Of a stretch of 64,000 bases of DNA, positions 1 through 64,000 are shown piece after piece (the first letter of the stretch is position 1; each line of letters starts with the position of its first letter). This DNA comes from Shouchella rhizosphaerae. GTDB taxonomy: Bacteria > Bacillota > Bacilli > Bacillales > Bacillaceae_D. The translations under genes and the position numbers were made by a program. The notes below the pieces were generated by a model. It searched no databases. It was not told the DNA's origin and was given only the letters and a program-made list of their open reading frames with translations. The DNA lies in the NCBI RefSeq assembly GCF_900142675.1, contig NZ_FRBS01000001.1, forward strand, positions 930,001 to 994,000, given 5' to 3'.

Positions 1-704
1 AAGTTTGGCCAATACACATCCATAAACAAAAATTCGCTGTATGCGATCTGCCATAACATAAAGTTGCTTAGCCGCAACTCCCCGCTCGTGCGAATAAGCA
101 AGTCTGGATCACGCAAATGGTTGCTCATTAAGTGGGCGCTAATCGTTTCTTCTGTAATGTGCTCTGGCATCAACTCGCCTTGCTGTACCTTTTTGGCAAT
201 TTGTTGCATGGCACTCGTAAGTTCGAACCTGCTTCCATAGTTTAAAGCAAAATTTAAAATCAGTCCCGTATTATGCTTTGTCTTTTCAATTGCTTCATCC
301 ACTGCATGGAGTGTATACGAAGGCAAACCGTCCTTTGAACCCATTAAACGCACTTGCACATTTTCCTCTATTAGCGTCGGCAATTCGCTTTTCAAATAGC
401 GTTCTGGCAATTTTAGCAGAAATTCGACCTCCGCTTTCGGGCGTTTCCAGTTTTCTGTTGAAAAAGCATAAAGCGTCAATATTTCAATATTGAGGGTATT
501 GGCAGCACGAACAATCTTATTAACCGTCTTCATGCCTTCCCTATGCCCAGCAATACGCGGTAGCCCTTTCTCTTTGGCCCAACGGCCATTTCCATCCATA
601 ATAATGGCGACATGCCTCGGTATATTTTGCGGATCTATTGATGTAGGCTCCTCATCTTCTGTATCCGTAAAGGCTTGCCTCCATTTTGAAAATCTCTCAA
701 GCAT
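1..704 (-). CDS. uppS: Undecaprenyl diphosphate synthase, C-terminus cut by window edge
   Basis: Makes the C55 isoprenoid carrier lipid for peptidoglycan and teichoic acid synthesis by adding isopentenyl units to farnesyl diphosphate in cis. The first ~235 residues are present and the stop lies beyond position 1. The family signature HVAIIMDGNGRWA (about residues 31-43), with the catalytic Asp, and the downstream SxEN segment (AFSTENW) are intact, and the conserved late motif DLLIRTSGE is also readable. The ATG at 704 follows a GGAGGG Shine-Dalgarno. It lies downstream of frr but behind a terminator, so it probably has its own promoter, which I could not identify. Identification is secure. 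Confidence 0.97.
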   Translation of the reverse strand, partial: MLERFSKWRQAFTDTEDEEPTSIDPQNIPRHVAIIMDGNGRWAKEKGLPRIAGHREGMKTVNKIVRAANTLNIEILTLYAFSTENWKRPKAEVEFLLKLPERYLKSELPTLIEENVQVRLMGSKDGLPSYTLHAVDEAIEKTKHNTGLILNFALNYGSRFELTSAMQQIAKKVQQGELMPEHITEETISAHLMSNHLRDPDLLIRTSGELRLSNFMLWQIAYSEFLFMDVYWPN

Positions 705-762
705 TTTACGCCCTCCATCTCGCTGGCGCTCTAGGCCAGCCTGCATCCAGCTGGAAAAGTGT

Positions 763-787
763 AAAAAACCCCCTTGCTTAAGAGGGT
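763..787 (-). terminator. Rho-independent terminator after frr
   Basis: An 8-bp stem (one G-U pair, 4-base loop; arms 768-775 and 780-787) is followed in the minus-strand transcript by six U. It sits between the frr stop and uppS and would end the pyrH-frr transcript. Confidence 0.8.
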
Positions 788-820
788 CTCCTACTACTCT
801 TCATCATACACATAAACGCG

Positions 821-1378
821 TTACACTTCCATGATTTCTTGTTCTTTCTGTTTTGCTTTTTCATCGATTTTTGCAACGTACGTGTCAGTCAGTTTTTGAA
901 TATCGTCAGTGGCGCTGCGAAGTTCATCCTCCGTCATTTCTCCATCTTTTTGTAGCTTTTTCAATTCATCATTGGCATCACGGCGAATGTTGCGGACAGC
1001 AACTTTTGATTCTTCAGCGGTTTTGCTAACCAATCGCACAAGGTCTTTCCGGCGTTCTTCCGTAAGTGGCGGAATCGCAATGCGAATGACTTGACCATCA
1101 TTGGATGGCGTAAGGCCTAAATCCGATTTCAAAATGGCCTTCTCAATTGAAGCAACAGCCGTCTTGTCATACGGAGTAATAAGCAATAGCCGCGCTTCTG
1201 GCACTGTGACTGAAGCAAGCTGGTTGAGCGGCGTTTGCGCTCCATAATATTCTACCGTTACGCGGTCGAGCAAAGCTGGGTTAGCACGGCCTGCACGCAA
1301 TTTCGCTAATTCACGTGACAGCACGTCAATGGCTTTGTCCATCCGTGTTTTTGCATCTGCCTTGATTTCCTTTGTCAT
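821..1378 (-). CDS. frr: Ribosome recycling factor
   Basis: Splits post-termination ribosomes together with EF-G and a free tRNA site. The 185-residue length equals the usual RRF size. The sequence shows the typical pattern: an N-terminal helix ([37 protein letters not shown]), the beta domain ([22 protein letters not shown]), then the two long C-terminal helices with KxTEE(R)RKDLV. The gene starts 3 bases after the pyrH stop, the conserved pyrH-frr coupling in Firmicutes. A strong terminator follows. No anomalies are visible. Confidence 0.98.
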
Positions 1379-1381
1379 TGG

Positions 1382-2092
1382 TTATTTCCCCCTTACAGTC
1401 GTTCCGATTTTTTCGCCTAACACGGCGCGTTTAATGTTTCCTTCTTCCATAATTGAGAATACGATAAGCGGAATGTCGTTGTCCATACATAAAGACGACG
1501 CCGTCGAATCCATGACTTGCAATCCGTCTTTAAGGACATCCATGTACGTAATCGTGTCAAATTTTTGCGCCTTGTCGTCCACGCGCGGATCTGCGTTGTA
1601 GACGCCATCGACGTTGTTTTTCGCCATTAAAATCACTTCTGCTTCAATTTCAGCTGCCCGTAGAGCGGCGGTAGTATCTGTTGAGAAATACGGGTTGCCT
1701 GTTCCTGCTGCGAAAATCACAACACGTTTTTTTTGTAAATGGCGAATCGCTTTGCGACGTATGTAAGGTTCTGCTACTTGCCGCATTTCAATCGACGTTT
1801 GCACACGTGATTCGACGCCAATTGCTTCGAGGCTGTCTTGCAAAGCAAGGGAATTCATAACTGTAGCAAGCATCCCCATATAGTCAGCTGTTGCCCGATC
1901 CATCCCTTGAGCGCTTCCAGCCATGCCGCGCCAAATATTGCCGGCACCAACGACGACGGCCACTTCAATGTTCAATTCAGTAATCTCTTTAATTTGCTTA
2001 GCAATCGATTGGATGACAGTTGGATCAATGCCATAGCCTTGTTCTCCTGCTAACGCTTCTCCGCTTAATTTTAAAACGACACGATTATACAC
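1382..2092 (-). CDS. pyrH: UMP kinase (uridylate kinase)
   Basis: Phosphorylates UMP to UDP for pyrimidine nucleotide supply. It belongs to the amino acid kinase family. It starts [23 protein letters not shown], followed by the glycine-rich [11 protein letters not shown] and the [10 protein letters not shown] and [12 protein letters not shown] segments typical of bacterial PyrH. The start is a GTG at 2092 preceded by GGAGG about 10 nt upstream. The length of 236 is slightly short of the common 240. It is separated from tsf by a terminator and closely followed by frr. Confidence 0.97.
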
Positions 2093-2138
2093 GCTTATCT
2101 AACCTCCATTATCCATGACTTCCAAAAAACAGTCTTTG

Positions 2139-2170
2139 AAAAAAGGGACACAACTTCTCGCAGTGTCCCC
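2139..2170 (-). terminator. Terminator after tsf
   Basis: A perfect 7-bp stem (2145-2151 with 2163-2169) is followed in the minus-strand transcript by six U. It ends rpsB-tsf transcription upstream of pyrH. Confidence 0.8.
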
Positions 2171-2190
2171 TTCCCACGTTCTCTATCGAT

Positions 2191-3075
2191 TTACTTTTTC
2201 ACTTGCGACATAACTTCTTCCGCAAAGTTGTCTTCGCGTTTTTCAATGCCTTCGCCAACTTCATAGCGGACAAACGATTTAACAGAAGCTTGTTTGCTCT
2301 TCACATATTTGCCGACTTTTTGGTCGCCATCTTTAACAAACGGCTGGTCTAGCAAGCAAACTTGTTCAAAGAACTTGCTTAGGCGGCCTTCGACCATTTT
2401 TTCAACAATGTTTTCAGGCTTGCCTTCGTTAAGGGCTTGTTGCTTTAACACGTCCCGCTCACGGTCAACAACGTCTTTTGTCACTTCATCGCGTGAAACG
2501 TAAGTCGGGTTGATCGCTGCTACGTGCATAGCAATGTCTTTCGCCAACTCTTGGTCGGAAGAGCTGCCAATGACCGTTAGAACGCCAATGCGGCCACCCA
2601 TATGAAGGTAAGAGCCAAACACGTCAGCGTCTTCTTTTTCCACAACCGTAAAGCGGCGCAATGAAAGCTTCTCGCCGATTTTAGCAATTGCCGTATTAAT
2701 GTGATCTTGCACCGTTTCGCTTCCGCCTTTGAATGGTTGCGCAAGAGCTGCCTCTACGTCAGCAGGCTCTTCTGCCAAAATGTGCTCAGCCAATTCTGTT
2801 ACAAGCGCTTGGAAATTCTCGTTTTTGGCAACGAAATCCGTTTCAGAGTTGACTTCAAGAATAACGGCTTTGTTTCCTTCTGTCACAACAGAAGCAAGGC
2901 CTTCCGCAGCAACACGGTCTGCTTTTTTCTCTGCTTTCGCAATGCCTTTTTCACGAAGATAATCAATTGCTTTTTCCATGTCTCCGTCTACTTCGACAAG
3001 CGCTTTTTTACAATCCATCATGCCTGCGCCAGTTTTTTCGCGCAGTTCTTTTACCATACTAGCTGTTACTGCCAT
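2191..3075 (-). CDS. tsf: Translation elongation factor Ts
   Basis: Guanine-nucleotide exchange factor that recycles EF-Tu from its GDP form. The 294 residues match Firmicute EF-Ts. It opens with the UBA-like N-terminal domain ([19 protein letters not shown]), continues with the TDFVAKN signature that contacts EF-Tu, and then has the two dimerisation subdomains. The ATG at 3075 follows a GGAGG sequence. It lies behind rpsB with an attenuator-like hairpin in between, the standard rpsB-tsf arrangement. Confidence 0.98.
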
Positions 3076-3116
3076 TAAGTATTGCCTCCTTCAGTACGTG
3101 TTTTCACTTTTTCCAC

Positions 3117-3151
3117 AAAAAAAGGGAAGTAAAGGGTTCATCTCCCTTTAC
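3117..3151 (-). terminator. Attenuator-like hairpin between rpsB and tsf
   Basis: An 8-bp inverted repeat (3129-3136 with 3144-3151) is followed in the RNA by UUCCC and then seven U. The spacer between stem and U-run makes it weaker than a classic terminator, so partial read-through into tsf is likely. tsf has no other obvious promoter. Confidence 0.55.
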
Positions 3152-3173
3152 CACCCTTTTTGGAGTCCGTCAT

Positions 3174-3902
3174 TTACGCTGTTGTTGTTTCTTCTTCAAC
3201 GTCGACTTCTTCTTCTGATTCACCAGCTGTCGCCTCAATCACAGCGTCAGCCATTTTTCCAGTTAGTAGTTTCACAGCGCGGATGGCATCATCGTTACCA
3301 GGGATAACGTAATCGATTTCGTCAGGATCACAGTTTGTATCGACAATCGCTACAATTGGAATGTTTAATTTATGCGCTTCGGCAATTGCAATCCGCTCTT
3401 TACGAGGATCGATAACAAACAGCGCATCCGGCACGCCGTTCATGTCTTTAATTCCGCCTAAGAATTTTTCTAGACGGTCCATTTCTTTTTTCAGCAAGAT
3501 GACTTCTTTCTTTGGAAGCACATCAAAAGTGCCGTCTTCTTGCATTTTTTCAAGGTTTTTCAAGCGCGTAATCCGCTTTTGAATCGTCTCAAAGTTTGTA
3601 AGCGTTCCGCCAAGCCAGCGTTGGTTAATGTAGTACATGCCGCAGCGGATTGCTTCGTCGCGAACAGAATCTTGCGCTTGTTTTTTCGTGCCGACAAAAA
3701 GGATTTTCCCTCCGTCAGCCGCAAGATCGCGAACAAAGTTGTACGCTGTTTCGACTTTTTTGACCGTTTTTTGCAAGTCAATAATGTAAATTCCGTTTCT
3801 TTCTGTGAAGATGTAGCGATCCATTTTAGGGTTCCAGCGGCGTGTTTGATGGCCAAAGTGGACACCTGCTTCAAGCAATTGCTTCATGGAGATTACTGCC
3901 AC
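3174..3902 (-). CDS. rpsB: 30S ribosomal protein S2
   Basis: Structural protein of the small ribosomal subunit, near the 5' end of mRNA at the platform. The sequence [26 protein letters not shown] and [12 protein letters not shown] are near-identical to Bacillus S2, and the acidic C-terminal tail is usual for the family. I place the start at the GTG at 3902, because AAGGAGG stands 8 nt upstream. The more upstream GTG at 3911 overlaps that Shine-Dalgarno. It has its own promoter within the end of swrB and a ~115-nt leader. Confidence 0.97.
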
Positions 3903-4018
3903 ATCGAACACCTCCTTAGGTTGGTTTTAGTTTCCTCCGCACTCTTCATTTTTTGACGACACTCAGCGCATTGCCTGAGCACCTTCGCCAAAATCCAAGG
4001 CGTGTGTATTTAACACCG
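3903..4018 (-). promoter_or_regulatory. rpsB 5' leader, candidate autoregulatory RNA
   Basis: The predicted transcript start leaves about 115 nt of non-coding leader before rpsB. It contains a small hairpin (CUCAG paired with CUGAG around an 8-base loop, near 3967-3985). Ribosomal protein leaders of this length often bind their own product. Whether this one does is inference, and I cannot match it to a named family. Confidence 0.35.
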
Positions 4019-4024
4019 TCAATT

Positions 4025-4053
4025 ACTATACCATATTGTCCGGTTCCCTGCAA
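4025..4053 (-). promoter_or_regulatory. Sigma-A promoter for rpsB inside swrB
   Basis: TTGCAG (4053-4048), a 17-nt spacer and TATAGT (4030-4025) form a good vegetative promoter with an extended TGG before the -10. The elements overlap the last codons and stop of swrB, so rpsB is uncoupled from the flagellar operon. Confidence 0.7.
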
Positions 4054-4949
4054 CTGGATACATGCGGATTTTCATCATTTTTTTCATGGAAGCGAAGCAG
4101 CAAGCTCACTTCCGTTACACCGATCCCCAAGTCACGGGCAATTTCTTCCACAGCCAGCCCTTGCTTCTTTAGCGAAAATACTTGGCTGTACGTAGCTGAA
4201 TGGGCAAATTCCTCTTTATCTTCAACGGACTTCAGCCCGCTGTCTTGGCCGTTGCCGTATTTATTGTCGTTATGATCGTTGTGCTTGCTGTATTTGTCGT
4301 TTTCTTCCTTACCGTGGTCAACGATACTACGATTAGCGGGGGTATCATCGCTGTGACGTTGATTGTAATCCGCTTGATTTTCGAGGTGCGCCCGTTGATC
4401 GTCTTGCGCCTGATCAGCGTATTTATTCCGTCGGCCACTATCCCCTTGATTGACAAGTCTCGCGTATTGACCGCTTTGGCCTTGACGAACAAGGTTCTCC
4501 TGTTTATCGGCTTTAGCCTGATCAGCAAGCTTCACATCTGGATCATGCTTGCCTCGGCTCGCCTGTTCTTCATCGTTATCGTCTTTGCCTTGATTCACAA
4601 GTTTCCCATCTTTGACTTGACTGGTCCGTTCTCGATATTTAACGTCCTTGTCTAGATTAACAGACTTAACACCTGGGCCGCCTTTCGCTTGATTAGTGAA
4701 TGTTGGCTGTTCCCTGTCTTTCGCTTGATAGGTGTCAACGTCTTGTTCGTAGCTGCTGTCGGCTAACACTGCAAGTAGCTGGTCGTTGCTTTCTTTTACT
4801 TCAGCTAAAAATTGTTCAAGCGCTTCTTCTAGTTCGCTTTTATCTACATGCCCCTCTTGAAGCGCTTTTACTTTGCTTTCAAGGGCAACCTGTTTCATAA
4901 ACAAATAGCCGCACAGTAACAAAAGGGCAAATACTAAGATTTCCGTCAA
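4026..4949 (-). CDS. swrB: SwrB-like swarming/flagellar assembly protein with expanded repeat region
   Basis: It occupies the swrB (ylxL) position after sigD. In B. subtilis SwrB promotes hook-basal body maturation at the membrane. I set the start at the TTG at 4949 (GGGGGAG 4-5 nt upstream), giving TEILVFALLLLCGYLFM, a single N-terminal membrane anchor, then a short coiled segment. The C-terminal ~45 residues (YSQVFSLKKQGLAVEEIARDLGIGVTEVSLLLRF) form the conserved helix-turn-helix-like SwrB tail. Between them lies a very hydrophilic array of about eleven 12-residue repeats. At 307 residues it is almost twice B. subtilis SwrB (167). Orthology rests on position, anchor and tail. Confidence 0.8.
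   Translation of the reverse strand: MTEILVFALLLLCGYLFMKQVALESKVKALQEGHVDKSELEEALEQFLAEVKESNDQLLAVLADSSYEQDVDTYQAKDREQPTFTNQAKGGPGVKSVNLDKDVKYRERTSQVKDGKLVNQGKDDNDEEQASRGKHDPDVKLADQAKADKQENLVRQGQSGQYARLVNQGDSGRRNKYADQAQDDQRAHLENQADYNQRHSDDTPANRSIVDHGKEENDKYSKHNDHNDNKYGNGQDSGLKSVEDKEEFAHSATYSQVFSLKKQGLAVEEIARDLGIGVTEVSLLLRFHEKNDENPHVSSCREPDNMV
4359..4730 (-). repeat. 36-bp (12-residue) degenerate tandem repeats in swrB
   Basis: Translated units carry a central Q-[GA]-[KDQ] core spaced exactly 12 residues apart (for example NQGKDD, SRGKHD, DQAKAD, RQGQSG, NQGDSG, DQAQDD, NQADYN). One 3-residue phase slip separates the first four units from the last seven. Divergence between units indicates an old expansion. 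Confidence 0.8.
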
Positions 4950-4962
4950 TTGCTCTCCCCCT

Positions 4963-5727
4963 TTAACGGACAAATTCTTTCTTTTGCAAGCCTTTCCGCA
5001 GTTTGGCAATTGCCCGGGCATGGATTTGCGAGATGCGTGAAGTCGACAAATTTAAAATGCGCCCGATTTCCGTCAATGACAACTCTTCGTAATAGCTAAG
5101 TTGGATGACAAGCTGTTCATTGCGTCCTAGCTCTTTTATCATCTCTGCTAATTCTTTCCGTGTATCTTCTTCGACTAATTTATCATCAGGCATAATCGCT
5201 TGTTCATCTTCAAATTGGTAAGCAACAGCGCTAGGGTCCAAGTGGTCGTTCATATGCATGACGTCGTCCAAGGAAAGCGTATGGCTGGCAAATTGTTCCC
5301 GTTTTAATGCTTCGATCTCTTTTTCTGGCAAACCCATTGCAGCGGCAACTTCGCCAGGAAGAACAGACCGACCTTTCTCCTGTTCTAGTTGTTCCGTGAT
5401 TTGTTCCAACTTTTTTACTTTATCACGGATTGTCCGTGGCAGGCGGTCTTCTTTGCGGAGCCCGTCGATAATCGCTCCCCGGATTCGAAACGATGCATAT
5501 GTATCAAATTTTAGCGCTCGCTTGGAATCAAACTTGGCAATTGCATCTAGCAGGCCGCTTAACGCGTGGCTTTTCAGTTCATCTTTTGAAATCGATGACG
5601 GCAAGCCATTCGAAATCCGTTGCACGTGGTAAGCAACTAGCGGCATATAGTGTTCGATCAACGCTTCAGCAGCTACTTCTGAATGTTCGTCATCCCATTG
5701 TTTCCATAACTCTGCAGCATTTGCCAT
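4963..5727 (-). CDS. sigD: Flagellar RNA polymerase sigma factor SigD (sigma-28/FliA)
   Basis: Directs transcription of late flagellar, motility and autolysin genes. Region 2 is visible as LVAYHVQRISNGLPSSISKDELKSHALSGLLDAIAKFD and FDTYASFRIRGAIIDGLR. Region 4 ends in the helix-turn-helix LSLTEIGRILNLSTSRISQIHARAIAKLRK. With the ATG at 5727, 8 nt after AAAGGGGAG, the protein is 254 residues, the same length as B. subtilis SigD. The upstream TTG at 5748 lies before that Shine-Dalgarno and is rejected. It is the penultimate gene of the operon, as in B. subtilis, where distance from the promoter tunes motile-cell fraction. Confidence 0.97.
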   Translation of the reverse strand: MANAAELWKQWDDEHSEVAAEALIEHYMPLVAYHVQRISNGLPSSISKDELKSHALSGLLDAIAKFDSKRALKFDTYASFRIRGAIIDGLRKEDRLPRTIRDKVKKLEQITEQLEQEKGRSVLPGEVAAAMGLPEKEIEALKREQFASHTLSLDDVMHMNDHLDPSAVAYQFEDEQAIMPDDKLVEEDTRKELAEMIKELGRNEQLVIQLSYYEELSLTEIGRILNLSTSRISQIHARAIAKLRKGLQKKEFVR

Positions 5728-5744
5728 AAAGCCGCACTCCCCTT

Positions 5745-6224
5745 TCAAAGTATCATTTGCCCGTGATGGACCGTACGGACGGCCAATTCGCCTGTTTTGA
5801 CGTCGTATTGAATCGTCCGTCCCTTCGTTCCACCTATGTCTTCTGCAACAAGTGTGATGCCTAAGCGCGCGAGTGTCTCTCTTGCAGCCGCCGCGTTGCG
5901 CTCGCCGATTTGCATAAATTCACGCTTCACTGCGTGCTTAAACATTTGTGCCCCTCCTGCCATTTTTGCGCAAAGTTTCCTAGCGCCTTGCTTTTTTAAC
6001 TCCGCCTGCAAGGAGGCGATGGCCGTATCCGCATAACGCCATGGATTCGCCCCTTTTCGCGCCTTCGTCGAATCAGGGAGCATCACATGGACCATGCCAG
6101 CAATGACTCGCTCCTGATCATACAGGACAATGCCGATACAAGAGCCTAGTCCGCACGTCCGTAAGACACCCTCGCCTTTGACAATTTTCCACTCTCCGAT
6201 TGAGATGGTTTCGCCCTTAGTCAT
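5745..6224 (-). CDS. cheD: Chemoreceptor glutamine deamidase CheD
   Basis: Deamidates receptor glutamines and forms a complex with CheC that tunes CheY-P dephosphorylation. The catalytic Cys is in [14 protein letters not shown] and the His in [11 protein letters not shown], both intact; a second Cys-rich turn is absent. The length of 159 is normal (about 160). The start ATG overlaps the end of cheC by 8 bases, implying translational coupling. Keeping cheC-cheD while losing cheA-cheW from the same cluster is noteworthy. Confidence 0.95.
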
Positions 6225-6831
6225 GGCAGCTAGCCTCCAACGCCTGCGTTAAGGTGACACTCGCGTTTTTATCGGGTATGAATAGCAATAAACCATCAAG
6301 GGGCTGCGTCGAATGCGGAAGGCAAATGTCCGTTTCCATCACAATACATTCTTCGTCATCGATTAAATGTAGCGCTCCTTCTGCGAGAACAGCGCTTGCT
6401 AAGTCAATGGAAAGCTCTGTCACAAGCGGGTAGCATTTTAAGTCTGTCAGTTTTGATAAAGCAGTCAAGTAAGCGCCGATCAACAGGTTGCCTACTTCTT
6501 GAAAGGCTGACTGGGCGAGCTCGCTTTCCGCAAATACATGTGGCTTTAGCTTGAGCTTCTCTTCAAGCAAATAAGCGGAAAAAGCAGCTGCTGCTTTTGT
6601 GGTCGCCATAAAGAACATTCCGCCGCTAAGCTCGCCGCCAAGGGGGGCATAGACAGCAGCAATTTCTTCACCCTCCGCAAAACGGAAGCGGGGCAGTTCA
6701 GCCATGCATAGGTAGCGTGCAGCTGGAACGTCCATGACGACATTGGCACCAAGTAGGCTGGACAGAGCTGTCGCCGCGTAGCCAGTGCCGATATTGGCCA
6801 CTTCCTTCATTCCGTCTAATCGATTACGCAT
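6217..6831 (-). CDS. cheC: CheY-P phosphatase CheC
   Basis: Removes phosphate from CheY and partners CheD in Bacillus-type adaptation. Both pseudo-symmetric active-site helices are present: E-V-A-N-I-G-T-G-Y near residue 10 and E-V-G-N-L-L-I-G-A near residue 112, each with the ExxN pair used by the CheC/CheX/FliY family. The length of 204 is close to B. subtilis CheC (209). Its start overlaps cheB directly, whereas cheA and cheW separate these two genes in B. subtilis. Confidence 0.95.
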
Positions 6832-7753
6832 AAAATCCCCCTTCCCGTTTATCTTTTTTAGCTAAGTATCGCCCAATCTCATCCTTGTCCATGACAGTGT
6901 CGACTTGATTGCTCGCAATCGCAGCCTTAGGCATTCCAAAAATCGCCGCCGATTTTTCCGATTCAGCTAAGATTTCACAACCGCCGCTTTGCTTAACCAT
7001 TTCCAATACTTTCGAACCATCATTTCCCATGCCCGTTAACACAACAAGCGTTTTCGTCGTACACGCAATGGTAGACTGGAAAAGCAGCGACACACTAGGA
7101 TGGTACAAATCATGTTTGCCAGCAGGTGAAATGTGGGCGTACAGGCGAGCGCCACGTTTATTTAGTTCCAACTGGGCGCCTCCTGGGGCAATATAAGCAG
7201 TACCTGCAAGTAGCGCTTCCCCATGTGATGCTTCTTTGACGTGAATCCGACATAAGCGGTCAAGCCGAGCGGCCAGCGATTTCGTAAAACCTGCTGGCAT
7301 ATGCTGGGCAATGACGATTGGAGCTGAAAAGTCAGAGGGCAGCTTTGTCAGCACATGGGTGAGAGCAAGAGGGCCGCCTGATGATGCACCAATGGCAACT
7401 ACTTCCCCTAACGGCTGCAATGGAGCTTCGTCCCGTTTGCCACATGGCAACAGTTTGGCGGCAAGGTCTTTAGTTAGCGCTTTGGCATTTGCTGTTTGCC
7501 AGAAGACGGTTCGTTCGCTGTCAACCACTTGCTGATGCCGTTCTAGTACAAACACTGTATGGCGAGGCACCCCGGCGACGTCCATATGCTCCCATTCCTC
7601 ACAAGGCGCATATAAAAATGCATCAACCGTCACAATCGCCTCTTCCCAGTTTGAAAAAGCAGCATTTGCCTCAATTCCCTCTACTTGACGTAGCGCCGTT
7701 TGTAGAAATTGCTGCTTAAACAAAGAAGGGCTCACAATCGCTACGGTCACCAT
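6824..7753 (-). CDS. cheB: CheB-type protein-glutamate methylesterase with degenerate receiver domain
   Basis: The C-terminal methylesterase domain is intact. The nucleophile Ser is in AIGASSGGP, the His in IAQHMPAGF and the Asp in TGMGNDG, and it should demethylate or deamidate receptors. The N-terminal receiver is abnormal. Where CheB normally has the Asp-Asp pocket, residues 8-9 are Ser-Pro (VSPS). The segment aligned with the phospho-acceptor strand reads VDAFLYAP, with no Asp at the expected site. It cannot be activated by CheA in the usual way. At 309 residues it is shorter than typical CheB (about 350). It overlaps the flhG-like gene upstream and cheC downstream. Confidence 0.92.
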   Translation of the reverse strand: MVTVAIVSPSLFKQQFLQTALRQVEGIEANAAFSNWEEAIVTVDAFLYAPCEEWEHMDVAGVPRHTVFVLERHQQVVDSERTVFWQTANAKALTKDLAAKLLPCGKRDEAPLQPLGEVVAIGASSGGPLALTHVLTKLPSDFSAPIVIAQHMPAGFTKSLAARLDRLCRIHVKEASHGEALLAGTAYIAPGGAQLELNKRGARLYAHISPAGKHDLYHPSVSLLFQSTIACTTKTLVVLTGMGNDGSKVLEMVKQSGGCEILAESEKSAAIFGMPKAAIASNQVDTVMDKDEIGRYLAKKDKREGGFYA

Positions 7754-8322
7754 TGCAACAAAAATTCCTTTACGAGCACGCTTACACTCTCGTAAATGCT
7801 ATCAACGTACGCTTCGCGAGACCCGTTTTCAATAACACCGAGGATTGTTGTCCGCTTTTCTAAAAATGTCGTAATCGTATGCGCCATATTGTAAGCAGCC
7901 CGCTTCGCTTTCTCTGAATCTCCTTGTGACAATCCAAGGAGCAAAACAGAACGAGGCATTTCTTGTTTCACAAACTGATAGTTGGCAAGAAGCGCCTCTT
8001 TATCGGCCACTGTAAACAACAACAAAGGAACATCTTGGCGCAATTGTTTTTTCTCCCCCGCTGTCCGGATGTAAAACAGCACTTGAACATTGGCAGCAGA
8101 CAGCGTTTTACTCGATTCTCGAGTAAATAGATGGTCTTGTTTCTGGGCTGAAAACAGTTGTTTTGCGGCGTCGGTTGCGATAATAGCCGCTTGGAACCCG
8201 TAGCGATCGAGCGCTTGACAAACTTCTTCTATCATCATTGTTTCTTGCGCGTTTGAAAGCTGGATTTCAAATGCTTTTGTTTTCCTGCTTGCAAGCATAC
8301 GCAAGCCTTCTGCTTGATCCAT
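7747..8322 (-). CDS. FlhG (YlxH)-like protein lacking the ATP-binding P-loop
   Basis: It sits exactly where flhG lies, one base overlapping flhF (TGATG), with GGGGG upstream of the ATG at 8322. It begins MDQAEGLRML, matching the DQAxxLR motif through which FlhG stimulates the FlhF GTPase. FlhG is a MinD/ParA ATPase of about 290 residues. This protein has 191 and contains no GKGGVGKS deviant Walker A. The first-half sequence is short and diverged. The second half (VLFYIRTAG, LLLFTVADKEAL, AHTITTFLEKRTTILGVI) still resembles the MinD-fold C-terminal half. The frame is open and compact, so it is not an obvious pseudogene. I call it a degenerate FlhG. Confidence 0.78.
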   Translation of the reverse strand: MDQAEGLRMLASRKTKAFEIQLSNAQETMMIEEVCQALDRYGFQAAIIATDAAKQLFSAQKQDHLFTRESSKTLSAANVQVLFYIRTAGEKKQLRQDVPLLLFTVADKEALLANYQFVKQEMPRSVLLLGLSQGDSEKAKRAAYNMAHTITTFLEKRTTILGVIENGSREAYVDSIYESVSVLVKEFLLQW

Positions 8323-9299
8323 CAGACACCCCCGGTAAGCCACTTCAGCAATTGTTCTTTATCAGGCCAGCAAATGTCTTCTGGCACATTTTGTCCAGTC
8401 GTCACACAAGCAACTGGAATCGCCTCGCTGTACAAAAGCTCACAAAGTGTTCCAAGTGAAGCTGTTTCATCCAACTTCGTTAAGATCAGGCCATTGACAA
8501 GCTCTTTTGGAAAACGGCTAAGCATATGCCGGGCATCTTCTGCTTTAGCAGCCAAACTAAGGGCAACCACTAAGTCGCATGACGCGCTCTGCCGTATATA
8601 CTCAACGAGCTCAACAGGCATTTGCTCATGCAAATAATTGCGCCCAGCTGTGTCAACTAAGACAAGATCAGCCGTTTGACGGCCGCACAAATCAATGAGT
8701 TCTGATTCATTGTATGCTGTATAAATAGGGCAATCGAGAATATGAGCATATGTTTTTAACTGTTCGACTGCGGCAATCCGATACGTATCAAACGTGATAA
8801 AAGAAACCGTTTTGTTTTCCTCAAACATGGCTTTTGCAGCAAGCTTAGCGATTGTTGTTGTTTTTCCTACCCCAGTTGGCCCAGCGACAATGAGTGTTTG
8901 TTGCCGTTTTTGCACGAATGGTTGCAGCTGCAAACTGGCGCGAAACGTATGCATAAGCAACTCTTCTTTCGTCCGGGCGTTGCCTTGCTTGTCTGCCATT
9001 TGCGCTGTCAACTGCAAATTTTTAAGAACACGGTTTGACACGCCCAGCTGTTGCAAATGGCGGTTTGCTTCTTTTAAAAGCGGTGATTGCTTATCATCAC
9101 CGTCGCGGCTAACACTGTTACGATGACTCGGTCCATCAATGCCAGCGGTCACTTGAACTTGCTTTTTGCCAAAAAAACCAAATAGGCCTCCTGTCACCAC
9201 TTCTTTTACATGCAATATGACAGCATCCTTGCCCAACTGCTTGCGGATGTCTTTTGCCGCATCTTCTAGCGTCGGGGCTACAAATCGTTTTACGTTCAT
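8322..9299 (-). CDS. flhF: Flagellar SRP-family GTPase FlhF
   Basis: Signal-recognition-particle-type GTPase governing flagellar placement and number at the membrane. The G domain shows G1 [16 protein letters not shown], a DTYRIAAVEQL insertion-box-like segment, G3 DTAGRN and G4 TKLDET. The N-terminal B domain (about residues 1-75) begins VKRFVAPTLEDAAKDIRKQLGKDAVIL. At 325 residues it is shorter than B. subtilis FlhF (366), mainly in the linker between B and N domains. Its neighbour that should control it is reduced. Confidence 0.96.
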   Translation of the reverse strand: MNVKRFVAPTLEDAAKDIRKQLGKDAVILHVKEVVTGGLFGFFGKKQVQVTAGIDGPSHRNSVSRDGDDKQSPLLKEANRHLQQLGVSNRVLKNLQLTAQMADKQGNARTKEELLMHTFRASLQLQPFVQKRQQTLIVAGPTGVGKTTTIAKLAAKAMFEENKTVSFITFDTYRIAAVEQLKTYAHILDCPIYTAYNESELIDLCGRQTADLVLVDTAGRNYLHEQMPVELVEYIRQSASCDLVVALSLAAKAEDARHMLSRFPKELVNGLILTKLDETASLGTLCELLYSEAIPVACVTTGQNVPEDICWPDKEQLLKWLTGGV

Positions 9300-11332
9300 T
9301 CGGCATTAACCACTCCTACGCTTTGGACTTCGACATCCGGTTCCAATTCGTTATAAGACACGACGGGAACATAGGGCAAATGGCGCTCGATTAATTGGCG
9401 CATATGCATCCGTACAGCTGGCGAACATAAAATCACAGCCTGCCTGCCAAGTTCAGCCACTTTTTGTACTTCCTTGGCCGTGTTTTGTAAAATGGCTTGT
9501 GAATCAGCAGGCGCGAGTGCCAAAAAGCTGCCATTCTCATTTTGGCCAATAGCATCGGCAATTTTCTTTTCAACAGCAGCGGCTAACGTGATGACGAATA
9601 ATTCGTTTCCGCCGTTTGTCAATTGTGTTGTAATTTGCCGTGATAAAGCTTGGCGCACATACTCCGTGACGACATTCATGTCTTTTGTAAGCGGGCCATA
9701 ATCAGCGAGCGCTTCAAAAATAACAGGCAAATTCCGAATCGATAATTGTTCGCGCAACAAATTGCGGAGCACTTTTTGAATATCGCCCGTTGTGAGCGGG
9801 TTCGGCGTTACTTCTTCGACCAGCGTCGGATAGGATTCTTTCAGATGGTCGATAAGCTGCTTCGTTTCTTCGCGCCCAAGCAGCTCATAGGCATGTGCTT
9901 TTAACACTTCCGTTAAATGTGTCGAAATGACTGTTGGCGGATCGACGACTGTATAACCGGCCATTTCAGCGCGGTCGCGCATGTCTTCGTCTACCCATAA
10001 AGCAGGCAGCCCAAATGCAGGTTCAATCGTCTCAATGCCGACAATCGAGTCATCTTGTTCCCCTGTGCTCATAGCCATGTAATGGTCGAGCAGCACTTCC
10101 CCTTTTGCAACTACAGCGCCTTTAACTTTGATCGTATAACTGTTTGGCTCAAGAGAAATGTTATCGCGGATCCGTATAACCGGGATGACAGAACCAAGTT
10201 CAAGGGCCATTTGCTTGCGAATCATCACAACGCGATCGAGCAAGTCTCCCCCTTGATTGGCATCTGCTAACGGAATCAAGCCGTAGCCAAACTCAAATTC
10301 AATTGGGTCCATTTGCAAAAGTTGGACGACGCTTTCAGGGCCAGACGGCTCTTCAGGTGGTGCTTCTTCTAAAAGGGCTTCTTCGAAATTCGCTTTTGCC
10401 AAACTTGCTTTTGACAGTCGGTAGCCTGCAAAAGCGAGCAACCCTGCGATCGAAAACGTGACAACTTTCGTAATCGGCGTTGCTAAACCAAGCAGTAAAA
10501 TAGTGGCCGCTGTTACATAAAGAAGCTTCGGGTAAGCGAGAATTTGCCTCGACAAATCGGTGCTTAAGTTTCCTTCTGAAGCGGCTTTTGTAACAATGAC
10601 GCCTGTCGCTGTAGAAATAAGCAATGCCGGTATTTGCGTAACCAAGCCGTCCCCGACAGTTAGAAGCGTGTATGTACTGGCCGCCGTGTTCATGTCCATG
10701 CCCATTTGCATCATGCCGATCATGAGGCCGCCGAGCATATTAATGATGACAATAATGATGCTAGCAATAGCATCGCCTTTTACAAACTTGCTGGCACCGT
10801 CCATCGAACCATAAAAGTCAGCCTCGTGCTCAATTTTTTCCCGGCGTTGTTTCGCCTCACGGTCAGAAATGAGCCCAGCATTCAAATCCGCATCAATGCT
10901 CATTTGTTTTCCTGGCATGGCATCAAGCGTAAAGCGGGCACCGACTTCCGAAACACGCTCTGCCCCTTTTGTAATGACAATAAACTGGATAACGATGAGG
11001 ATTAAAAAGACGATAAACCCAACTACAGCATTGCCGCCAATGACAAAACTCCCAAACGTATCAATCACATTCCCTGCTTCCGCATTGCCGAGAATCGAAC
11101 GTGTCGTCGACACGCTTAATCCTAAGCGAAACAGTGTAACGAGCAACAGCATCGTTGGAAAAATTGAAAAGTCAAGGGCATCTTTTGTGCTGATGGCTAC
11201 TAGCAAAATGAGTAATGACAGTGAAATATTGAATATAATTAAGACATCGAGCAAAAAAGGCGGAAGTGGGATAATCAGCATGACAATGATTAAAATCACG
11301 CCTGCTAAAACCGTTAAATCCCTCGCTTTCAT
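9296..11332 (-). CDS. flhA: Flagellar export gate protein FlhA
   Basis: Integral membrane component of the flagellar type III export gate, with a large cytosolic substrate-docking ring. The N-terminal half has eight predicted membrane segments and the FHIPEP-type conserved loop (DADLNAGLISDREAKQRREKIEHEADFYGSMDGASKFVKGDAIA). The cytosolic half ends in VQSVGVVNAE. The ATG at 11332 is chosen because AAAGGAGGGAG precedes it; an ATG at 11353 lies upstream of that site. The resulting 678 residues agree with the family. It overlaps flhF by 4 bases. Confidence 0.97.
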   Translation of the reverse strand: MKARDLTVLAGVILIIVMLIIPLPPFLLDVLIIFNISLSLLILLVAISTKDALDFSIFPTMLLLVTLFRLGLSVSTTRSILGNAEAGNVIDTFGSFVIGGNAVVGFIVFLILIVIQFIVITKGAERVSEVGARFTLDAMPGKQMSIDADLNAGLISDREAKQRREKIEHEADFYGSMDGASKFVKGDAIASIIIVIINMLGGLMIGMMQMGMDMNTAASTYTLLTVGDGLVTQIPALLISTATGVIVTKAASEGNLSTDLSRQILAYPKLLYVTAATILLLGLATPITKVVTFSIAGLLAFAGYRLSKASLAKANFEEALLEEAPPEEPSGPESVVQLLQMDPIEFEFGYGLIPLADANQGGDLLDRVVMIRKQMALELGSVIPVIRIRDNISLEPNSYTIKVKGAVVAKGEVLLDHYMAMSTGEQDDSIVGIETIEPAFGLPALWVDEDMRDRAEMAGYTVVDPPTVISTHLTEVLKAHAYELLGREETKQLIDHLKESYPTLVEEVTPNPLTTGDIQKVLRNLLREQLSIRNLPVIFEALADYGPLTKDMNVVTEYVRQALSRQITTQLTNGGNELFVITLAAAVEKKIADAIGQNENGSFLALAPADSQAILQNTAKEVQKVAELGRQAVILCSPAVRMHMRQLIERHLPYVPVVSYNELEPDVEVQSVGVVNAE

Positions 11333-11355
11333 CGCATCTCCCTCCTTTTTCATGT

Positions 11356-12444
11356 TTAATGTTTGTTTTTCTTTAACCTGTACACGTAGGCAAGTACTTC
11401 GGCAACAGCTTGGAACATGTCTTCGTGGATTGGCTGCATCAGTTCAACAGACGCATACATCGCCCTTGCTAACGCAACGTTTTCAACAAGTGGAACATCG
11501 TGTTTTTTAGCGACCGTTTTAATCCGTTCAGCCATATAATCAACGCCTTTAGCAACAACAATTGGCGCATCTGCTTGTTCTTGGTCGTAGCGAAGCGCTA
11601 CCGCGTAATGGGTCGGGTTCGTAATGACAACATCGGCTTTTGGCACTTCTTGCATGATCCTGTTCATCGACATTTCCAATTGCCGTTGTTTCCGGCGCGC
11701 CCTAATTTTCGGGTCACCTTCCATCGTTTTATGTTCATCCCGAATATCTTTTTTTGACATGCGGATTTGCTTTTCATGGTCATAGCGCTGGTAAAGGTAA
11801 TCTGGGATAGCGAGGACCATTAACAATACCGCCGCAAACAGTCCCATTGTCACTGTTAAATGGCCAATCGAAGCAGCGCCGACCTCAACACTTTTTTGTG
11901 ATAAAAGCAAGACATCGCCTATATTTGCATAAATCACAAAGGCCACGGCTGCGCCAATAAAGACAATCTTTAACATCGATTTGCCAAGTTCGACGAGTGC
12001 CCTTGTCGAAAATATTCGCTTCGCCCCTTTAATCGGATCTAATTTTTCCAGCTTCAGTTTCATTGGCTCGGGCGTAAATAAAGAACCGACTTGCACGAAG
12101 CTAGCAAATGCGCCAGCAAGAACGGTCAGCGCCATAATCGGCAAAGCAGCCATTCCCATCTCAATTGTCAATTCGTTAAACAACGCCGCAATATTTTCAG
12201 CTGTCAGCGGTAATGATAGAAAGCGCTGAAACACATCAGCCATCATTTCCTTCAAAGCAGCAAACAGCCTTGGCCCAGCAAAGAGGGAAAGAAGCAAAAA
12301 GGCGGCAAATAGCATAAAAGCGGTATTGACGTCCTGACTCTTTGGCACTTGCCCTTTTTTACGGGTATCCTGCCTTTTCTTAGGCGTCGCTTTTTCTGTC
12401 TTCTCCTCTGCAAACCATTGCAGATCCATAGGTAGCCTTGTCAT
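11356..12444 (-). CDS. flhB: Flagellar export gate and substrate-switch protein FlhB
   Basis: Membrane protein of the export gate that switches from rod/hook to filament substrates after self-cleavage. The start LPMDLQWFAEEKTEKATPKKRQ is typical. Four hydrophobic segments follow, then the cytosolic domain with the self-cleaving N-P-T-H at residues 276-279, intact. The length of 362 is normal. It overlaps fliR by 4 bases. The distinct flhB-C-like gene ylqH lies about 27 kb away in this window. Confidence 0.97.
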   Translation of the reverse strand: MTRLPMDLQWFAEEKTEKATPKKRQDTRKKGQVPKSQDVNTAFMLFAAFLLLSLFAGPRLFAALKEMMADVFQRFLSLPLTAENIAALFNELTIEMGMAALPIMALTVLAGAFASFVQVGSLFTPEPMKLKLEKLDPIKGAKRIFSTRALVELGKSMLKIVFIGAAVAFVIYANIGDVLLLSQKSVEVGAASIGHLTVTMGLFAAVLLMVLAIPDYLYQRYDHEKQIRMSKKDIRDEHKTMEGDPKIRARRKQRQLEMSMNRIMQEVPKADVVITNPTHYAVALRYDQEQADAPIVVAKGVDYMAERIKTVAKKHDVPLVENVALARAMYASVELMQPIHEDMFQAVAEVLAYVYRLKKNKH

Positions 12445-13223
12445 TGCGGACCACCACCTAGCCCTTCTAGCAGACGCCTCATCGCAAGCAATAATTCTTC
12501 AAATAAAACGTTCACGCTCATAAAAAAGACGCCGATATAGATAGCAAACACGATAAAACCTGCCAACATCTTAATCGGAATCCCGACGACAAACACATTC
12601 ATTTGCGGAACGGTTCTTGAGATAATGCCTAAGGCCACATCCACTAAAAAGAGCGCACCAGCTACAGGCATAGCCATCGACACCGCCATCGCAAACAGCA
12701 TCACCATCACTTGCGTCACATGCTCCATGACATGCCCGCTGCCAAACGGAAGTACCAGTTGGTCAAGAGGGACAAACTGATAACTGTAAATGACGCCATC
12801 AAGAAGCAAATGGTGTCCGTCTATAATTAGCAAATATAACATCGCGAAAAGGTATAAATAACTTCCTGTCAACGGGCTTTGCGCCCCAGTTTGCGGGTCA
12901 ACGACATTGGCAAGCATAAACCCTAAATGAAAATCAATCACACCGCCCGCAACTTGCACAGCATAGAGGATCATCGAAGCGATCAGTCCAGCAGCAATGC
13001 CAATCGCGAATTCCTTTAAGGCAAGTAGCAAAAATGGCAAATCTAGCGCTAACTCAGGCACGTCAAGAGACACTGCGAGAGTAGCGGCCAAAAACGCCGA
13101 TAGTCCGAGCTTGAGCGGAGCAGGCACCGTTCTGTGGTTGAACAGCGGCAGCACGACGAAAAAAGAGCTGACGCGAATAAATATAAGTAAAAAAGCCGGA
13201 TAAAGCGTTAGCCATTCATCCAT
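12441..13223 (-). CDS. fliR: Flagellar export gate protein FliR
   Basis: Membrane core component of the FliPQR export channel. It is a 260-residue, strongly hydrophobic protein with about six membrane segments. Recognisable conserved stretches are LPLFNHRTVPAPLKLGLSAFLA near the N-terminus and GAQSPLTGSYLYLFAMLYLLIIDGHH in the middle. It overlaps fliQ by one base (TGATG) and flhB by four, so the four genes are translationally coupled. Confidence 0.96.
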   Translation of the reverse strand: MDEWLTLYPAFLLIFIRVSSFFVVLPLFNHRTVPAPLKLGLSAFLAATLAVSLDVPELALDLPFLLLALKEFAIGIAAGLIASMILYAVQVAGGVIDFHLGFMLANVVDPQTGAQSPLTGSYLYLFAMLYLLIIDGHHLLLDGVIYSYQFVPLDQLVLPFGSGHVMEHVTQVMVMLFAMAVSMAMPVAGALFLVDVALGIISRTVPQMNVFVVGIPIKMLAGFIVFAIYIGVFFMSVNVLFEELLLAMRRLLEGLGGGPQ

Positions 13224-13492
13224 CAGCCAATAAACCTATACAAATTGTTGTAAATGCTGTACGCCATCTCAGTCAGTTGCGACAACATCCATGGGCCAAA
13301 GAAAACGAGCGCAAGCAGCACGCCAGCAATTTTAGGGATAAATGCTAATGTTTGCTCCTGGATTTGCGTCGTCGCTTGGAAAATACTCACAATCAAACCG
13401 AGCGCCAACGCTACAACCAAAAGCGGACCAGCAACGATCAGTACGGTCCATACACCGCTTTGGGCTAAGTGTGTAACCATTTCTAAACTCAT
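13223..13492 (-). CDS. fliQ: Flagellar export gate protein FliQ
   Basis: Small membrane component of the FliPQR channel, present in four copies in known structures. The 89 residues with two membrane helices are the family standard, and the conserved GLIVSIFQATTQIQEQTLAFIPKI segment between them is present. A 96-bp stretch separates it from fliP, the longest gap within this part of the operon; I see no gene or hairpin of note there. Confidence 0.97.
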   Translation of the reverse strand: MSLEMVTHLAQSGVWTVLIVAGPLLVVALALGLIVSIFQATTQIQEQTLAFIPKIAGVLLALVFFGPWMLSQLTEMAYSIYNNLYRFIG

Positions 13493-13588
13493 AGCGGCTC
13501 ACTCCTATTCAATCGGTAATCTCATTGGTTCATTCCTGCAACTGCCAGCCCCACTAGAATACGAGAGCCTTTGCGATTGTTCCCAGCG

Positions 13589-14272
13589 CTATTGATAGCT
13601 GATCAGCAAGCTTTGAACGACTAAATACCAGCCATCTACTAACACGAACAAAAGCACTTTAAACGGCAGAGCGATCATGACAGGAGGCAGCATCATCATC
13701 CCCATCGACATTAATACACTAGCAACAATCATATCGATCACAAGAAAAGGGATAAAAATCAAAAAGCCGATTTGAAAGGCCGTTTTTAACTCGCTAATCG
13801 CAAAAGCAGGCACAAGCGCCGTCAACGGCACGTCATCTATTGAAGCAGGCCTGTCATATCCGCCATACCCCATAAACAACGCCAAATCCTTTTCCCTTGT
13901 ATGGGCGCTCATAAATTCTTTAATTGGTACAACGGCTGCCTCAAATGCTTCCTCGCTGGAATACTCCCCATCCGCTAAGGGTACATATGCTGTCTCATAC
14001 ACTTCTTGAATGACAGGGGCCATAATAAAGGCGGTGATAAACAACGCAAGCCCAATTAACACTTGGTTTGGTGGCGTCGATTGAGTTGCGAGCCCTTGTC
14101 GTACAAAGGCCAGCACAATGATGATGCGGGTGAAGCATGTCATCATAATCAAAATTCCTGGCGCAATCGTCAGCACCGTTAGCAATAAGGCAATTTGGAC
14201 CGTTGTTGCCATTGTCTCGCCATTCGTAAAATCAAACGAGGCAAAAGCAGCTACTACATGTTGTAAAATCAT
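13589..14272 (-). CDS. fliP: Flagellar export gate protein FliP
   Basis: Main subunit of the flagellar export channel. Conserved sequence includes PGILIMMTCFTRIIIVLAFVRQGL, PPNQVLIGLALFITAFIMAP and the C-terminal ASVLMSMGMMMLPPVMIALPFKVLLFVLVDGW. The length of 227 is close to B. subtilis FliP (221). The N-terminal ~20 residues are unlike a cleavable signal peptide, as in Bacillus homologues. It overlaps fliO by 4 bases. Confidence 0.97.
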   Translation of the reverse strand: MILQHVVAAFASFDFTNGETMATTVQIALLLTVLTIAPGILIMMTCFTRIIIVLAFVRQGLATQSTPPNQVLIGLALFITAFIMAPVIQEVYETAYVPLADGEYSSEEAFEAAVVPIKEFMSAHTREKDLALFMGYGGYDRPASIDDVPLTALVPAFAISELKTAFQIGFLIFIPFLVIDMIVASVLMSMGMMMLPPVMIALPFKVLLFVLVDGWYLVVQSLLISYQ

Positions 14273-14928
14273 CGGTCCTTCCTCTTTTCTATAAATGCCT
14301 GGCGTGTGTCTTGCAGTTCTTGCTTGGAAGCCGCAAGCTTGTCCCTTAAAATGTGTTGGAACGTCGGTGGCGCAGCGCCTGTCTTTTTCGAGAACGCCGC
14401 TTTCATGCTTCCTAAAGCATGACCGAGAAATGGCTCCTCATCCCCAGCTTGCTGTTTGGCAAGAATAGCCGTTATTTCGTCTGGATCGGCGATTTCTTTT
14501 AACAATTGCACTTGATCACCGACGCCCACAACCAATAATGTTTCCCCGACTTTAACCAACTGAACGGATTTGTTTTGGCCAAGAGAAACGCCAGAGACGA
14601 GATGAAGCGCCTTTGTTTCTTGAAATGTTTTCGCCCGTTTGTTCACAAAACGCAACAGTCCATATAACAGAGCAATGACCACAATAAGCGCCGCGATCAT
14701 CTTGACAAAGCTGAGCCAAGGCGGTTCCATAAGCGCTTCCGCTTCCGCTTCCGCTTCAGCATCTTTTCCTTCTTCCTTGGCCAACTCTTCATCGCATTCG
14801 CCGTTCTCGAGCACGTCATTGACGCTACAGTCCTTGGCTTCAGCGGGACTGAACCCTGCTAAACCAACGAGTAGCAGGGCCAGCGCGATGATAGTCGAAA
14901 CGTTAACTAAGTGCTTTAGAAATCGCAT
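14269..14928 (-). CDS. fliO: FliO/FliZ-family flagellar biosynthesis protein
   Basis: Assists assembly of the FliPQR gate. It has an N-terminal signal-like hydrophobic segment (IIALALLLVGLAGF, then PAEA), an acidic extracellular stretch, one membrane helix (FVKMIAALIVVIALLYGLLRFV) and a cytosolic domain with the FliO pattern LVSGVSLGQNKSVQLVKVGETLLVVGVGDQVQLL. Its 219 residues match B. subtilis FliZ. The acidic stretch contains four Glu-Ala pairs encoded by a hexanucleotide repeat. Its start overlaps the end of cheY by 26 bases. Confidence 0.93.
   Translation of the reverse strand: MRFLKHLVNVSTIIALALLLVGLAGFSPAEAKDCSVNDVLENGECDEELAKEEGKDAEAEAEAEALMEPPWLSFVKMIAALIVVIALLYGLLRFVNKRAKTFQETKALHLVSGVSLGQNKSVQLVKVGETLLVVGVGDQVQLLKEIADPDEITAILAKQQAGDEEPFLGHALGSMKAAFSKKTGAAPPTFQHILRDKLAASKQELQDTRQAFIEKRKDR
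14735..14758 (-). repeat. Hexanucleotide tandem repeat in fliO
   Basis: Four consecutive GAAGCG-type units (one ends in a third-base variant) encode an Ala-Glu run in the extracytoplasmic linker. The unit is in frame, so slippage would change length without disrupting the gene. Confidence 0.75.
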
Positions 14929-15265
14929 CGATCACTCGATCCGCCTGAAATGGTTTTACGATAAAATCTTTTGCGCCTTCTTGGATTGCGTCAATGACCA
15001 TCGCTTGTTGGCCCATCGCTGAGCACATAATCACTTTGGCGCTCGGATCATACTGTTTAATCTCTTTTAACGCCGAAATTCCGTCTTTTTCCGGCATCGT
15101 AATATCCATTGTCACTAAGTCAGGGGAAAGTTCCTTATATTTTTCAACTGCTTGGTTGCCATCATTGGCTTCTCCAACTACGTTATAGCCGTTCTTCGTT
15201 AAAATATCTTTAAGCATCATGCGCATAAATGCCGCATCATCAACAACCAATACTTTTTTTGACAT
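14903..15265 (-). CDS. cheY: Chemotaxis response regulator CheY
   Basis: Single-domain receiver that binds the flagellar switch when phosphorylated. All catalytic positions are intact: the acidic pair in VVDDAAFMR, the phospho-acceptor Asp in LVTMDITMPEKDG, the Ser in IMCSAMGQ and the Lys in FIVKPF. The 120 residues match the family. The intact acceptor contrasts with the degenerate receiver of CheB and implies that some kinase or phosphodonor still exists elsewhere. Confidence 0.97.
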   Translation of the reverse strand: MSKKVLVVDDAAFMRMMLKDILTKNGYNVVGEANDGNQAVEKYKELSPDLVTMDITMPEKDGISALKEIKQYDPSAKVIMCSAMGQQAMVIDAIQEGAKDFIVKPFQADRVIDAISKALS

Positions 15266-15310
15266 GAAAAGCCCTCTTTCTATATGTTGATTTCTTAAGA
15301 TAGATAAAAG

Positions 15311-16501
15311 TTAACGCAAGTGGGTAAGACGGTCTTTTTTGCTAACAATGTCTGTAATCCGTACGCCAAAGTTTTCGTCAATCACGACTACTTCCCCTTT
15401 GGCAATCAGCTTGTCATTAATAAGCACATCGACCGGCTCCCCTGCCAACTTATCCAGTTCAATAATCGATCCTTGCGCAATCGACAAGATTTCGCGTATC
15501 GTTTTTTTCGTACGCCCCAATTCCACTTTAACTTCCAGCGGTATGTCTAAGAGCATGTCTAAGTTTTGCATTTCTGCTTCGTCTGGCTTTGTTGTCTCAA
15601 AATTAGAGAACACCGCTTTTTCTACAACTTGCTCAGCATCTTTTACCCTTTGGCCAATATGCTGGTTGACTCGCTCAGCACTTGTGCCATCCCCAGGCCC
15701 GCCAATGGCTGGAGCAGGTTCAGGCAACGGTTCTGCCTCTTGCACTGGCGGTTCTGCGGTGGTGCCTCCGCCAAGCAAGGCGTTTGCGTAATCTTTGCTG
15801 AAAGGAACGCTAATAAGTTGCATTAACTTTGAATCAATCAGATCGCCGACACGAAGAGAAAACGAAATCGCAATCAAATCTTCGCCATCGGAAACATACT
15901 CCGTCCGCGACTGCTCATCAAATTCAATAACTTCCACTTTTGGCGGCGAAATGTCGACACGACGATTGAATAATGTCGACATCGATGTGGAGGCAGAACC
16001 CATCATTTGGTTCATCGCTTCTTGGACTGCACTTAAATGCATCTCCGACAATTCTGGATCAGGGTTTTCCCCATTTCCTCCAAGCATGAGATCTGCAATG
16101 ATCGCTGCGTCATCAGTCGTAATCACAAATAAGTTCGAGCCTTCGAATCCCTCTGTGTATTTAACATGGACAATGACGTTCGGCCGTGGAAAAAGCTGGC
16201 GCAACATGTCTGATTTGACTGCTGATACCACCGGTGTCGTAATTTCGACTTTTTGATTCAACAGTGCTGATAACGCAGTCGCCGAACTACCAAAGGAAAT
16301 ATTGCCGATTTCGCCAATCGTATCTTGCTCCATATGAGTTAAAAACTCGTTAATATCCGGGGGCTCCGTTTGTGATTCTTCTGGCTGGGATTCGCCTTCA
16401 CGGACTTCTGGTTGCCCAGCCTCGTCAGAAGCTTCGCCGTCCTGGAGCCCCTTTAACAATTCGTTTATTTCTTCCTGGGAAAGCGGCTTGTCATTCATCA
16501 T
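15311..16501 (-). CDS. fliY: Flagellar switch protein / CheY-P phosphatase FliY
   Basis: Combines a CheC-type phosphatase with a FliN-type switch module. The N-terminal peptide (LSQEEINELLKGLQDG) resembles the CheY-P-binding tail of FliM/FliY. Two phosphatase helices follow (EIGNISFGSSATALSALL; EAMNQMMGSASTSMSTLF), then a Pro/Glu-rich linker, then a C-terminal SpoA domain (LLDIPLEVKVELGRTKKTIREILSIAQGSIIELDKLAGEPVDVLIN). The length of 396 is normal. Either of two adjacent ATGs (16501 or 16498) could be used; the second has better spacing from GGAGGA. It overlaps fliM. Confidence 0.97.
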   Translation of the reverse strand: MMNDKPLSQEEINELLKGLQDGEASDEAGQPEVREGESQPEESQTEPPDINEFLTHMEQDTIGEIGNISFGSSATALSALLNQKVEITTPVVSAVKSDMLRQLFPRPNVIVHVKYTEGFEGSNLFVITTDDAAIIADLMLGGNGENPDPELSEMHLSAVQEAMNQMMGSASTSMSTLFNRRVDISPPKVEVIEFDEQSRTEYVSDGEDLIAISFSLRVGDLIDSKLMQLISVPFSKDYANALLGGGTTAEPPVQEAEPLPEPAPAIGGPGDGTSAERVNQHIGQRVKDAEQVVEKAVFSNFETTKPDEAEMQNLDMLLDIPLEVKVELGRTKKTIREILSIAQGSIIELDKLAGEPVDVLINDKLIAKGEVVVIDENFGVRITDIVSKKDRLTHLR

Positions 16502-17480
16502 CCGTTCCTCCTAATACGTCAGTCACTTGCAAAGCCATCCGGTCTCTCTTTACTCCTGGCTGGCCGCTAAATTTCTTTTCACCGCCTACGAGCACATCAA
16601 GTGGTTCATCAATTAGCTGGTTTAAGGCAACGACATCCCCTTTACCGAGGCGAAGAAATTCTTCAATCGTAATTGTTGAACGCCCAAGTTCGGCGGCAAC
16701 TTCAAGTGTCGTCTGCCGGACTTGTTTGTTTAACAGTGCCTGATCTTCTGTCGAAAGGGCACCGCGCTGTTCTTGAAACCAATGGTGGCTCGTTAATTTC
16801 GGCAATATTTCTTCTAATACGACATGGGGCAAACAGATCGTCATAAGCCCTGTCGTATTGGCAATGCTTGTTGACAGCGAAATGACGACAACCGTTTCGT
16901 TCGGTGACACGAGCTGCAAAAAATGGGGATTCACTTCAATATTTTCGGTGATCGGTTCCATTTCAATGACAGTCGTCCAAGCTTCAGCGAAACTTGCCAG
17001 CATCGATTCAAATAGCCCTGATAAAATTTTCGTTTCAATTTCTGTCAAATTATCAATTTTATTAAAGCTCATCCCATGTCCGCCAAGTACACGGTCAAAC
17101 ATGGCGTAGGCGATATTAGGATTAATTTCAATTAATACCCGTCCATTTAAAGGTATAGGTTCAATCACATTTAAAAATGTCATCGTCGGTATGCTGCGGA
17201 CATACTCTTCGTATGGAACCTGTTCGACAGAGGCTACTTGGATTTGCACAAGCGAACGGAGCTTGGCCGATAAATTGGTTGTCAACAACCGCGCGTAATT
17301 TTCATGGATGCGGGATAAGTTCCGAATTTGGTCTTTTGAAAAGCGTAGCGCTCGTTTAAAATCATAAACCCGAACTTTCTTCTCTGACTCTAGCTTTAAT
17401 AACTCTTCGGCATCCATTTCTCCAGTCGTCAAAGCAGAAAGGAGCGCATCAATCTCACCTTGAGACAGCACATCAGCCAT
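16491..17480 (-). CDS. fliM: Flagellar motor switch protein FliM
   Basis: C-ring component that binds CheY-P and sets rotation direction. It starts with the CheY-binding peptide (VLSQGEIDALLSAL), followed by the CheC-like middle domain with the GGXG loop (LGGHGMSF) and the C-terminal SpoA domain (RTSTITIEEFLRLGKGDVVALNQ region). The 329 residues match Bacillus FliM (332). It overlaps fliY downstream. Confidence 0.97.
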   Translation of the reverse strand: MADVLSQGEIDALLSALTTGEMDAEELLKLESEKKVRVYDFKRALRFSKDQIRNLSRIHENYARLLTTNLSAKLRSLVQIQVASVEQVPYEEYVRSIPTMTFLNVIEPIPLNGRVLIEINPNIAYAMFDRVLGGHGMSFNKIDNLTEIETKILSGLFESMLASFAEAWTTVIEMEPITENIEVNPHFLQLVSPNETVVVISLSTSIANTTGLMTICLPHVVLEEILPKLTSHHWFQEQRGALSTEDQALLNKQVRQTTLEVAAELGRSTITIEEFLRLGKGDVVALNQLIDEPLDVLVGGEKKFSGQPGVKRDRMALQVTDVLGGTDDE

Positions 17481-17498
17481 TAGAGCACCTCATTTTTG

Positions 17499-17930
17499 TT
17501 ATTGGACCACTTTCACTGTCGTATAAACAGCTTTGACAGTGCCTTGTTCTAAATGGTCGTTTAATTTTGTCTGGATCGTTTCCTGCAGCTCGGCTAGACC
17601 CTCTTCACCGACCAAGTCCTCCGCAGACATTTCTGCAAGTGTCAGCAAAATGACATTATTCACTTGGAACCCTCTTTTATCGATGTCCGCAAGCGTGTCT
17701 TTGTGATCGAGTTCAATTCGAAATTGAGCGCGGATGAATTCCCCTGACTTTAAATTGGTCGTAATTTCTTCTGTATCAAATGAGCGCTCACTAATGTCCT
17801 CTATTGTTGGCGCACCGCTTGCCTTGTTTTGGGCAAATGGGCCAATGCCAAGCATATAGAGCCCTGCAACTATGACGACTCCGGTGAGCAAGAGGCTGAA
17901 CGCTACGCCAATTACACGGTTTTTTTTCAA
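17499..17930 (-). CDS. fliL: Flagellar basal body-associated protein FliL
   Basis: Stator-associated single-pass membrane protein. One N-terminal membrane helix (VIGVAFSLLLTGVVIVAGLYML) is followed by the periplasm-equivalent domain with TNLKSGEFIRAQFRIEL, typical of FliL. The length of 143 is normal. It follows swrD by 5 bases. Confidence 0.94.
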   Translation of the reverse strand: MKKNRVIGVAFSLLLTGVVIVAGLYMLGIGPFAQNKASGAPTIEDISERSFDTEEITTNLKSGEFIRAQFRIELDHKDTLADIDKRGFQVNNVILLTLAEMSAEDLVGEEGLAELQETIQTKLNDHLEQGTVKAVYTTVKVVQ

Positions 17931-17935
17931 CCTGA

Positions 17936-18142
17936 TTAATCCTCCCTTTTGTAGCTTCCAACAAGGCCGATTTCGGCCATGCGGTTGTTGATCGCTTGGC
18001 CGACTTGTTCCATGTCATCGGCAACGACGAGCTTTTTTCCACTTACAAGCGTGATCGTTGTATCAGGCAACGCTTCTACTTTTTCGATCAACAACAAATT
18101 TAACAACAACCGTTGCCCGTTTAAGCGCGTTAATGGAATCAT
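17936..18142 (-). CDS. swrD: SwrD/FlbD-family small motility protein
   Basis: A short conserved protein between the hook gene and fliL. In B. subtilis SwrD raises flagellar torque. The sequence IPLTRLNGQRLLLNLLLIEKVEALPDTTITLVSGKKLVVADD is the FlbD family pattern. I use the ATG at 18142 because AGGTGA stands 5 nt before it; the upstream GTG at 18151 lies within that site. This gives 68 residues, close to the family norm of about 70. Confidence 0.92.
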   Translation of the reverse strand: MIPLTRLNGQRLLLNLLLIEKVEALPDTTITLVSGKKLVVADDMEQVGQAINNRMAEIGLVGSYKRED

Positions 18143-18151
18143 GCCAGTCAC

Positions 18152-18955
18152 CTATCGTTTTAAGTTGACAAGCTCTTGTAAAATTTCGTCTGAAGTCGTA
18201 ATGATCCGGGAGTTAGCTTGAAAACCACGCTGGGCGACGATCATTTCCGAAAATTCATCAGCGAGATCCACATTCGACATTTCTAAATAACCAGACTGAA
18301 TGTCGCCAGTGCCTTGTGTTCCTGGAATGACTAGGTTGGCAGGGCCAGAAGCAGGAGTTGCTGTGAATAGGGATCCGCCAGCGCTATTAAGGCCTTCAGG
18401 ATTGGCAAAATTAGCGATGCCAAGTTGCAACGTTACAGGGTTTTCTTGGCCCTGAATCGAAACGATGATTTCACCTTGTTTGTTTACGGTAGTGCTCTCC
18501 ATGTCATCTAGAAGGGCTGGATCGATTTGCAGCCTGTTGCCGTCTGGCCCTAACAAATAGGCGCCTGAGCTGTTGACAACATTGCCCTCATTGTCGAAAT
18601 AAATATTTCCAGCACGCGTATAAAATGTATCGTCTCCAATTTGAACAGCAAAGTAGCCATCGCCATTTATTGCTAAGTCCAATTCACGCCCCGTATATTG
18701 GTTGCCTCCTCCGGTATGAACCGTGTCAATTGCGCCAACCATTGAACCTGATCCGATTTGCTTACTATTGACGCCACCACGGTTAGGAGTGGCGGCCATT
18801 GGCCCTTGTACTTGCTGGCTAACCATATCTTGAAACATGACGCGCCCTTTTTTGAAACCATGTGTATTAACGTTAGCGATGTTATTGCCGACAACATCTA
18901 GCTTTGTTTGAAAACCTTTCATACCTGAGATACCTGAATACATGGAACGAATCAT
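18152..18955 (-). CDS. flgE: Flagellar hook protein FlgE (formerly annotated FlgG in Bacillus)
   Basis: Main hook subunit, positioned after flgD as in B. subtilis. It has the N-terminal rod/hook motif (MYSGISGMKGFQTKLDVVGNNIANVNTHGFKKGR), a short D1-type middle with INGDGYFAVQ and YTRAGNIYFD, and the C-terminal coiled motif (GYLEMSNVDLADEFSEMIVAQRGFQANSRIITTSDEILQELVNL). The 267 residues match the short Bacillus hook protein. Many database entries for this family are called FlgG, which is the alternative name. Confidence 0.93.
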   Translation of the reverse strand: MIRSMYSGISGMKGFQTKLDVVGNNIANVNTHGFKKGRVMFQDMVSQQVQGPMAATPNRGGVNSKQIGSGSMVGAIDTVHTGGGNQYTGRELDLAINGDGYFAVQIGDDTFYTRAGNIYFDNEGNVVNSSGAYLLGPDGNRLQIDPALLDDMESTTVNKQGEIIVSIQGQENPVTLQLGIANFANPEGLNSAGGSLFTATPASGPANLVIPGTQGTGDIQSGYLEMSNVDLADEFSEMIVAQRGFQANSRIITTSDEILQELVNLKR

Positions 18956-18970
18956 AACGGATCGTCTCCT

Positions 18971-19405
18971 TTACTCGTTTGTTGTTGGTTTAATTATTGA
19001 AATTAATTTGCTTGCCTCAATCCACTTGTCATCATCGATTTGTACGAGCAAATCGCCGGACTCGCTGTATTTAACTCCAGTCACTGTTGCTTGCTCAACT
19101 TTTTCTTTTTCATTAAGCCATTCAACCGACTTGCCGATTAACTCGCTTAGCGCCATCAATTGCTGGCTTTTTTGCTCATAGTACATGTATTCCATCGTAC
19201 TATTCAGTTTCGTGAGCTGCTCCAACTGGGAAAAAGTTGCTAATTGGGCGATAAACTCCCGATCTTCTATCGGGTTGCTCGGGTCTTGGTTTTGCAATTG
19301 TGTAATCAATAGCTTTAAAAACGCGTCTTGTCCAAGTGCATTGTTTGGTTGCCGCTGTTGGTTTTGTGACGAGGAAAGCCACAACGATGGGTCAACTTGC
19401 GTCAT
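18971..19405 (-). CDS. flgD: Flagellar hook assembly scaffolding protein FlgD
   Basis: Hook-capping protein. The N-terminal conserved region is clear (GQDAFLKLLITQLQNQDPSNPIEDREFIAQLATFSQLEQL). The C-terminal part is short, as in Bacillus FlgD (about 140 residues), and lacks the extended FlgD Ig/TIG-like domains of enterics. It overlaps fliK by 14 bases. Confidence 0.95.
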   Translation of the reverse strand: MTQVDPSLWLSSSQNQQRQPNNALGQDAFLKLLITQLQNQDPSNPIEDREFIAQLATFSQLEQLTKLNSTMEYMYYEQKSQQLMALSELIGKSVEWLNEKEKVEQATVTGVKYSESGDLLVQIDDDKWIEASKLISIIKPTTNE

Positions 19406-20966
19406 CCGCTCCCTCTCCTTCTCCTTGTTCTTGACTCATCCAATCTGAAAATGAATGCTGCTTCCGTTGTTCGCTAACCTCTTCTTCCGGTTGCTTCCGC
19501 CCGCCTTCCTGTCCACTATCACCATTGCTTTGCTCGTCCCCTTCTTCATCAATTGGCCCAATTTCAAACGTGGCTTCTTGGTTAAACAATTGCCTTAATC
19601 CAGGGAGAGCGCGCTCTAGCGTTTCTGCAGTTGCTTTTTTATCAGCAAGCAGTTTGACGACGAGCCCTTGGCTTGAATGGAGCAGTTGTACGTGCAAACG
19701 CCCTAGCGTTTCCGGATGCAGCTTAACCGTCAATTGCAACGCCCCATCTCCATGTTGCTTTAACACAGCCGCCTTTAGCACTCGTTCAAGCTGCTTAGTC
19801 AGCATAGGAGGCAGCGCACTTTTTCCACTTGGCAGTTTCGTGGCTTCCACAGTAACGCTTCCTTCGATTCCCATCTGACCGCTAGCCATTCCTGTGCCGT
19901 TAGGCGTTTGTTTGTTAGGTCCTTCTATGATGCGCGGCGCAGTGCTTGGCTCCTTTTCATGAACGATTCGCTTGTTAGAGTCTGTTTGTACAAAGTTCTC
20001 TTCTGGCGAAGGATCGGGTAACGTTGTCGCCTCATTTCGCCCAGTATGTACCCCGTTTTCTTCATGGTCAGCAAGCTTGTTTGGTTCATTTTTAAAAACT
20101 GGAGCCCGTTCTGTTCCTGTCCTAACAGGTGACTCGTCTTGCACGCTTGAATGTAAAACGACTTGCGCCGCTGCATCGTTTTTGCCGGCTTTCATCGCCT
20201 CACTTAGCGTTGCCTGCTCTTTTGTTAAAGGCGTGACTTTTTGTTCCTGCCTCAGCGACTCTGCCCTATTTTCGGACTCTATTTTGTCGTCTCCTTGCGG
20301 CAAAGGCGCCGAACGATTAGGAGACATTTGTTGATTTTTATCACGAAATGCTCGGTTGTCTCCCTTGGTCGGTTCTGTACCTATGTCTTGTAAAGGAGGA
20401 GAAGCGACTTGCCGGGGTGACGATTCCTTGTCGCCAGCTTTACGATCACGCACGGCTATGTCTTTATGTTCTTCTTGGCTTAAAGTAGGTTTACCACTAG
20501 CATTGTCCTTTTCTTCCGGCTCCTTTGCCAGTTTCTCTAACGGCTCACCCGTTTCCTCACTCGATGTTGCCCCAGTCAATGCTGCATCGGAAACACCTGC
20601 TGTGGTTTTACCTAAATTCCAGCCCGTCGAGTCCACTAGACCAGGCCTGCTGCTACTCCCCTCTTCATTCACAACACTAGGCTGGCCAAAGTCAACAACG
20701 CCTATTGGCATTTGATTTGGATTCGCCTGATTTTCAGCGGGGACCCCACTTAAAACAGGGTCATTTGCTTGTTCATCGTTTGGCACCGACGTTTCAACGT
20801 CGTTGTCCACCTCCTCTTCAAGAGGAAGAAAAAGAGTGTTTCGCCCCTCAGCAGACGATGAAGCCTTATTTATTAGAAGATCAGAAAACGATTGGCTTTG
20901 TCCTTTCACATGGCCTAACGGTCGTGAGGATGTTGCGATTTCATTGACCATTTGTGTTATGTGCAC
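19392..20966 (-). CDS. fliK: Flagellar hook-length control protein FliK
   Basis: Secreted molecular ruler that triggers FlhB switching. The first ~350 residues are low-complexity, hydrophilic and poorly conserved, as expected for the ruler part. The C-terminal domain (about residues 380-470) carries the family pattern LQLTVKLHPETLGRLHVQLLHSSQGLVVKLLADKKATAETLERALPGLRQLF. An acidic Glu/Gln-rich tail follows. The 524 residues are comparable to B. subtilis FliK (487). Confidence 0.93.
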   Translation of the reverse strand: MHITQMVNEIATSSRPLGHVKGQSQSFSDLLINKASSSAEGRNTLFLPLEEEVDNDVETSVPNDEQANDPVLSGVPAENQANPNQMPIGVVDFGQPSVVNEEGSSSRPGLVDSTGWNLGKTTAGVSDAALTGATSSEETGEPLEKLAKEPEEKDNASGKPTLSQEEHKDIAVRDRKAGDKESSPRQVASPPLQDIGTEPTKGDNRAFRDKNQQMSPNRSAPLPQGDDKIESENRAESLRQEQKVTPLTKEQATLSEAMKAGKNDAAAQVVLHSSVQDESPVRTGTERAPVFKNEPNKLADHEENGVHTGRNEATTLPDPSPEENFVQTDSNKRIVHEKEPSTAPRIIEGPNKQTPNGTGMASGQMGIEGSVTVEATKLPSGKSALPPMLTKQLERVLKAAVLKQHGDGALQLTVKLHPETLGRLHVQLLHSSQGLVVKLLADKKATAETLERALPGLRQLFNQEATFEIGPIDEEGDEQSNGDSGQEGGRKQPEEEVSEQRKQHSFSDWMSQEQGEGEGADDAS

Positions 20967-20974
20967 GTTTGCGT

Positions 20975-21535
20975 TTACCCCCCTTCTTGCGCAAGCCTTT
21001 CTAAAAACCGGGCCGCCTTTTCTTCAGGCATTTTCGCGAGAATCGAGCCACGTAGTTGATCTTTCATAGCAGCCACATGGCGATAAGCTTCTTCTTCATT
21101 CATTTCATCGAGCAATGCAGCTGCACGCTTTGGCGTCATTTGTTGATAAGTCTTTAATACAGCTGTCAAGTTGCCTTCTTCAAGCATGTTTTCAGTTTCC
21201 ACATTGACGATTGCCTCATCCTCGTTTTCCTTGATGTCATCAAGCTGTCCTTGCGCTTCTGCTAGTTCAGCATTTTTCACTTCAAGCTCATTGGAGAGCT
21301 CCTGCAACTGCGTTTGCAGATCAAGCAGTTCGCCTTCCAACTGCTCATACTTTTTTTGCCACTCATTTTCTGCCTGGTTATTCGTATTAAACCCGAGTGT
21401 ATTTTTAATGCTGTCCATTGGCGAAAACCCTAGCAAAGGGCCGATAAAAAACAGAGCAGCAAGGACGATGACCAAAAACGGAACGGCAAAAGCAAAAATC
21501 ACAGTCCAGCGTTTTTTTGTTGGTTTCTCGTTCAT
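20975..21535 (-). CDS. ylxF: YlxF/MotE-family protein
   Basis: Membrane-anchored protein of the fliJ-fliK interval. It has one N-terminal membrane helix (WTVIFAFAVPFLVIVLAALFFIGPLLGF), a coiled coil (about residues 60-105) and a C-terminal MgtE-N-like helical domain (LKTYQQMTPKRAAALLDEMNEEEAYRHVAAMKDQLRGSILAKMPEEKAARFLERL). This layout resembles the MotE motility chaperone. A role in stator or export function is inference. Confidence 0.88.
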   Translation of the reverse strand: MNEKPTKKRWTVIFAFAVPFLVIVLAALFFIGPLLGFSPMDSIKNTLGFNTNNQAENEWQKKYEQLEGELLDLQTQLQELSNELEVKNAELAEAQGQLDDIKENEDEAIVNVETENMLEEGNLTAVLKTYQQMTPKRAAALLDEMNEEEAYRHVAAMKDQLRGSILAKMPEEKAARFLERLAQEGG

Positions 21536-21985
21536 TTAGGCAAATTTCCTTTTGAACCGGGTCACGCACAACTCATCCATCAGTTGTTGCTCCCGGCGGT
21601 TTTCTGCTTGTTTTTGTTCAAGGCGTTTCTTTTCTTTCAATCGTTCATATTGTTTATACGAAACGGCATGTTGCTGGAACGTCGCTTTCTTTTGAAGCAT
21701 ATCAGCCCTAGCCTGGTCGGTTCGCAGCTGTTGTTTTCCAATTTGCTGCTCCAGTCCGTCCAAGCACGCCTGGCTAATAAGCAAATCGGAAACCGATGCT
21801 TTTTCAACTAGCATCTTCTCGGTCGCTGCTTGCACATCTTCTTTTTGCTTTAGCAAACGGAACAGCGCCATTGCCTCACATTCAAATGCGTCAACAGCCA
21901 CTTCGTATTGCTTATGGGCGGCTTCTTTTTCCTGCTTGCATACATCCATCGCTGTTTGTAACGAAAATTGAAATGCCATTTGCAA
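21536..21985 (-). CDS. fliJ: Flagellar export chaperone FliJ
   Basis: Central stalk protein between the FliI ATPase ring and FlhA. The whole 149-residue protein is a charged coiled coil (FQFSLQTAMDVCKQEKEAAHKQYEVAVDAFECEAMAL to the Lys/Gln-rich C-terminus), the family pattern. The TTG at 21985 has the best Shine-Dalgarno spacing (GGAG plus 6 nt); an ATG two codons later is possible. The gene starts 3-4 bases after the fliI stop. Confidence 0.9.
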   Translation of the reverse strand: MQMAFQFSLQTAMDVCKQEKEAAHKQYEVAVDAFECEAMALFRLLKQKEDVQAATEKMLVEKASVSDLLISQACLDGLEQQIGKQQLRTDQARADMLQKKATFQQHAVSYKQYERLKEKKRLEQKQAENRREQQLMDELCVTRFKRKFA

Positions 21986-21988
21986 GCG

Positions 21989-23302
21989 TCACTCCTGTTT
22001 AAAAAGTTGTATAAGCTTTGTTTTCGTTTCTGCAAACGAATCGCTTTCTTCGACTTCTTGTTTAAGAAAGTCAAGCATAGCCGGATGGTCATGAATTGCA
22101 GCGTCAATGTCTTTGGAACTGCCCTGTTTATAAGCACCCAGTGAAATTAAGTCTTCTGACTGCTCGTAATCGGCTAAACGTTGCCTAAAAAGCTTTGCTG
22201 CATGAAGATGATCGTTTTCGACCAAGTCTTTCATTAGCCTGCTAACGCTTTTTAACACATTAACGGCTGGATACTGCCCACGATTGGCGAGTTGCCTGTC
22301 CAATACAAAGTGTCCGTCAAGAATTCCTCGCACGGCATCTGCAATAGGCTCATTCATGTCGTCGCCGTCTACAAGAACGGTGTATAAACCGGTGATCGAG
22401 CCTGACTGGTTTGTACCTGACCGTTCAAGCAGCTTCGGCATCATCGCAAAAACAGAAGGAGGGTAGCCTTTTGTCGTCGGTGGTTCACCAATTGCCAAGC
22501 CAATTTCGCGCTGTGCCATCGCAAACCGGGTGACCGAATCCATCATTAAATTGACATTCTTACCCTTGTCGCGGAAGTATTCAGCAATGGCAGTAGCTGT
22601 TTGCGCTCCTTTCACTCGTAACAGTGCTGGCTGGTCTGATGTTGCGACGACAACAACAGACTTTTTAAGCCCTTCCTCTCCTAAGTCGCGCTCAACAAAT
22701 TCTTTTACTTCTCTGCCCCGTTCACCAATTAAAGCAATCACATTCACATCTGCATCTGATTGTTTAGCAATCATCGACATGAGTGTGCTCTTCCCTACAC
22801 CGCTGCCAGCAAAAATGCCAACTCTTTGCCCTTTTCCCATTGTCAACAGCCCGTCAATTGCGCGGACACCAACACTCATAATTTCGGAAATGCGCGGTCT
22901 TTCTAGCGGGTTTGGAGGTGAATTGTCCGTCGAATAGTTGGCGTCAGTATCCCCCAATGCTGTGCTTTGCAAAAATGGTTCACCGACGCCATTGACAATT
23001 TGGCCAATCAAACTTGGTCCACACGCTACATTTAACGGTTTTCCTGTTCCTTCTACATAGCTCCCAGGGGCTATTCGCCGCGTATCGTCTAGCGGCATGA
23101 GCAAAATGCGGTCATCCTTAAAGCCAACGACTTCAGCTCGGACTTTAGTCCCCTTTTGATCTGGGCTAGCCCAGATATAGCACAGTTCGCCGATAAATGC
23201 CCTTGGCCCGGCTGATTCAATCGTCAACCCCGCAGCATGGCGAACTTGTCCATACCACTTATAGGGAGAAAGTGTGTGCACATGATCAATGAGCTTTTGC
23301 AA
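21989..23302 (-). CDS. fliI: Flagellum-specific ATPase FliI
   Basis: Hexameric ATPase that energises export substrate unfolding. It has Walker A GIFAGSGVGKSTLMSMIA, the GERGREVKEFVE segment, Walker B-like VNLMMDSVTRFAMAQREIGLAIGEPPTTKGYPPSVF and the C-terminal helical domain. I prefer the TTG at 23302 (437 residues, GAGGTG 7 nt upstream) to an ATG at 23326 without a ribosome-binding site. This length equals that of B. subtilis FliI (438). Confidence 0.96.
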   Translation of the reverse strand: MQKLIDHVHTLSPYKWYGQVRHAAGLTIESAGPRAFIGELCYIWASPDQKGTKVRAEVVGFKDDRILLMPLDDTRRIAPGSYVEGTGKPLNVACGPSLIGQIVNGVGEPFLQSTALGDTDANYSTDNSPPNPLERPRISEIMSVGVRAIDGLLTMGKGQRVGIFAGSGVGKSTLMSMIAKQSDADVNVIALIGERGREVKEFVERDLGEEGLKKSVVVVATSDQPALLRVKGAQTATAIAEYFRDKGKNVNLMMDSVTRFAMAQREIGLAIGEPPTTKGYPPSVFAMMPKLLERSGTNQSGSITGLYTVLVDGDDMNEPIADAVRGILDGHFVLDRQLANRGQYPAVNVLKSVSRLMKDLVENDHLHAAKLFRQRLADYEQSEDLISLGAYKQGSSKDIDAAIHDHPAMLDFLKQEVEESDSFAETKTKLIQLFKQE

Positions 23303-24056
23303 ATGAACCACACCTCGCAGCCTCATGAAGCTGCTTTTTTAACTGCTCGATCTGAGTCGGAAGAGAAGCATCCATTCTTCCAGCATTGGTGACGATAAAA
23401 CAGTGGTCGTCTTGTAGTTGCCCGTCTGGTATAAGCTGAAAATCTTCACAGGCAGGGATGGCCCCTTGCAACTCGTCCACACAAGCGGCGAGCCTTTTAT
23501 ACCAATGGGGCGGCACATACAATTTAACAAATGCATGGTCGCGCACTTCAGCAAGAGCGGCTCGCACGAGATTCTGTAAGTAGGGGTCTTCTGCAATAGA
23601 AACACCAATCACCTTTTCAGCAATGGCACAGGCAAGCTCAATCAAAAGCGGTTGTTCTTTGTCTACTTTTAATGCTGCCGCCGCCTGCGCCTCTTCTAAC
23701 ACTTGCTTCGCTTCCGCGATCGTTGACTCGTAAATCGCTTTTGCTTGGCTTTCACCCGCTGTAAAGCCAGCATCATATCCTTCTTGTTCTGCTTTCAAGC
23801 GCGCTTTTTCCCATTGTTGCTCTAGCTCCGCTTGTTTGCTTTCCATCTTTTTTTCAATCGCCGTCGCTTGTGCTTGTGCTTCCTCGATCAATTGGGCTGC
23901 CTTTGCTTCTGCTTTTTCTTGTATCTGTTCGAATTCGGCTTCTTCTTTGGCAAGTTCTTGTCTTGTTTCGCGTACTCTTGTCCGTTGATACAAAGGTTTA
24001 ATGCCAATTTCCCGTGCAATGCTCACATTCTTAGTAGAACGGATCACATTAGACAA
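23286..24056 (-). CDS. fliH: Flagellar assembly protein FliH (FliI regulator)
   Basis: Stator-like protein that binds and regulates FliI. A long Glu/Ala/Gln-rich coiled coil (about residues 30-95) leads to the conserved C-terminal domain (CAIAEKVIGVSIAEDPYLQNLVRAALAEVRDHAFVKLYVPPHWYKRL). The start is ambiguous. A TTG at 24056 lies 9 nt after GGAG; an ATG at 24065 is nearly adjacent to it. Both overlap the end of fliG. Confidence 0.9.
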   Translation of the reverse strand: MSNVIRSTKNVSIAREIGIKPLYQRTRVRETRQELAKEEAEFEQIQEKAEAKAAQLIEEAQAQATAIEKKMESKQAELEQQWEKARLKAEQEGYDAGFTAGESQAKAIYESTIAEAKQVLEEAQAAAALKVDKEQPLLIELACAIAEKVIGVSIAEDPYLQNLVRAALAEVRDHAFVKLYVPPHWYKRLAACVDELQGAIPACEDFQLIPDGQLQDDHCFIVTNAGRMDASLPTQIEQLKKQLHEAARCGSFAKAH

Positions 24057-25056
24057 GGACGTCATCTCCATTCGTGCGGGCAATCACAATTTCGCCCATT
24101 TCTTCGAGCTGCCTGATGGTAGCGACAATCCGCGATTGTGCTTCTTCTACATCACGCAAGCGGACAGGACCCATGTAATCCATTTCGTCTTTAAACGCTT
24201 CAGCCATCCGTTGAGACATATTGTCAAACACCATTTCTTTCACGTCATCGCTTGCAACTTTCAAGGCAAGCTTCAAATCATCGTTGTCTACATCGCGGAT
24301 GACTCTTTGGATCGCCCGTTTTTCAAGGGTGACAATATCTTCAAACACAAACATCCGTTTTTTGATTTCTTCCGCCAACTCAGGATCTTGGATATAGAGC
24401 CCATCAAGAATCGTCCGTTCCGTTGAACGGTCAACGCCATTCAACACTTCTACGACCGCTTCAATTCCGCCTGTTTCCGTAAAGTCTTGTGACAATGTTT
24501 GCGACAGCTTCTCTTCCAAAACTGCTTCCACTTGCGCGATCACTTCTGGAGAGGAGCTGTCCATTAGCGCCATTCGCCTTGCGACATCGGTCTGGATCGT
24601 TTCCGGCAAAGCAGAAATGATTTGACCTGCCTGCTTGGCTGACAAGTACGATAGGATTACGGCAATGGTTTGCGGATGCTCATGCTGGATAAAATTTAAT
24701 ATTTGGCTTGCATCCGTTTTGCGGGCAAAATCAAATGGCCTTACTTGGATCGTTGACGTCAGCCGTTGGATCATCGAGGCGGCCGCTTCTTCTCCTAATG
24801 CTTTTTCTAAAATCGTCTTCGCAAAGCCTATACCGCCTTGGGCAATGTACTCCTGTGCTTTCGCCATCGAATGAAATTCGCCCATGACATTGTTTTGAAC
24901 ATCTTTATCGACTTTTCGCATCGCGGATATTTCAAGCGACAGCAGTTCAATCTCATCCTCAGTTAAGTGTTTATACACTTGCGCTGCCGTATCGGGCCCG
25001 AGCGAAATCAGCAATATCGCTGCTTTTTGCCGTCCCGTCAGCTTTGCTTTCGGCAT
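24049..25056 (-). CDS. fliG: Flagellar motor switch protein FliG
   Basis: Rotor protein that contacts the MotA stator. The N-terminal FliF-binding domain begins LTGRQKAAILLISLGPDTAAQVYKHL. The middle ARM domain has the EHPQTIAVILSYL motif. The C-terminal torque helix is intact (RAIQRVIRDVDNDDLKLALKVASDDVKEMVFDNMSQRMAE, including the charged residues for stator contact). The ATG at 25056 follows GGAG by 10 nt. At 335 residues it is normal. Confidence 0.97.
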   Translation of the reverse strand: MPKAKLTGRQKAAILLISLGPDTAAQVYKHLTEDEIELLSLEISAMRKVDKDVQNNVMGEFHSMAKAQEYIAQGGIGFAKTILEKALGEEAAASMIQRLTSTIQVRPFDFARKTDASQILNFIQHEHPQTIAVILSYLSAKQAGQIISALPETIQTDVARRMALMDSSSPEVIAQVEAVLEEKLSQTLSQDFTETGGIEAVVEVLNGVDRSTERTILDGLYIQDPELAEEIKKRMFVFEDIVTLEKRAIQRVIRDVDNDDLKLALKVASDDVKEMVFDNMSQRMAEAFKDEMDYMGPVRLRDVEEAQSRIVATIRQLEEMGEIVIARTNGDDVLV

Positions 25057-25076
25057 TTCGTCCAATCTCCTTTCTG

Positions 25077-26660
25077 CTATTCATCTGAAAGCCACGTCCG
25101 CAAAAGCTTTGAAAAGTCTTCTGGTTGTTCTTTTGCAAGTCGGTTTAATTGCCGCATCTGCTTGCTCTCTTCTGTTTCTTCCGTCTCCATAAGTGGCTCA
25201 TCCTCTTGCTCTGGCTCTGGTTCTGCCGCCTCGTCTTGCTCTTCTGCTAAGTCAGCTGGTTCTCTTTTCCGGTATAACAGGACAGCTAGTATGATAATTA
25301 GCAAGACGAGTCCAGCAGCTACTGCGTAAATCCAGACCGGTATCGTTGCTGACGACGGCTGTTCCGCCTCTCCCGTTTCCGTTTGTGCGAATGGCATCGA
25401 TGTTACCACTACACGGTCACCAACATCCTGCTCTCCTTCTTCCTCGCCGTCATCTGGCAATGTCGTACGAATAATCGTTTCTAACATAGCCGTGATGTCT
25501 GCCGTTTGCTGAGGCGGCAATGCTTGCATCCCTTCTGGCGGGTTGACCATTACTTGAATTCCTAAATCGCGGATTTCATAAGGGCTTTCGATGATTTCCT
25601 TGTGGATCCGGTTAACTTCATAATTAATCCGCTCTTCCGTCCGCTCTGATTCAGAATCGCCACCGCCTGCTGCGCCGGTATAATTGGGAATCTCATCGCC
25701 TACACCAGCGACACCTTCCTCATTGCCTGTTGTTCCTTCATACATTTCGTTAATACGTTCAACACTGATTGCCAGTCCAGAAACCTCTTCTTCGTCAACT
25801 GGCTCAACTAAATCCTCGGTTCGCTGTTCTTGGGTAAAATCGATATCTGCCGTGACAGATACGATTGCATTTTCTGGCCCAACCACCGCACTTAAAAGTT
25901 GATTGATCGTTTGTTTTAAGTCCGACTCAATTTCTTGTTTAATTTCACGCTGTGATTGGAACGAGGCGGCAGGACTTGTTTCCTCTTCCTGGTATGTATA
26001 GTTATTGAACTGCGAATCGGATAATACAATATTTTCAATAGGCAAATTAGGTACACTTTTTGATATTAAATGATATAAGGCTTTCACTTGCGACGAATCG
26101 AGCGTATACCCCGGCTCTAACTGCAACACTACAGCAGCAGTCGAACTTTCTTGGCCTGAATTCAGCCAGACGCTTTCTTCAGGGAGCGTAATGATGACAT
26201 TCGCTTGCTCGACGCCTTGGACGCCCCTTATCAATTCGGCAAGCTCCGTTTGCATAAGGGATCGTTCGATAACGGTAAACTCATTATCGGTCATCCCAAA
26301 ACCCATTTGGTTTTGAAAAAACGCATAATCGATGCTGCCGCTTTTAGGCAGCCCCTCAGCGGCGAGGTCAACTTTCAACCGATCTACATCCGCCTCAGGC
26401 ACGTGTATGGTGGTGCCGTCATTTGAAACGCGGGCAGCCACCCCTCGTTGTTCGAGCGCTTCTTGTATTTGGCCAGCCTCGGCCAATGTCAATTGGCTAT
26501 ATAAAGGCGCATAATTCGTTCGGAATAAAAGAGCCGCAGCCAGTGCAATCGCTAATAAAAGTAGTAAAACAACGGAAATAACTGCACTTTTTCGCAGCGT
26601 ACTGCTCTCTGTCCAAAACGTTTGCACCTGGTTCTTGAATTGCTTCGCTTTCTCCTTCAT
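25077..26660 (-). CDS. fliF: Flagellar MS-ring protein FliF
   Basis: Forms the membrane-embedded MS ring on which the motor assembles. A first membrane helix (about residues 25-46, SAVISVVLLLLLAIALAAALLF) precedes the ring-building motifs (APLYSQLTLAEAGQIQEALE; RGVQGVEQANVIITLPEESVW). A second helix (IPVWIYAVAAGLVLLIIILAVLLY, about residues 440-465) precedes an acidic linker and the C-terminal FliG-binding peptide. The 527 residues match the Bacillus protein. Confidence 0.96.
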   Translation of the reverse strand: MKEKAKQFKNQVQTFWTESSTLRKSAVISVVLLLLLAIALAAALLFRTNYAPLYSQLTLAEAGQIQEALEQRGVAARVSNDGTTIHVPEADVDRLKVDLAAEGLPKSGSIDYAFFQNQMGFGMTDNEFTVIERSLMQTELAELIRGVQGVEQANVIITLPEESVWLNSGQESSTAAVVLQLEPGYTLDSSQVKALYHLISKSVPNLPIENIVLSDSQFNNYTYQEEETSPAASFQSQREIKQEIESDLKQTINQLLSAVVGPENAIVSVTADIDFTQEQRTEDLVEPVDEEEVSGLAISVERINEMYEGTTGNEEGVAGVGDEIPNYTGAAGGGDSESERTEERINYEVNRIHKEIIESPYEIRDLGIQVMVNPPEGMQALPPQQTADITAMLETIIRTTLPDDGEEEGEQDVGDRVVVTSMPFAQTETGEAEQPSSATIPVWIYAVAAGLVLLIIILAVLLYRKREPADLAEEQDEAAEPEPEQEDEPLMETEETEESKQMRQLNRLAKEQPEDFSKLLRTWLSDE

Positions 26661-26694
26661 GGCGCCTCCGCTTGCATCTCGCCTTTCAGGCGGC

Positions 26695-26991
26695 TTAAAT
26701 TTGCATTCTCATCATTTCCTGATACGCTTCTACTGCTTTATTCCGTACTTCTAGCGCGGCTTGCATTGAAACCGATGCCTTGCTCGCCGCAATCATGACA
26801 TCATGCACGTCAATCGGTTCTTGTTTAACAAGTGCTTGTGTTGCTTCACTTGAAGCAAGCTGATCTTGGTTGACTGAATGGAGAGCATTCAATAAAGCCG
26901 ACTTAAAATCGGCGCCTTTGCTGGTTACTTCCGTTTTGCCAGCTTGTGTAGCGAGCGGTTGAAGAAGTGGCTGCATCGCTTCAATTGTCAT
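26695..26991 (-). CDS. fliE: Flagellar hook-basal body protein FliE
   Basis: Adaptor between the MS ring and the rod. It has 98 residues with the conserved C-terminal helix pair (VHDVMIAASKASVSMQAALEVRNKAVEAYQEMMRMQI). Length and position (flgC-fliE-fliF) are canonical. Confidence 0.95.
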   Translation of the reverse strand: MTIEAMQPLLQPLATQAGKTEVTSKGADFKSALLNALHSVNQDQLASSEATQALVKQEPIDVHDVMIAASKASVSMQAALEVRNKAVEAYQEMMRMQI

Positions 26992-27007
26992 CTTTCCTCA
27001 TCCTCCT

Positions 27008-27454
27008 TTAACGACCTATTTCCAGTGCTTTCATGACCATCCCTTTGCTAGCTTGAAGCGCTGTGACATTTGCTTCATAGGACCTCGTTGCACTTGTAAT
27101 GTCGACCATTTCTCTTGCAATCTCAACATTTGGTTTCGAGACATACCCATCTTCATTTGCATCAGGATGGGCGGGGTCATAAACAAGAGTGGCCGGTGTA
27201 GGATCGCGGACAATTTGTTTTGCTACAACTCCCTGATCAAGCTCGGCCGTTGCTTTTTGCAGATCTGACGAAAAGCGCCCCATTGACGTCGGTCCTTGGA
27301 CAACCATTCGCCGCTGGTAAGGCTGCCATTCGCCATTTACACGCTCGGCCCTTGTTGTATCTGCATTAGCAATGTTGCTTGCTGCTACATCCATTCGCAA
27401 TCGCTGTAGTGTCAGTCCTGATCCAGATACGTTCATGCTTGAAAACATCGTCAT
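27008..27454 (-). CDS. flgC: Flagellar proximal rod protein FlgC
   Basis: Rod subunit. The N-terminal motif is SGSGLTLQRLRMDVAASNIANADTTRAE and the C-terminal motif is VEIAREMVDITSATRSYEANVTALQASKGMVMKALEIGR, both typical of rod/hook proteins. The ATG at 27454 follows GGAGG with 8-nt spacing. The 148 residues are normal. Confidence 0.96.
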   Translation of the reverse strand: MTMFSSMNVSGSGLTLQRLRMDVAASNIANADTTRAERVNGEWQPYQRRMVVQGPTSMGRFSSDLQKATAELDQGVVAKQIVRDPTPATLVYDPAHPDANEDGYVSKPNVEIAREMVDITSATRSYEANVTALQASKGMVMKALEIGR

Positions 27455-27466
27455 ATGCCATTCCTC

Positions 27467-27862
27467 CTATTTGCCACCTTTAATTGCTGTTTCAAGCGAT
27501 TGAAAGCTTCCACTAATTCGGTCAACGAGTGCATTGTAATAAAGTTGATTTTTCGCCATTTCGGTCATTTGCTTATCAACGTCGACGCTGTTCCCATTGT
27601 GGTTGTATAGCTCTCCCTTTTCCCGTAATGAAACAACGCCATTCCCAGGAAGCGGAAAAGACAAATGGCGCTCGTCTGTCCGCTTCGCTTGCAAGTGTCC
27701 CGTTTTTTCCCCGACAGCCTGTAAAACTTGGTCAAAAGACACGGTTTTCTCTTTAAAATTAGGTGTGTCGACATTTGCTAGATTTGTTGAGATCGCTTTT
27801 TGTTTCGTCGACGAGTAGCGTATGCCTTCTTCAAGCGCCGCAATTGTACTAGTAACGAACAA
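27467..27862 (-). CDS. flgB: Flagellar proximal rod protein FlgB
   Basis: First gene of the flagellar/chemotaxis operon. The family pattern is visible in LEEGIRYSSTKQKAISTNLANVDTPNFKEKTVSFDQVL and the C-terminal VDVDKQMTEMAKNQLYYNALVDRISGSFQSLETAIKG. The start is TTG at 27862 with a strong AAAGGAGGGAG 7 nt upstream. The 131 residues are normal. Confidence 0.95.
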   Translation of the reverse strand: MFVTSTIAALEEGIRYSSTKQKAISTNLANVDTPNFKEKTVSFDQVLQAVGEKTGHLQAKRTDERHLSFPLPGNGVVSLREKGELYNHNGNSVDVDKQMTEMAKNQLYYNALVDRISGSFQSLETAIKGGK

Positions 27863-28300
27863 CTGTCTCCCTCCTTTTACTCATGTCTTTTCTCATAAAA
27901 ACAGGAAAGATTAAGCACTATTTCCCATGTTTAGCCCTGATAAAATTTTACTAGTTTTTGAGATGTTTGTCTAAGCTCATTTGAGATTTATATATAATTA
28001 AGTCTAATGTACCACTATTAGGAGTGATTTTAGTCCCGATAAACGTTATAATGTCACTGTTTTTAGGACTTTAGACTCTTGGTTCAATTGTCATTTTTAC
28101 TAGTTTATTGGAAAGAAAGTTTTTAGCTGGAACTGGGCATTAATGCCCTTTTCGAACATATCTCCCTCTTTTCCCTACCTAACTTTGTTACTTTTTAGGA
28201 ATTTGGTCCCTTTATCGACGTTACATATCGACTGAACACTTGAAACAACACCCTACTCTAGGTCCTTCTTTCTAGTTGAAAAAGAGCACATCAGCAAAAC
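27863..28300. promoter_or_regulatory. Non-coding control region upstream of the flagellar operon
   Basis: This AT-rich stretch between the codY terminator and flgB has no credible gene in either strand. It holds a sigma-A promoter (27945-27973) and, further upstream, GTCGATAT (28225-28232 on the minus strand), which matches 7 of 8 bases of the sigma-D -10 GCCGATAT but lacks a TAAA -35 at the usual distance. In B. subtilis the same interval carries both sigma-A and sigma-D promoters and CodY sites. I could not find a convincing CodY box. Confidence 0.6.
27945..27973 (-). promoter_or_regulatory. Candidate sigma-A promoter for the flgB operon
   Basis: TAGACA (27973-27968), an exact 17-nt spacer and TAAAAT (27950-27945): five of six matches in each hexamer. 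The predicted transcript begins about 75 nt before the flgB start codon. Confidence 0.65.
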
Positions 28301-28334
28301 AAAAAACCACCCGTCCTCCATCGGACGGGTGGTT
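28301..28334 (-). terminator. Terminator after codY
   Basis: A perfect 12-bp stem (28305-28316 with 28323-28334) with a 6-base loop is followed by a U-run in the minus-strand transcript. It insulates the flagellar operon from the codY operon. Confidence 0.92.
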
Positions 28335-28375
28335 CCCAGACTATCGAGCAGTCTGATTGCTTTATAAAATTGGGC

Positions 28376-29155
28376 TTAGTCTTCTTTCATGCGCTCTAGT
28401 TCTAACAGAAACTTGTCATTAAGCACTTTAATGTAAGTGCCTTTCATTCCTAAAGAACGAGACTCGATGACACCTGCACTTTCAAGTTTACGCAAGGCAT
28501 TAACGATAACAGAACGGGTAATGCCAACACGGTCAGCGATTTTGCTTGCTACAAGCAATCCTTCTCTGCCGTCAAGCTCCTCAAAAATATGTTCAACTGC
28601 TTCCAGCTCACTATACGACAGTGAACTGATCGCCATTTGTACAACAGCTTTGCTGCGCGCTTCTTCTTCAATTTCTTGAGTCTTTTCATGGAGAATTTCC
28701 ATGCCGACAACCGTTGCACCATATTCAGCCAAGATCAAATCATCATCGCTAAAAGAGCGGTTTAAACGGGATAGAATCAACGTGCCAAGACGTTGACCGC
28801 CACCTTTAATTGGCACAATTGTCGTCAAGCCATTTTTAAAGATGTCACGGTTTTCAACAGGAAACGCCGTATACTCGCTGTCTACATCAATATTGGCAGA
28901 AGTGTCCTCAATTTTAAATAGGCCATCTGTATACTCTTCTGGGAACTGGCGTTCGTCGAGCATTTTTTTCATGCGGTCATTCTCAATCTCTTCTTCAATA
29001 GAGAAACCGAGCAATTTACCACGGCGGCTAACGACAAAGACGTTAGAGCCAATCGCTTCACGCAACGTCATCGCCATTTCGCGGAAATTGACGTGTTGTC
29101 CGCTTGTTTTCTGCAGCATTTCATTAATCTTTCTTGTTCTTGTAAGTAAATCCAT
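28376..29155 (-). CDS. codY: GTP- and branched-chain-amino-acid-sensing repressor CodY
   Basis: Global regulator of stationary-phase, nitrogen and motility genes. The N-terminal GAF-type sensor domain binds isoleucine, leucine and valine. The C-terminal winged helix is visible in [43 protein letters not shown]. Its 259 residues equal B. subtilis CodY. It ends the trmFO/xerC-hslV-hslU-codY group and is followed by a strong terminator. The motility operon next door is a known CodY target in B. subtilis. Confidence 0.98.
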
Positions 29156-29180
29156 TCCTACATCTCTCCTTTGTTTGCTA

Positions 29181-30572
29181 TTACAATATAAATTGGCTCA
29201 AATCGCGGTTTTTTGCAATGGAACCTAGTTTTTCTTCGACATACTGTTCAGTGATTTCAAGTGTCTCCAAGTGAATATCGGCTGCTTCAAAGGACAAATC
29301 TTCAAGCAATTTTTCTAGCAACGTATGCAAACGACGCGCTCCGATGTTTTCTGTTTCTTGGTTCACTTCGCTCGCAATCGTCGCAATCTTACGAACAGCT
29401 TCGTCTGAAAACTTCATTTCTATACCTTCGGTCTGCAAAAGTGCTTCATATTGCTTTGTCAATGCGTTGTCCGGTTCTACTAAAATGCGGACAAAATCAT
29501 CGACAGAAAGACTTTGCAGTTCGACCCTAATTGGAAAGCGCCCTTGCAATTCCGGAATTAAATCTGCAGGTTTGGCCATATGAAAAGCGCCTGCTGCAAT
29601 AAAAAGGATATGGTCCGTTTTCACAGCACCGTATTTTGTCACGACAGTCGAACCTTCTACAATAGGCAAAATGTCGCGTTGGACACCTTCTCGAGAAACA
29701 TTGGCCCCTTGATCGTTTTTTCCAGCCACTTTATCAATTTCATCGATAAAGATGATCCCGAGCTGTTCCGCTCGTGTAATCGCTTCCTGTGTGACATCAT
29801 CCATATCGATTAGTTTTTGTGCTTCTTCTTCAGCGAGTACACCACGGGCTTCGGCTACTGTCATGCGGCGTTTTTTCTTTTTCTTCGGCATCATGTTTGA
29901 TAGCATCTCTTGCATATTCATGCCCATTTGTTCCATACCCGCCCCGCCTTGAAACAAATCCATAAAACCATGATTTTGTTCTGTCACTTCAACCGTAACG
30001 GTGCGCTCTTCCAACTCGCCTTGCTTTAGCTTTTCCGCCATTTTTCTTTTTAAATTGGCACGGGTCAGTTCCTCTTCTCCGTCTTCCTCCTCCTCTTTAT
30101 CCGGCTGGCTAAAGAGCATTTCAAACGGATTTTTATAATTGGTTTCCTTTTTCATGGAAGGGACAAGAAGTTCGATAAGCCGTTTGTCAGCCAACTGTTT
30201 CGCTTCGTCTTTTACGAGTGCGACTCGCTCTTCTTTGACAAGACGGACACTTGACTCGACCAAATCGCGCACCATGGACTCCACGTCGCGGCCGACATAG
30301 CCGACTTCCGTAAACTTTGTGGCCTCCACCTTAATAAACGGCGCGCCTACAAGTTTTGCAAGCCTTCTGGCAATTTCCGTTTTACCGACGCCAGTAGGAC
30401 CAATCATTAAAATGTTTTTCGGAGTAATTTCCTCCCTCATGGAAGGATCAAGCTTTGTACGACGATAGCGATTACGCAGTGCAACAGCAACAGATCGTTT
30501 TGCCCCGTCTTGCCCGACAATGTATTGGTTCAACCGCTCGACAATTTCCCGAGGCGTCAATGTGCTTGTCAT
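29181..30572 (-). CDS. hslU: HslU/ClpY ATPase subunit of the HslUV protease
   Basis: AAA+ unfoldase that feeds the HslV peptidase. It has Walker [17 protein letters not shown], the GYVGRDVE pore loop, the intermediate domain rich in Lys/Glu, Walker [10 protein letters not shown] and the C-terminal HslV-docking end (NRDLSQFIL). The ATG at 30572 follows GGAGG; the upstream TTG at 30587 overlaps that site. The 463 residues match ClpY (467). Confidence 0.97.
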
Positions 30573-30597
30573 TGCTTTACCCTCCAATCGTTCATCA

Positions 30598-31143
30598 TCA
30601 CTCTGTCAGTTCCTCTACGACAATTTGGTCATTTGTATACACACAAATTTCTCCTGCCGTTTCAAGGGCAGCTACGGCGATTTCACGTGCGCTCAACCCA
30701 GGGGCATGGCGCTTTAGCGCACGTCCTGCACTCAGTGCGTAATTTCCTCCAGAGCCAATAGCGAGAATCCCGTCGTCAGGCTGGATCACTTCTCCTGTTC
30801 CCGAAATTAGAAGCAAAGCCTGTTTATCCATCACAATTAGCATCGCCTCAAGTTTTCGTAACACCCGGTCGCTGCGCCACTCCTTTGCTAGCTCGACAGA
30901 AGCGCGCTGCAAATTGCCATTGTATTCTTCCAGTTTCGCTTCAAACTTTTCGAACAATGTAAAAGCATCAGCAACTGAACCAGCAAAGCCTGCAAGAACG
31001 TTATTATGGTATAGCCTGCGGACTTTGCGTGCGGTATGTTTCATCACCACAGCATTCCCAAACGTCACTTGGCCGTCGCCAGCCATAGCAAACCCGCCAT
31101 TATGGGCAATCGCAAAAATCGTTGTTGCGTGGAAACCCTCCAT
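30598..31143 (-). CDS. hslV: HslV/ClpQ peptidase subunit of the HslUV protease
   Basis: Proteasome-beta-like peptidase. The sequence [26 protein letters not shown] and [11 protein letters not shown] is characteristic. With the ATG at 31143 (GGAG 9 nt upstream) the protein is 181 residues and starts MEGFHATT. B. subtilis ClpQ is reported as an N-terminal serine protease starting MSSFHATT; here that Ser is missing. The nucleophile is therefore more likely the conserved Thr at residue 7, exposed by processing, as in other HslV proteins. This reassignment is inference. Confidence 0.95.
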
Positions 31144-31167
31144 TGTCAAACGCTCCTTTTTATAAAC

Positions 31168-32076
31168 TTAGGCTCGCGGATGGGCGCCTTTATAAACGGC
31201 ATAGAGCCGCTCCTTGCTTACATGTGTATAAACTTGTGTCGTCTTAAGCGATTGGTGGCCTAGCAACTCTTGGACAGCGCGCAAGTCAGCACCAGCATTA
31301 AGCAAATGGGTCGCAAAGGAATGGCGAATCGCATGTGGGCTTATTTTTTTCTGCATAGCCGCTTCGTCCAGCCTTTTTTCCACAATCTTCCGAATGCTCC
31401 GATCACTTAACGCTCCTCCACGATAGTTCAAAAACAAATGGGAAGTCGGATCGTTTGCACGGAGTAGCTTAGGACGCGCCTCGTGTATGTACGATTCAAC
31501 AGCGCTAACAGCCATTTTCCCTACTGGAACATACCGCTCTTTGCGGCCTTTTCCAAAAACACGTACCGTCTCGCTTACTCGATCCCACTGGTCAAGTGCC
31601 AACATGCTGCATTCCGAAACACGCATTCCCGTTGCATACAGCAACTCGATGATCGCCTTATCACGCTTTTCGAGAGGCTTATTTGCTGGAAGCGCTAAAA
31701 GCCAATGCTCCATTTCTTCTTCATAGAGGAAAGTAGGCAAACGTGTTTTTTGTTTAGGCAAATGCGTGTGCAAGAAAGGGTTTTCGCTAATATGCCCTTC
31801 TTCCATTAAGAATTTCCCAAAGCTTCTAAGCGCCGACAATTTTCTTGCGATCGATTTTCTCGCATACTTCTTATCGACAAGCTCGCTTATAAAAAGGCGG
31901 ACATCTTGGTGCTTTACGTCTTTTATCTCGGCAATGCCCGCTGCCGACATAAATGCGGCGAATTGCTGTACGTCTTTTCGATAGTGGTCGATTGTCCATT
32001 TTGAACCGTTCTTTTCGACTTGGACATAGCGGACAAATTGGTCAATCAAAAGCCGTTCAGATAATTCCACATTCAT
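31168..32076 (-). CDS. xerC: Site-specific tyrosine recombinase XerC (CodV)
   Basis: Resolves chromosome dimers at dif with XerD. The N-terminal SAM-like domain is followed by a catalytic domain with Arg in ATGMRVSE, HAIRHSFATHLL (His and second Arg), LGHQSLKTTQ and the nucleophile Tyr in VYTHVSKERL. The 302 residues are normal. It is in the standard trmFO-xerC-hslVU-codY cluster. This is a housekeeping recombinase, not a phage integrase. Confidence 0.97.
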   Translation of the reverse strand: MNVELSERLLIDQFVRYVQVEKNGSKWTIDHYRKDVQQFAAFMSAAGIAEIKDVKHQDVRLFISELVDKKYARKSIARKLSALRSFGKFLMEEGHISENPFLHTHLPKQKTRLPTFLYEEEMEHWLLALPANKPLEKRDKAIIELLYATGMRVSECSMLALDQWDRVSETVRVFGKGRKERYVPVGKMAVSAVESYIHEARPKLLRANDPTSHLFLNYRGGALSDRSIRKIVEKRLDEAAMQKKISPHAIRHSFATHLLNAGADLRAVQELLGHQSLKTTQVYTHVSKERLYAVYKGAHPRA

Positions 32077-32134
32077 GCCTCCCTCTTAGAACTAATAAAT
32101 TTTACCATAGTACAAGAGGGAGAAGCAACTGATG

Positions 32135-33445
32135 TCACACTTCTTTCATAAAATTCTGAATCGACTCCAACGCACGCTTAGCTAGCGCCTCATAGCGTTC
32201 TTTTTTCGCTTTTATACGAACATTAAGCGGTGGAACAAGACCAAAGTTCGCATTCATAGGCTGGAATGTTTTCGCATTAGCATTTGTAATATAGGCAGCC
32301 ATACTACCGATCATCGTTTCCTCAGGAAAAACAGCAAGCTCCTGGCTTTGCGTCCATTTAAAAGCGTTAATGCCTGCAACCAATCCTGCTGCCGCTGACT
32401 CTACATACCCTTCAACCCCTGTCATCTGTCCTGCAAAGAACAAATCACTGCGTTTCTTCGATTGGTAGGTCGGCTTTAACAAGTTAGGGGAATTTAAAAA
32501 CGTATTTCTATGCATAACCCCATAGCGGACAATATCAGCGTTTTCCAAACCAGGAATCATGCGGATCACTTCTTTTTGCGGGCCCCATTTTAAATGCGTT
32601 TGGAAACCAACCATATTGTACAATGTTCCGGAAGAATTGTCTTGCCGTAACTGCACGACAGCAAAAGGGCGCTTCCCTGTTTTCGGATCTTCTAGTCCAA
32701 CTGGCTTTAATGGTCCAAACAGCATCGTTTTCTTGCCACGGGAAGCCATCACTTCAATTGGCATGCAGCCTTCGAAAAAAATGTCTTTTTCAAATTCTCG
32801 CAGCGGAACGGTTTCCGCTTCAATCAATGCTTGGTAGAATCGATCAAATTCTTCTTCTGTCATTGGACAGTTGAGATAGGCAGCCTCCCCTTTGTCATAA
32901 CGGCTTTTTAAGTAGACTTTGTCGCGGTCTATCGTTTCGGCGTCAATGATAGGGGCAGCAGCGTCATAGAAATATAAATATTCTTCGCCGCTAAATGCCT
33001 TTAATTGTTCCGCCAATGCTTCAGAAGTGAGTGGACCGGTAGCAATAATCGTCGGGCCTTCAGGTATTTCAGTCACTTCCTCCTGGACGACTGTTACGTT
33101 TGGATGGCCTTTGACATATTCGGTGACTTTGCCAGCAAAATCATGGCGGTCTACAGCAAGGGCGCCACCAGCAGGAACGGCTGCTTCATCAGCTGCTTTA
33201 ATAATGACTGAATCAAGATGGCGCATTTCCTCTTTCAGCACGCCGACAGCATTGGCAAGTGAGTTGCCCCTTAACGAATTGCTGCATACAAGTTCGGCAA
33301 ACTTGTCCGTATGATGAGCAGGCGTTTGTTTCACCGGTCTCATTTCATAGAGCCGAACATGGCCTCCTCGTTTCGCTATTTGCCAAGCCGCTTCGCTACC
33401 AGCGAGACCAGCCCCTATTACATTTATCGACTGTTTATGCGTCAT
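32135..33445 (-). CDS. trmFO: Folate/FAD-dependent tRNA (uracil-54-C5)-methyltransferase TrmFO
   Basis: Makes ribothymidine-54 in the tRNA T-loop using methylene-tetrahydrofolate. The FAD-binding N-terminus is [21 protein letters not shown], followed by CSNSLRGN and the GGALAVDR loop typical of Gid/TrmFO. The 436 residues match the family. It has its own good promoter and a leader with a stable hairpin. Confidence 0.97.
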
Positions 33446-33488
33446 TTAAACAAATGCTCCTTTTTCCCGACAATCATTTCACACAAAT

Positions 33489-33515
33489 GCCTCCACTCCT
33501 TAGCAGAGTGAAGGC
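33489..33515 (-). promoter_or_regulatory. Stable hairpin in the trmFO leader
   Basis: A 10-bp stem with one G-U pair (33489-33498 with 33506-33515) and a 7-base loop lies in the predicted 5' untranslated RNA. There is no U-run after it, so it is not a terminator. Its role is unknown; mRNA stability or translation control are possible. Confidence 0.6.
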
Positions 33516-33535
33516 TTTCATCATCAAGTACCCCT

Positions 33536-33564
33536 ATCATAGTATCTTTCTAGCTTGATTTCAA
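33536..33564 (-). promoter_or_regulatory. Sigma-A promoter for trmFO
   Basis: TTGAAA (33564-33559), a 17-nt spacer and TATGAT (33541-33536). It lies just after the topA stop. Confidence 0.8.
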
Positions 33565-33598
33565 CTAATAGCATTCGCTAAAGCCTTTTTTCGACAAA

Positions 33599-35671
33599 TT
33601 ACTGTTTTTCTTCCTCATAATCACATGAAGTGCAAGCAACAAACACACCTTTTTTCGATTTCTTCTCCACTAACAACCCTTGACATTTTGGGCACGGGCG
33701 CGAAATCGGCTTATCCCAAGACACAAATTCACAGTCTGGGTAACGGTCACATCCATAGAAAATCCGGCGCTTTTTGCTTTTACGTTCAACAATGTTTCCT
33801 TGTTTACACGTAGGGCAAGTGACGCCAATTTCTTTGACAATCGCTTTTGTGTTTCGGCATTCAGGGAAGTTGGAGCAGGCCATAAACTTCCCGTAGCGCC
33901 CCATTTTATAGACCATTTCATGGCCGCATTTTTCACAGTCTTCTCCAGCCGGTTCGTCTTTAATCTCGACTTCTTCCATTTCTTCTTCAGCCACTTTTAA
34001 GCGTTTCTCAAAACTTTGGTAAAACTGGTCGATGATGCTAATCCAGTTGTCCCGCCCGTCTTCGATGCTATCAAGGTCTTCTTCCATTTTCGCCGTAAAT
34101 TCCACATCGAGGATTTCAGGGAAAAATTCAACAATCAAGTCCAACACGATTTCACCAAGTTCTGTCGGAACGAAGCGCTTTTCATCTAGGGCGACGTATC
34201 CACGTCGCTGAATGGTATCAAGTGTTGGCGCATACGTAGACGGCCGCCCGATCCCAAGTTCTTCAAGTGTTTTTACAAGCCTTGCTTCCGTATAGCGTGG
34301 AGGCGGCTGTGTAAAATGCTGATTGGGTGTCACTTCTGTTTTTTCAACTTGCTGCCCTTTTGCCAACGCTGGCAACAACCGATCTTCTTCTTTTTTATTG
34401 TCGTCATTTCCTTCAATGTACACTTTCATAAAACCAGGAAATTTGACTTTTGAGCCGTTAGCCCGAAACTTTACACCATTATTTTCCAAATCAACCGTCA
34501 TCGTATCCATGATCGCAGGTGCCATTTCACTTGCGACAAGGCGCTCCCAAATGAGGCGATACAAGCGGAGTTGGTCCCGTGACAAATACTCTTTTAGTTG
34601 TTTTGGCTCATACTTAACCGAAGTCGGTCGAATCGCTTCATGGGCATCTTGGGCATTTTTGTCCTGCTTTTGTTTTCTTTCCCCTTTACGGGCATACTCT
34701 TCGCCGTATGTGGAGCGAATGTACTCGTATGTTTCTTGTTTGGCAGTATCAGAAATTCGGGTTGAATCGGTACGCATGTACGTAATTAAACCGACTGTCC
34801 CTTCTTTCCCTAAATCGATGCCTTCATATAATTGTTGGGCAATCAGCATCGTTTTCTTAGCGCGGAAATTTAACTTCCTTGCCGCTTCTTGCTGCAGCGA
34901 CGACGTCGTAAAAGGCGAGACAGGGTTGCGGCGCCGTTCTTTTTTGACAACATCAGCAACAGCAAATTGTTTTCCTTTTATTTGCTTTAACACTTCATTG
35001 ACGTTCTCTTCACTCGTTAAGCTTTCTTTTTTGCCATTTCGGCCATAAAACTTTGCTTCAAATGGCTCATCGCCAAGCAAAAACGTCCCCGTTATGCTCC
35101 AATACTCCTCAGGCACAAATTGCTGAATTTCTTTCTCCCTATCTGTAATCAGTTTGACTGCGACAGACTGGACGCGCCCAGCACTCAAGCCTTTTTTCAC
35201 TTTTTTCCACAAAAGCGGCGAGATGTTATAGCCAACAAGGCGATCCAAAATACGCCTTGCTTGTTGGGCATCGACCAAGTCCATATTGATCGGACGTGGA
35301 TGTTTAAAGGCATCTTTAATCGCTGTTTTTGTTATTTCATTAAAAACAACACGGCAATCGGAGTTTTCGTCAATATTCAAGCTGTGTGCCAAATGCCAAG
35401 CAATCGCTTCTCCTTCGCGATCAGGGTCGGCAGCTAGATAAACGCGTTTGGCTTTTTTGGCAGCTGTTTTTAACTCTTTTAACACGGGGCCTTTCCCGCG
35501 GATTGTAATATACCTTGGCTCATAATTGTCTTCAACACTAACGCCCATTTGGCTTTTAGGCAAATCACGCACATGGCCCATCGAGGCTTTGACCACATAT
35601 TTTTTACCTAAATATTTGCCAATGGTTTTGGCTTTAGCGGGAGATTCCACGATTACTAAATAATCGGACAT
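33599..35671 (-). CDS. topA: DNA topoisomerase I
   Basis: Type IA enzyme that relaxes negative supercoils. It has the TOPRIM start ([34 protein letters not shown]) and [12 protein letters not shown], the active-site Tyr in [11 protein letters not shown], and three C-terminal zinc ribbons with Cys clusters (about residues 585-685). The 690 residues match B. subtilis TopA (691). Its promoter lies at 35717-35746. Confidence 0.98.
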
Positions 35672-35716
35672 GTAAAGCAGCTCCCTCTCAACTTATTCAT
35701 AATGTAAATCTTCCTC

Positions 35717-35746
35717 ATTATTAAACAGACATTCCCCATTTGTCAA
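35717..35746 (-). promoter_or_regulatory. Sigma-A promoter for topA
   Basis: A perfect TTGACA (35746-35741), an 18-nt spacer and AATAAT (35722-35717). It lies in the 94-bp interval between dprA and topA. Confidence 0.75.
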
Positions 35747-35765
35747 ACGGTAGAAAGCAGCCGGT

Positions 35766-36677
35766 TTAAAAAGACTGGGATTCGCCTGTTTTTGACAAAA
35801 GTTGCGGCATTGCTTCGAATAATGCTTCGCTCGCGTATAGGCAGCCGGCGCCTTGGCTAATGAGCCAATTCGTGCCTTCCGACTGTGCTGAAGTGACAGG
35901 TCCTGGCACAGCAAAGACATCACGCCCTTGCTCTAACGCTAAGTCGGCCGTAATAAGCGATCCGCTTTTCCGCTTTGCTTCTATTATGATCACTGCTTGT
36001 GACAAACCGCTTATAATACGATTTCGGACAGGAAAGTGCCAGCGCTGGGGTTTTACAAACGGCGGATACTCACTTAACAGCAACTGGTGTTCTGCCAATG
36101 CATGGAAAAGTGTAGAATGTTCAGGAGGATAAATGTTGTCAAAACCGGAACCAAGAACGGCAATCGTGGCGCCACCTGTTCGAATCGCCTGCTCATGGGC
36201 CAGCCCATCAATACCACGAGCCATTCCACTAACAATTGTCAAAGAATGTTCGGAAATTGGTTTCGCAATCGTCGCAAGCGCTGCCCGGCCGTAAGCAGTC
36301 GGCGTGCGCGTGCCGCAAATGGCAATTTTTTTCGTTTGCAATCGTTTGATGTTTCCTTTTGCGTATAACAAATAAGGGGGATCGTAAATCGTTTTTAATA
36401 GAGGCGGGTAGAGAGGATGAAAAAGCGGCAGTACTTGAATACCTGTCTCAACAAGGTTGGCGTACATGTTTTCAGGAGTTGTCTTATGGAGATGGCGCCA
36501 AAAAGCAGTGGCGCTATTTTCATTTATGCCGAGCTTAGCAGCAATTTCCAAGGGGCTAGCGTGATAAGGCGCCTGTAGTGACGGATCCCAGCAGAGCAAT
36601 TTCGAAAACGCACGATAATGGCCGTACAGCCACGTATGCACGTGTACATAGCGTCGTACAAAAGAAATAGGGGACAA
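35766..36677 (-). CDS. dprA: DNA-processing protein DprA
   Basis: Binds incoming single-stranded DNA during transformation and loads RecA. The Rossmann-like core is clear: ICGTRTPTAYGRAA, IVSGMARGIDGLAH, VLGSGFDNIYPPEH and SGSLITADLALEQGRDVFAVPG. A weak N-terminal helical domain precedes it, and no C-terminal winged helix is apparent. The start is uncertain. The TTG at 36677 directly abuts GGAG, too close for good initiation, and a GTG about 12 codons downstream is the alternative. It lies behind sucCD after a weak terminator. Confidence 0.93.
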   Translation of the reverse strand: MSPISFVRRYVHVHTWLYGHYRAFSKLLCWDPSLQAPYHASPLEIAAKLGINENSATAFWRHLHKTTPENMYANLVETGIQVLPLFHPLYPPLLKTIYDPPYLLYAKGNIKRLQTKKIAICGTRTPTAYGRAALATIAKPISEHSLTIVSGMARGIDGLAHEQAIRTGGATIAVLGSGFDNIYPPEHSTLFHALAEHQLLLSEYPPFVKPQRWHFPVRNRIISGLSQAVIIIEAKRKSGSLITADLALEQGRDVFAVPGPVTSAQSEGTNWLISQGAGCLYASEALFEAMPQLLSKTGESQSF

Positions 36678-36748
36678 CTCCTTTCTGTATTTGAATGGAC
36701 CGCATAACGTTGTTTAAGCGTTCCGGGGGAGAACTCTGCCACACTTTG

Positions 36749-36776
36749 AAAAGCCCCTTACAACGAGGCAAGGGGC
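36749..36776 (-). terminator. Terminator after sucCD
   Basis: A 7-bp GC-rich stem (36753-36759 with 36770-36776) is followed by four U in the minus-strand transcript. The short U-run suggests moderate strength with possible read-through to dprA. Confidence 0.6.
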
Positions 36777-36790
36777 CAAAAGCCATACCA

Positions 36791-37705
36791 TTATTTTGCG
36801 GTTTCGTGGGTGAGGCTTTTTTCATACAAGCCGTTCGCCTTCAATGCTTCAATAAGTGTTTCTCCCATATCAGAAGGGGTAGCAGCTACACGAATGCCAC
36901 ACGCTTCCATCGTTTTGATTTTCTCTGCTGCCGTCCCTTTGCCGCCTGAGATGATCGCGCCTGCATGGCCCATTCGCTTTCCTGGAGGGGCTGTTTGCCC
37001 GCCGATAAAGCCTACGACTGGTTTTGTCATATTTGCTTTGACCCATTCTGCCGCTTCTTCTTCAGCAGTGCCGCCAATTTCACCAATCATAATTACAGCA
37101 TACGTGTCTGGATCTTCATTAAACAAAGATAGAACGTCAATAAAATCAGTGCCATTTACAGGGTCGCCACCAATGCCAACAGCTGTTGATTGCCCAATGC
37201 CAGCCGTTGATAGTTGATGAACCGCCTCATAAGTCAATGTCCCTGAACGGGAAACAACGCCAATATGGCCTTTTTTATGAATATAGCCAGGCATGATGCC
37301 AATTTTGCATTCTTCTGGTGTAATAACACCTGGGCAGTTTGGTCCGACGAGGCGTGTTTGCTTGCCTGCCATATAACGCTTCACTTTTACCATATCTAGA
37401 ACAGGAATGCCTTCAGTAATGCAAATGACAAGCTCAAGTTCTGCATCGGTTGCTTCCATTATCGCATCAGCGGCAAAGGCTGGCGGTACATAAATCACGC
37501 TCGCATTGGCACCTGTTGCTTCTACAGCTTCTTGAACCGTGTTAAATACAGGTACGCCTTCAATGTCTGTTCCGCCTTTTCCTGGCGTTACGCCACCGAC
37601 GATGTTTGTCCCATATTCAAGCGCTTGCTTTGTATGGAACAGCCCAGTAGCGCCTGTAATCCCTTGAACAATCACTTTTGTATCTTTATTGATTAAGATG
37701 CTCAT
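36791..37705 (-). CDS. sucD: Succinyl-CoA synthetase alpha subunit
   Basis: CoA-binding and phospho-histidine subunit of the TCA cycle enzyme. The N-terminal CoA site is [29 protein letters not shown]. The catalytic His lies in [15 protein letters not shown] near residue 250. The 304 residues are close to B. subtilis SucD (300). It follows sucC by 18 bases. Confidence 0.98.
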
Positions 37706-37723
37706 TTGCTTAGCTCCACCCTT

Positions 37724-38884
37724 CTAGTTCACTAATGAAACGATTTTTTGTGCGCCATCGGCCATTGAATCGGCTGCAGTAATGTTTAAGCCTGATTCTT
37801 TTAGCATTTTTTTGCCAAGTTCCACGTTGGTGCCTTCCAAGCGGACAACAAGCGGGATTTCTAGGCCAACTTCTTTCGTTGCTGCAATGACGCCGTCCGC
37901 GATGATGTCACATTTCATAATGCCACCAAAGATGTTGACAAAAATGCCTTTTACGTTTTCGTCTGACAAAATCAGCTTAAACGCTTCCGTTACTTTTTCT
38001 GCCGTTGCGCCGCCCCCAACATCAAGGAAGTTAGCCGGATCGCCGTTGTAGTGTTTGATAATGTCCATTGTTGCCATAGCAAGGCCAGCTCCATTCACCA
38101 TGCAGCCAATGTTTCCATCTAGGGCAATATAGTTCAAGTCATGTTTAGACGCTTCGATTTCTTTTACATCTTCCTCTTCCAAATCGCGTAATTCTAAAAT
38201 GTCTTTATGGCGGTAAAGCGCATTTGAATCAAAGTTGAACTTGGCATCCAATGCCATGACTTTGCCGTCGCCAGTCGTTACAAGTGGGTTGATTTCAGCA
38301 ATCGATGCATCTTTATCCACAAACACTTGGTACAAGCCCATCATAAATTTGACGGCTTGGCCGACAAGTTCTTTTGGAATATTTATGTTAAAAGCAATGC
38401 GTCTCGCTTGGAACCCTTGCAAGCCTACAGCAGGGTCAATCACTTCTTTAAAGATCTTTTCTGGTGTTTTTTCGGCTACTTCTTCGATTTCAGTGCCGCC
38501 TTCTTCAGAAGCCATCAAGACAACGCTTGAAGTCGCACGGTCGACAACAAGGCCTATATAGTATTCGCTTTTAATGTCACAGCCTTCTTCAATGAGTAAG
38601 CGCTTTACTTCTTTCCCTGCCGGTCCAGTTTGATGCGTGACAAGCGTTTTTCCAAGAATTTCTTCCGCATATGTACGAACTTCATCGAGGTTCTTTGCAA
38701 CTTTTACGCCGCCAGCTTTTCCCCGCCCCCCTGCGTGAATCTGTGCTTTAACAACAGATACAGATGAGCCAAGCTCTTTTGCGGCTTCTACTGCTTCATC
38801 AACAGAAAATGCTACTTTTCCGTTTGGAACGGCTACGCCGTACGAACGAAGAATTTCTTTACCCTGGTACTCATGGATATTCAT
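37724..38884 (-). CDS. sucC: Succinyl-CoA synthetase beta subunit
   Basis: Nucleotide-binding ATP-grasp subunit. It starts [22 protein letters not shown], then [10 protein letters not shown], and carries the AEINPLV Mg-binding and GGGATAEKV CoA-side motifs. The 386 residues are normal. Its upstream region carries an extended -10 promoter with an overlapping inverted repeat. Confidence 0.98.
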
Positions 38885-38927
38885 TCTCTCTCCAGCCTCC
38901 TGTAATCACGTGCTTTGCTTTGCACGA

Positions 38928-38966
38928 GAATTTTCGTGTTAATACGAAATTCTTTTCCATTTTAGC
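38928..38966 (-). promoter_or_regulatory. Extended -10 promoter and overlapping inverted repeat upstream of sucC
   Basis: Minus strand TGCTAAAAT (38967-38959) is an extended -10. An imperfect inverted repeat (arms 38928-38937 and 38944-38952, sharing GAATTTCGT-type arms) starts 7 nt downstream and would cover the transcript start. This suggests an operator. The cognate regulator is unknown. Confidence 0.5.
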
Positions 38967-39018
38967 ACTTTTTTCGCCGCTTGGGGAGGGGTAACCGTTA
39001 TCATTCCGACAATTTGTT

Positions 39019-39504
39019 TCATTTTTTATCTTTCTGTTTTTCCTCGGTGGGCTCAGCGCTTTCTTGGCGCGGTTTGTTTTTTTTCGAAAACAGTGCCTTC
39101 AGCCCCTTTGCGATCATGTCCTTTTCAAGCGCAGGGCGATGTTGGCCAAATTCATCGGAAAATTCCTCTTCGCCGATTTTACGTTTTTCATCCATCTCTT
39201 TTCCCCCTTTCTCTGTTTTAGTATGGGCTGATCCAGAAAAATCATGAACAGAATCGAGGGAATGGAGAAAAACAAATAGTTCGGCGGCTACTTCATAGAG
39301 GGACTCGGGGATGAATTGCATCTCACGAAGATGAGCGAGCTCTTCTGAAAGTTGCTGGTGCTTGATAACGGGGATGCCCTGTTTTTTTGCTTCAGCGACC
39401 ATGGCTTCAGCTTGTTTCCGTGCTCCTTTGGCGACAAGGCGCGGCGCCACGTCTCCATCTTTGTAAGAAAGAGCGTAGGCGCGCTTCATACGTTTTTGCT
39501 TCAT
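39019..39504 (-). CDS. ylqH: YlqH: FlhB cytosolic-domain-like protein with extended tail
   Basis: The first ~85 residues (YALSYKDGDVAPRLVAKGARKQAEAMVAEAKKQGIPVIKHQQLSEELAHL, then IPESLYEVAAELFVFL) resemble the C-terminal cytosolic domain of FlhB without the membrane part or NPTH site. B. subtilis YlqH is about 93 residues; here 161. The extra 75 residues are highly charged. An internal ATG near residue 104 is preceded by AAGGGGG with good spacing, so a separate 58-residue product is possible. The start overlaps the ylqG stop by 4 bases. Confidence 0.85.
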   Translation of the reverse strand: MKQKRMKRAYALSYKDGDVAPRLVAKGARKQAEAMVAEAKKQGIPVIKHQQLSEELAHLREMQFIPESLYEVAAELFVFLHSLDSVHDFSGSAHTKTEKGGKEMDEKRKIGEEEFSDEFGQHRPALEKDMIAKGLKALFSKKNKPRQESAEPTEEKQKDKK

Positions 39505-40619
39505 AGGCGAATATCGACTCCTTTAGCAGGCAAACGGGGCATTGTCTTGTTTGTATGGGCTTCGCTTTTCAGCCAACGGCATGTTTCAAGTGTATAACCT
39601 GCCGCTGCCAATCGATCACGGAGTTGTTCCACTAACGAAACAAAAGCAGGCGGTGCTGGTTGCCCGCTGTAAATCGTCGCGAATAGCCGCTGTTCATGCT
39701 GACGTCCATCTACTAATACATAACCAAGCTGTTCAAGCTCAGCGCTAATATAAAAACGCAGCGGCTTTTTCTCCTCGCTGTTCTCAGCAGCACTTTCCCA
39801 CTGCAACAACCAATCATGGCCAAACAAAGGAATAAATTGTTGTTTGAGCGAAGGGATAAGCGTGCCTTCTTGGTAAAGAGAAAAGCGCAAAGCCAGGTCT
39901 TCAGCGGCTTTTTTTGCTTTTCTGTCTCCTGCTCCATTCCGAATAGGCTCAAGTAGCTCCGTCACCCGTCCGAGCGTGCTCAGATACGCTTTTAACAGCT
40001 CGCCTCGTCGAAATTCGCCCGCTTCCAGCTGGCGCCCAAGCTCCTCCAATTGTAAAAGGAGTTGGGCAGGCACTGTATGTTTCCAAGCTGCAGCAAACTG
40101 CCGTAGCGCGACACTTAGTGACTCAGATGCATTTACTTCCACATGGGCGGCTTGGAGCGTGGCGGCTGTCACGCTTACGTTCTGCTGCTTGATGTAAAGC
40201 AATGCTTCTTTTGTCTGCTGTTCAGACAGCTTCAATGATGCATACGCGTGGGCCACGCCTGCAAATCCCTTTTTTGTCAAAGGCAATCCAGTTGAATCCA
40301 GCAATGCAAGCACACGGACATTGCGGTGTGAAGGCGTTCTATCCCACGATGTGAGAAGCTGTTCATATGAATGGCCTTCTGCCGCTTTTTGCAAGATCGG
40401 CAAAGGTTGTCCTTTTTGCACCGTAAACCAATAGGTCTTGCCCACCGTCAAATCGGCTTTTAGCTCGGCCACCACACGTGTATCCTTCAATTGAATTTGC
40501 ACAAGCCCAGAATCGGCAAAACGGTTCAGCACAACGCCACGCAAGACTTGCCCTTCATGAAAGGCCAATGTTTGGCCTGATCCATTTACACGATCAACGA
40601 ACAAACCTCCGATTTCCAT
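39501..40619 (-). CDS. ylqG: YlqG: uncharacterised protein with FliK-like C-terminal region
   Basis: Position between rnhB and ylqH identifies it with YlqG. The N-terminus (FHEGQVLRGVVLNRFADSGLVQIQLKDTRVVAEL) looks like a small beta barrel. The middle is helical. The C-terminal segment (PLRFYISAELEQLGYVLVDGRQHEQRLFATIYSGQPAPPAFVSLVEQLRDRLAAAGY) resembles the FliK C-domain pattern of beta strands followed by a helix. At 372 residues it is shorter than B. subtilis YlqG (about 512). AAGGAG precedes the ATG. Function unknown; the FliK likeness is inference. Confidence 0.75.
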   Translation of the reverse strand: MEIGGLFVDRVNGSGQTLAFHEGQVLRGVVLNRFADSGLVQIQLKDTRVVAELKADLTVGKTYWFTVQKGQPLPILQKAAEGHSYEQLLTSWDRTPSHRNVRVLALLDSTGLPLTKKGFAGVAHAYASLKLSEQQTKEALLYIKQQNVSVTAATLQAAHVEVNASESLSVALRQFAAAWKHTVPAQLLLQLEELGRQLEAGEFRRGELLKAYLSTLGRVTELLEPIRNGAGDRKAKKAAEDLALRFSLYQEGTLIPSLKQQFIPLFGHDWLLQWESAAENSEEKKPLRFYISAELEQLGYVLVDGRQHEQRLFATIYSGQPAPPAFVSLVEQLRDRLAAAGYTLETCRWLKSEAHTNKTMPRLPAKGVDIRL

Positions 40620-40633
40620 TGGTTTCTCCTTTT

Positions 40634-41413
40634 TTATGTACCGTAAATCAAGCCTTGGCTTTCTTCCAGCACCGGCCGGAAGGACTTGCGGTGTTCCGGT
40701 GTCATTCCGTAAGTCCGCAAAGCTTGTAAGTGTGACGCTGTGCCATATCCAGCATGTGTGTCAAAACCGTATCCTGGATATGTCTGGGCCAATTCCTCCA
40801 TATAACGGTCACGCCATACTTTGGCGAGCACTGAGCTGGCAGCAATCGATAAACTTTTGGCGTCTCCCTTTATAAGCGATGTTTGAGCGATTGGCACATC
40901 AAGACGAACGGCATCGAGCAGCAAATGGTCAGCCTTCTGGCTGAGGCCGTTGATTGCTTTCGTCATCGCCTTTTTCGTCGCTTGCAAAATGTTGATTTCA
41001 TCAATTTCCGCTGCACTTACGCTGGCAATCGAATAGGCGACTGCTTGTTCGGAAATCATTTTTGCATATTCTTCCCGTTTGGCTTTTGACAATTTTTTCG
41101 AATCCGTCAGCCCTAATAATTGAAAGCCATCTGGCAATATGCAAGCGCACGCTGTTACAGGGCCAGCAAGGGGGCCTCTCCCTACTTCGTCAACGCCGCA
41201 AACAGCTACATAACCGCGCTGTTTTAGTTCTTGTTCGTAACGCCACATTTGCTTATGCATTTGTATAAGCGTTTGCTGCTTTTCCTGCTGCGCTTGATAA
41301 CGCTTAAGCAGCTCTTGCACTCCTTTGCGCTGATCTTTTTTTAACTCGTCTAACTCATTGTGGCTAATGGACCCGTCCATTAGCTTTCTGCGGATTGCCG
41401 CGATTGGCACCAA
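40634..41413 (-). CDS. rnhB: Ribonuclease HII
   Basis: Removes ribonucleotides and RNA primers from DNA. It has an N-terminal helical extension of ~65 residues, as in Bacillus RnhB, then the catalytic core with GVDEVGRGPLAGPV (Asp-Glu), LLLDAVRLD (Asp) and the later SLSIAASSVLAKVWRD helix. The TTG at 41413 is supported by AAGGAGG 7 nt upstream. The 259 residues are normal. The 281 bp between it and rbgA holds no gene I can support. Confidence 0.97.
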   Translation of the reverse strand: MVPIAAIRRKLMDGSISHNELDELKKDQRKGVQELLKRYQAQQEKQQTLIQMHKQMWRYEQELKQRGYVAVCGVDEVGRGPLAGPVTACACILPDGFQLLGLTDSKKLSKAKREEYAKMISEQAVAYSIASVSAAEIDEINILQATKKAMTKAINGLSQKADHLLLDAVRLDVPIAQTSLIKGDAKSLSIAASSVLAKVWRDRYMEELAQTYPGYGFDTHAGYGTASHLQALRTYGMTPEHRKSFRPVLEESQGLIYGT

Positions 41414-41694
41414 TGCCTTTCCTCCTTGTCTATGAAACTAGCAATAGAATAGTATGTATAACGCCAAGGAATTGGAGAAGCTCTTAAGGATGGCGGCTCT
41501 TGCTTTTTATCAGCTTCTTTGCCGATATGATCCATACAGTTTCGTCGCTTATTTTCCAAGGCGAAGTCGACAGGCGTCGTCGTTTCCAGCAGACTATGCT
41601 TTCGTTCCATGTCCAAAAAAACACTGTCCATGAAATACGTCCATTTGTGCAACGTCTCTCGCCTGCATTCCTCGTCTATTAGTTTGAGTGATGC

Positions 41695-42561
41695 CTACAG
41701 CGCTTCGTGTTCCGCTTTTTCCAACGTCACTTTTCCGATTGTGCCGCTACGCAGCTCGCGCAAGATCAATTCAGCCGTTTTATCAAAATCGACAAGGCCT
41801 CCACGAACAATGCAACCCCTTTTTTTTCCGATCGCTTCAAACAAAGGGACGATGTCGTCCTCTTCGCTGTTTCGTTCGATGCCATAGCGTGCTTCGAGCA
41901 AATCTGGATATTCAGCTGCTAAGTAGCGAAGCGCATAGGCAGCCACGTCGCCGTAGTCTAGCAATTCGTCTTTAATGGCACCTGTTGCAGCAAGGCGTAA
42001 ACCGACTTCTTGATCATCAAATTTAGGCCATAAAATCCCTGGGGTGTCAAGAAGTTCAAGTTCCTGCTTGACTTTGATCCATTGCTGTTGTTTGGTCACT
42101 CCAGGGCGATCGCCAACTTTCGCCTGCCGTTTATTAACAAGGCGATTAATAAGTGTCGATTTGCCGACATTGGGGATACCGAGAATGATCGCTCGCAGCG
42201 GACGCGGTTTCATCCCTTTTTGTTCCCATTTTTGATAGAGGGCGCTTGCTAGCGTTTTGCAGGCAGGCGCAATGTTTTTAACGCCTGCTCCTGTTTGCGC
42301 ATTGATTGCCAGGACTTCAGCTCCAGTCCGTTTAAAAAAAGCGCGCCACCGTTCCGTTTCCGCTGGGTCCGCTAAATCAGCCTTATTTAACAGCATCAGC
42401 CTCGGCTTTTGTTGCGCCAATTCATCAATGAGTGGATTGCGGGAAGACTGGGGAAGGCGAGCATCGACAAGTTCAATCACAACATCGATCAGTTTTAATT
42501 TTTCTTTTATTTCTCGGCGTGCCTTGGCCATATGGCCAGGGTACCATTGAATCGTTTTCAA
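41695..42561 (-). CDS. rbgA: Ribosome assembly GTPase RbgA (YlqF)
   Basis: Circularly permuted GTPase needed for late 50S maturation. G4 (LLNKADLAD) precedes G1 ([14 protein letters not shown]) and G3 (DTPGILWP), the diagnostic order. The family start [18 protein letters not shown] is reached from the TTG at 42561 with AGGTGA 5 nt upstream, giving 288 residues against 282 in B. subtilis. An ATG at 42609 lies inside the sip gene and is rejected. Confidence 0.97.
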
Positions 42562-42595
42562 CCATTTCACCTGCTTTGTGGGCAAAAATAGCCCA

Positions 42596-43150
42596 TTAAT
42601 CATTGACAATGCTTATATGTTCAAACGGATAAAAAATGACGTTGGCTTTGCCGATAATTTCTGATTTCGGAATGAGGCCAATATCACGGCTGTCTTTACT
42701 TAAACGGCGATTATCGCCCATCATAAAATAATAGTCGTCAGGGATTACTTCTTCGCCGATCATCTCTTCCAGAGTAAAATCGCCAGTAAGCAATTGGTCG
42801 CCGTAAAGCGTTTGTTTCAGCGAGTTTAAATAAGGTTCCGCTGTTTCTTTCCCGTTAATATAAAGCGTATCGTTTTCATATTTCAAATGGTCGCCAGGGA
42901 GGCCAATGATCCGTTTGATATAATCTTTCCCGCCAGGTGCGTGGAAAACAACAATATCAAACCGTTTCGGCTCAATAAAAACATACCCAATTTGGTTGAC
43001 GATCATTTTGTCCCCAGAGTCGAGCGTTGGCTGCATCGAATGGCCGTCTACAACAATGGGCGCGTACAAAAAAAGGCGTACGAGCATTGTGGCGCATAAC
43101 GCGATGCAAATGGCTTTGGCCCACTCAATTGGAAATCCGCGAAATGCCAC
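42596..43150 (-). CDS. Type I signal peptidase
   Basis: Cleaves signal peptides of secreted proteins. It has a single N-terminal membrane helix (about residues 10-30), the catalytic Ser38 in DGHSMQPTL, the catalytic Lys79 in [13 protein letters not shown] and the [11 protein letters not shown] box. The 184 residues match SipS/T-class enzymes. The GTG at 43150 follows AGGAGG by 8 nt. It is absent at this place in B. subtilis but found here in other alkaliphilic Bacillaceae, as far as I recall. Confidence 0.96.
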
Positions 43151-43268
43151 CTGTGATGCCTCCTCTTTTTCTCTTTAGTTTACCATAAAAAGAAGCACGT
43201 AGTCACTTGGCGGTTCTGCAAAATTCTGCACAACACATACAACCACTAAACTTTCTAAAAGCAGCAAA

Positions 43269-43297
43269 ATGACAACCCATTTACTCCCAAATATGAT
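43269..43297 (+). promoter_or_regulatory. Sigma-A promoter for the small membrane-protein gene
   Basis: ATGACA, an exact 17-nt spacer and TATGAT, followed about 24 nt later by a GGGGTGG ribosome-binding site. This is the only good plus-strand promoter in the window. Confidence 0.75.
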
Positions 43298-43332
43298 AGG
43301 ATGAACACAACAATAAAAAAGGGGTGGTCAGT

Positions 43333-43524
43333 ATGAATCCGACATTGGCACTCGTTCTTATTTTTGTGTTTGTCATTGCCGATTTCTTGTGGATTGACCA
43401 AGACAGTAAGAGATGGGGGTGGCTAAAAAATTGGCCTAAACCTGCCAAAATTGTGTTCTTTTCCGGCTTTGGCATTATCCTATTTGCTTTCTATGTTGTC
43501 GTCACTTTTCCGCTGACTCGCTGA
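43333..43524 (+). CDS. Small two-helix membrane protein, unknown function
   Basis: I do not recognise this 63-residue protein. It starts at ATG 43333, with a strong upstream promoter and Shine-Dalgarno. Two hydrophobic segments (LALVLIFVFVIADFLWI and IVFFSGFGIILFAFYVVVTF) flank a short charged Trp-rich loop (DQDSKRWGWLKNWPKPAK), suggesting an inner-membrane hairpin with a positive loop in the cytoplasm. It is transcribed against all neighbours, divergent from sip and convergent with rplS. Initiation signals make it a credible gene. Confidence 0.7.
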   Translation: MNPTLALVLIFVFVIADFLWIDQDSKRWGWLKNWPKPAKIVFFSGFGIILFAFYVVVTFPLTR

Positions 43525-43635
43525 CCATCCAGCTTCGCACTTTAATTAGAGCGTGCTGTTGCCTTGATAACGCCTGGACAATTGCCGTAGTCGATTTTTT
43601 TAGAGGCCCTTTTTCTTATGTCCCTATTTTGCCCC

Positions 43636-43669
43636 AAAAAAAGAACGCTCCTCCTTACGAGGAACGTTC
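43636..43669 (-). terminator. Terminator after rplS
   Basis: An 11-bp stem with one G-U pair in the minus-strand RNA (43643-43653 with 43659-43669) and a 5-base loop is followed by seven U. It ends the translation-gene cluster before sip. Confidence 0.9.
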
Positions 43670-43696
43670 CTTCTCTTTTCATCAAATGCCGCATGT

Positions 43697-44044
43697 TTAA
43701 CGACGAATTTCTTTAATACGTGCTTTTTTGCCACGGAGGCTGCGCAAGTAGTAAAGTTTCGCGCGGCGTACTTTACCGTAACGTTTCACTTCGATCTTAT
43801 CGATCTTTGGTGAATGTAATGGGAATGTACGTTCAACACCTACACCGTATGAGATTTTACGCGCAGTAAACGTTTCGCTAATCCCTGAGCCGCGGCGTTT
43901 AATAACAACGCCTTCGAACACTTGAATCCGCTCGCGAGTACCCTCGACAACTTTTACGTGGATCGATAGCGTATCGCCAGGACGGAAATCAGGATGGTCT
44001 GTGCGCAATTGCTCACTTGTGATTTCTGTAATGAGGTTGCTCAT
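43697..44044 (-). CDS. rplS: 50S ribosomal protein L19
   Basis: Large-subunit protein at the subunit interface. The sequence [51 protein letters not shown] and the C-terminal [22 protein letters not shown] are the L19 pattern. The ATG at 44044 (GGAGGG upstream) gives 115 residues, the family length; an in-frame ATG at 44137 lies in the leader. It is separated from trmD by argS, has its own promoter and is closed by a strong terminator. Confidence 0.97.
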
Positions 44045-44161
44045 CGTATCGTTCCCTCCTTCCCTACAGACATTCATGCCAACACTGCAGCAGCGGAATA
44101 TCGTAATCTTGCTAACCGTCCGTCTAAGAACGTTCAATCAGCCACAACCATTATCATAGCA
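44045..44161 (-). promoter_or_regulatory. rplS extended -10 promoter and ~100-nt leader
   Basis: TGCTATGAT (44161-44153) is an extended -10 with only a weak -35. It leaves about 100 nt of leader before rplS. Many Firmicutes carry an L19-binding autoregulatory leader in this place. I see paired segments but cannot confirm that family by eye. Confidence 0.5.
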
Positions 44162-44187
44162 TAGAAAACAAGCTTGCACAATAAAGA

Positions 44188-46014
44188 TTAAATCTTTTTC
44201 AAGCTCGGCAAACCGAGTATCATGAAAACGCGTTCGAGTTGCTGGCTAACACGTTCTGTGATCGCTAGACGCTTCGCTTGTTCTAACGGATCAGCTTTTA
44301 AAACAGGGCATTGTGAATAAAAACGGTTATAGAGGCTTGCAAGCTCAAAAGCAAAAGTACAAATTAAATTTGGTTCAAACGATGCAGCTGCTTTGCGCTT
44401 GACTGTATCCCAGCCTGCCAAGTGCTTGAGCAACGCCCGTTCCGCGTCTTCAGCGCCTTTAAAGGTTGCCCCTTCTGGAGACAAGCCTGCCTGTTTGGCT
44501 TTAGTAATAATGCTGTTTGCCCGGGCATACGTGTAAATCAAATAGATGCCTGTATTGCCTGTCACTTGCGTTGCCTCTGTTAAATCGAACACAATGTCAG
44601 ATGTCGTGTTATACCGAAGCATATTGTAACGGATCGCCGCAAACGCGAGCGCTTCAACGGTCGCTTCGCTCGCATCCGTGCTTTGCGCGCGGACCGCTTC
44701 CTTCATATGTTGAATCAGCTCGCTAATCTTGATGCCGATGCCTTTACGCCCAGACATTGCATAGACCGATTTTCCATCTTCCGTTTCAAGACCAAGCTGG
44801 CTGGCCGTTTGTTTACTTAGTGAAACGACACCATAAGGCACATGGAAAAGCCGCTCTGCTTCCTTTTCATAGCCGACAGCAGCAAGCGCCTGCTTGACAA
44901 CCTTTTGCGGGTATTCTTGGCGGTAGTCGATGACATTAATAACTGCATCGCCTCGCCCAAAAGCGGCTGGCACGCCTGAGCTAGCGGTTGTCCATAGGCC
45001 AGGCCATTTTTCTTTATAGGCAAAATCATCGTCGAGAAGGCCAAACTTCCACATATGATAAGCAATATCTTTTGCTGTGTACGTTAACACGCCATTTGAG
45101 CGGACAAGAACTTTATCGCTTTGATGCTCGCTGCCTTCCTCGCTTTCGTTGTCTGACATCCGAAGCACCCAACAGCCTGCTTGTGGACCGCTGTCCTGTT
45201 TGACAAACACATCACTCTGCTTTAGCTTCTGAAAGGCAGTCTGCCAGAAACCTTTTTGAACGATGTCCCTTTCCCATACGAGCAAATCATAGTCAATCCC
45301 AAATTGGCCCATTTCCTCAATATGTTCTGAAGTAATTTTATCGGCGACCACATAGCCAAGCCATGCCGTGCTGTTGTTGCCTTCTTCTAATTTATGTAGC
45401 ACTTCGTCACGGATACTTGTCGAAATGGTCCCTTTGTCGTATGCCTCATTTAAGCGTGAATAAACATTCCAACAATAATCGCCAAAGCGTGTCGCTTCGC
45501 TGTCTGAGTTTGTATGGAGCAACGCAGTCAGCGTGTCGGCAAGCTGGTTCCCTAAATCATCAACATAGTTATGTACTTCCACATTTTCGCCACATGTTTT
45601 CAGGAGCCGTGCCAACGTATCGCCTATGCAAGCGTTGCGTAAATGACCAATATGAGCCGACTTATTTGGATTTATGGACGTATGTTCGATCACCGTCTTG
45701 CCGCTACTGGAAAGAGCCTGTGGCTCATCGCCGTCAGCCAACGCTTCATCCCATTCAATAAAAAAGTTAATAAAGCCTGGTTTGACTACTTCTATTCCTG
45801 TGACTGGCAAACGCTGACGCTCTAGCTTTTCTTTTATCGTTTCCGCAATCGTTAGCGGGTTTTTTCTCGCTACGCGTGCAAGCTTCATCGCCACGTTTGT
45901 CGAATAGTCGCCATGGATCAATTGAGCTGGCTGCTCGAGTTCAACGTCGATGTCATTTTGGAACTCACTGGCTGCGGCTGCAATCGCTTCAATCAGCGTT
46001 TGTTCTACATGCAT
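44188..46014 (-). CDS. argS: Arginyl-tRNA synthetase (second-type, ArgS2-like)
   Basis: Charges tRNA-Arg. The N-terminal additional domain leads to the class I HIGH motif at residues 121-124 in SINPNKSAHIGHLRNACIGD. The fold continues with YVDDLGNQ and YTAKDIAYHMWKFGLL. The KMSKS region is degenerate (VVSLSKQ), common for ArgRS, followed by MSGRKGIGIKISEL and the DALR anticodon-binding domain. The 608 residues exceed the common ~556. It lies between trmD and rplS, where B. subtilis has no gene, and resembles the argS2 paralogues of some Bacillales. A canonical argS would be expected elsewhere. AAAGGTGG precedes the ATG; no T-box is visible. Confidence 0.92.
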   Translation of the reverse strand: MHVEQTLIEAIAAAASEFQNDIDVELEQPAQLIHGDYSTNVAMKLARVARKNPLTIAETIKEKLERQRLPVTGIEVVKPGFINFFIEWDEALADGDEPQALSSSGKTVIEHTSINPNKSAHIGHLRNACIGDTLARLLKTCGENVEVHNYVDDLGNQLADTLTALLHTNSDSEATRFGDYCWNVYSRLNEAYDKGTISTSIRDEVLHKLEEGNNSTAWLGYVVADKITSEHIEEMGQFGIDYDLLVWERDIVQKGFWQTAFQKLKQSDVFVKQDSGPQAGCWVLRMSDNESEEGSEHQSDKVLVRSNGVLTYTAKDIAYHMWKFGLLDDDFAYKEKWPGLWTTASSGVPAAFGRGDAVINVIDYRQEYPQKVVKQALAAVGYEKEAERLFHVPYGVVSLSKQTASQLGLETEDGKSVYAMSGRKGIGIKISELIQHMKEAVRAQSTDASEATVEALAFAAIRYNMLRYNTTSDIVFDLTEATQVTGNTGIYLIYTYARANSIITKAKQAGLSPEGATFKGAEDAERALLKHLAGWDTVKRKAAASFEPNLICTFAFELASLYNRFYSQCPVLKADPLEQAKRLAITERVSQQLERVFMILGLPSLKKI

Positions 46015-46183
46015 TGTATGAGACCACCTTTTGCTATAATGCTATTTAGTATACATGATCCTTCGGTAAAGGAACATCGCTTTTTTGGAAAACGTGGATT
46101 ACTTAAAAGGAAGCAATTTTTGGTCCGTGCGGCAAGTTTTTTGGCGACAACCTTATCGGGCGACATCTCCCGGAGTGTTCGCC

Positions 46184-46918
46184 TTACTCTTGCTTGTCCA
46201 TTAGCCGCTTAAGGATGTCTGCTTCTTTGGCAGTAGGTTCATACCCTTTTAGTAAGTCTGGGCGCCGCTCTAACGTACGGCGCAGCGATTGCTCCATCCG
46301 CCACTCTTCAATTTTGGCATGATGGCCAGAAAGGAGTACATCGGGGACTTTCATGCCGCGAAAATCGGCGGGCCGTGTATAATGGGGATGTTCCAACAAG
46401 CCCGTTGAATAGGAGTCTGTAACTGCAGATTCATCATTTCCAAGTACGCCTGGCAAAAGGCGAACAACGCTGTCGGCAATGACCATTGCCGCGAGTTCTC
46501 CACCTGTAAGCACATAATCGCCAATCGACAGTTCATCGGTCACAAGATGACGGACGCGCTCGTCAAAGCCTTCATAATGGCCGCATAGGAAGATCAAATG
46601 CTCCTCTTTTGCTAATTCTGCCGCTTTTTGTTGGCTATGCTGCTCTCCTTGTGGACAAAGCATGATAATACGCGGCTTCTTTTTTCCGTTCTTCGTTAAC
46701 GCAGACACGGCGTCAAAAATTGGCTGTGGGCTCAATACCATCCCTGCCCCTCCGCCATAAGGGTAATCATCGACTTTACGGTGTTTGTTCGCTGCGTATT
46801 CGCGAAAATCAACCGTCTGGAAGGAGACAATCCCCTTGTCGCTTGCTTGCTTCAAAATCGACGAGCCGAAAACGCCCGTAAACATGTCCGGAAACAACGT
46901 TAGTACATCTATTTTCAT
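46184..46918 (-). CDS. trmD: tRNA (guanine-37-N1)-methyltransferase
   Basis: Methylates G37 to prevent +1 frameshifting. The SPOUT trefoil-knot signature is clear in [13 protein letters not shown] and [31 protein letters not shown]. The start [17 protein letters not shown] is typical. The 244 residues are normal. It overlaps rimM by 4 bases. Confidence 0.98.
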
Positions 46919-47436
46919 TCGTCATCTAAGCCTTCCATGATATGGACACGGATGCGTTTGTTTTCCACATCCACTTCTTTGACCACTTCTTCAATGTACG
47001 GCAACAGCAAATCTTTCCGCTGCTGTCTGTCGACCACCCAGACGTCGTTTGCTCCTGTTTCAATAATGTCTTTAATTTTGCCTAGCTTGGTGCCTTCTTC
47101 ATCGACGACTGTACAGCCAATAATCTCATGGTAGTAATATTCATGCTCGTCCAATTCGCTAAGCTGATCTTCTGATACATATAAATAGCTTCCCTTAAAA
47201 CATTCGACTTCATTGATGGAGTTATAGCCTTCAAATGTAAGCAAGTCGAAGTTTTTGTGCGTTCGATGGCTACGAACGGTTACAAGTGTCCCCTCTGCTT
47301 GAGGAGATTTCGCCACCTTTAGAACCGAACCGTTCGCATAGCGTTCCTCTGGAAAATCGGTATTTGAGAGGACACGCACCTCTCCGCGGACTCCGTGTGT
47401 GTTCACTAGCCTGCCAACATTATACCAGTTCGTCAT
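46915..47436 (-). CDS. rimM: 16S rRNA processing protein RimM
   Basis: Aids 30S head maturation by binding S19. It has an N-terminal RimM barrel ([30 protein letters not shown]) and a C-terminal PRC barrel ([36 protein letters not shown]). I use the ATG at 47436 with a G-rich Shine-Dalgarno, giving 173 residues (B. subtilis 174); an ATG at 47487 lies inside ylqD. It overlaps trmD and ylqD. Confidence 0.97.
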
Positions 47437-47842
47437 TACTTGCCCCGCCCTCTCTAATTTCAGCAATATACCCATCATTGACGACAATCGTCAACTCCGT
47501 TTCTTCGTCAATCCACTTGTCGCCTTCCTTAACATCGAGAATGATTTCTGTTGTTCCCATCGCCAGTTCAGTCCCAATTGGCAAATTCATTAACTGCTCA
47601 ATCCGAAACGTCAGAGAAGCCATCCGTTCTTCTCTCCGCTTTATTTCTTTCCTGTATTTTTGTTGGAGTTCGCCATGGGCGGTCGTATGTTTCATCGGTT
47701 TCAGCGCCCGCTGAAGCTGAAATTCCATTTGGCTTAACTCTGTTTCGATTTGTGTTAAATCACGTTCAAATGATTTCTTCAAGTCTGCTTTTTTCGACTC
47801 CGTTAACACATGCTTTACGGTGGCCGTGCGGATGCATTTCAC
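47420..47842 (-). CDS. ylqD: YlqD family protein of unknown function
   Basis: Conserved between khpA and rimM in Bacillaceae. The N-terminal strand ([15 protein letters not shown]) is followed by a long coiled coil (about residues 25-95) and a C-terminal PRC-like or beta-rich end ([29 protein letters not shown]). The GTG at 47842 with GGAGG 7 nt upstream gives 140 residues; a further upstream ATG overlaps the hairpin region and is rejected. Confidence 0.9.
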
Positions 47843-47870
47843 GTAAAGCCCTCCATTCTTTGTTTCATAC

Positions 47871-47899
47871 AAAAAAAGGGTGAGGTTCCCCCCGCCCTT
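47871..47899 (-). terminator. Internal attenuator-like hairpin between khpA and ylqD
   Basis: A GC-rich imperfect stem with a bulge, flanked by pairing A/U runs, is followed by seven U in the minus-strand RNA. It is positioned directly after the khpA stop. It probably lowers expression of ylqD-rimM-trmD relative to rpsP-khpA. Confidence 0.6.
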
Positions 47900-48130
47900 T
47901 TAGTCGACAATATCGAGGCGCACCCGCCCGTTTTGCTTGCCGCAAGCAGCATACACTACCGAGCGGATCGCTTTTGCCGTTCTTCCTTGTTTGCCAATCA
48001 CTTTCCCAATATCGTCAGGATGCACCGAAAGGCGCAACACATGTGCCTTTTCTTCATGAATTTCTTCAACTTGAACTGCCTCTGGATGATCGACAAGCGA
48101 CCGGGCGATATGTTCAACTAAAGCTTTCAT
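47900..48130 (-). CDS. khpA: KhpA KH-domain RNA-binding protein (YlqC)
   Basis: Small RNA-binding protein that partners KhpB/EloR in cell-division and elongation control in Gram-positives. The KH motif GKVIGKQGRTAKAIRSVVYAA is intact. The 76 residues are normal. It follows rpsP by 26 bases. Confidence 0.95.
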   Translation of the reverse strand: MKALVEHIARSLVDHPEAVQVEEIHEEKAHVLRLSVHPDDIGKVIGKQGRTAKAIRSVVYAACGKQNGRVRLDIVD

Positions 48131-48156
48131 GCTAGCCCATCCTCCTTAAGGGGTGA

Positions 48157-48429
48157 TTACTTACCGTTTTTTTCGTTGTGTAGCTTTTCCATTAGGCCAG
48201 CGTTCGAAAACAAGCTGCGCACAGTATCAGAAGGTTTCGCGCCTTTTTTCATCCATTCTAGCGCTTTGTCTTCTTTAATGTTTACTTGAGCAGGTTGCGC
48301 GATTGGGTTGTACGTACCAATCTCTTCAATAAAGCGGCCATCACGCGGAAAGCGAGAATCGGCAACTACTACACGATAAAATGGGGCTTTCTTTGAACCC
48401 ATGCGTTTTAAACGAATTTTAACAGCCAT
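48157..48429 (-). CDS. rpsP: 30S ribosomal protein S16
   Basis: Early-binding 30S protein. The sequence [41 protein letters not shown] is diagnostic. The ATG at 48429 follows GGAGGTG and gives 90 residues, equal to B. subtilis S16; the in-frame upstream start at 48462 is rejected. It has its own promoter. Confidence 0.98.
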
Positions 48430-48468
48430 TTGCTGTACACCTCCAAAAATAATTGCACACAATTTTTT

Positions 48469-48497
48469 ATCATATCATCAATTCTAACAATCTGCAA
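48469..48497 (-). promoter_or_regulatory. Sigma-A promoter for rpsP
   Basis: TTGCAG (48497-48492), an exact 17-nt spacer and TATGAT (48474-48469), in the gap after ffh. No terminator precedes it, so ffh transcripts may also read into rpsP. Confidence 0.8.
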
Positions 48498-48524
48498 GAC
48501 AAACTGTTAAAATGGATTCCTTAA

Positions 48525-49883
48525 TCAGAACGGGAGCTTAAGCCCGCCAAGGCCTTTGCCTCGTTTTTTGCCTTTGCCGCCTTGCATGGCGGTCATTTGT
48601 TTCATCATTTTCTTCATGTCTTCAAACTGCTTTAACAAGCGGTTGACATCTTGGATTGTCGTCCCGCTTCCCTTTGCAATACGTTTGCGGCGGCTGCCGT
48701 TTATGACGCTCGGATCTCGTTTTTCAAGAGGCGTCATTGACTTTACAATCGCTTCAACTCGAGTTAATTGCTTTTCATCGACTTTTAGGTTTTTCATGCC
48801 TTTTGCCTTATTCATCCCCGGCATCATCCCTAGCAAATCTTCAAGAGGCCCCATGCTTTTGACTTGGTCGAGCTGCTCTAGAAAATCATCGAACGTGAAG
48901 TCCATGTTGCGAAGTTTTTTCTCAAGCTCTTTTGCTTTTTCTTCATCGACATTCGCTTGCGCTTTTTCGATTAATGACAGAACATCGCCCATGCCGAGAA
49001 TTCTAGAAGCCATCCTATCTGGATGAAACGGTTCTAGCTGGTCAATTTTTTCACCCATGCCGGCAAATTTAATCGGCGTATTTGTTACCGCCTTAATGGA
49101 AATCGCAGCCCCTCCGCGCGTATCGCCATCTAGTTTCGTCAACACAGCACCTGTGACATCAAGCTGGTTGTTAAAGCTCTCTGCGACATTGACAGCATCT
49201 TGACCTGTCATCGAATCAACGACTAACAAAATTTCATCAGGAGTAACAGCTGCTTTCATATCTTGCAGTTCTGCCATTAACGTTTCATCTACATGAAGGC
49301 GGCCAGCCGTATCTATCAACACATAATCATGATGTTCTGCTTTAGCAGCTGCAACTGCCTCTTTCGCTATGTCAACTGGATTGGCGTCCGTCCCTTTGGA
49401 AAAGACAGGCATGTTCAGTTGTTTGCCAAGCGTCTCCAACTGTTGGATAGCCGCTGGACGGTAAACGTCACAGGCAACGAGCAGTGGCTTGCGGTTGTGC
49501 TTCTTGCGCAAATGATTGGCGAGCTTTGCCGTTGTCGTCGTTTTCCCAGCGCCTTGCAAGCCTACCATCATCACCACAGTTGGCGGTTTTTGAGCAACAG
49601 CAATTTTGCTTTGCTCGGCTCCCATCAATGCGGTCAACTCTTCGTTTACGACTTTGATCACTTGCTGGCCAGGCGTTAGGCTTTTCATAACCTCTTGGCC
49701 AAGCGCCTTTTCTTTCACATTCGCAATAAATTGCTTTACGACTTTAAAGTTAACGTCCGCTTCAAGCAGTGCCAACCGGACTTCTCGCATCATTTCTTTG
49801 ATGTCTTGTTCGCTGACTTTGCCTTTGCCGCGAATTTTTGTCAACGTATCTTGCAGGCGCGCGGCAAGTCCTTCAAATGCCAT
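48525..49883 (-). CDS. ffh: Signal recognition particle protein Ffh
   Basis: SRP54 GTPase for co-translational membrane targeting. The N domain leads to G1 GLQGAGKTTTTAKLANHLRKK, DVYRPAAIQQL, G3 DTAGRLHVD and G4 TKLDGDTRGGAA. The C-terminal M domain is Met-rich (FEDMKKMMKQMTAMQGGKGKKRGKGLGGLKLPF). The 452 residues are slightly longer than B. subtilis (446). Confidence 0.98.
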   Translation of the reverse strand: MAFEGLAARLQDTLTKIRGKGKVSEQDIKEMMREVRLALLEADVNFKVVKQFIANVKEKALGQEVMKSLTPGQQVIKVVNEELTALMGAEQSKIAVAQKPPTVVMMVGLQGAGKTTTTAKLANHLRKKHNRKPLLVACDVYRPAAIQQLETLGKQLNMPVFSKGTDANPVDIAKEAVAAAKAEHHDYVLIDTAGRLHVDETLMAELQDMKAAVTPDEILLVVDSMTGQDAVNVAESFNNQLDVTGAVLTKLDGDTRGGAAISIKAVTNTPIKFAGMGEKIDQLEPFHPDRMASRILGMGDVLSLIEKAQANVDEEKAKELEKKLRNMDFTFDDFLEQLDQVKSMGPLEDLLGMMPGMNKAKGMKNLKVDEKQLTRVEAIVKSMTPLEKRDPSVINGSRRKRIAKGSGTTIQDVNRLLKQFEDMKKMMKQMTAMQGGKGKKRGKGLGGLKLPF

Positions 49884-49907
49884 CCAATCGCCTCCTTGAA
49901 AGGAATG

Positions 49908-50237
49908 CTAATCAAGTTTCTCTATACGGTCAATAAGGGAGTTGCACGCCTCGACAGCTTGATCGGAAGCAATCGCTTTGCGCAGCTCTGCTAGCAAGCT
50001 ACGGCGCGTTTCAAACTTCTCAAGCAACCTCAGCTTTTGTTCGTATTCTTCAAGCATGGCTTCTGTCCGGCGAATATTGTCATAAACCGCTTGGCGGCTG
50101 ACGTCATATTCGTCTGCAATTTCTCCAAGCGATAAATCATCAAGATAATAATAGGACATATAGTTGCGCTGCTTTTCGGTTAACAAGGAATGATAAAAAT
50201 CAAACAAGTAGTTCATGCGTAACGTCTTATCAAGCAT
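49908..50237 (-). CDS. ylxM: YlxM, putative helix-turn-helix SRP-associated protein
   Basis: Always upstream of ffh in Firmicutes; streptococcal YlxM modulates SRP GTPase assembly. The sigma-70 region-4-like helix-turn-helix is [32 protein letters not shown]. The 109 residues are normal. Its promoter at 50280-50308 probably drives ylxM-ffh. Confidence 0.94.
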
Positions 50238-50279
50238 GCAAACCGCTCCTTGTTAAGTCTTTTCCCTTTACAATTACCG

Positions 50280-50308
50280 ATACTACCGCAACTCATTGCT
50301 CCTGTCAA
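50280..50308 (-). promoter_or_regulatory. Sigma-A promoter for ylxM-ffh
   Basis: A perfect TTGACA (50308-50303), an exact 17-nt spacer and TAGTAT (50285-50280), in the 102-bp gap after ftsY. Confidence 0.75.
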
Positions 50309-50339
50309 GTTTTTATCTTAACATCGAAACAGGCACTGG

Positions 50340-51323
50340 TCATTCCTTTTCGGCATCGATCGCATCTTGAAACAGCCCATATACAAATTGCTCGGCGTCA
50401 AAAGGCTGCAAATCGTCTTTCTGTTCACCTAGCCCGATAAACTTAACTGGCAAATCAAGCTCTTGGCGAATGGCAATGACAATGCCTCCTTTGGCCGTGC
50501 CATCAAGTTTCGTGAGGACAAGGCCGCTCACGTCCGTTGAAGCTGCAAATGCTTTTGCTTGCGACAAAGCATTTTGGCCTGTTGTCGCATCGACGACAAG
50601 CAGTACTTCGTGGGGAGCTCCTGGCACTTCCCTTTCAATGACGCGTTTTACTTTTGCCAGCTCATTCATTAAATTGACTTTGTTTTGCAGGCGCCCCGCT
50701 GTATCGCAAATAAGCACATCGGCTTTGCGGGAGCGTGCCCAAGCAATCGCATCATACATGACCGCCGCCGGGTCAGAGCCTTCTTGCTGTTTAATAACTG
50801 GAACGCCAACACGTTCTCCCCAAACGTCAAGCTGGTCAATCGCACCCGCTCGGAATGTATCGCCAGCGGCGAGCACGACAGATTTTCCTTGCCCTTTTAA
50901 ATAATGGGCGAGCTTGCCAATGGACGTCGTTTTGCCGACACCATTTACGCCAACAACAAGAATGACGCTCAACCCTTCTTGCAATTGGAGCGTTGTGTCT
51001 TTATCGTCTTTTTCTAAGAGACTAGCTAGTTTTTCGGAAATGACAGGCTGTATCTCTTCGGTGTCCTTTAAGTTGCGCAAACGCACTTCTTCCTTTAATT
51101 CGTCAACAAGTTCCATTACTGTTGAAACACCGACATCGGCGCCAATCAAGATTTCCTCCAAGTCTTCAAAAAAATCTTCGTCGATTTTACGGTAGCGGGC
51201 GACAAGCTCGTTGATTTTGCCCGAAAAGCTTGTCCGTGTTTTTTCTAATCCATGTTTAAATTTGTCCGCTACTTCATTCGTTTGCTGCGCCATTTTTTCT
51301 CTCAATTTTTTAAAAAAGCTCAC
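50340..51323 (-). CDS. ftsY: SRP receptor FtsY
   Basis: Membrane-associated partner GTPase of Ffh. It has a short charged N-terminus without the long acidic A domain of enterics, the N domain, then G1 GVNGVGKTTSIGKLAHYLK, DTFRAGAIDQL, G3 DTAGRLQNK and G4 TKLDGTAKGG. The 327 residues match the Bacillus protein (329). It follows smc by 11 bases. Confidence 0.98.
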   Translation of the reverse strand: MSFFKKLREKMAQQTNEVADKFKHGLEKTRTSFSGKINELVARYRKIDEDFFEDLEEILIGADVGVSTVMELVDELKEEVRLRNLKDTEEIQPVISEKLASLLEKDDKDTTLQLQEGLSVILVVGVNGVGKTTSIGKLAHYLKGQGKSVVLAAGDTFRAGAIDQLDVWGERVGVPVIKQQEGSDPAAVMYDAIAWARSRKADVLICDTAGRLQNKVNLMNELAKVKRVIEREVPGAPHEVLLVVDATTGQNALSQAKAFAASTDVSGLVLTKLDGTAKGGIVIAIRQELDLPVKFIGLGEQKDDLQPFDAEQFVYGLFQDAIDAEKE

Positions 51324-51334
51324 GCATTTTCCTC

Positions 51335-54300
51335 CTAGCTTCCAATTAATTGCCGAGTTTCTTCCAATTTAACGGATACGAGCCGTGAAACCCCTGACTC
51401 TTCCATCGTCACCCCGTAAAGGACGTCAGCCCCTTCCATTGTTCCTTTACGGTGCGTAATGACAATAAACTGCGTTTTTTGTGAGAAATCATGCAAGTAC
51501 TGGGCAAAGCGGCTTACATTCGCTTCATCAAGCGCTGCTTCGACTTCATCGAGGACGCAGAAAGGAACAGGCCTAACTTGCAAGATCGCAAATAGAAGCG
51601 CGATCGCTGTCAGCGCCCTCTCTCCTCCAGAAAGCAGTCCAAGTTGCTGCCGCTTTTTTCCTGGAGGGCGAGCAATAATCTCAATTCCTGTTGTTAATAA
51701 ATCGTCTTTGTTCGTCAATACGAGATCCGCATCGCCCCCGCCAAATAGTTTCGTAAACACGGTTTGAAAGTGGGCGCGGATGTTCGCAAACGTCTCACCA
51801 AAGCGTTTGGACATTTCTTCGTCCATCTCTGCAATTGCCTGATCGAGTGAAACCCTTGCCTCGAGCAGATCGCTTTTTTGTTCACGCAAAAACTCATACC
51901 GCTCCCGGACACGGGCATATTCTTCAATCGCGCCTAAATTGACTGTTCCTAGTTCATCGATTGAACGTTTCACCAATGATAGCCGCATTTTCGCTTGTTC
52001 CAAAGGCTGGGAAAGCGGGTAGCGGCTTGCCGCTGCTTCATAGGAAAGTTCATACTCTTCACGAAGGCGATTTAGGCGATAGTCCAAGTCGACATCAAGT
52101 CGATTGACACGCACTTCTAGCTTCTGGCTTTCTTCTAGTAAGTAGGAATGTTCGCCTTGGGCGCTCTTCGTTTCTGCTTCAAGTTGTTTGTAACGGTCAT
52201 TTAATGCTGCTTCTTTTTCTTCCAGCTCTGCAAGCTTTGCTGCCAAAGCCTGTTTTTCCTGCTTTCCAGCAGCAATTTGTTCAGCAAGTGACTGGGAGGT
52301 ATGCGCTTGTTCGTCGGCACTGCTTGTTACAAGGGCTAAATGCTCTTTTGCTTGCAATAACTCTTGTTGTTCTTTTTCAAGAGCCGCTGTGAGTTCTTGG
52401 CGCTGTGCGTCCACGTATTGGAGTTGTTGTTTCGTTTCTGCACGTGCGACTCGGAGTTCCGTTAACTTCGCTTGCCATTCTTCTTTGGATTGTTGCTCAG
52501 ACGCCAGTCGCGCTTCCAACCGTTTTATTTTTTCTTCTAAGCGCATTGACTCAGCAATCGCTTTTTTTTCGGCCTCTTCAATTTCCAGAAAGCGGTCTTG
52601 CGTTTTGGCTTCTTCCGCATCTTGTTCTTTCGATTGCTGTTCGATCCGCTCTACTTCCTGCCTAGAACGTTCATAGGCAATGCTTGCTTCCTGGTGAGCA
52701 CGTTGAGCCTCTTCAAGCGTTTCTTGCGCTTGCGCTTTTTGCGCTTCGACTTTAGCAATCGTTTCTTGCAGCTCTTGGCGCCGTTCTTTGTCCTGCTTTA
52801 CTTGTTTTTCTAAATCGCGAATCGCTTCTTCTAACTTGGTCTTTTTGGCGTCCAATTCCTCTTTTTCCCGCTTTCGCCCAAGTAAGGAGGACTGATTTTG
52901 CTTGGCGCTGCCTCCCGTCATCGACCCGCCTGGATTGACAATATCTCCTTCTAGCGTGACAACACGGTAACGATGGCCACTGCGTTTCGCAATTTTGTTT
53001 GCTTGTGGAAGCGTCTCCGCCAATATGGTCGAACCGAGCAAAAAGCCGACAGCCTGCCTATGTTCAGGCTTAGCTTCGACCACATCTGCAGCGATCCCTA
53101 AGTAACCTGGCTCATTCGCTATCGCTGATATGACTGCTTCTGGAACGACACGCGCTTTGACCGTAGTTAGCGGTAAAAACGTTGCCCGGCCTAGGCGCCG
53201 TTGTTTCAAAAATGAGATCGCTTCTCTCGCAGCAGCCTCGTCGTCGACAACCACGTGTTGCGCTTGGGCGCCGAGCACCAATTCTATAGCCGCTTCAAAC
53301 TTTTTAGGCACACTTATTAATTCGGCGGCTGCCCCAACGATGCCTGAAAGGGACGATCCCCGCTGTTTTAAAATTTCTTTTACGCCTTGGAAGAAACCAG
53401 CATATTCAGCTTCCATTTCTTGGAGCACTTCGCGCCGGGAAGTGATTTTTTGCAACAACCCATAGGCTTCATACAGTTTTGCCTCTCGTTTATAGTAGCG
53501 GTTTTTAACGGTTTCTTCTTCAGATAGGTGACGATGATGCGTCATTTTTGCTTCAGCAAAAGACTGTTCTGCCGCTTTTAGCACCTGTGCCCGTTCTGCT
53601 GCTTCTTGCTCTAGCTGTTGTGCTTCTTTTTTGCTAGCTGCAGCCGCCGACTCTGCCCGACGTGCATTGCGTTGTTTTTGCTGCAACTGCTCCTCCAAGT
53701 AACGCCGTTCATTTCGAAGCGATGCCTGTTCATTCAGCCATTCAATGTAATCGCCTTTTGCATCTTCCAATTCGCTGCTTACGTCTTCTTTTGAACGGGT
53801 TAAATGGCGTGTCGCCTCATCAAATTCCGCCTTTAATTCGTCGTCTTTCTGTTTAACCGTCTCATATTGTTTGAACAGTTCGTCCAGTTTTTGTTGCACC
53901 GCTTTTTGATTGGCTTCACGCTCTTTTATCGACTCGATCAGCTGTTCTTCATTATGGAGGGCATGCTTTTTTCGTTCTTCCAGCACACCGCGGCGCCCTT
54001 CATTTTTTTCAAGCGCTTCGCTCACTTCTAATCGTTTTTTATGGAGGTCTGCTGCCGTTTGCCGGATAGCGGCATGCTCTTCACGGTAGGACGCAAGCTT
54101 TTCTTCAGCCTTTTCTAAGCTGTCTTTGCGCGCTTGCAGCTGCTCTTTTAACGTTTTTAGCTTGTCAGACTCCGCTGTCCAGTTTTCGTAAAGCTCTGTA
54201 ATTTCCTGTGCAATCACTTGTATATCTAATGTCCGTTGTTCTTCGGCCAACAATTTGTACTCTTCGGCAATGGATGCCTGTTCGCGAAGTGGCTCTACTT

Positions 54301-54901
54301 GTTCTTCTAATTCATTTAAAATGTCGGCGACACGGACTAAGTTTTCTTCCGTTTGCTCTAGCCGCTTCACAGCTTTGTTTTTCCTTGTTTTATATTTAAG
54401 CACGCCTGCTGCTTCTTCAAAGATGGTTCGCCGCTCTTCAGCCTTGCTGCTTAGAATTTCCTCGATTTTCCCTTGACCAATAATGGAGTACGCTTCCCGG
54501 CCAAGGCCAGAGTCCAGGAACAAATCGACAATGTCTTTTAAACGGCACGAGTGGCGGTTAATTAAGTATTCGCTTTCCCCTGAGCGGTACAAACGTCTTG
54601 TTACGCTTACTTCGCTGTAGTCAATTGCCAAATGGCCGTCTTCGTTATCGAGAATAAGTGAAACCTCGGCCATATTTACAGCTTTACGAGAATCACTTCC
54701 TGCAAAAATAATGTCTTCCATTTTTGCGCCTCGGAGCGATCGAGCGCTCTGTTCGCCGAGCACCCAACGGACTGCATCGGCAATATTGCTTTTCCCACTG
54801 CCATTCGGCCCAACAACTGCTGTGACGCCTGGCACAAAATCTACTAGTATCGGTTCTGCAAAAGACTTAAATCCTTTTACTTCAAGTCGCTTGAGGAACA
54901 T
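51335..54901 (-). CDS. smc: Chromosome segregation ATPase SMC
   Basis: Condensin ATPase that organises replicated chromosomes with ScpA/B. Walker A is GPNGSGKSNIADAVRWVLGEQ at the N-terminus. Long coiled coils (about residues 165-500 and 670-1020) flank a hinge (about 515-660, with GGSMTGGS near its end). The C-terminal signature is LLSGGERALTAIALLFA and Walker B is PFCVLDEVEAALDEANV. The ATG at 54901 follows GGGG by 6 nt and gives 1188 residues (B. subtilis 1186). Confidence 0.98.
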   Translation of the reverse strand: MFLKRLEVKGFKSFAEPILVDFVPGVTAVVGPNGSGKSNIADAVRWVLGEQSARSLRGAKMEDIIFAGSDSRKAVNMAEVSLILDNEDGHLAIDYSEVSVTRRLYRSGESEYLINRHSCRLKDIVDLFLDSGLGREAYSIIGQGKIEEILSSKAEERRTIFEEAAGVLKYKTRKNKAVKRLEQTEENLVRVADILNELEEQVEPLREQASIAEEYKLLAEEQRTLDIQVIAQEITELYENWTAESDKLKTLKEQLQARKDSLEKAEEKLASYREEHAAIRQTAADLHKKRLEVSEALEKNEGRRGVLEERKKHALHNEEQLIESIKEREANQKAVQQKLDELFKQYETVKQKDDELKAEFDEATRHLTRSKEDVSSELEDAKGDYIEWLNEQASLRNERRYLEEQLQQKQRNARRAESAAAASKKEAQQLEQEAAERAQVLKAAEQSFAEAKMTHHRHLSEEETVKNRYYKREAKLYEAYGLLQKITSRREVLQEMEAEYAGFFQGVKEILKQRGSSLSGIVGAAAELISVPKKFEAAIELVLGAQAQHVVVDDEAAAREAISFLKQRRLGRATFLPLTTVKARVVPEAVISAIANEPGYLGIAADVVEAKPEHRQAVGFLLGSTILAETLPQANKIAKRSGHRYRVVTLEGDIVNPGGSMTGGSAKQNQSSLLGRKREKEELDAKKTKLEEAIRDLEKQVKQDKERRQELQETIAKVEAQKAQAQETLEEAQRAHQEASIAYERSRQEVERIEQQSKEQDAEEAKTQDRFLEIEEAEKKAIAESMRLEEKIKRLEARLASEQQSKEEWQAKLTELRVARAETKQQLQYVDAQRQELTAALEKEQQELLQAKEHLALVTSSADEQAHTSQSLAEQIAAGKQEKQALAAKLAELEEKEAALNDRYKQLEAETKSAQGEHSYLLEESQKLEVRVNRLDVDLDYRLNRLREEYELSYEAAASRYPLSQPLEQAKMRLSLVKRSIDELGTVNLGAIEEYARVRERYEFLREQKSDLLEARVSLDQAIAEMDEEMSKRFGETFANIRAHFQTVFTKLFGGGDADLVLTNKDDLLTTGIEIIARPPGKKRQQLGLLSGGERALTAIALLFAILQVRPVPFCVLDEVEAALDEANVSRFAQYLHDFSQKTQFIVITHRKGTMEGADVLYGVTMEESGVSRLVSVKLEETRQLIGS

Positions 54902-55082
54902 CTTCATCCCCACTTTCTGGAACTGCCATCGCTGCGTTACCTAGGTCACATCAACGATACCCGGTAAACTGTATAACTCTATTAGTTTATCACACAAAAA
55001 AACAGCTGGAAATATGAATTGCCTGTTTCCCCTTTGATTTGGTAAGGTAGAGATCAGTAAGCATTGCAAAAGGAGGATTCAC

Positions 55083-55307
55083 TTGGCTTCATTAACACTT
55101 GAAGAAATTGAAACGATGCTTGATGACATGAAAAAGAAACTGAATGTTGTTAATGCCAGCGTTATTACAAGCGACAGTGTTAGCCCCGCTAAACACGACG
55201 ACTTAATTGCGTTGCACGCCCATGTGATGCGGAGCCCGTCCTTCTCGATTAGCGAGATGGACGAAATTGTCCAGGAACTTGGCCAGCTTCGAGGTAGAAA
55301 AAGCTAG
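55083..55307 (+). CDS. UPF0435/DUF1128 (YfkK-like) small protein
   Basis: A 74-residue helical protein of unknown function. LEEIETMLDDMKKKLNVVNASVI and FSISEMDEIVQELGQLRGRK match the YfkK family pattern. The TTG start follows AAAGGAGG by 6 nt. In B. subtilis yfkK is elsewhere, so its insertion between smc and rnc, on the opposite strand, is unusual. A weak promoter-like TTGCCT-18-TAAGGT lies upstream. Its stop codon falls within the terminator shared with rnc. Confidence 0.88.
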   Translation: MASLTLEEIETMLDDMKKKLNVVNASVITSDSVSPAKHDDLIALHAHVMRSPSFSISEMDEIVQELGQLRGRKS

Positions 55308-55346
55308 AAAAAAGGAGGCATGATCCGCTTCCTTTTTTCTAGCTTT
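55300..55346. terminator. Bidirectional terminator shared by the DUF1128 gene and rnc
   Basis: A 17-bp perfect stem (55300-55316 with 55330-55346) carries a run of six A on one arm and six T on the other, plus further U after it. The stop codons of both convergent genes (55305-55307 and 55341-55339) are inside the stem. Confidence 0.9.
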
Positions 55347-56121
55347 CTTTTTGGTTGAGCGCAAGCAGCGCTTGTTTCGCAGCTAGCTGCTCAGCTTCTT
55401 TTTTGGAGCGCCCTGTCCCTGTGCCAATTGTTTCTTCATTGAGCTGCACATCTGAGACAAATTCACGATCGTGGGCAGGCCCTCTTTCTTGGACTATTAA
55501 ATAGCGAATTTGGCCGCGGTTATCCCGTTGCACAAATTCTTGCAGTTGACTTTTAAAATCCATCTTGTATGTGAATGCGCCTTCTTTGATTTTCGGATAC
55601 ATAAAACGCGCCAAAAACATAAACACAGGCTCAAGCCCTTGATCCATATAAAGGGCACCAATAAACGCCTCAAACACATCTGCAAGGAGCGCAGGGCGTG
55701 TTCGTCCCCCTGTCACTTCCTCCCCCTTGCCAAGAAGAACAAGTTTGCCGAACTGCAACTCTTCGGCAAAACGGGCTAAGGATGGTTCGCATACGATCGA
55801 AGCACGCAATTTCGTCATATCGCCTTCGCTCATATTTTTGTACGTTTTAAATAAATATTGGGAAACCGCCAATTCTAAAACAGCATCGCCAAGAAATTCC
55901 AAACGTTCATTATCCGATGATGAAAAAATTCGTTGTTCATTCACATACGAGGAATGGGTAAATGCTTGAATCAACAGTTTGCGGTTTTCAAACGTTAGAC
56001 CCGTGCGGACAAGGAGGTCGTCAAACTGCTTTTTTTGTTCTTCCGTCAGCTCTAACCGCCGCTGACTCCGTTTTCGCTCGCCTGACCGAGGCTTGCGTTG
56101 GTACTTCGATGATTGTGCCAT
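55339..56121 (-). CDS. rnc: Ribonuclease III
   Basis: Double-strand-specific RNase for rRNA maturation and scRNA processing. The signature [20 protein letters not shown] and the second acidic site [16 protein letters not shown] are intact. The C-terminal dsRNA-binding domain ends [21 protein letters not shown]. The ATG at 56121 follows GGAGGG and gives 260 residues (B. subtilis 249). An N-terminal basic extension ([17 protein letters not shown]) is longer than usual. Confidence 0.97.
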
Positions 56122-56235
56122 AATTCCCTCCAAACAATGGAGCTACTCATTTTGCAACATACGTATTCATAGTGCTCATTGTTGATTGTAACAGAATCCC
56201 GCGGCCTTGTGGAGTTTCCTTTTGTGTGAAGATGT

Positions 56236-56269
56236 GAAAAGAGCCCCCTTTTGCAAGGGGCCCTTTTCT
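56236..56269 (-). terminator. Terminator after acpP
   Basis: A long GC-rich stem (56236-56250 with 56256-56269, one bulge) with a short loop is followed in RNA by UUUUC. It separates acpP from rnc. Confidence 0.8.
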
Positions 56270-56274
56270 CGCGG

Positions 56275-56508
56275 TTATTGGTTGTTATTTATGTAATCGA
56301 CAACATCTTTAACCGTTGCAATTTTTTCTGCGTCTTCATCGGCAATCTCCATGTCAAACTCATCTTCAAGCTCCATAACAAGCTCAACGACATCAAGAGA
56401 ATCAGCTTTTAAATCTTCTTTAAAAGAAGACTCTAGTTTTACTTCTGATTCTTCGACACCTAGACGGTCAACGATGATTTTTGTAACACGCTCCATAACA
56501 TCTGCCAA
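56275..56508 (-). CDS. acpP: Acyl carrier protein
   Basis: Carries growing acyl chains on a phosphopantetheine arm. The attachment Ser is in [18 protein letters not shown]; most ACPs have GADSLD, so Gly to Lys just before the motif is a mild oddity. I use the TTG at 56508 (AGGAGG 8 nt upstream), which gives [17 protein letters not shown] and the normal 77 residues. It has an excellent own promoter. Confidence 0.97.
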
Positions 56509-56543
56509 AACGTTCACCTCCTCCCAAAAGTATCAGCACAAGA

Positions 56544-56572
56544 ATTGTACCGACAGAGTGTAAGCCTGTCAA
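56544..56572 (-). promoter_or_regulatory. Sigma-A promoter for acpP
   Basis: A perfect TTGACA (56572-56567), an exact 17-nt spacer and TACAAT (56549-56544): the strongest vegetative promoter in the window, in line with the high abundance of ACP. Confidence 0.88.
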
Positions 56573-56583
56573 GCTGACTCTTA

Positions 56584-57327
56584 TTAAGGCATGACCATGC
56601 CGCCGTCAACGTGGATCGTTTGACCGGTTAAGTAAGCGGCGTCATCGCTTGCCAAAAACCGAACAACACGGGCGATATCCTCTGGTTCGCCAAGCTTCGC
56701 CAATGGGATTTGTTGAAGCAGCTGTTCCTTTGTTTCGCTTGCTAGCTCATCTGTCATATCTGTCGTAATAAAGCCTGGCGCCACCGCATTGACAAGAATG
56801 CCTCGCCCTGCCAATTCCCGCGCCAAAGACTTAGTCAAGCCAATGACGCCTGCTTTGGCGGCAACATAATTGGCTTGTCCAGCGTTACCCATTACGCCAA
56901 CGACAGACGAGACATTGATGATTCTGCCAGCACGTTGTTTCATCATTTGCCGGCTGACTGCTTTCGCGCAGTGGAACACCCCTTTTAAGTTCGTATTGAT
57001 GACGGCATCCCAATCGTCTTCTTTCATTCTCATTAGCAAGTTATCGCGCGTAATGCCTGCATTGTTTACTAAAATATCAATTGATTGAAAGCGGCCGATG
57101 GCTTCTTTCATCATCGCTGCCACTTCCCCTTCGGAGGCAACGTCTGCCTGATACGCAAACGCCTCTTGGCCAAGCGCCTTAATGTTGGCCACTACTTCTT
57201 CAGCACGGTCTCGATTTCCTGCATAATTGACGACGATATTCGCCCCTTTGGCAGCAAGTTCAAGGGCGATCGCTTTGCCAATTCCACGTGAAGCGCCTGT
57301 TACAACAGCCGTTTTTCCTGTTAACAT
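56584..57327 (-). CDS. fabG: 3-oxoacyl-ACP reductase FabG
   Basis: NADPH-dependent ketoreduction in fatty acid elongation. It is a short-chain dehydrogenase with [16 protein letters not shown] (cofactor), [14 protein letters not shown], the catalytic Ser in [12 protein letters not shown] and the YVAAKAG Tyr-Lys pair. The 247 residues are normal. It overlaps fabD by 7 bases. Confidence 0.97.
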
Positions 57328-58274
57328 GAATGCTTGTCTCCTTTCAGCGCAGCCGCCATCTTTTCAAATGACTCACGGTCGCTGACGGCAAATGTCCGCA
57401 AGTTACGGTCAATTTTACGAACCAATCCGCACAATACATTGCCTGCGCCAATTTCAATAAATGTGTCGACACCGAGTTCAATCATGCGGCGAACGCTCTC
57501 TTCAAAACGTACTGGTGAATAAATTTGTTCAGCAAGCTGTTCGCGAATGACTTCAGGGGCATCTGTCACTTCAGCGGTCACGTTCGCGATCAGTGGAACA
57601 GTCGGATTGGCAAATGGCGCTTGCTCTAATGCTTGTTTAAATTGATCGGCCGCAGGCTTCATCAATGACGAATGGAATGGCCCGCTGACGGCAAGAGGCA
57701 AGACACGCTTGGCCCCTTTTTGTTTTGCTAACACTGCTGCTTGTTCAATCCCTTTCGCAGTCCCTGACAGGACAATTTGCCCTGGGCAATTCAAATTGGC
57801 AAGTTCGGCAACTTCGCCGTCCGCTGCAATTTCGGAAGCCACTTCTTCAAGCTCCTCTTTATTTAACCCGAGTACCGCTGCCATCGCCCCTTGTCCTTGT
57901 GGCACAGCTTCCTCCATGAGTGTCCCCCGTTGATGAACAAGTGTGATCGCATCTTCAAATGTAAGGGACTTACATGCCACTAAAGCAGAATACTCCCCTA
58001 GGCTATGGCCTGCAACAAAATCTGCTTGAATGCCAGCGTCGCGGAACAATTGGAGGACTGCAGTGCTGATCGTGACTAAAGCAGGTTGGGCATAAGCCGT
58101 TTGTTTCAGCTTTTCTTCTGGTCCATGCTCGATGATCTCTGAAAGAGGAAAACCAAGCGCTTTGTCAGCCCGTTCAAGCACTTCCTTTGCCAATGAATCT
58201 TCAGCAAAAAGCGTTGCTCCCATGCCAACTTTTTGTGAGCCTTGTCCAGGAAATAAAAAGGCAATTTTCCCCAC
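57321..58274 (-). CDS. fabD: Malonyl-CoA:ACP transacylase FabD
   Basis: Loads malonate onto ACP. It has [14 protein letters not shown], the catalytic Ser in [10 protein letters not shown] and the His in SGPFHSSLM. The GTG at 58274 follows GGGGGAG by 6 nt and gives 317 residues, the length of B. subtilis FabD; the upstream ATG at 58289 lies before that site. It starts 1 base after the plsX stop. Confidence 0.97.
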
Positions 58275-58275
58275 T

Positions 58276-59265
58276 TTACTCTCCCCCATTTTCTAATTTT
58301 TGTGTGATCGTCTTTGTCACCTCATTGTCGACCATTTCTTTCGCCTGGCGTATCGCATGAAAAACCGCATTCGCATCTGATGAGCCATGGGCTTTTATTA
58401 CAGGCGCTTTTAGGCCAAATAACCCAGCACCACCGTATTCCGAGTAATCCATTTTCTCTTTGAGATTGCGGAATTGGGGCTTGAGCATACCCGCTGCAAG
58501 CTTAGCGGGCAATGAGCTTGTCAATTGCTCTTTGAGCAGTGAGAAAACCATTTTCGCTGTCCCTTCCACGCTTTTTAACACGACATTTCCCGAAAAGCCG
58601 TCGCAAACGACAATATCGCAGACGCCTGCAAACAAATCCCTTGCTTCGACATTGCCGATAAAATGAAGGGAGCTGTTTTCAAGAAGCTGATACGCCTGTT
58701 TCGTCAGCTCCGTGCCTTTTCCAGCCTCTGCGCCGACGTTCAGGAGGCCAATGCGTGGATTTTTTTGTTGATAGACGTTGCGTCGATACGCATCGCCGAT
58801 GATTGCGTATTGGAGTAAGTGTTCAGGACTGGCGTCCATATTGGCACCAGCATCGAGGAGCAAAAAGCCATTGCCGTCTATCGTTGGCAGCGTTGGCGCC
58901 AACCCTGGGCGCTCGACGCCTTTAATGCGCCCGACATAAAGGAGACCGGCTGTCATGAGCGCACCTGTGTTTCCAGAAGAAATACATGCATCAGCGTTGC
59001 CTTCTTTTACTTCTTTTACACAAAGCACCATTGATGCCTCTTTTTTTCGGCGGACAGCTGTTGTCGGTTTGTCCGTGTCCTCGATTTTTTCAGTCGTATG
59101 TATGACAGTTAGGCGTGTCGTGTTGGTAAGATGTGGTCTGATTTGTTCTTCATTGCCGATAAGGGTGACCTCAAGCTCTGGAAATGTCTGAACCGCCCGA
59201 ATCGCCGCTTCGACGTGTGCTTTAGGCGCATTGTCTCCCCCCATGGCATCCAAAGCTATTCTCAT
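58276..59265 (-). CDS. plsX: Phosphate acyltransferase PlsX
   Basis: Makes acyl-phosphate from acyl-ACP, the first step of Gram-positive phospholipid synthesis. Diagnostic stretches are [30 protein letters not shown] and [12 protein letters not shown]. The 329 residues match the family. It overlaps fapR by 4 bases. Confidence 0.97.
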
Positions 59266-59837
59266 TGCTGTGGCCTCTCTTCCGTTTCGTTTTGCTGATA
59301 CATCGCGAATTCACCAGTAAACACGACTTCCTGGTTTACATGGCTTGTCACTAGAATCCGTGTACGCCCGCTCCCTTTTCCAGCCATTTCTGCTTTCGCA
59401 ACGACACGTTCGCCTGCACGGACGGGTCTAGTAAACTGAATAGACGCTTTGGCGGTAAGGACGAATTCATTGTTCACGAGTGCTACAGCCAAGGAATTTG
59501 CCTGTGCAAACAAATGGTGGCCTCTGGCGATGCCGCTTCTTTCAAACACGTGCTCCGGCCCAACATCAAAGATGGAAATGGCACGCTCTTCAAGAACAAG
59601 ATCGACAATTTCGCCAAAGACTTCTTCAGGCGCTAAAGCAATAACCGAGTCTCGTTGTTTGTAGGCAACGTCTTTAATGCGTTCCCGTAGTTCTGGAATG
59701 TTTTGTTCCATTCGGTCAAGACGAATTGTTTGGATGCTGACACCAAAGTGGGCCGACAACTCTTCGTCGGTCATAAAAGGGTTCCCTTCAAGCAGCTCCA
59801 TTAACAGCCGTTGCCGTTCTTTCTTTTTTATCTTCAT
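59262..59837 (-). CDS. fapR: Malonyl-CoA-responsive lipid repressor FapR
   Basis: Represses fatty acid and phospholipid genes until malonyl-CoA binds. An N-terminal DeoR-like helix-turn-helix ([21 protein letters not shown]) is followed by a hotdog-fold effector domain ([49 protein letters not shown]). The ATG at 59837 (GGCGGTG upstream) gives 191 residues against 188 in B. subtilis. A FapR operator lies in its own promoter, so it is autoregulated. Confidence 0.97.
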
Positions 59838-59873
59838 CTCCACACCGCCTGTATTCCACATTTCCATTTCAGA

Positions 59874-59894
59874 ATTAAGACTAGGTACTAAGAC
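59874..59894 (-). promoter_or_regulatory. FapR operator
   Basis: The minus strand contains CTTAGTACCTAGTCTTAAT, which matches the known FapR box (TTAGTACCTAGTCTTAA) without mismatch over 17 bases. It begins just downstream of the fapR -10, covering the transcript start. Confidence 0.93.
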
Positions 59895-59895
59895 T

Positions 59896-59924
59896 AGTAT
59901 ATAGATCTTCAGCGTAGGATTCAA
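59896..59924 (-). promoter_or_regulatory. Sigma-A promoter for the fapR operon
   Basis: TTGAAT (59924-59919), an exact 17-nt spacer and TATACT (59901-59896), placed immediately after the recG stop. Confidence 0.85.
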
Positions 59925-59928
59925 CCTT

Positions 59929-61974
59929 TTAATCGAGCTTGACTTCTTCGAAGGCGCCTGTTTTTTTCAAGTAATCATAGAGCAACCTGTACTCTGGATC
60001 TGTTTTCAGGACATTCGCTTTAAAAATACGGTCAGCATCTTGGCGTGCTGCTTCCAATGTTCGGTAATCGTGGACGACATCAGCAAGTTTAAAATCGGGA
60101 AGCCCGCTCTGTTTCGAACCAAAAAAATCACCTGGACCCCGCAATTCTAGGTCTCGCTCTGACAAAACGAAACCATCGCTTGTCTCTGTCATAATCCGCA
60201 TTCGTTCTTTGCCGACTTCTGTCTTCGGTTGAGCAACTAAAATACAATACGATTTTTCATCGCCTCGCCCTACGCGGCCTCGTAATTGATGGAGTTGGGC
60301 AAGGCCAAATCGGTCGGCATCGTAAATGACCATAACGGTTGCATTCGGCACATTGACGCCTACTTCGACGACCGTTGTTGAAACTAAAATACGCAATTCA
60401 TTGCGAGCAAAAGCAGCCATAACTGCCTCTTTTTCGGCTGCTTGTAAACGGCCGTGCATTAATCCAACTTGGGCGTCTCCTTGGAAATGGGCAGTTAGCA
60501 TGCTATGAAAGTCAATTGCGTTTTGCACATCCAGCTTTTCAGATTCTTCAATCAGAGGGCAAATCACATATGCTTGGCGGCCTTTCTTGACTTCTTTGCG
60601 CACAAATTCAAGCACACGCTCCAACATCTCGTGCTGGACCCAATACGTTTCAATTGGCTTTCTGCCAGCAGGCATTTCATCAAGCACCGATACATCCATA
60701 TCGCCAAAAACCGATATCGCCAGCGTTCGCGGGATAGGCGTGGCCGTCATAAACAATACATCTGGATGTTCGCCCTTATCGCGAAGGATGCGGCGCTGTT
60801 CTACGCCAAAACGGTGCTGTTCATCGGTAATAACGAGGGAGAGTGCAGAAAAGACAACATCTTCTTGAATGAGGGCATGTGTGCCGATGACAATATCCAC
60901 TTCTCCTTTGGCGATTTGATCAAGCAGTTCACGGCGTTTTTTGCCTTTGACACTGCCAACGAGCAACGCCGTTTTCAGGCCGAGTGGCTCAAACCACGCT
61001 TCAATCGTTGTGGCATGCTGTTCAGCAAGAATTTCAGTCGGCGCCATTAATGCACATTGACCGCCAGCTCCGACAACTCCGGCCATACACGCCGCCGCAA
61101 CAGCTGTTTTTCCTGAGCCAACATCTCCTTGCAAGAGACGGTTCATCCTTAACGGAGAGCGGATGTCTGACACAATATCAGCAATCGCGCGCTGTTGAGC
61201 GCCTGTAAGGGGGAACGGCAATAAAGAAGTAAATGCGGCAATATCATCCTCTTTTACGTCAAGCTGCCTCCCGCCTTGCTGGTTGCGAATCGCTTCTTTA
61301 AACGCGCGCATTTTCAATTGAAACAATAGCAGCTCTTCATACACATAACGTCGTCTTGCCTGCTTCGTTGCTTCTCGATTGAAGGGATAGTGAAGATGGC
61401 GCAGCGCTTCGCCTTTGCCCATCAACTTATAGCGTTTACGAATGCTTTCAGGCAACGGATCTTCAATTTGGCTACCGTACGCAGAGAAGGCGGCAGCAAT
61501 CCATTTTTGCAATGCCTTGCTTGTTACTTTGCCTGAACTGTGATAAACGGGTTCGAGGTTGCCTTCTCGTTCAACGATGCCAAATTTTAATTCAGATCCT
61601 GTAATGGTCAGCCGATGGGCGTCCCATTTTCCGGTGACAGTCACGTCCATTCCAGGCTGAAGCTTGCTCTTTAAAAACGCACGGTTAAAGAAAGTGGCTG
61701 TCACCAACACACCATCCACTTCGATTCGAAACGTCAGCCTGTTTTTATTTTTGCCGTAGTAGCGCACGCTCGCTTCATTTTGGATTTTACCCGCCATTGT
61801 CACACGCTCATCATGGGCTGCTTCTGTAGGCCGTTTGAGCGCATAATCCTCGTAACGGAACGGAAAATACTCAAGCAAATCGCCAACTGTCAAAATGCCC
61901 ATTTTATTGAGCAATTTTCCGCTTTCTTCGCCAACGCCTTTTATGGCTGTTACATCAAGGGTGCCAATGCTCAT
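59929..61974 (-). CDS. recG: ATP-dependent DNA helicase RecG
   Basis: Remodels stalled forks and Holliday junctions. It has the N-terminal wedge/OB region, then Walker [27 protein letters not shown] (motif II), [10 protein letters not shown] (motif III) and the C-terminal TRG-like [16 protein letters not shown]. The 681 residues match the family (682). It overlaps sdaAA by 4 bases. Confidence 0.98.
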
Positions 61975-62861
61975 TTCGTTTGTTTCGTTCTCCTACCAAA
62001 AATCTCCGCTTCAAGCTTGCGGCCAGTTGGCGTTGCCGCAAGTCCGCCTTCTCCTGTCTCCCGCAGTGCTTCTGGCATTGTTTGACCAATTTTATACATC
62101 GCATCAATGACTTCATCGCAAGGGATGCGGCTCTCGATACCAGCTAAAGCCATATCCGCCGCCGTGATTGCAAGGGATGCGCCTGCCGCATTCCGCTTCA
62201 CACAGGGCACCTCGACTAAGCCGGCAACTGGATCACACACCAAGCCGAGCATATTTTTTAAAGCAATTGCCATTGCATGGGCGCTTTGCCGAGGGGTCCC
62301 ACCTGCCAGTTCGACTAGCGCTGCCGCCGCCATGCCCGTTGCTGAGCCTACTTCGGCCTGGCACCCGCCAGCAGCCCCGGAAATAGAAGCATTGTTTGCG
62401 ACGACAAAACCAAACGCGCCGCTCGTAAATAAAAAGTTGAGTTTTTGTTCTTCCGTAGGCTTCAGTTTGTGAGCAACACCAAACAGCACACCAGGAACAA
62501 CGCCAGCAGAACCTGCTGTTGGCGTCGCGCAAATTGTCCCCATTGCTGCGTTCACTTCATTTGTTGCCATCGCCCCCGCTACAGCCAAAAGGGTCGTCTC
62601 CCCGCCAATCATTGTCCCGTTTTTCACATAAGCAGCCAGCTTCTTGCCGTCACCGCCAGTCAGCCCAGAAACGGATACGACGTCTTCATGGATCCCTCGT
62701 TCTACTGCTTGCTCCATGACTAGCAATTGCCCGCGCATCTGTTCAATAATTTGGCGCCGCTCTCTACCGGTCACTTCGATTTCTTGGGTGATCATCACTT
62801 CTGAAATCGGCATATTGGCCTGTTCCGCTTTCGTAACTAATTCTTCGACATTTTTAAACAA
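61971..62861 (-). CDS. sdaAA: L-serine dehydratase, alpha subunit
   Basis: Fe-S enzyme subunit that deaminates L-serine to pyruvate. Iron-sulfur ligand Cys candidates are in TICATPTAGSAG, GAAGGCQAEVGSATGMAA and LVCDPVAGLVEVPCVKRNA. The 296 residues are normal (B. subtilis 300). It follows sdaAB by 15 bases. Confidence 0.97.
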   Translation of the reverse strand: MFKNVEELVTKAEQANMPISEVMITQEIEVTGRERRQIIEQMRGQLLVMEQAVERGIHEDVVSVSGLTGGDGKKLAAYVKNGTMIGGETTLLAVAGAMATNEVNAAMGTICATPTAGSAGVVPGVLFGVAHKLKPTEEQKLNFLFTSGAFGFVVANNASISGAAGGCQAEVGSATGMAAAALVELAGGTPRQSAHAMAIALKNMLGLVCDPVAGLVEVPCVKRNAAGASLAITAADMALAGIESRIPCDEVIDAMYKIGQTMPEALRETGEGGLAATPTGRKLEAEIFGRRTKQTK

Positions 62862-62876
62862 ACGGATCCCCTCCCT

Positions 62877-63539
62877 TTAATCGTGGATTTTCGAGACATG
62901 GGTAATGTGAGGGAGCCTCTCTAGTTCCAAAAGCAGCGCTTTATCGACATTTTGGTCGACTTCTATAACCATTAACGCGGTTTCCCCTTTTTCTTTACGC
63001 GACACTTCCATATGCCCGATATTCAATTGATGCTTTGCAAGGAGGTTGCTTACTGCGGCAATCACGCCATAACGGTCAAGATGGGCAACCAATATAGCCG
63101 GGTGGTTCCCCGATAAACGGAGGTCAAAACCGTTCAACTCGACTATTTCGATTTTGCCTCCGCCAATCGAAACGCCGACAAGATCTAAGCGTTTATCGCC
63201 TTTTGTCAGCTTGATCCGGCATGTGTTAGGGTGGTGGACGACGGCTTCTTCCTCATGGAGATGAACGTCCATTGCTGCTTCTTTTGCATGGTGGAAAGCA
63301 TCACGGATGCGCTCGTCGTTCGTTTCATAATCAAGCAATCCACCTACAACAGCGACATCCGTTCCGTGCCCACGGTACGTTTTCGCAAAAGAGCCGTAGA
63401 AATGTACATCTGCCCGTTCAGGGACTTCAGCAAAAAGGGCACGCGCCACTTTGCCAATCCGTGCCGCTCCAGCTGTGTGAGAACTCGAGGGGCCAATCAT
63501 GACAGGGCCGATAATATCAAAAACAGTCCGATATTTCAT
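62877..63539 (-). CDS. sdaAB: L-serine dehydratase, beta subunit
   Basis: Regulatory/catalytic partner of SdaAA. The start is MKYRTVFDIIGPVMIGPSSSHTAGAARIGKVAR. The C-terminus is an ACT domain (HLDRYGVIAAVSNLLAKHQLNIGHMEVSRKEKGETALMVIEVD). The ATG at 63539 with GGAGGG 7 nt upstream gives 220 residues, the B. subtilis length; the start at 63578 is rejected. Confidence 0.97.
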   Translation of the reverse strand: MKYRTVFDIIGPVMIGPSSSHTAGAARIGKVARALFAEVPERADVHFYGSFAKTYRGHGTDVAVVGGLLDYETNDERIRDAFHHAKEAAMDVHLHEEEAVVHHPNTCRIKLTKGDKRLDLVGVSIGGGKIEIVELNGFDLRLSGNHPAILVAHLDRYGVIAAVSNLLAKHQLNIGHMEVSRKEKGETALMVIEVDQNVDKALLLELERLPHITHVSKIHD

Positions 63540-63561
63540 TACCATCCCTCCATTTTTAAGG

Positions 63562-63604
63562 AAAAAGAAGACTGCCATCTTCTTATGGGGAATGGGCAGC
63601 CTTC
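63562..63604 (-). terminator. Terminator or attenuator between the DegV-family gene and sdaAB
   Basis: A 10-bp stem with one G-U pair (63567-63576 with 63595-63604), an 18-base loop and five U after it in the minus-strand RNA. It ends only about 23 bases before the sdaAB start, leaving no room for a separate promoter, so regulated read-through is possible. Confidence 0.65.
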
Positions 63605-63609
63605 GATTT

Positions 63610-64000
63610 TTACTTTTGCTCCGCTTCTGTCATTGACAGCGAAACCGTCCCAGGGCCAACATGAGCGCCAATGACTGCGCCAATTTCTGTAACTGTCAGC
63701 GACTGTACTTGAAAACGAGCTTTCACTTCATTGGCCAGCTCATTTGCAAGCGTCTCATTGACAGCATGGGAAATGCCGACATGGACGTTCTTGTTTCCAT
63801 ATGCTTCTTCTAGTAAAGCAAGCATCTTGGCGATTGCTTTTTTCTGCCCTCTTACTTTTTCTTTGGCATACACTTCGCCGTCCTCTGACAAGGAAAGAAG
63901 TGGTTTCATTTTTAACAACGTGCCAATAAGAGCAGACGCCTTGCCGATCCGGCCATTCTTTTCCAAGAATTCGAGTGTGTCCACCAAGAAATAGACAGTC
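63610..64000 (-). CDS. DegV-family fatty-acid-binding protein, N-terminus beyond window
   Basis: The C-terminal ~129 residues are visible. They read FLVDTLEFLEKNGRIGKASALIGTLLKMKPLLSLSEDGEVYAKEKVRGQKKAI, a strong DegV pattern, and end with a VGPGTVSLS motif. DegV proteins (FakB) bind a fatty acid and present it to the FakA kinase. In B. subtilis the next gene upstream in this region is yloV (fakA), so it may be a FakB next to FakA; that lies outside the window and is inference. Confidence 0.9.
   Translation of the reverse strand, partial: TVYFLVDTLEFLEKNGRIGKASALIGTLLKMKPLLSLSEDGEVYAKEKVRGQKKAIAKMLALLEEAYGNKNVHVGISHAVNETLANELANEVKARFQVQSLTVTEIGAVIGAHVGPGTVSLSMTEAEQK

Follow-up and report, generated by a model that had tools for sequence, protein, structure and literature searches.

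The flhF-flhG-cheB locus

The stretch of DNA analysed here (the window, 64,000 nucleotides) is taken to belong to an organism of the Shouchella clausii group with a genome of 4.24 Mb, whose FlhF matches that of Shouchella tritolerans at 95% and that of S. clausii at 94%. On the reverse strand, flhF is followed by an open reading frame, hereafter termed short flhG, which starts with ATG and encodes a protein with the N-terminus MDQAEGLRML (Table 1). The stop codon of flhF and the start codon of short flhG share a single base (TGATG), and the 3' end of short flhG runs into the start of cheB. The FlhF protein scored 204 bits against the TIGR03499 model (cut-off 174). The open reading frame and the TIGR03499 score confirmed what had been described from the letters of the DNA by an earlier reader (the sequence-only reading), namely a 191-residue frame with this N-terminus that overlaps an intact flhF. 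The FliY of the window contains PLSQEEINELL in its N-terminus.

Table 1. Positions of short flhG, its presumed partners and the codons discussed in the text
Feature	Position in window	Strand	Basis
Reduced, P-loop-less FlhG homologue, 191 aa	7747..8322	-	ORF, genus-wide recurrence, alignments, profile-profile comparison
flhF, SRP-type GTPase, presumed partner	8322..9299	-	ORF and family-model match
cheB, next downstream of short flhG, context	6824..7753	-	ORF and family-model match
fliY, presumed C-ring partner	15311..16501	-	Name by reading; partner role after excerpts of PMC12327844
Codons D2-R8 (DQAEGLR), putative FlhF-activating enhancer-helix motif	8299..8319	-	D, Q, A, L, R invariant
Segment aligned to canonical strand, P-loop and helix start; GKGGVGKS absent	8233..8268	-	Alignment
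Codons Y115 to K119; Y115 and K119 correspond to Y173 and K177 of Gt FlhG	7966..7980	-	Alignments; contacts from excerpts of PMC12327844
Codon N145, aligned to Gt FlhG R207	7888..7890	-	Alignment
Codon F153, aligned to Gt FlhG F215	7864..7866	-	Alignment

A receiver domain could not be recognised in the CheB of the window, nor in that of four of the five other genus members tested (loci L005, L007, L010, L011 and L012), the cheB frames of L010 and L011 being just 216 and 212 aa long; the domain was present in L012 (genome G002) and in the second group described below (L146). From these sequences, phosphorylation control of CheB seems to have been lost within the genus Shouchella. The G3 motif of FlhF, DTAGR, has become DTPGD in genomes G003, G008 and G012, DTAGD in G005 and DTEGR in G002 (flhF loci L128, L132, L136, L130 and L127). 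At positions 4026-5021 of the window, on the reverse strand, lies an open reading frame with imperfect VNQ[AG]K-type repeats; it occupies the place of swrB, which we take to follow sigD.

Conservation of short flhG across Shouchella

Short flhG was found in 12 of 13 Shouchella genomes, and in all 12 loci read it lies between flhF and cheB. Since this arrangement recurs, and since the short form is carried at the same site by so many genomes, the frame is neither a product of chance nor a sequencing error. The thirteenth genome (2.6 Mb) gave a best FlhF-model match of 4.6e-24, which is SRP-type, and was read as having no FlhF. In five pairs from the S. clausii group dN/dS was 0.09-0.19 for short flhG, which is thus under purifying selection, and 0.13-0.15 for flhF. 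Three of five other pairs gave 0.095-0.215 for short flhG, the pair with genome G006 gave 0.27, and one had a saturated dS. The short FlhG of the window shares 21-44% identity with the seven aligned genus sequences from outside the clausii group.

The genus alignment (A1) holds 11 of the 12 short forms, L009 of genome G008 having been dropped as close to L008. The D, Q, A, L and R of the activator motif were invariant in all 11, in 4/4 sequences of the second group and also in the twelfth Shouchella sequence. L38, T50, F57 and Q62-D63 of the window protein are (nearly) invariant among the Shouchella short forms as well, and known FlhG contacts do not explain them. Two chance estimates from the same analysis, 0.0016 and 0.0019, take alignment columns as equally likely and serve as a rough guide.

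A sequencing error or a decaying pseudogene is scarcely credible here. A shifted C-terminus in one assembly (G006, 86% complete) would fit such an account, but genus-wide comparison contradicts it, the frame being open and syntenic in 12/13 genomes with dN/dS well below 1 and no P-loop in any frame. A frameshift concealing an intact gene, an objection that the sequence-only reading had itself raised, likewise fell away in view of the one-base overlap with flhF, the genus-wide occurrence of the short form and the lack of a hidden P-loop.

Absence of the P-loop and search for a second flhG

A six-frame scan of positions 7600-8500 detected no P-loop pattern, which bears out the earlier report that GKGGVGKS is missing, and the short FlhG of the window had neither an NCBIfam match nor a Pfam match above cut-off. 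Searching the whole genome of the window with the short protein returned one match, and its five CbiA-family matches were read as Soj, MinD, Mrp, a CpsD-like kinase and Ffh. A profile of canonical FlhG at E <= 1e-36 matched 28/28 other genomes of the family and 0/13 Shouchella genomes, whose best matches, near 1e-33, read as MinD. These three routes (short protein, CbiA family and canonical profile) turned up no second flhG in the window genome, and the intact copy elsewhere that had been envisaged as a counter-argument did not come to light. At 27 of the 28 best canonical loci of the family the frame holds both a P-loop and DQA, although one of these 27 (G032) breaks near its end. At the 28th, in genome G063 (91% complete), the canonical-type FlhG after flhF is just a 193-aa fragment (L106, 1498-2076), either a broken gene or an assembly error.

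A second reduced group within the order

Across 219 genomes of the order, canonical FlhG was present in 203 at a threshold of E 1e-40. In ten of the other 16 the FlhF model found nothing better than SRP-level matches, and these ten were read as lacking FlhF; six had FlhF: two Shouchella, G104, G164, G248 and G074. G074 encodes, in the place of flhG, a P-loop-less protein of 144 aa (MNVRDQAENLRKQ...). Short proteins of this type were found in 4/4 genomes of its genus (g41, family f35) and in 0/25 other f35 genomes searched, and a P-loop FlhG was present in the five f35 genomes of other genera that were checked. In G104 and G164 (L111 and L112) flhF is followed by a basal-body-rod-like gene, with no flhG after flhF. 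G248 (L114, 1249-2295) has a divergent FlhF with an altered P-loop, GPSGGGKTT, and directly after it a cheA-like gene, with no FlhG there.

Descent of the short protein from FlhG

A profile built from 11 short proteins matched, at E <= 0.01, 10 of the 28 other genomes of the family by way of the C-terminal half and missed 18 of the 28 canonical genomes; all 10 matched loci hold a P-loop FlhG frame. By hhalign, the short forms aligned with 16 canonical FlhGs at a probability of 92, rising to 95 when both reduced groups were pooled, and with the MinDs of Shouchella at 0.6. The C-terminal half had been called MinD-like: its likeness to FlhG held, while its likeness to MinD did not extend to the genus's own MinD. 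The hhalign alignments covered 68-74 columns in the C-terminal part alone. The N-terminal half, roughly residues 17-97, lines up with canonical FlhG in multiple alignments alone, and its putative MinD-type nature is read from these. A CbiA/MinD-type P-loop ATPase domain was not recognised in short FlhG by Pfam, by NCBIfam or by hhalign against the MinD of the genus.

Searches of the family libraries with the short forms gave no match except a weak one to Pfam SduA_C (E 0.025, below its cut-off), which was taken as chance. Designed proteins at E 0.0064 and 0.35 were all that a solved-structure search with the short-form profile returned, and these too were taken as chance. An AlphaFold model computed from three near-identical sequences had a pLDDT of 43.8; its VIA-align rows were weak and unrelated, and neither MinD nor FlhG figured in the 50 listed. 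So poor a model gave little basis for judging the structural match on which the sequence-only reading had also made its proposal depend.

A combined short profile was run against 397 genomes of the order at E 1e-6 and gave 25 matches, six to short forms (four Shouchella, two g41) and 19 to proteins of 288-307 aa, 12 of which coincide with canonical FlhG matches among those listed; any short form that has diverged beyond the reach of this profile would escape such a search. These matches bear on the idea that the short protein arose by fusion of a DQAxxLR helix to an unrelated small domain and not by reduction. Such a fusion would account for the lack of MinD-type matches in Pfam and NCBIfam and for hhalign leaving the N-terminal half unaligned, but the combined profile picks out FlhG frames of canonical size and the position in the operon is unchanged, making it very improbable. 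Comparison of the sequences shows that the short protein is a descendant of FlhG, having the same site, the same activator motif and a homologous C-terminal half. Since the P-loop ATPase that defines the FlhG ATPase family was looked for and not found, we file the protein outside that family as a reduced FlhG homologue, which may nevertheless act as the activating portion of FlhG does. The central proposal of the sequence-only reading, an FlhG homologue that no longer has the MinD-type ATPase but retains the FlhF-activating motif, is supported by the P-loop scan, the conserved motif and the profile comparison.

Positions kept and lost

Residue conservation was assessed by aligning 39 canonical FlhGs (26 from the family, five from f35, seven others and that of Geobacillus) with 11 Shouchella and four g41 short forms. 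L099, whose frame is interrupted close to its end, and L107, a second match that resembles MinD, were dropped from the canonical set, and the G063 fragment was not part of it. Columns were counted as conserved at >=97% in the canonical set and as kept when retained in >=10/11 Shouchella and >=3/4 g41 sequences. On this basis 49 columns are conserved in canonical FlhG, eight of which are kept in both reduced groups: D4, Q5, A6, L9, R10, Y173, K177 and L216 in Geobacillus numbering (Gt; checked by K36 and D60). The P-loop positions, Gt 29-38, are kept in 0/11 Shouchella and 0/4 g41 sequences. The result for the catalytic aspartate, Gt D60, depends on the alignment, with 0/11 and 0/4 in one and D in 6/11 and 3/4 in another.

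Excerpts of PMC12327844 report that changing K177, R207 (in places printed R277) or F215 abolishes binding of FliY by FlhG. The kept residues Y173, K177 and L216 lie at or beside FliY-contact residues, with K177 alone of the three a reported contact. The K177 column is K in 11/11 Shouchella and 4/4 g41 sequences. The R207 column is N in 11/11 and 4/4 short forms and, among the 26 canonical family members, N in 17 and S in nine, so that R is not the rule of the family. At F215, Shouchella has F in 10/11 and Y in 1/11, and g41 has F or Y in 4/4, whereas the Shouchella MinDs have G, D and L at the K177, R207 and F215 columns (13/13). In a separate alignment of 12 sequences (seven short, five canonical) the only invariant residues were the D, Q, A, L and R of the motif, Y115, K119 and N145.

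The short FlhG ends before the cationic C-terminal tail of canonical FlhG and has no aligned counterpart to it. The net charge of the best C-terminal 14-mer was -1 to -4 in eight of the nine Shouchella proteins tested and +2 in that of G002; it was +2, -1, -3 and 0 in the second group, and 0 to +5 in 19 canonical FlhGs. As judged from these alignments, the short form has lost the P-loop as well as the cationic tail that targets the membrane.

The FliY N-terminus was also tried as a test of co-evolution. LSQ[DE]EIN was found in 20/20 FliYs (20 proteins from 21 loci, L131 yielding none), and the test was rejected, since the extraction pattern itself required an LSQ[DE]EIN-type motif and the motif did not differ between loci with short FlhG and those with canonical FlhG.

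One or two origins of the short form

In the FlhA tree (33 rows, f2_G036, Neob_L021 and a 232-aa fragment from G259 having fallen out), Shouchella branched beside genus g2, which belongs to the same family (100/98), and g41 fell with the rest of f35 (96/90); both placements favour two reductions. Forcing the two short groups together cost 22.9 log-likelihood units (p-AU 0.081). The corresponding test with FlhF, on 31 rows that included nine of the 12 Shouchella and three of the four g41 sequences, gave a cost of 1.07 units (p-AU 0.278); both reduced groups have long branches in FlhF, and the tree, which carried long-branch warnings, did not separate them. As a joint clade is rejected by neither p-AU value, a single reduction, with flhF-flhG passed from one group to the other, is a tenable if less simple reading. 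The ATPase of FlhG was probably lost twice, this being the simplest reading, which the trees favour without settling.

A proposed nucleotide-free adaptor

According to the same excerpts (PMC12327844), FlhG of Geobacillus binds FliY independently of nucleotide and requires ATP to bind GpsB, the latter interaction being lost in K36A, and the FliY and GpsB sites on FlhG overlap. In B. subtilis, the ATP-hydrolysis mutant D65A, a constitutive dimer, leaves hook distribution unaffected, deletion of the MTS lowers the number of hook spots by ~10%, and Q8A resembles deletion of flhG. The features essential by the test of the B. subtilis mutants are thus the ones that the reduced proteins retain, and those that proved largely dispensable are the ones that they lack; it is from this match that we infer a model. 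Being locked as a dimer, D65A is not an exact model of the natural case, in which the loss goes further.

We consider it rather likely that the only flhG found in the genome has been reduced to an ATP-independent adaptor, one end of which would trigger GTP hydrolysis by FlhF while the other docks FliY. The glutamine of the N-terminal helix would enter the FlhF-GTP dimer and trigger hydrolysis, as in canonical FlhG, and the C-terminal half would bind the FliY N-terminus without nucleotide, as in Geobacillus. A monomeric adaptor of this kind would bring together C-ring subunits and the reset of FlhF, with no ATP-driven dimerisation and no membrane cycling of its own. A GpsB-like protein is encoded in the window genome, so that any ATP-dependent coupling to GpsB that the ancestor may have had has presumably been lost. 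An ATP-independent protein that only activates FlhF had been suggested earlier; the activator motif without a P-loop agrees with this, but "only" probably says too little, as FliY-contact positions are also kept.

The narrower reading, an FlhF-activating helix on a drifting carrier domain with Y, K, N and F retained for packing, has perhaps a minor share of the probability. The resemblance of Q8A to the deletion in B. subtilis makes the helix the main function there (PMC12327844, excerpts), sequences beyond the clausii group differ widely from the short protein of the window except in the helix, and Y173 and L216, kept alongside K177, are not reported FliY contacts; residues retained for folding could look the same as docking residues. 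A bare helix, however, would not need about 140-190 residues under purifying selection, and K177, a tested contact residue, is kept in both groups at a column where MinD differs, as it does at R207 and F215. Since FliY and GpsB share part of their site on FlhG, the kept residues would fit GpsB as well as FliY and do not distinguish between them. A new partner that replaces nucleotide switching, whether MinD, GpsB (for example bound without ATP) or another protein, might make use of the encoded GpsB-like protein and of the unexplained genus-specific invariants L38, T50 and F57; we regard it as improbable, as binding of GpsB in Geobacillus needs ATP (PMC12327844, excerpts) and nothing observed here points to a new partner.

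If the adaptor model holds, flagellar patterning could run without a MinD-type ATP switch, with FlhF reset coupled directly to C-ring docking. The chances seem evenly balanced that nucleotide-free FlhG evolved at least two times in one order, and that on each occasion the same two working surfaces were left, one the helix that activates FlhF and the other the site that docks to the C-ring. Its apparent loss in two groups suggests that the ATP-driven switch of FlhG is not essential. The role of the FlhG ATPase has been unsettled, the B. subtilis hydrolysis mutant having normal hooks and the glutamine change approximating a deletion (PMC12327844, excerpts), and two groups apparently without the ATPase but with activator and docking positions would be a natural version of that experiment. 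The short FlhG also offers a small protein for probing the minimal FlhF-FlhG switch.

Among the titles and abstract openings of the matches listed, in a literature whose subscription papers were partly outside the scope, we found no description of a P-loop-less FlhG, and the excerpts of a 2025 review (PMC12826062) mention none. Flagellation of the genus is given in excerpts of PMC8543038 as 'motile, or non-motile', the former genus being peritrichous.

Comparison with known systems

The closest counterpart is canonical FlhG (YlxH, FleN) of B. subtilis and Geobacillus thermodenitrificans (PDB 4rz2, 4rz3), with which the short form shares its place after flhF, the DQAxxLR motif and a homologous C-terminal half with FliY-contact positions. 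It differs in being ~100 residues shorter and in lacking both P-loop and cationic membrane-targeting tail. MinD has a distant common origin with the short form through FlhG. In contrast to MinD, the short form has no P-loop and no detectable profile similarity to it, and the window genome has a separate MinD-type gene. TadZ/CpaE, a ParA-like protein with an altered Walker A, is another relative of MinD/ParA that departs from the classic ATPase motifs; it belongs to a different pathway than short FlhG. Bacillus cereus is likewise a Gram-positive organism with FlhF and without an FlhG ATPase (PMC7218170, excerpts), and G104 and G164 appear similar. However, while B. cereus is without flhG altogether according to these excerpts, Shouchella retains the activator motif and the C-terminal half.
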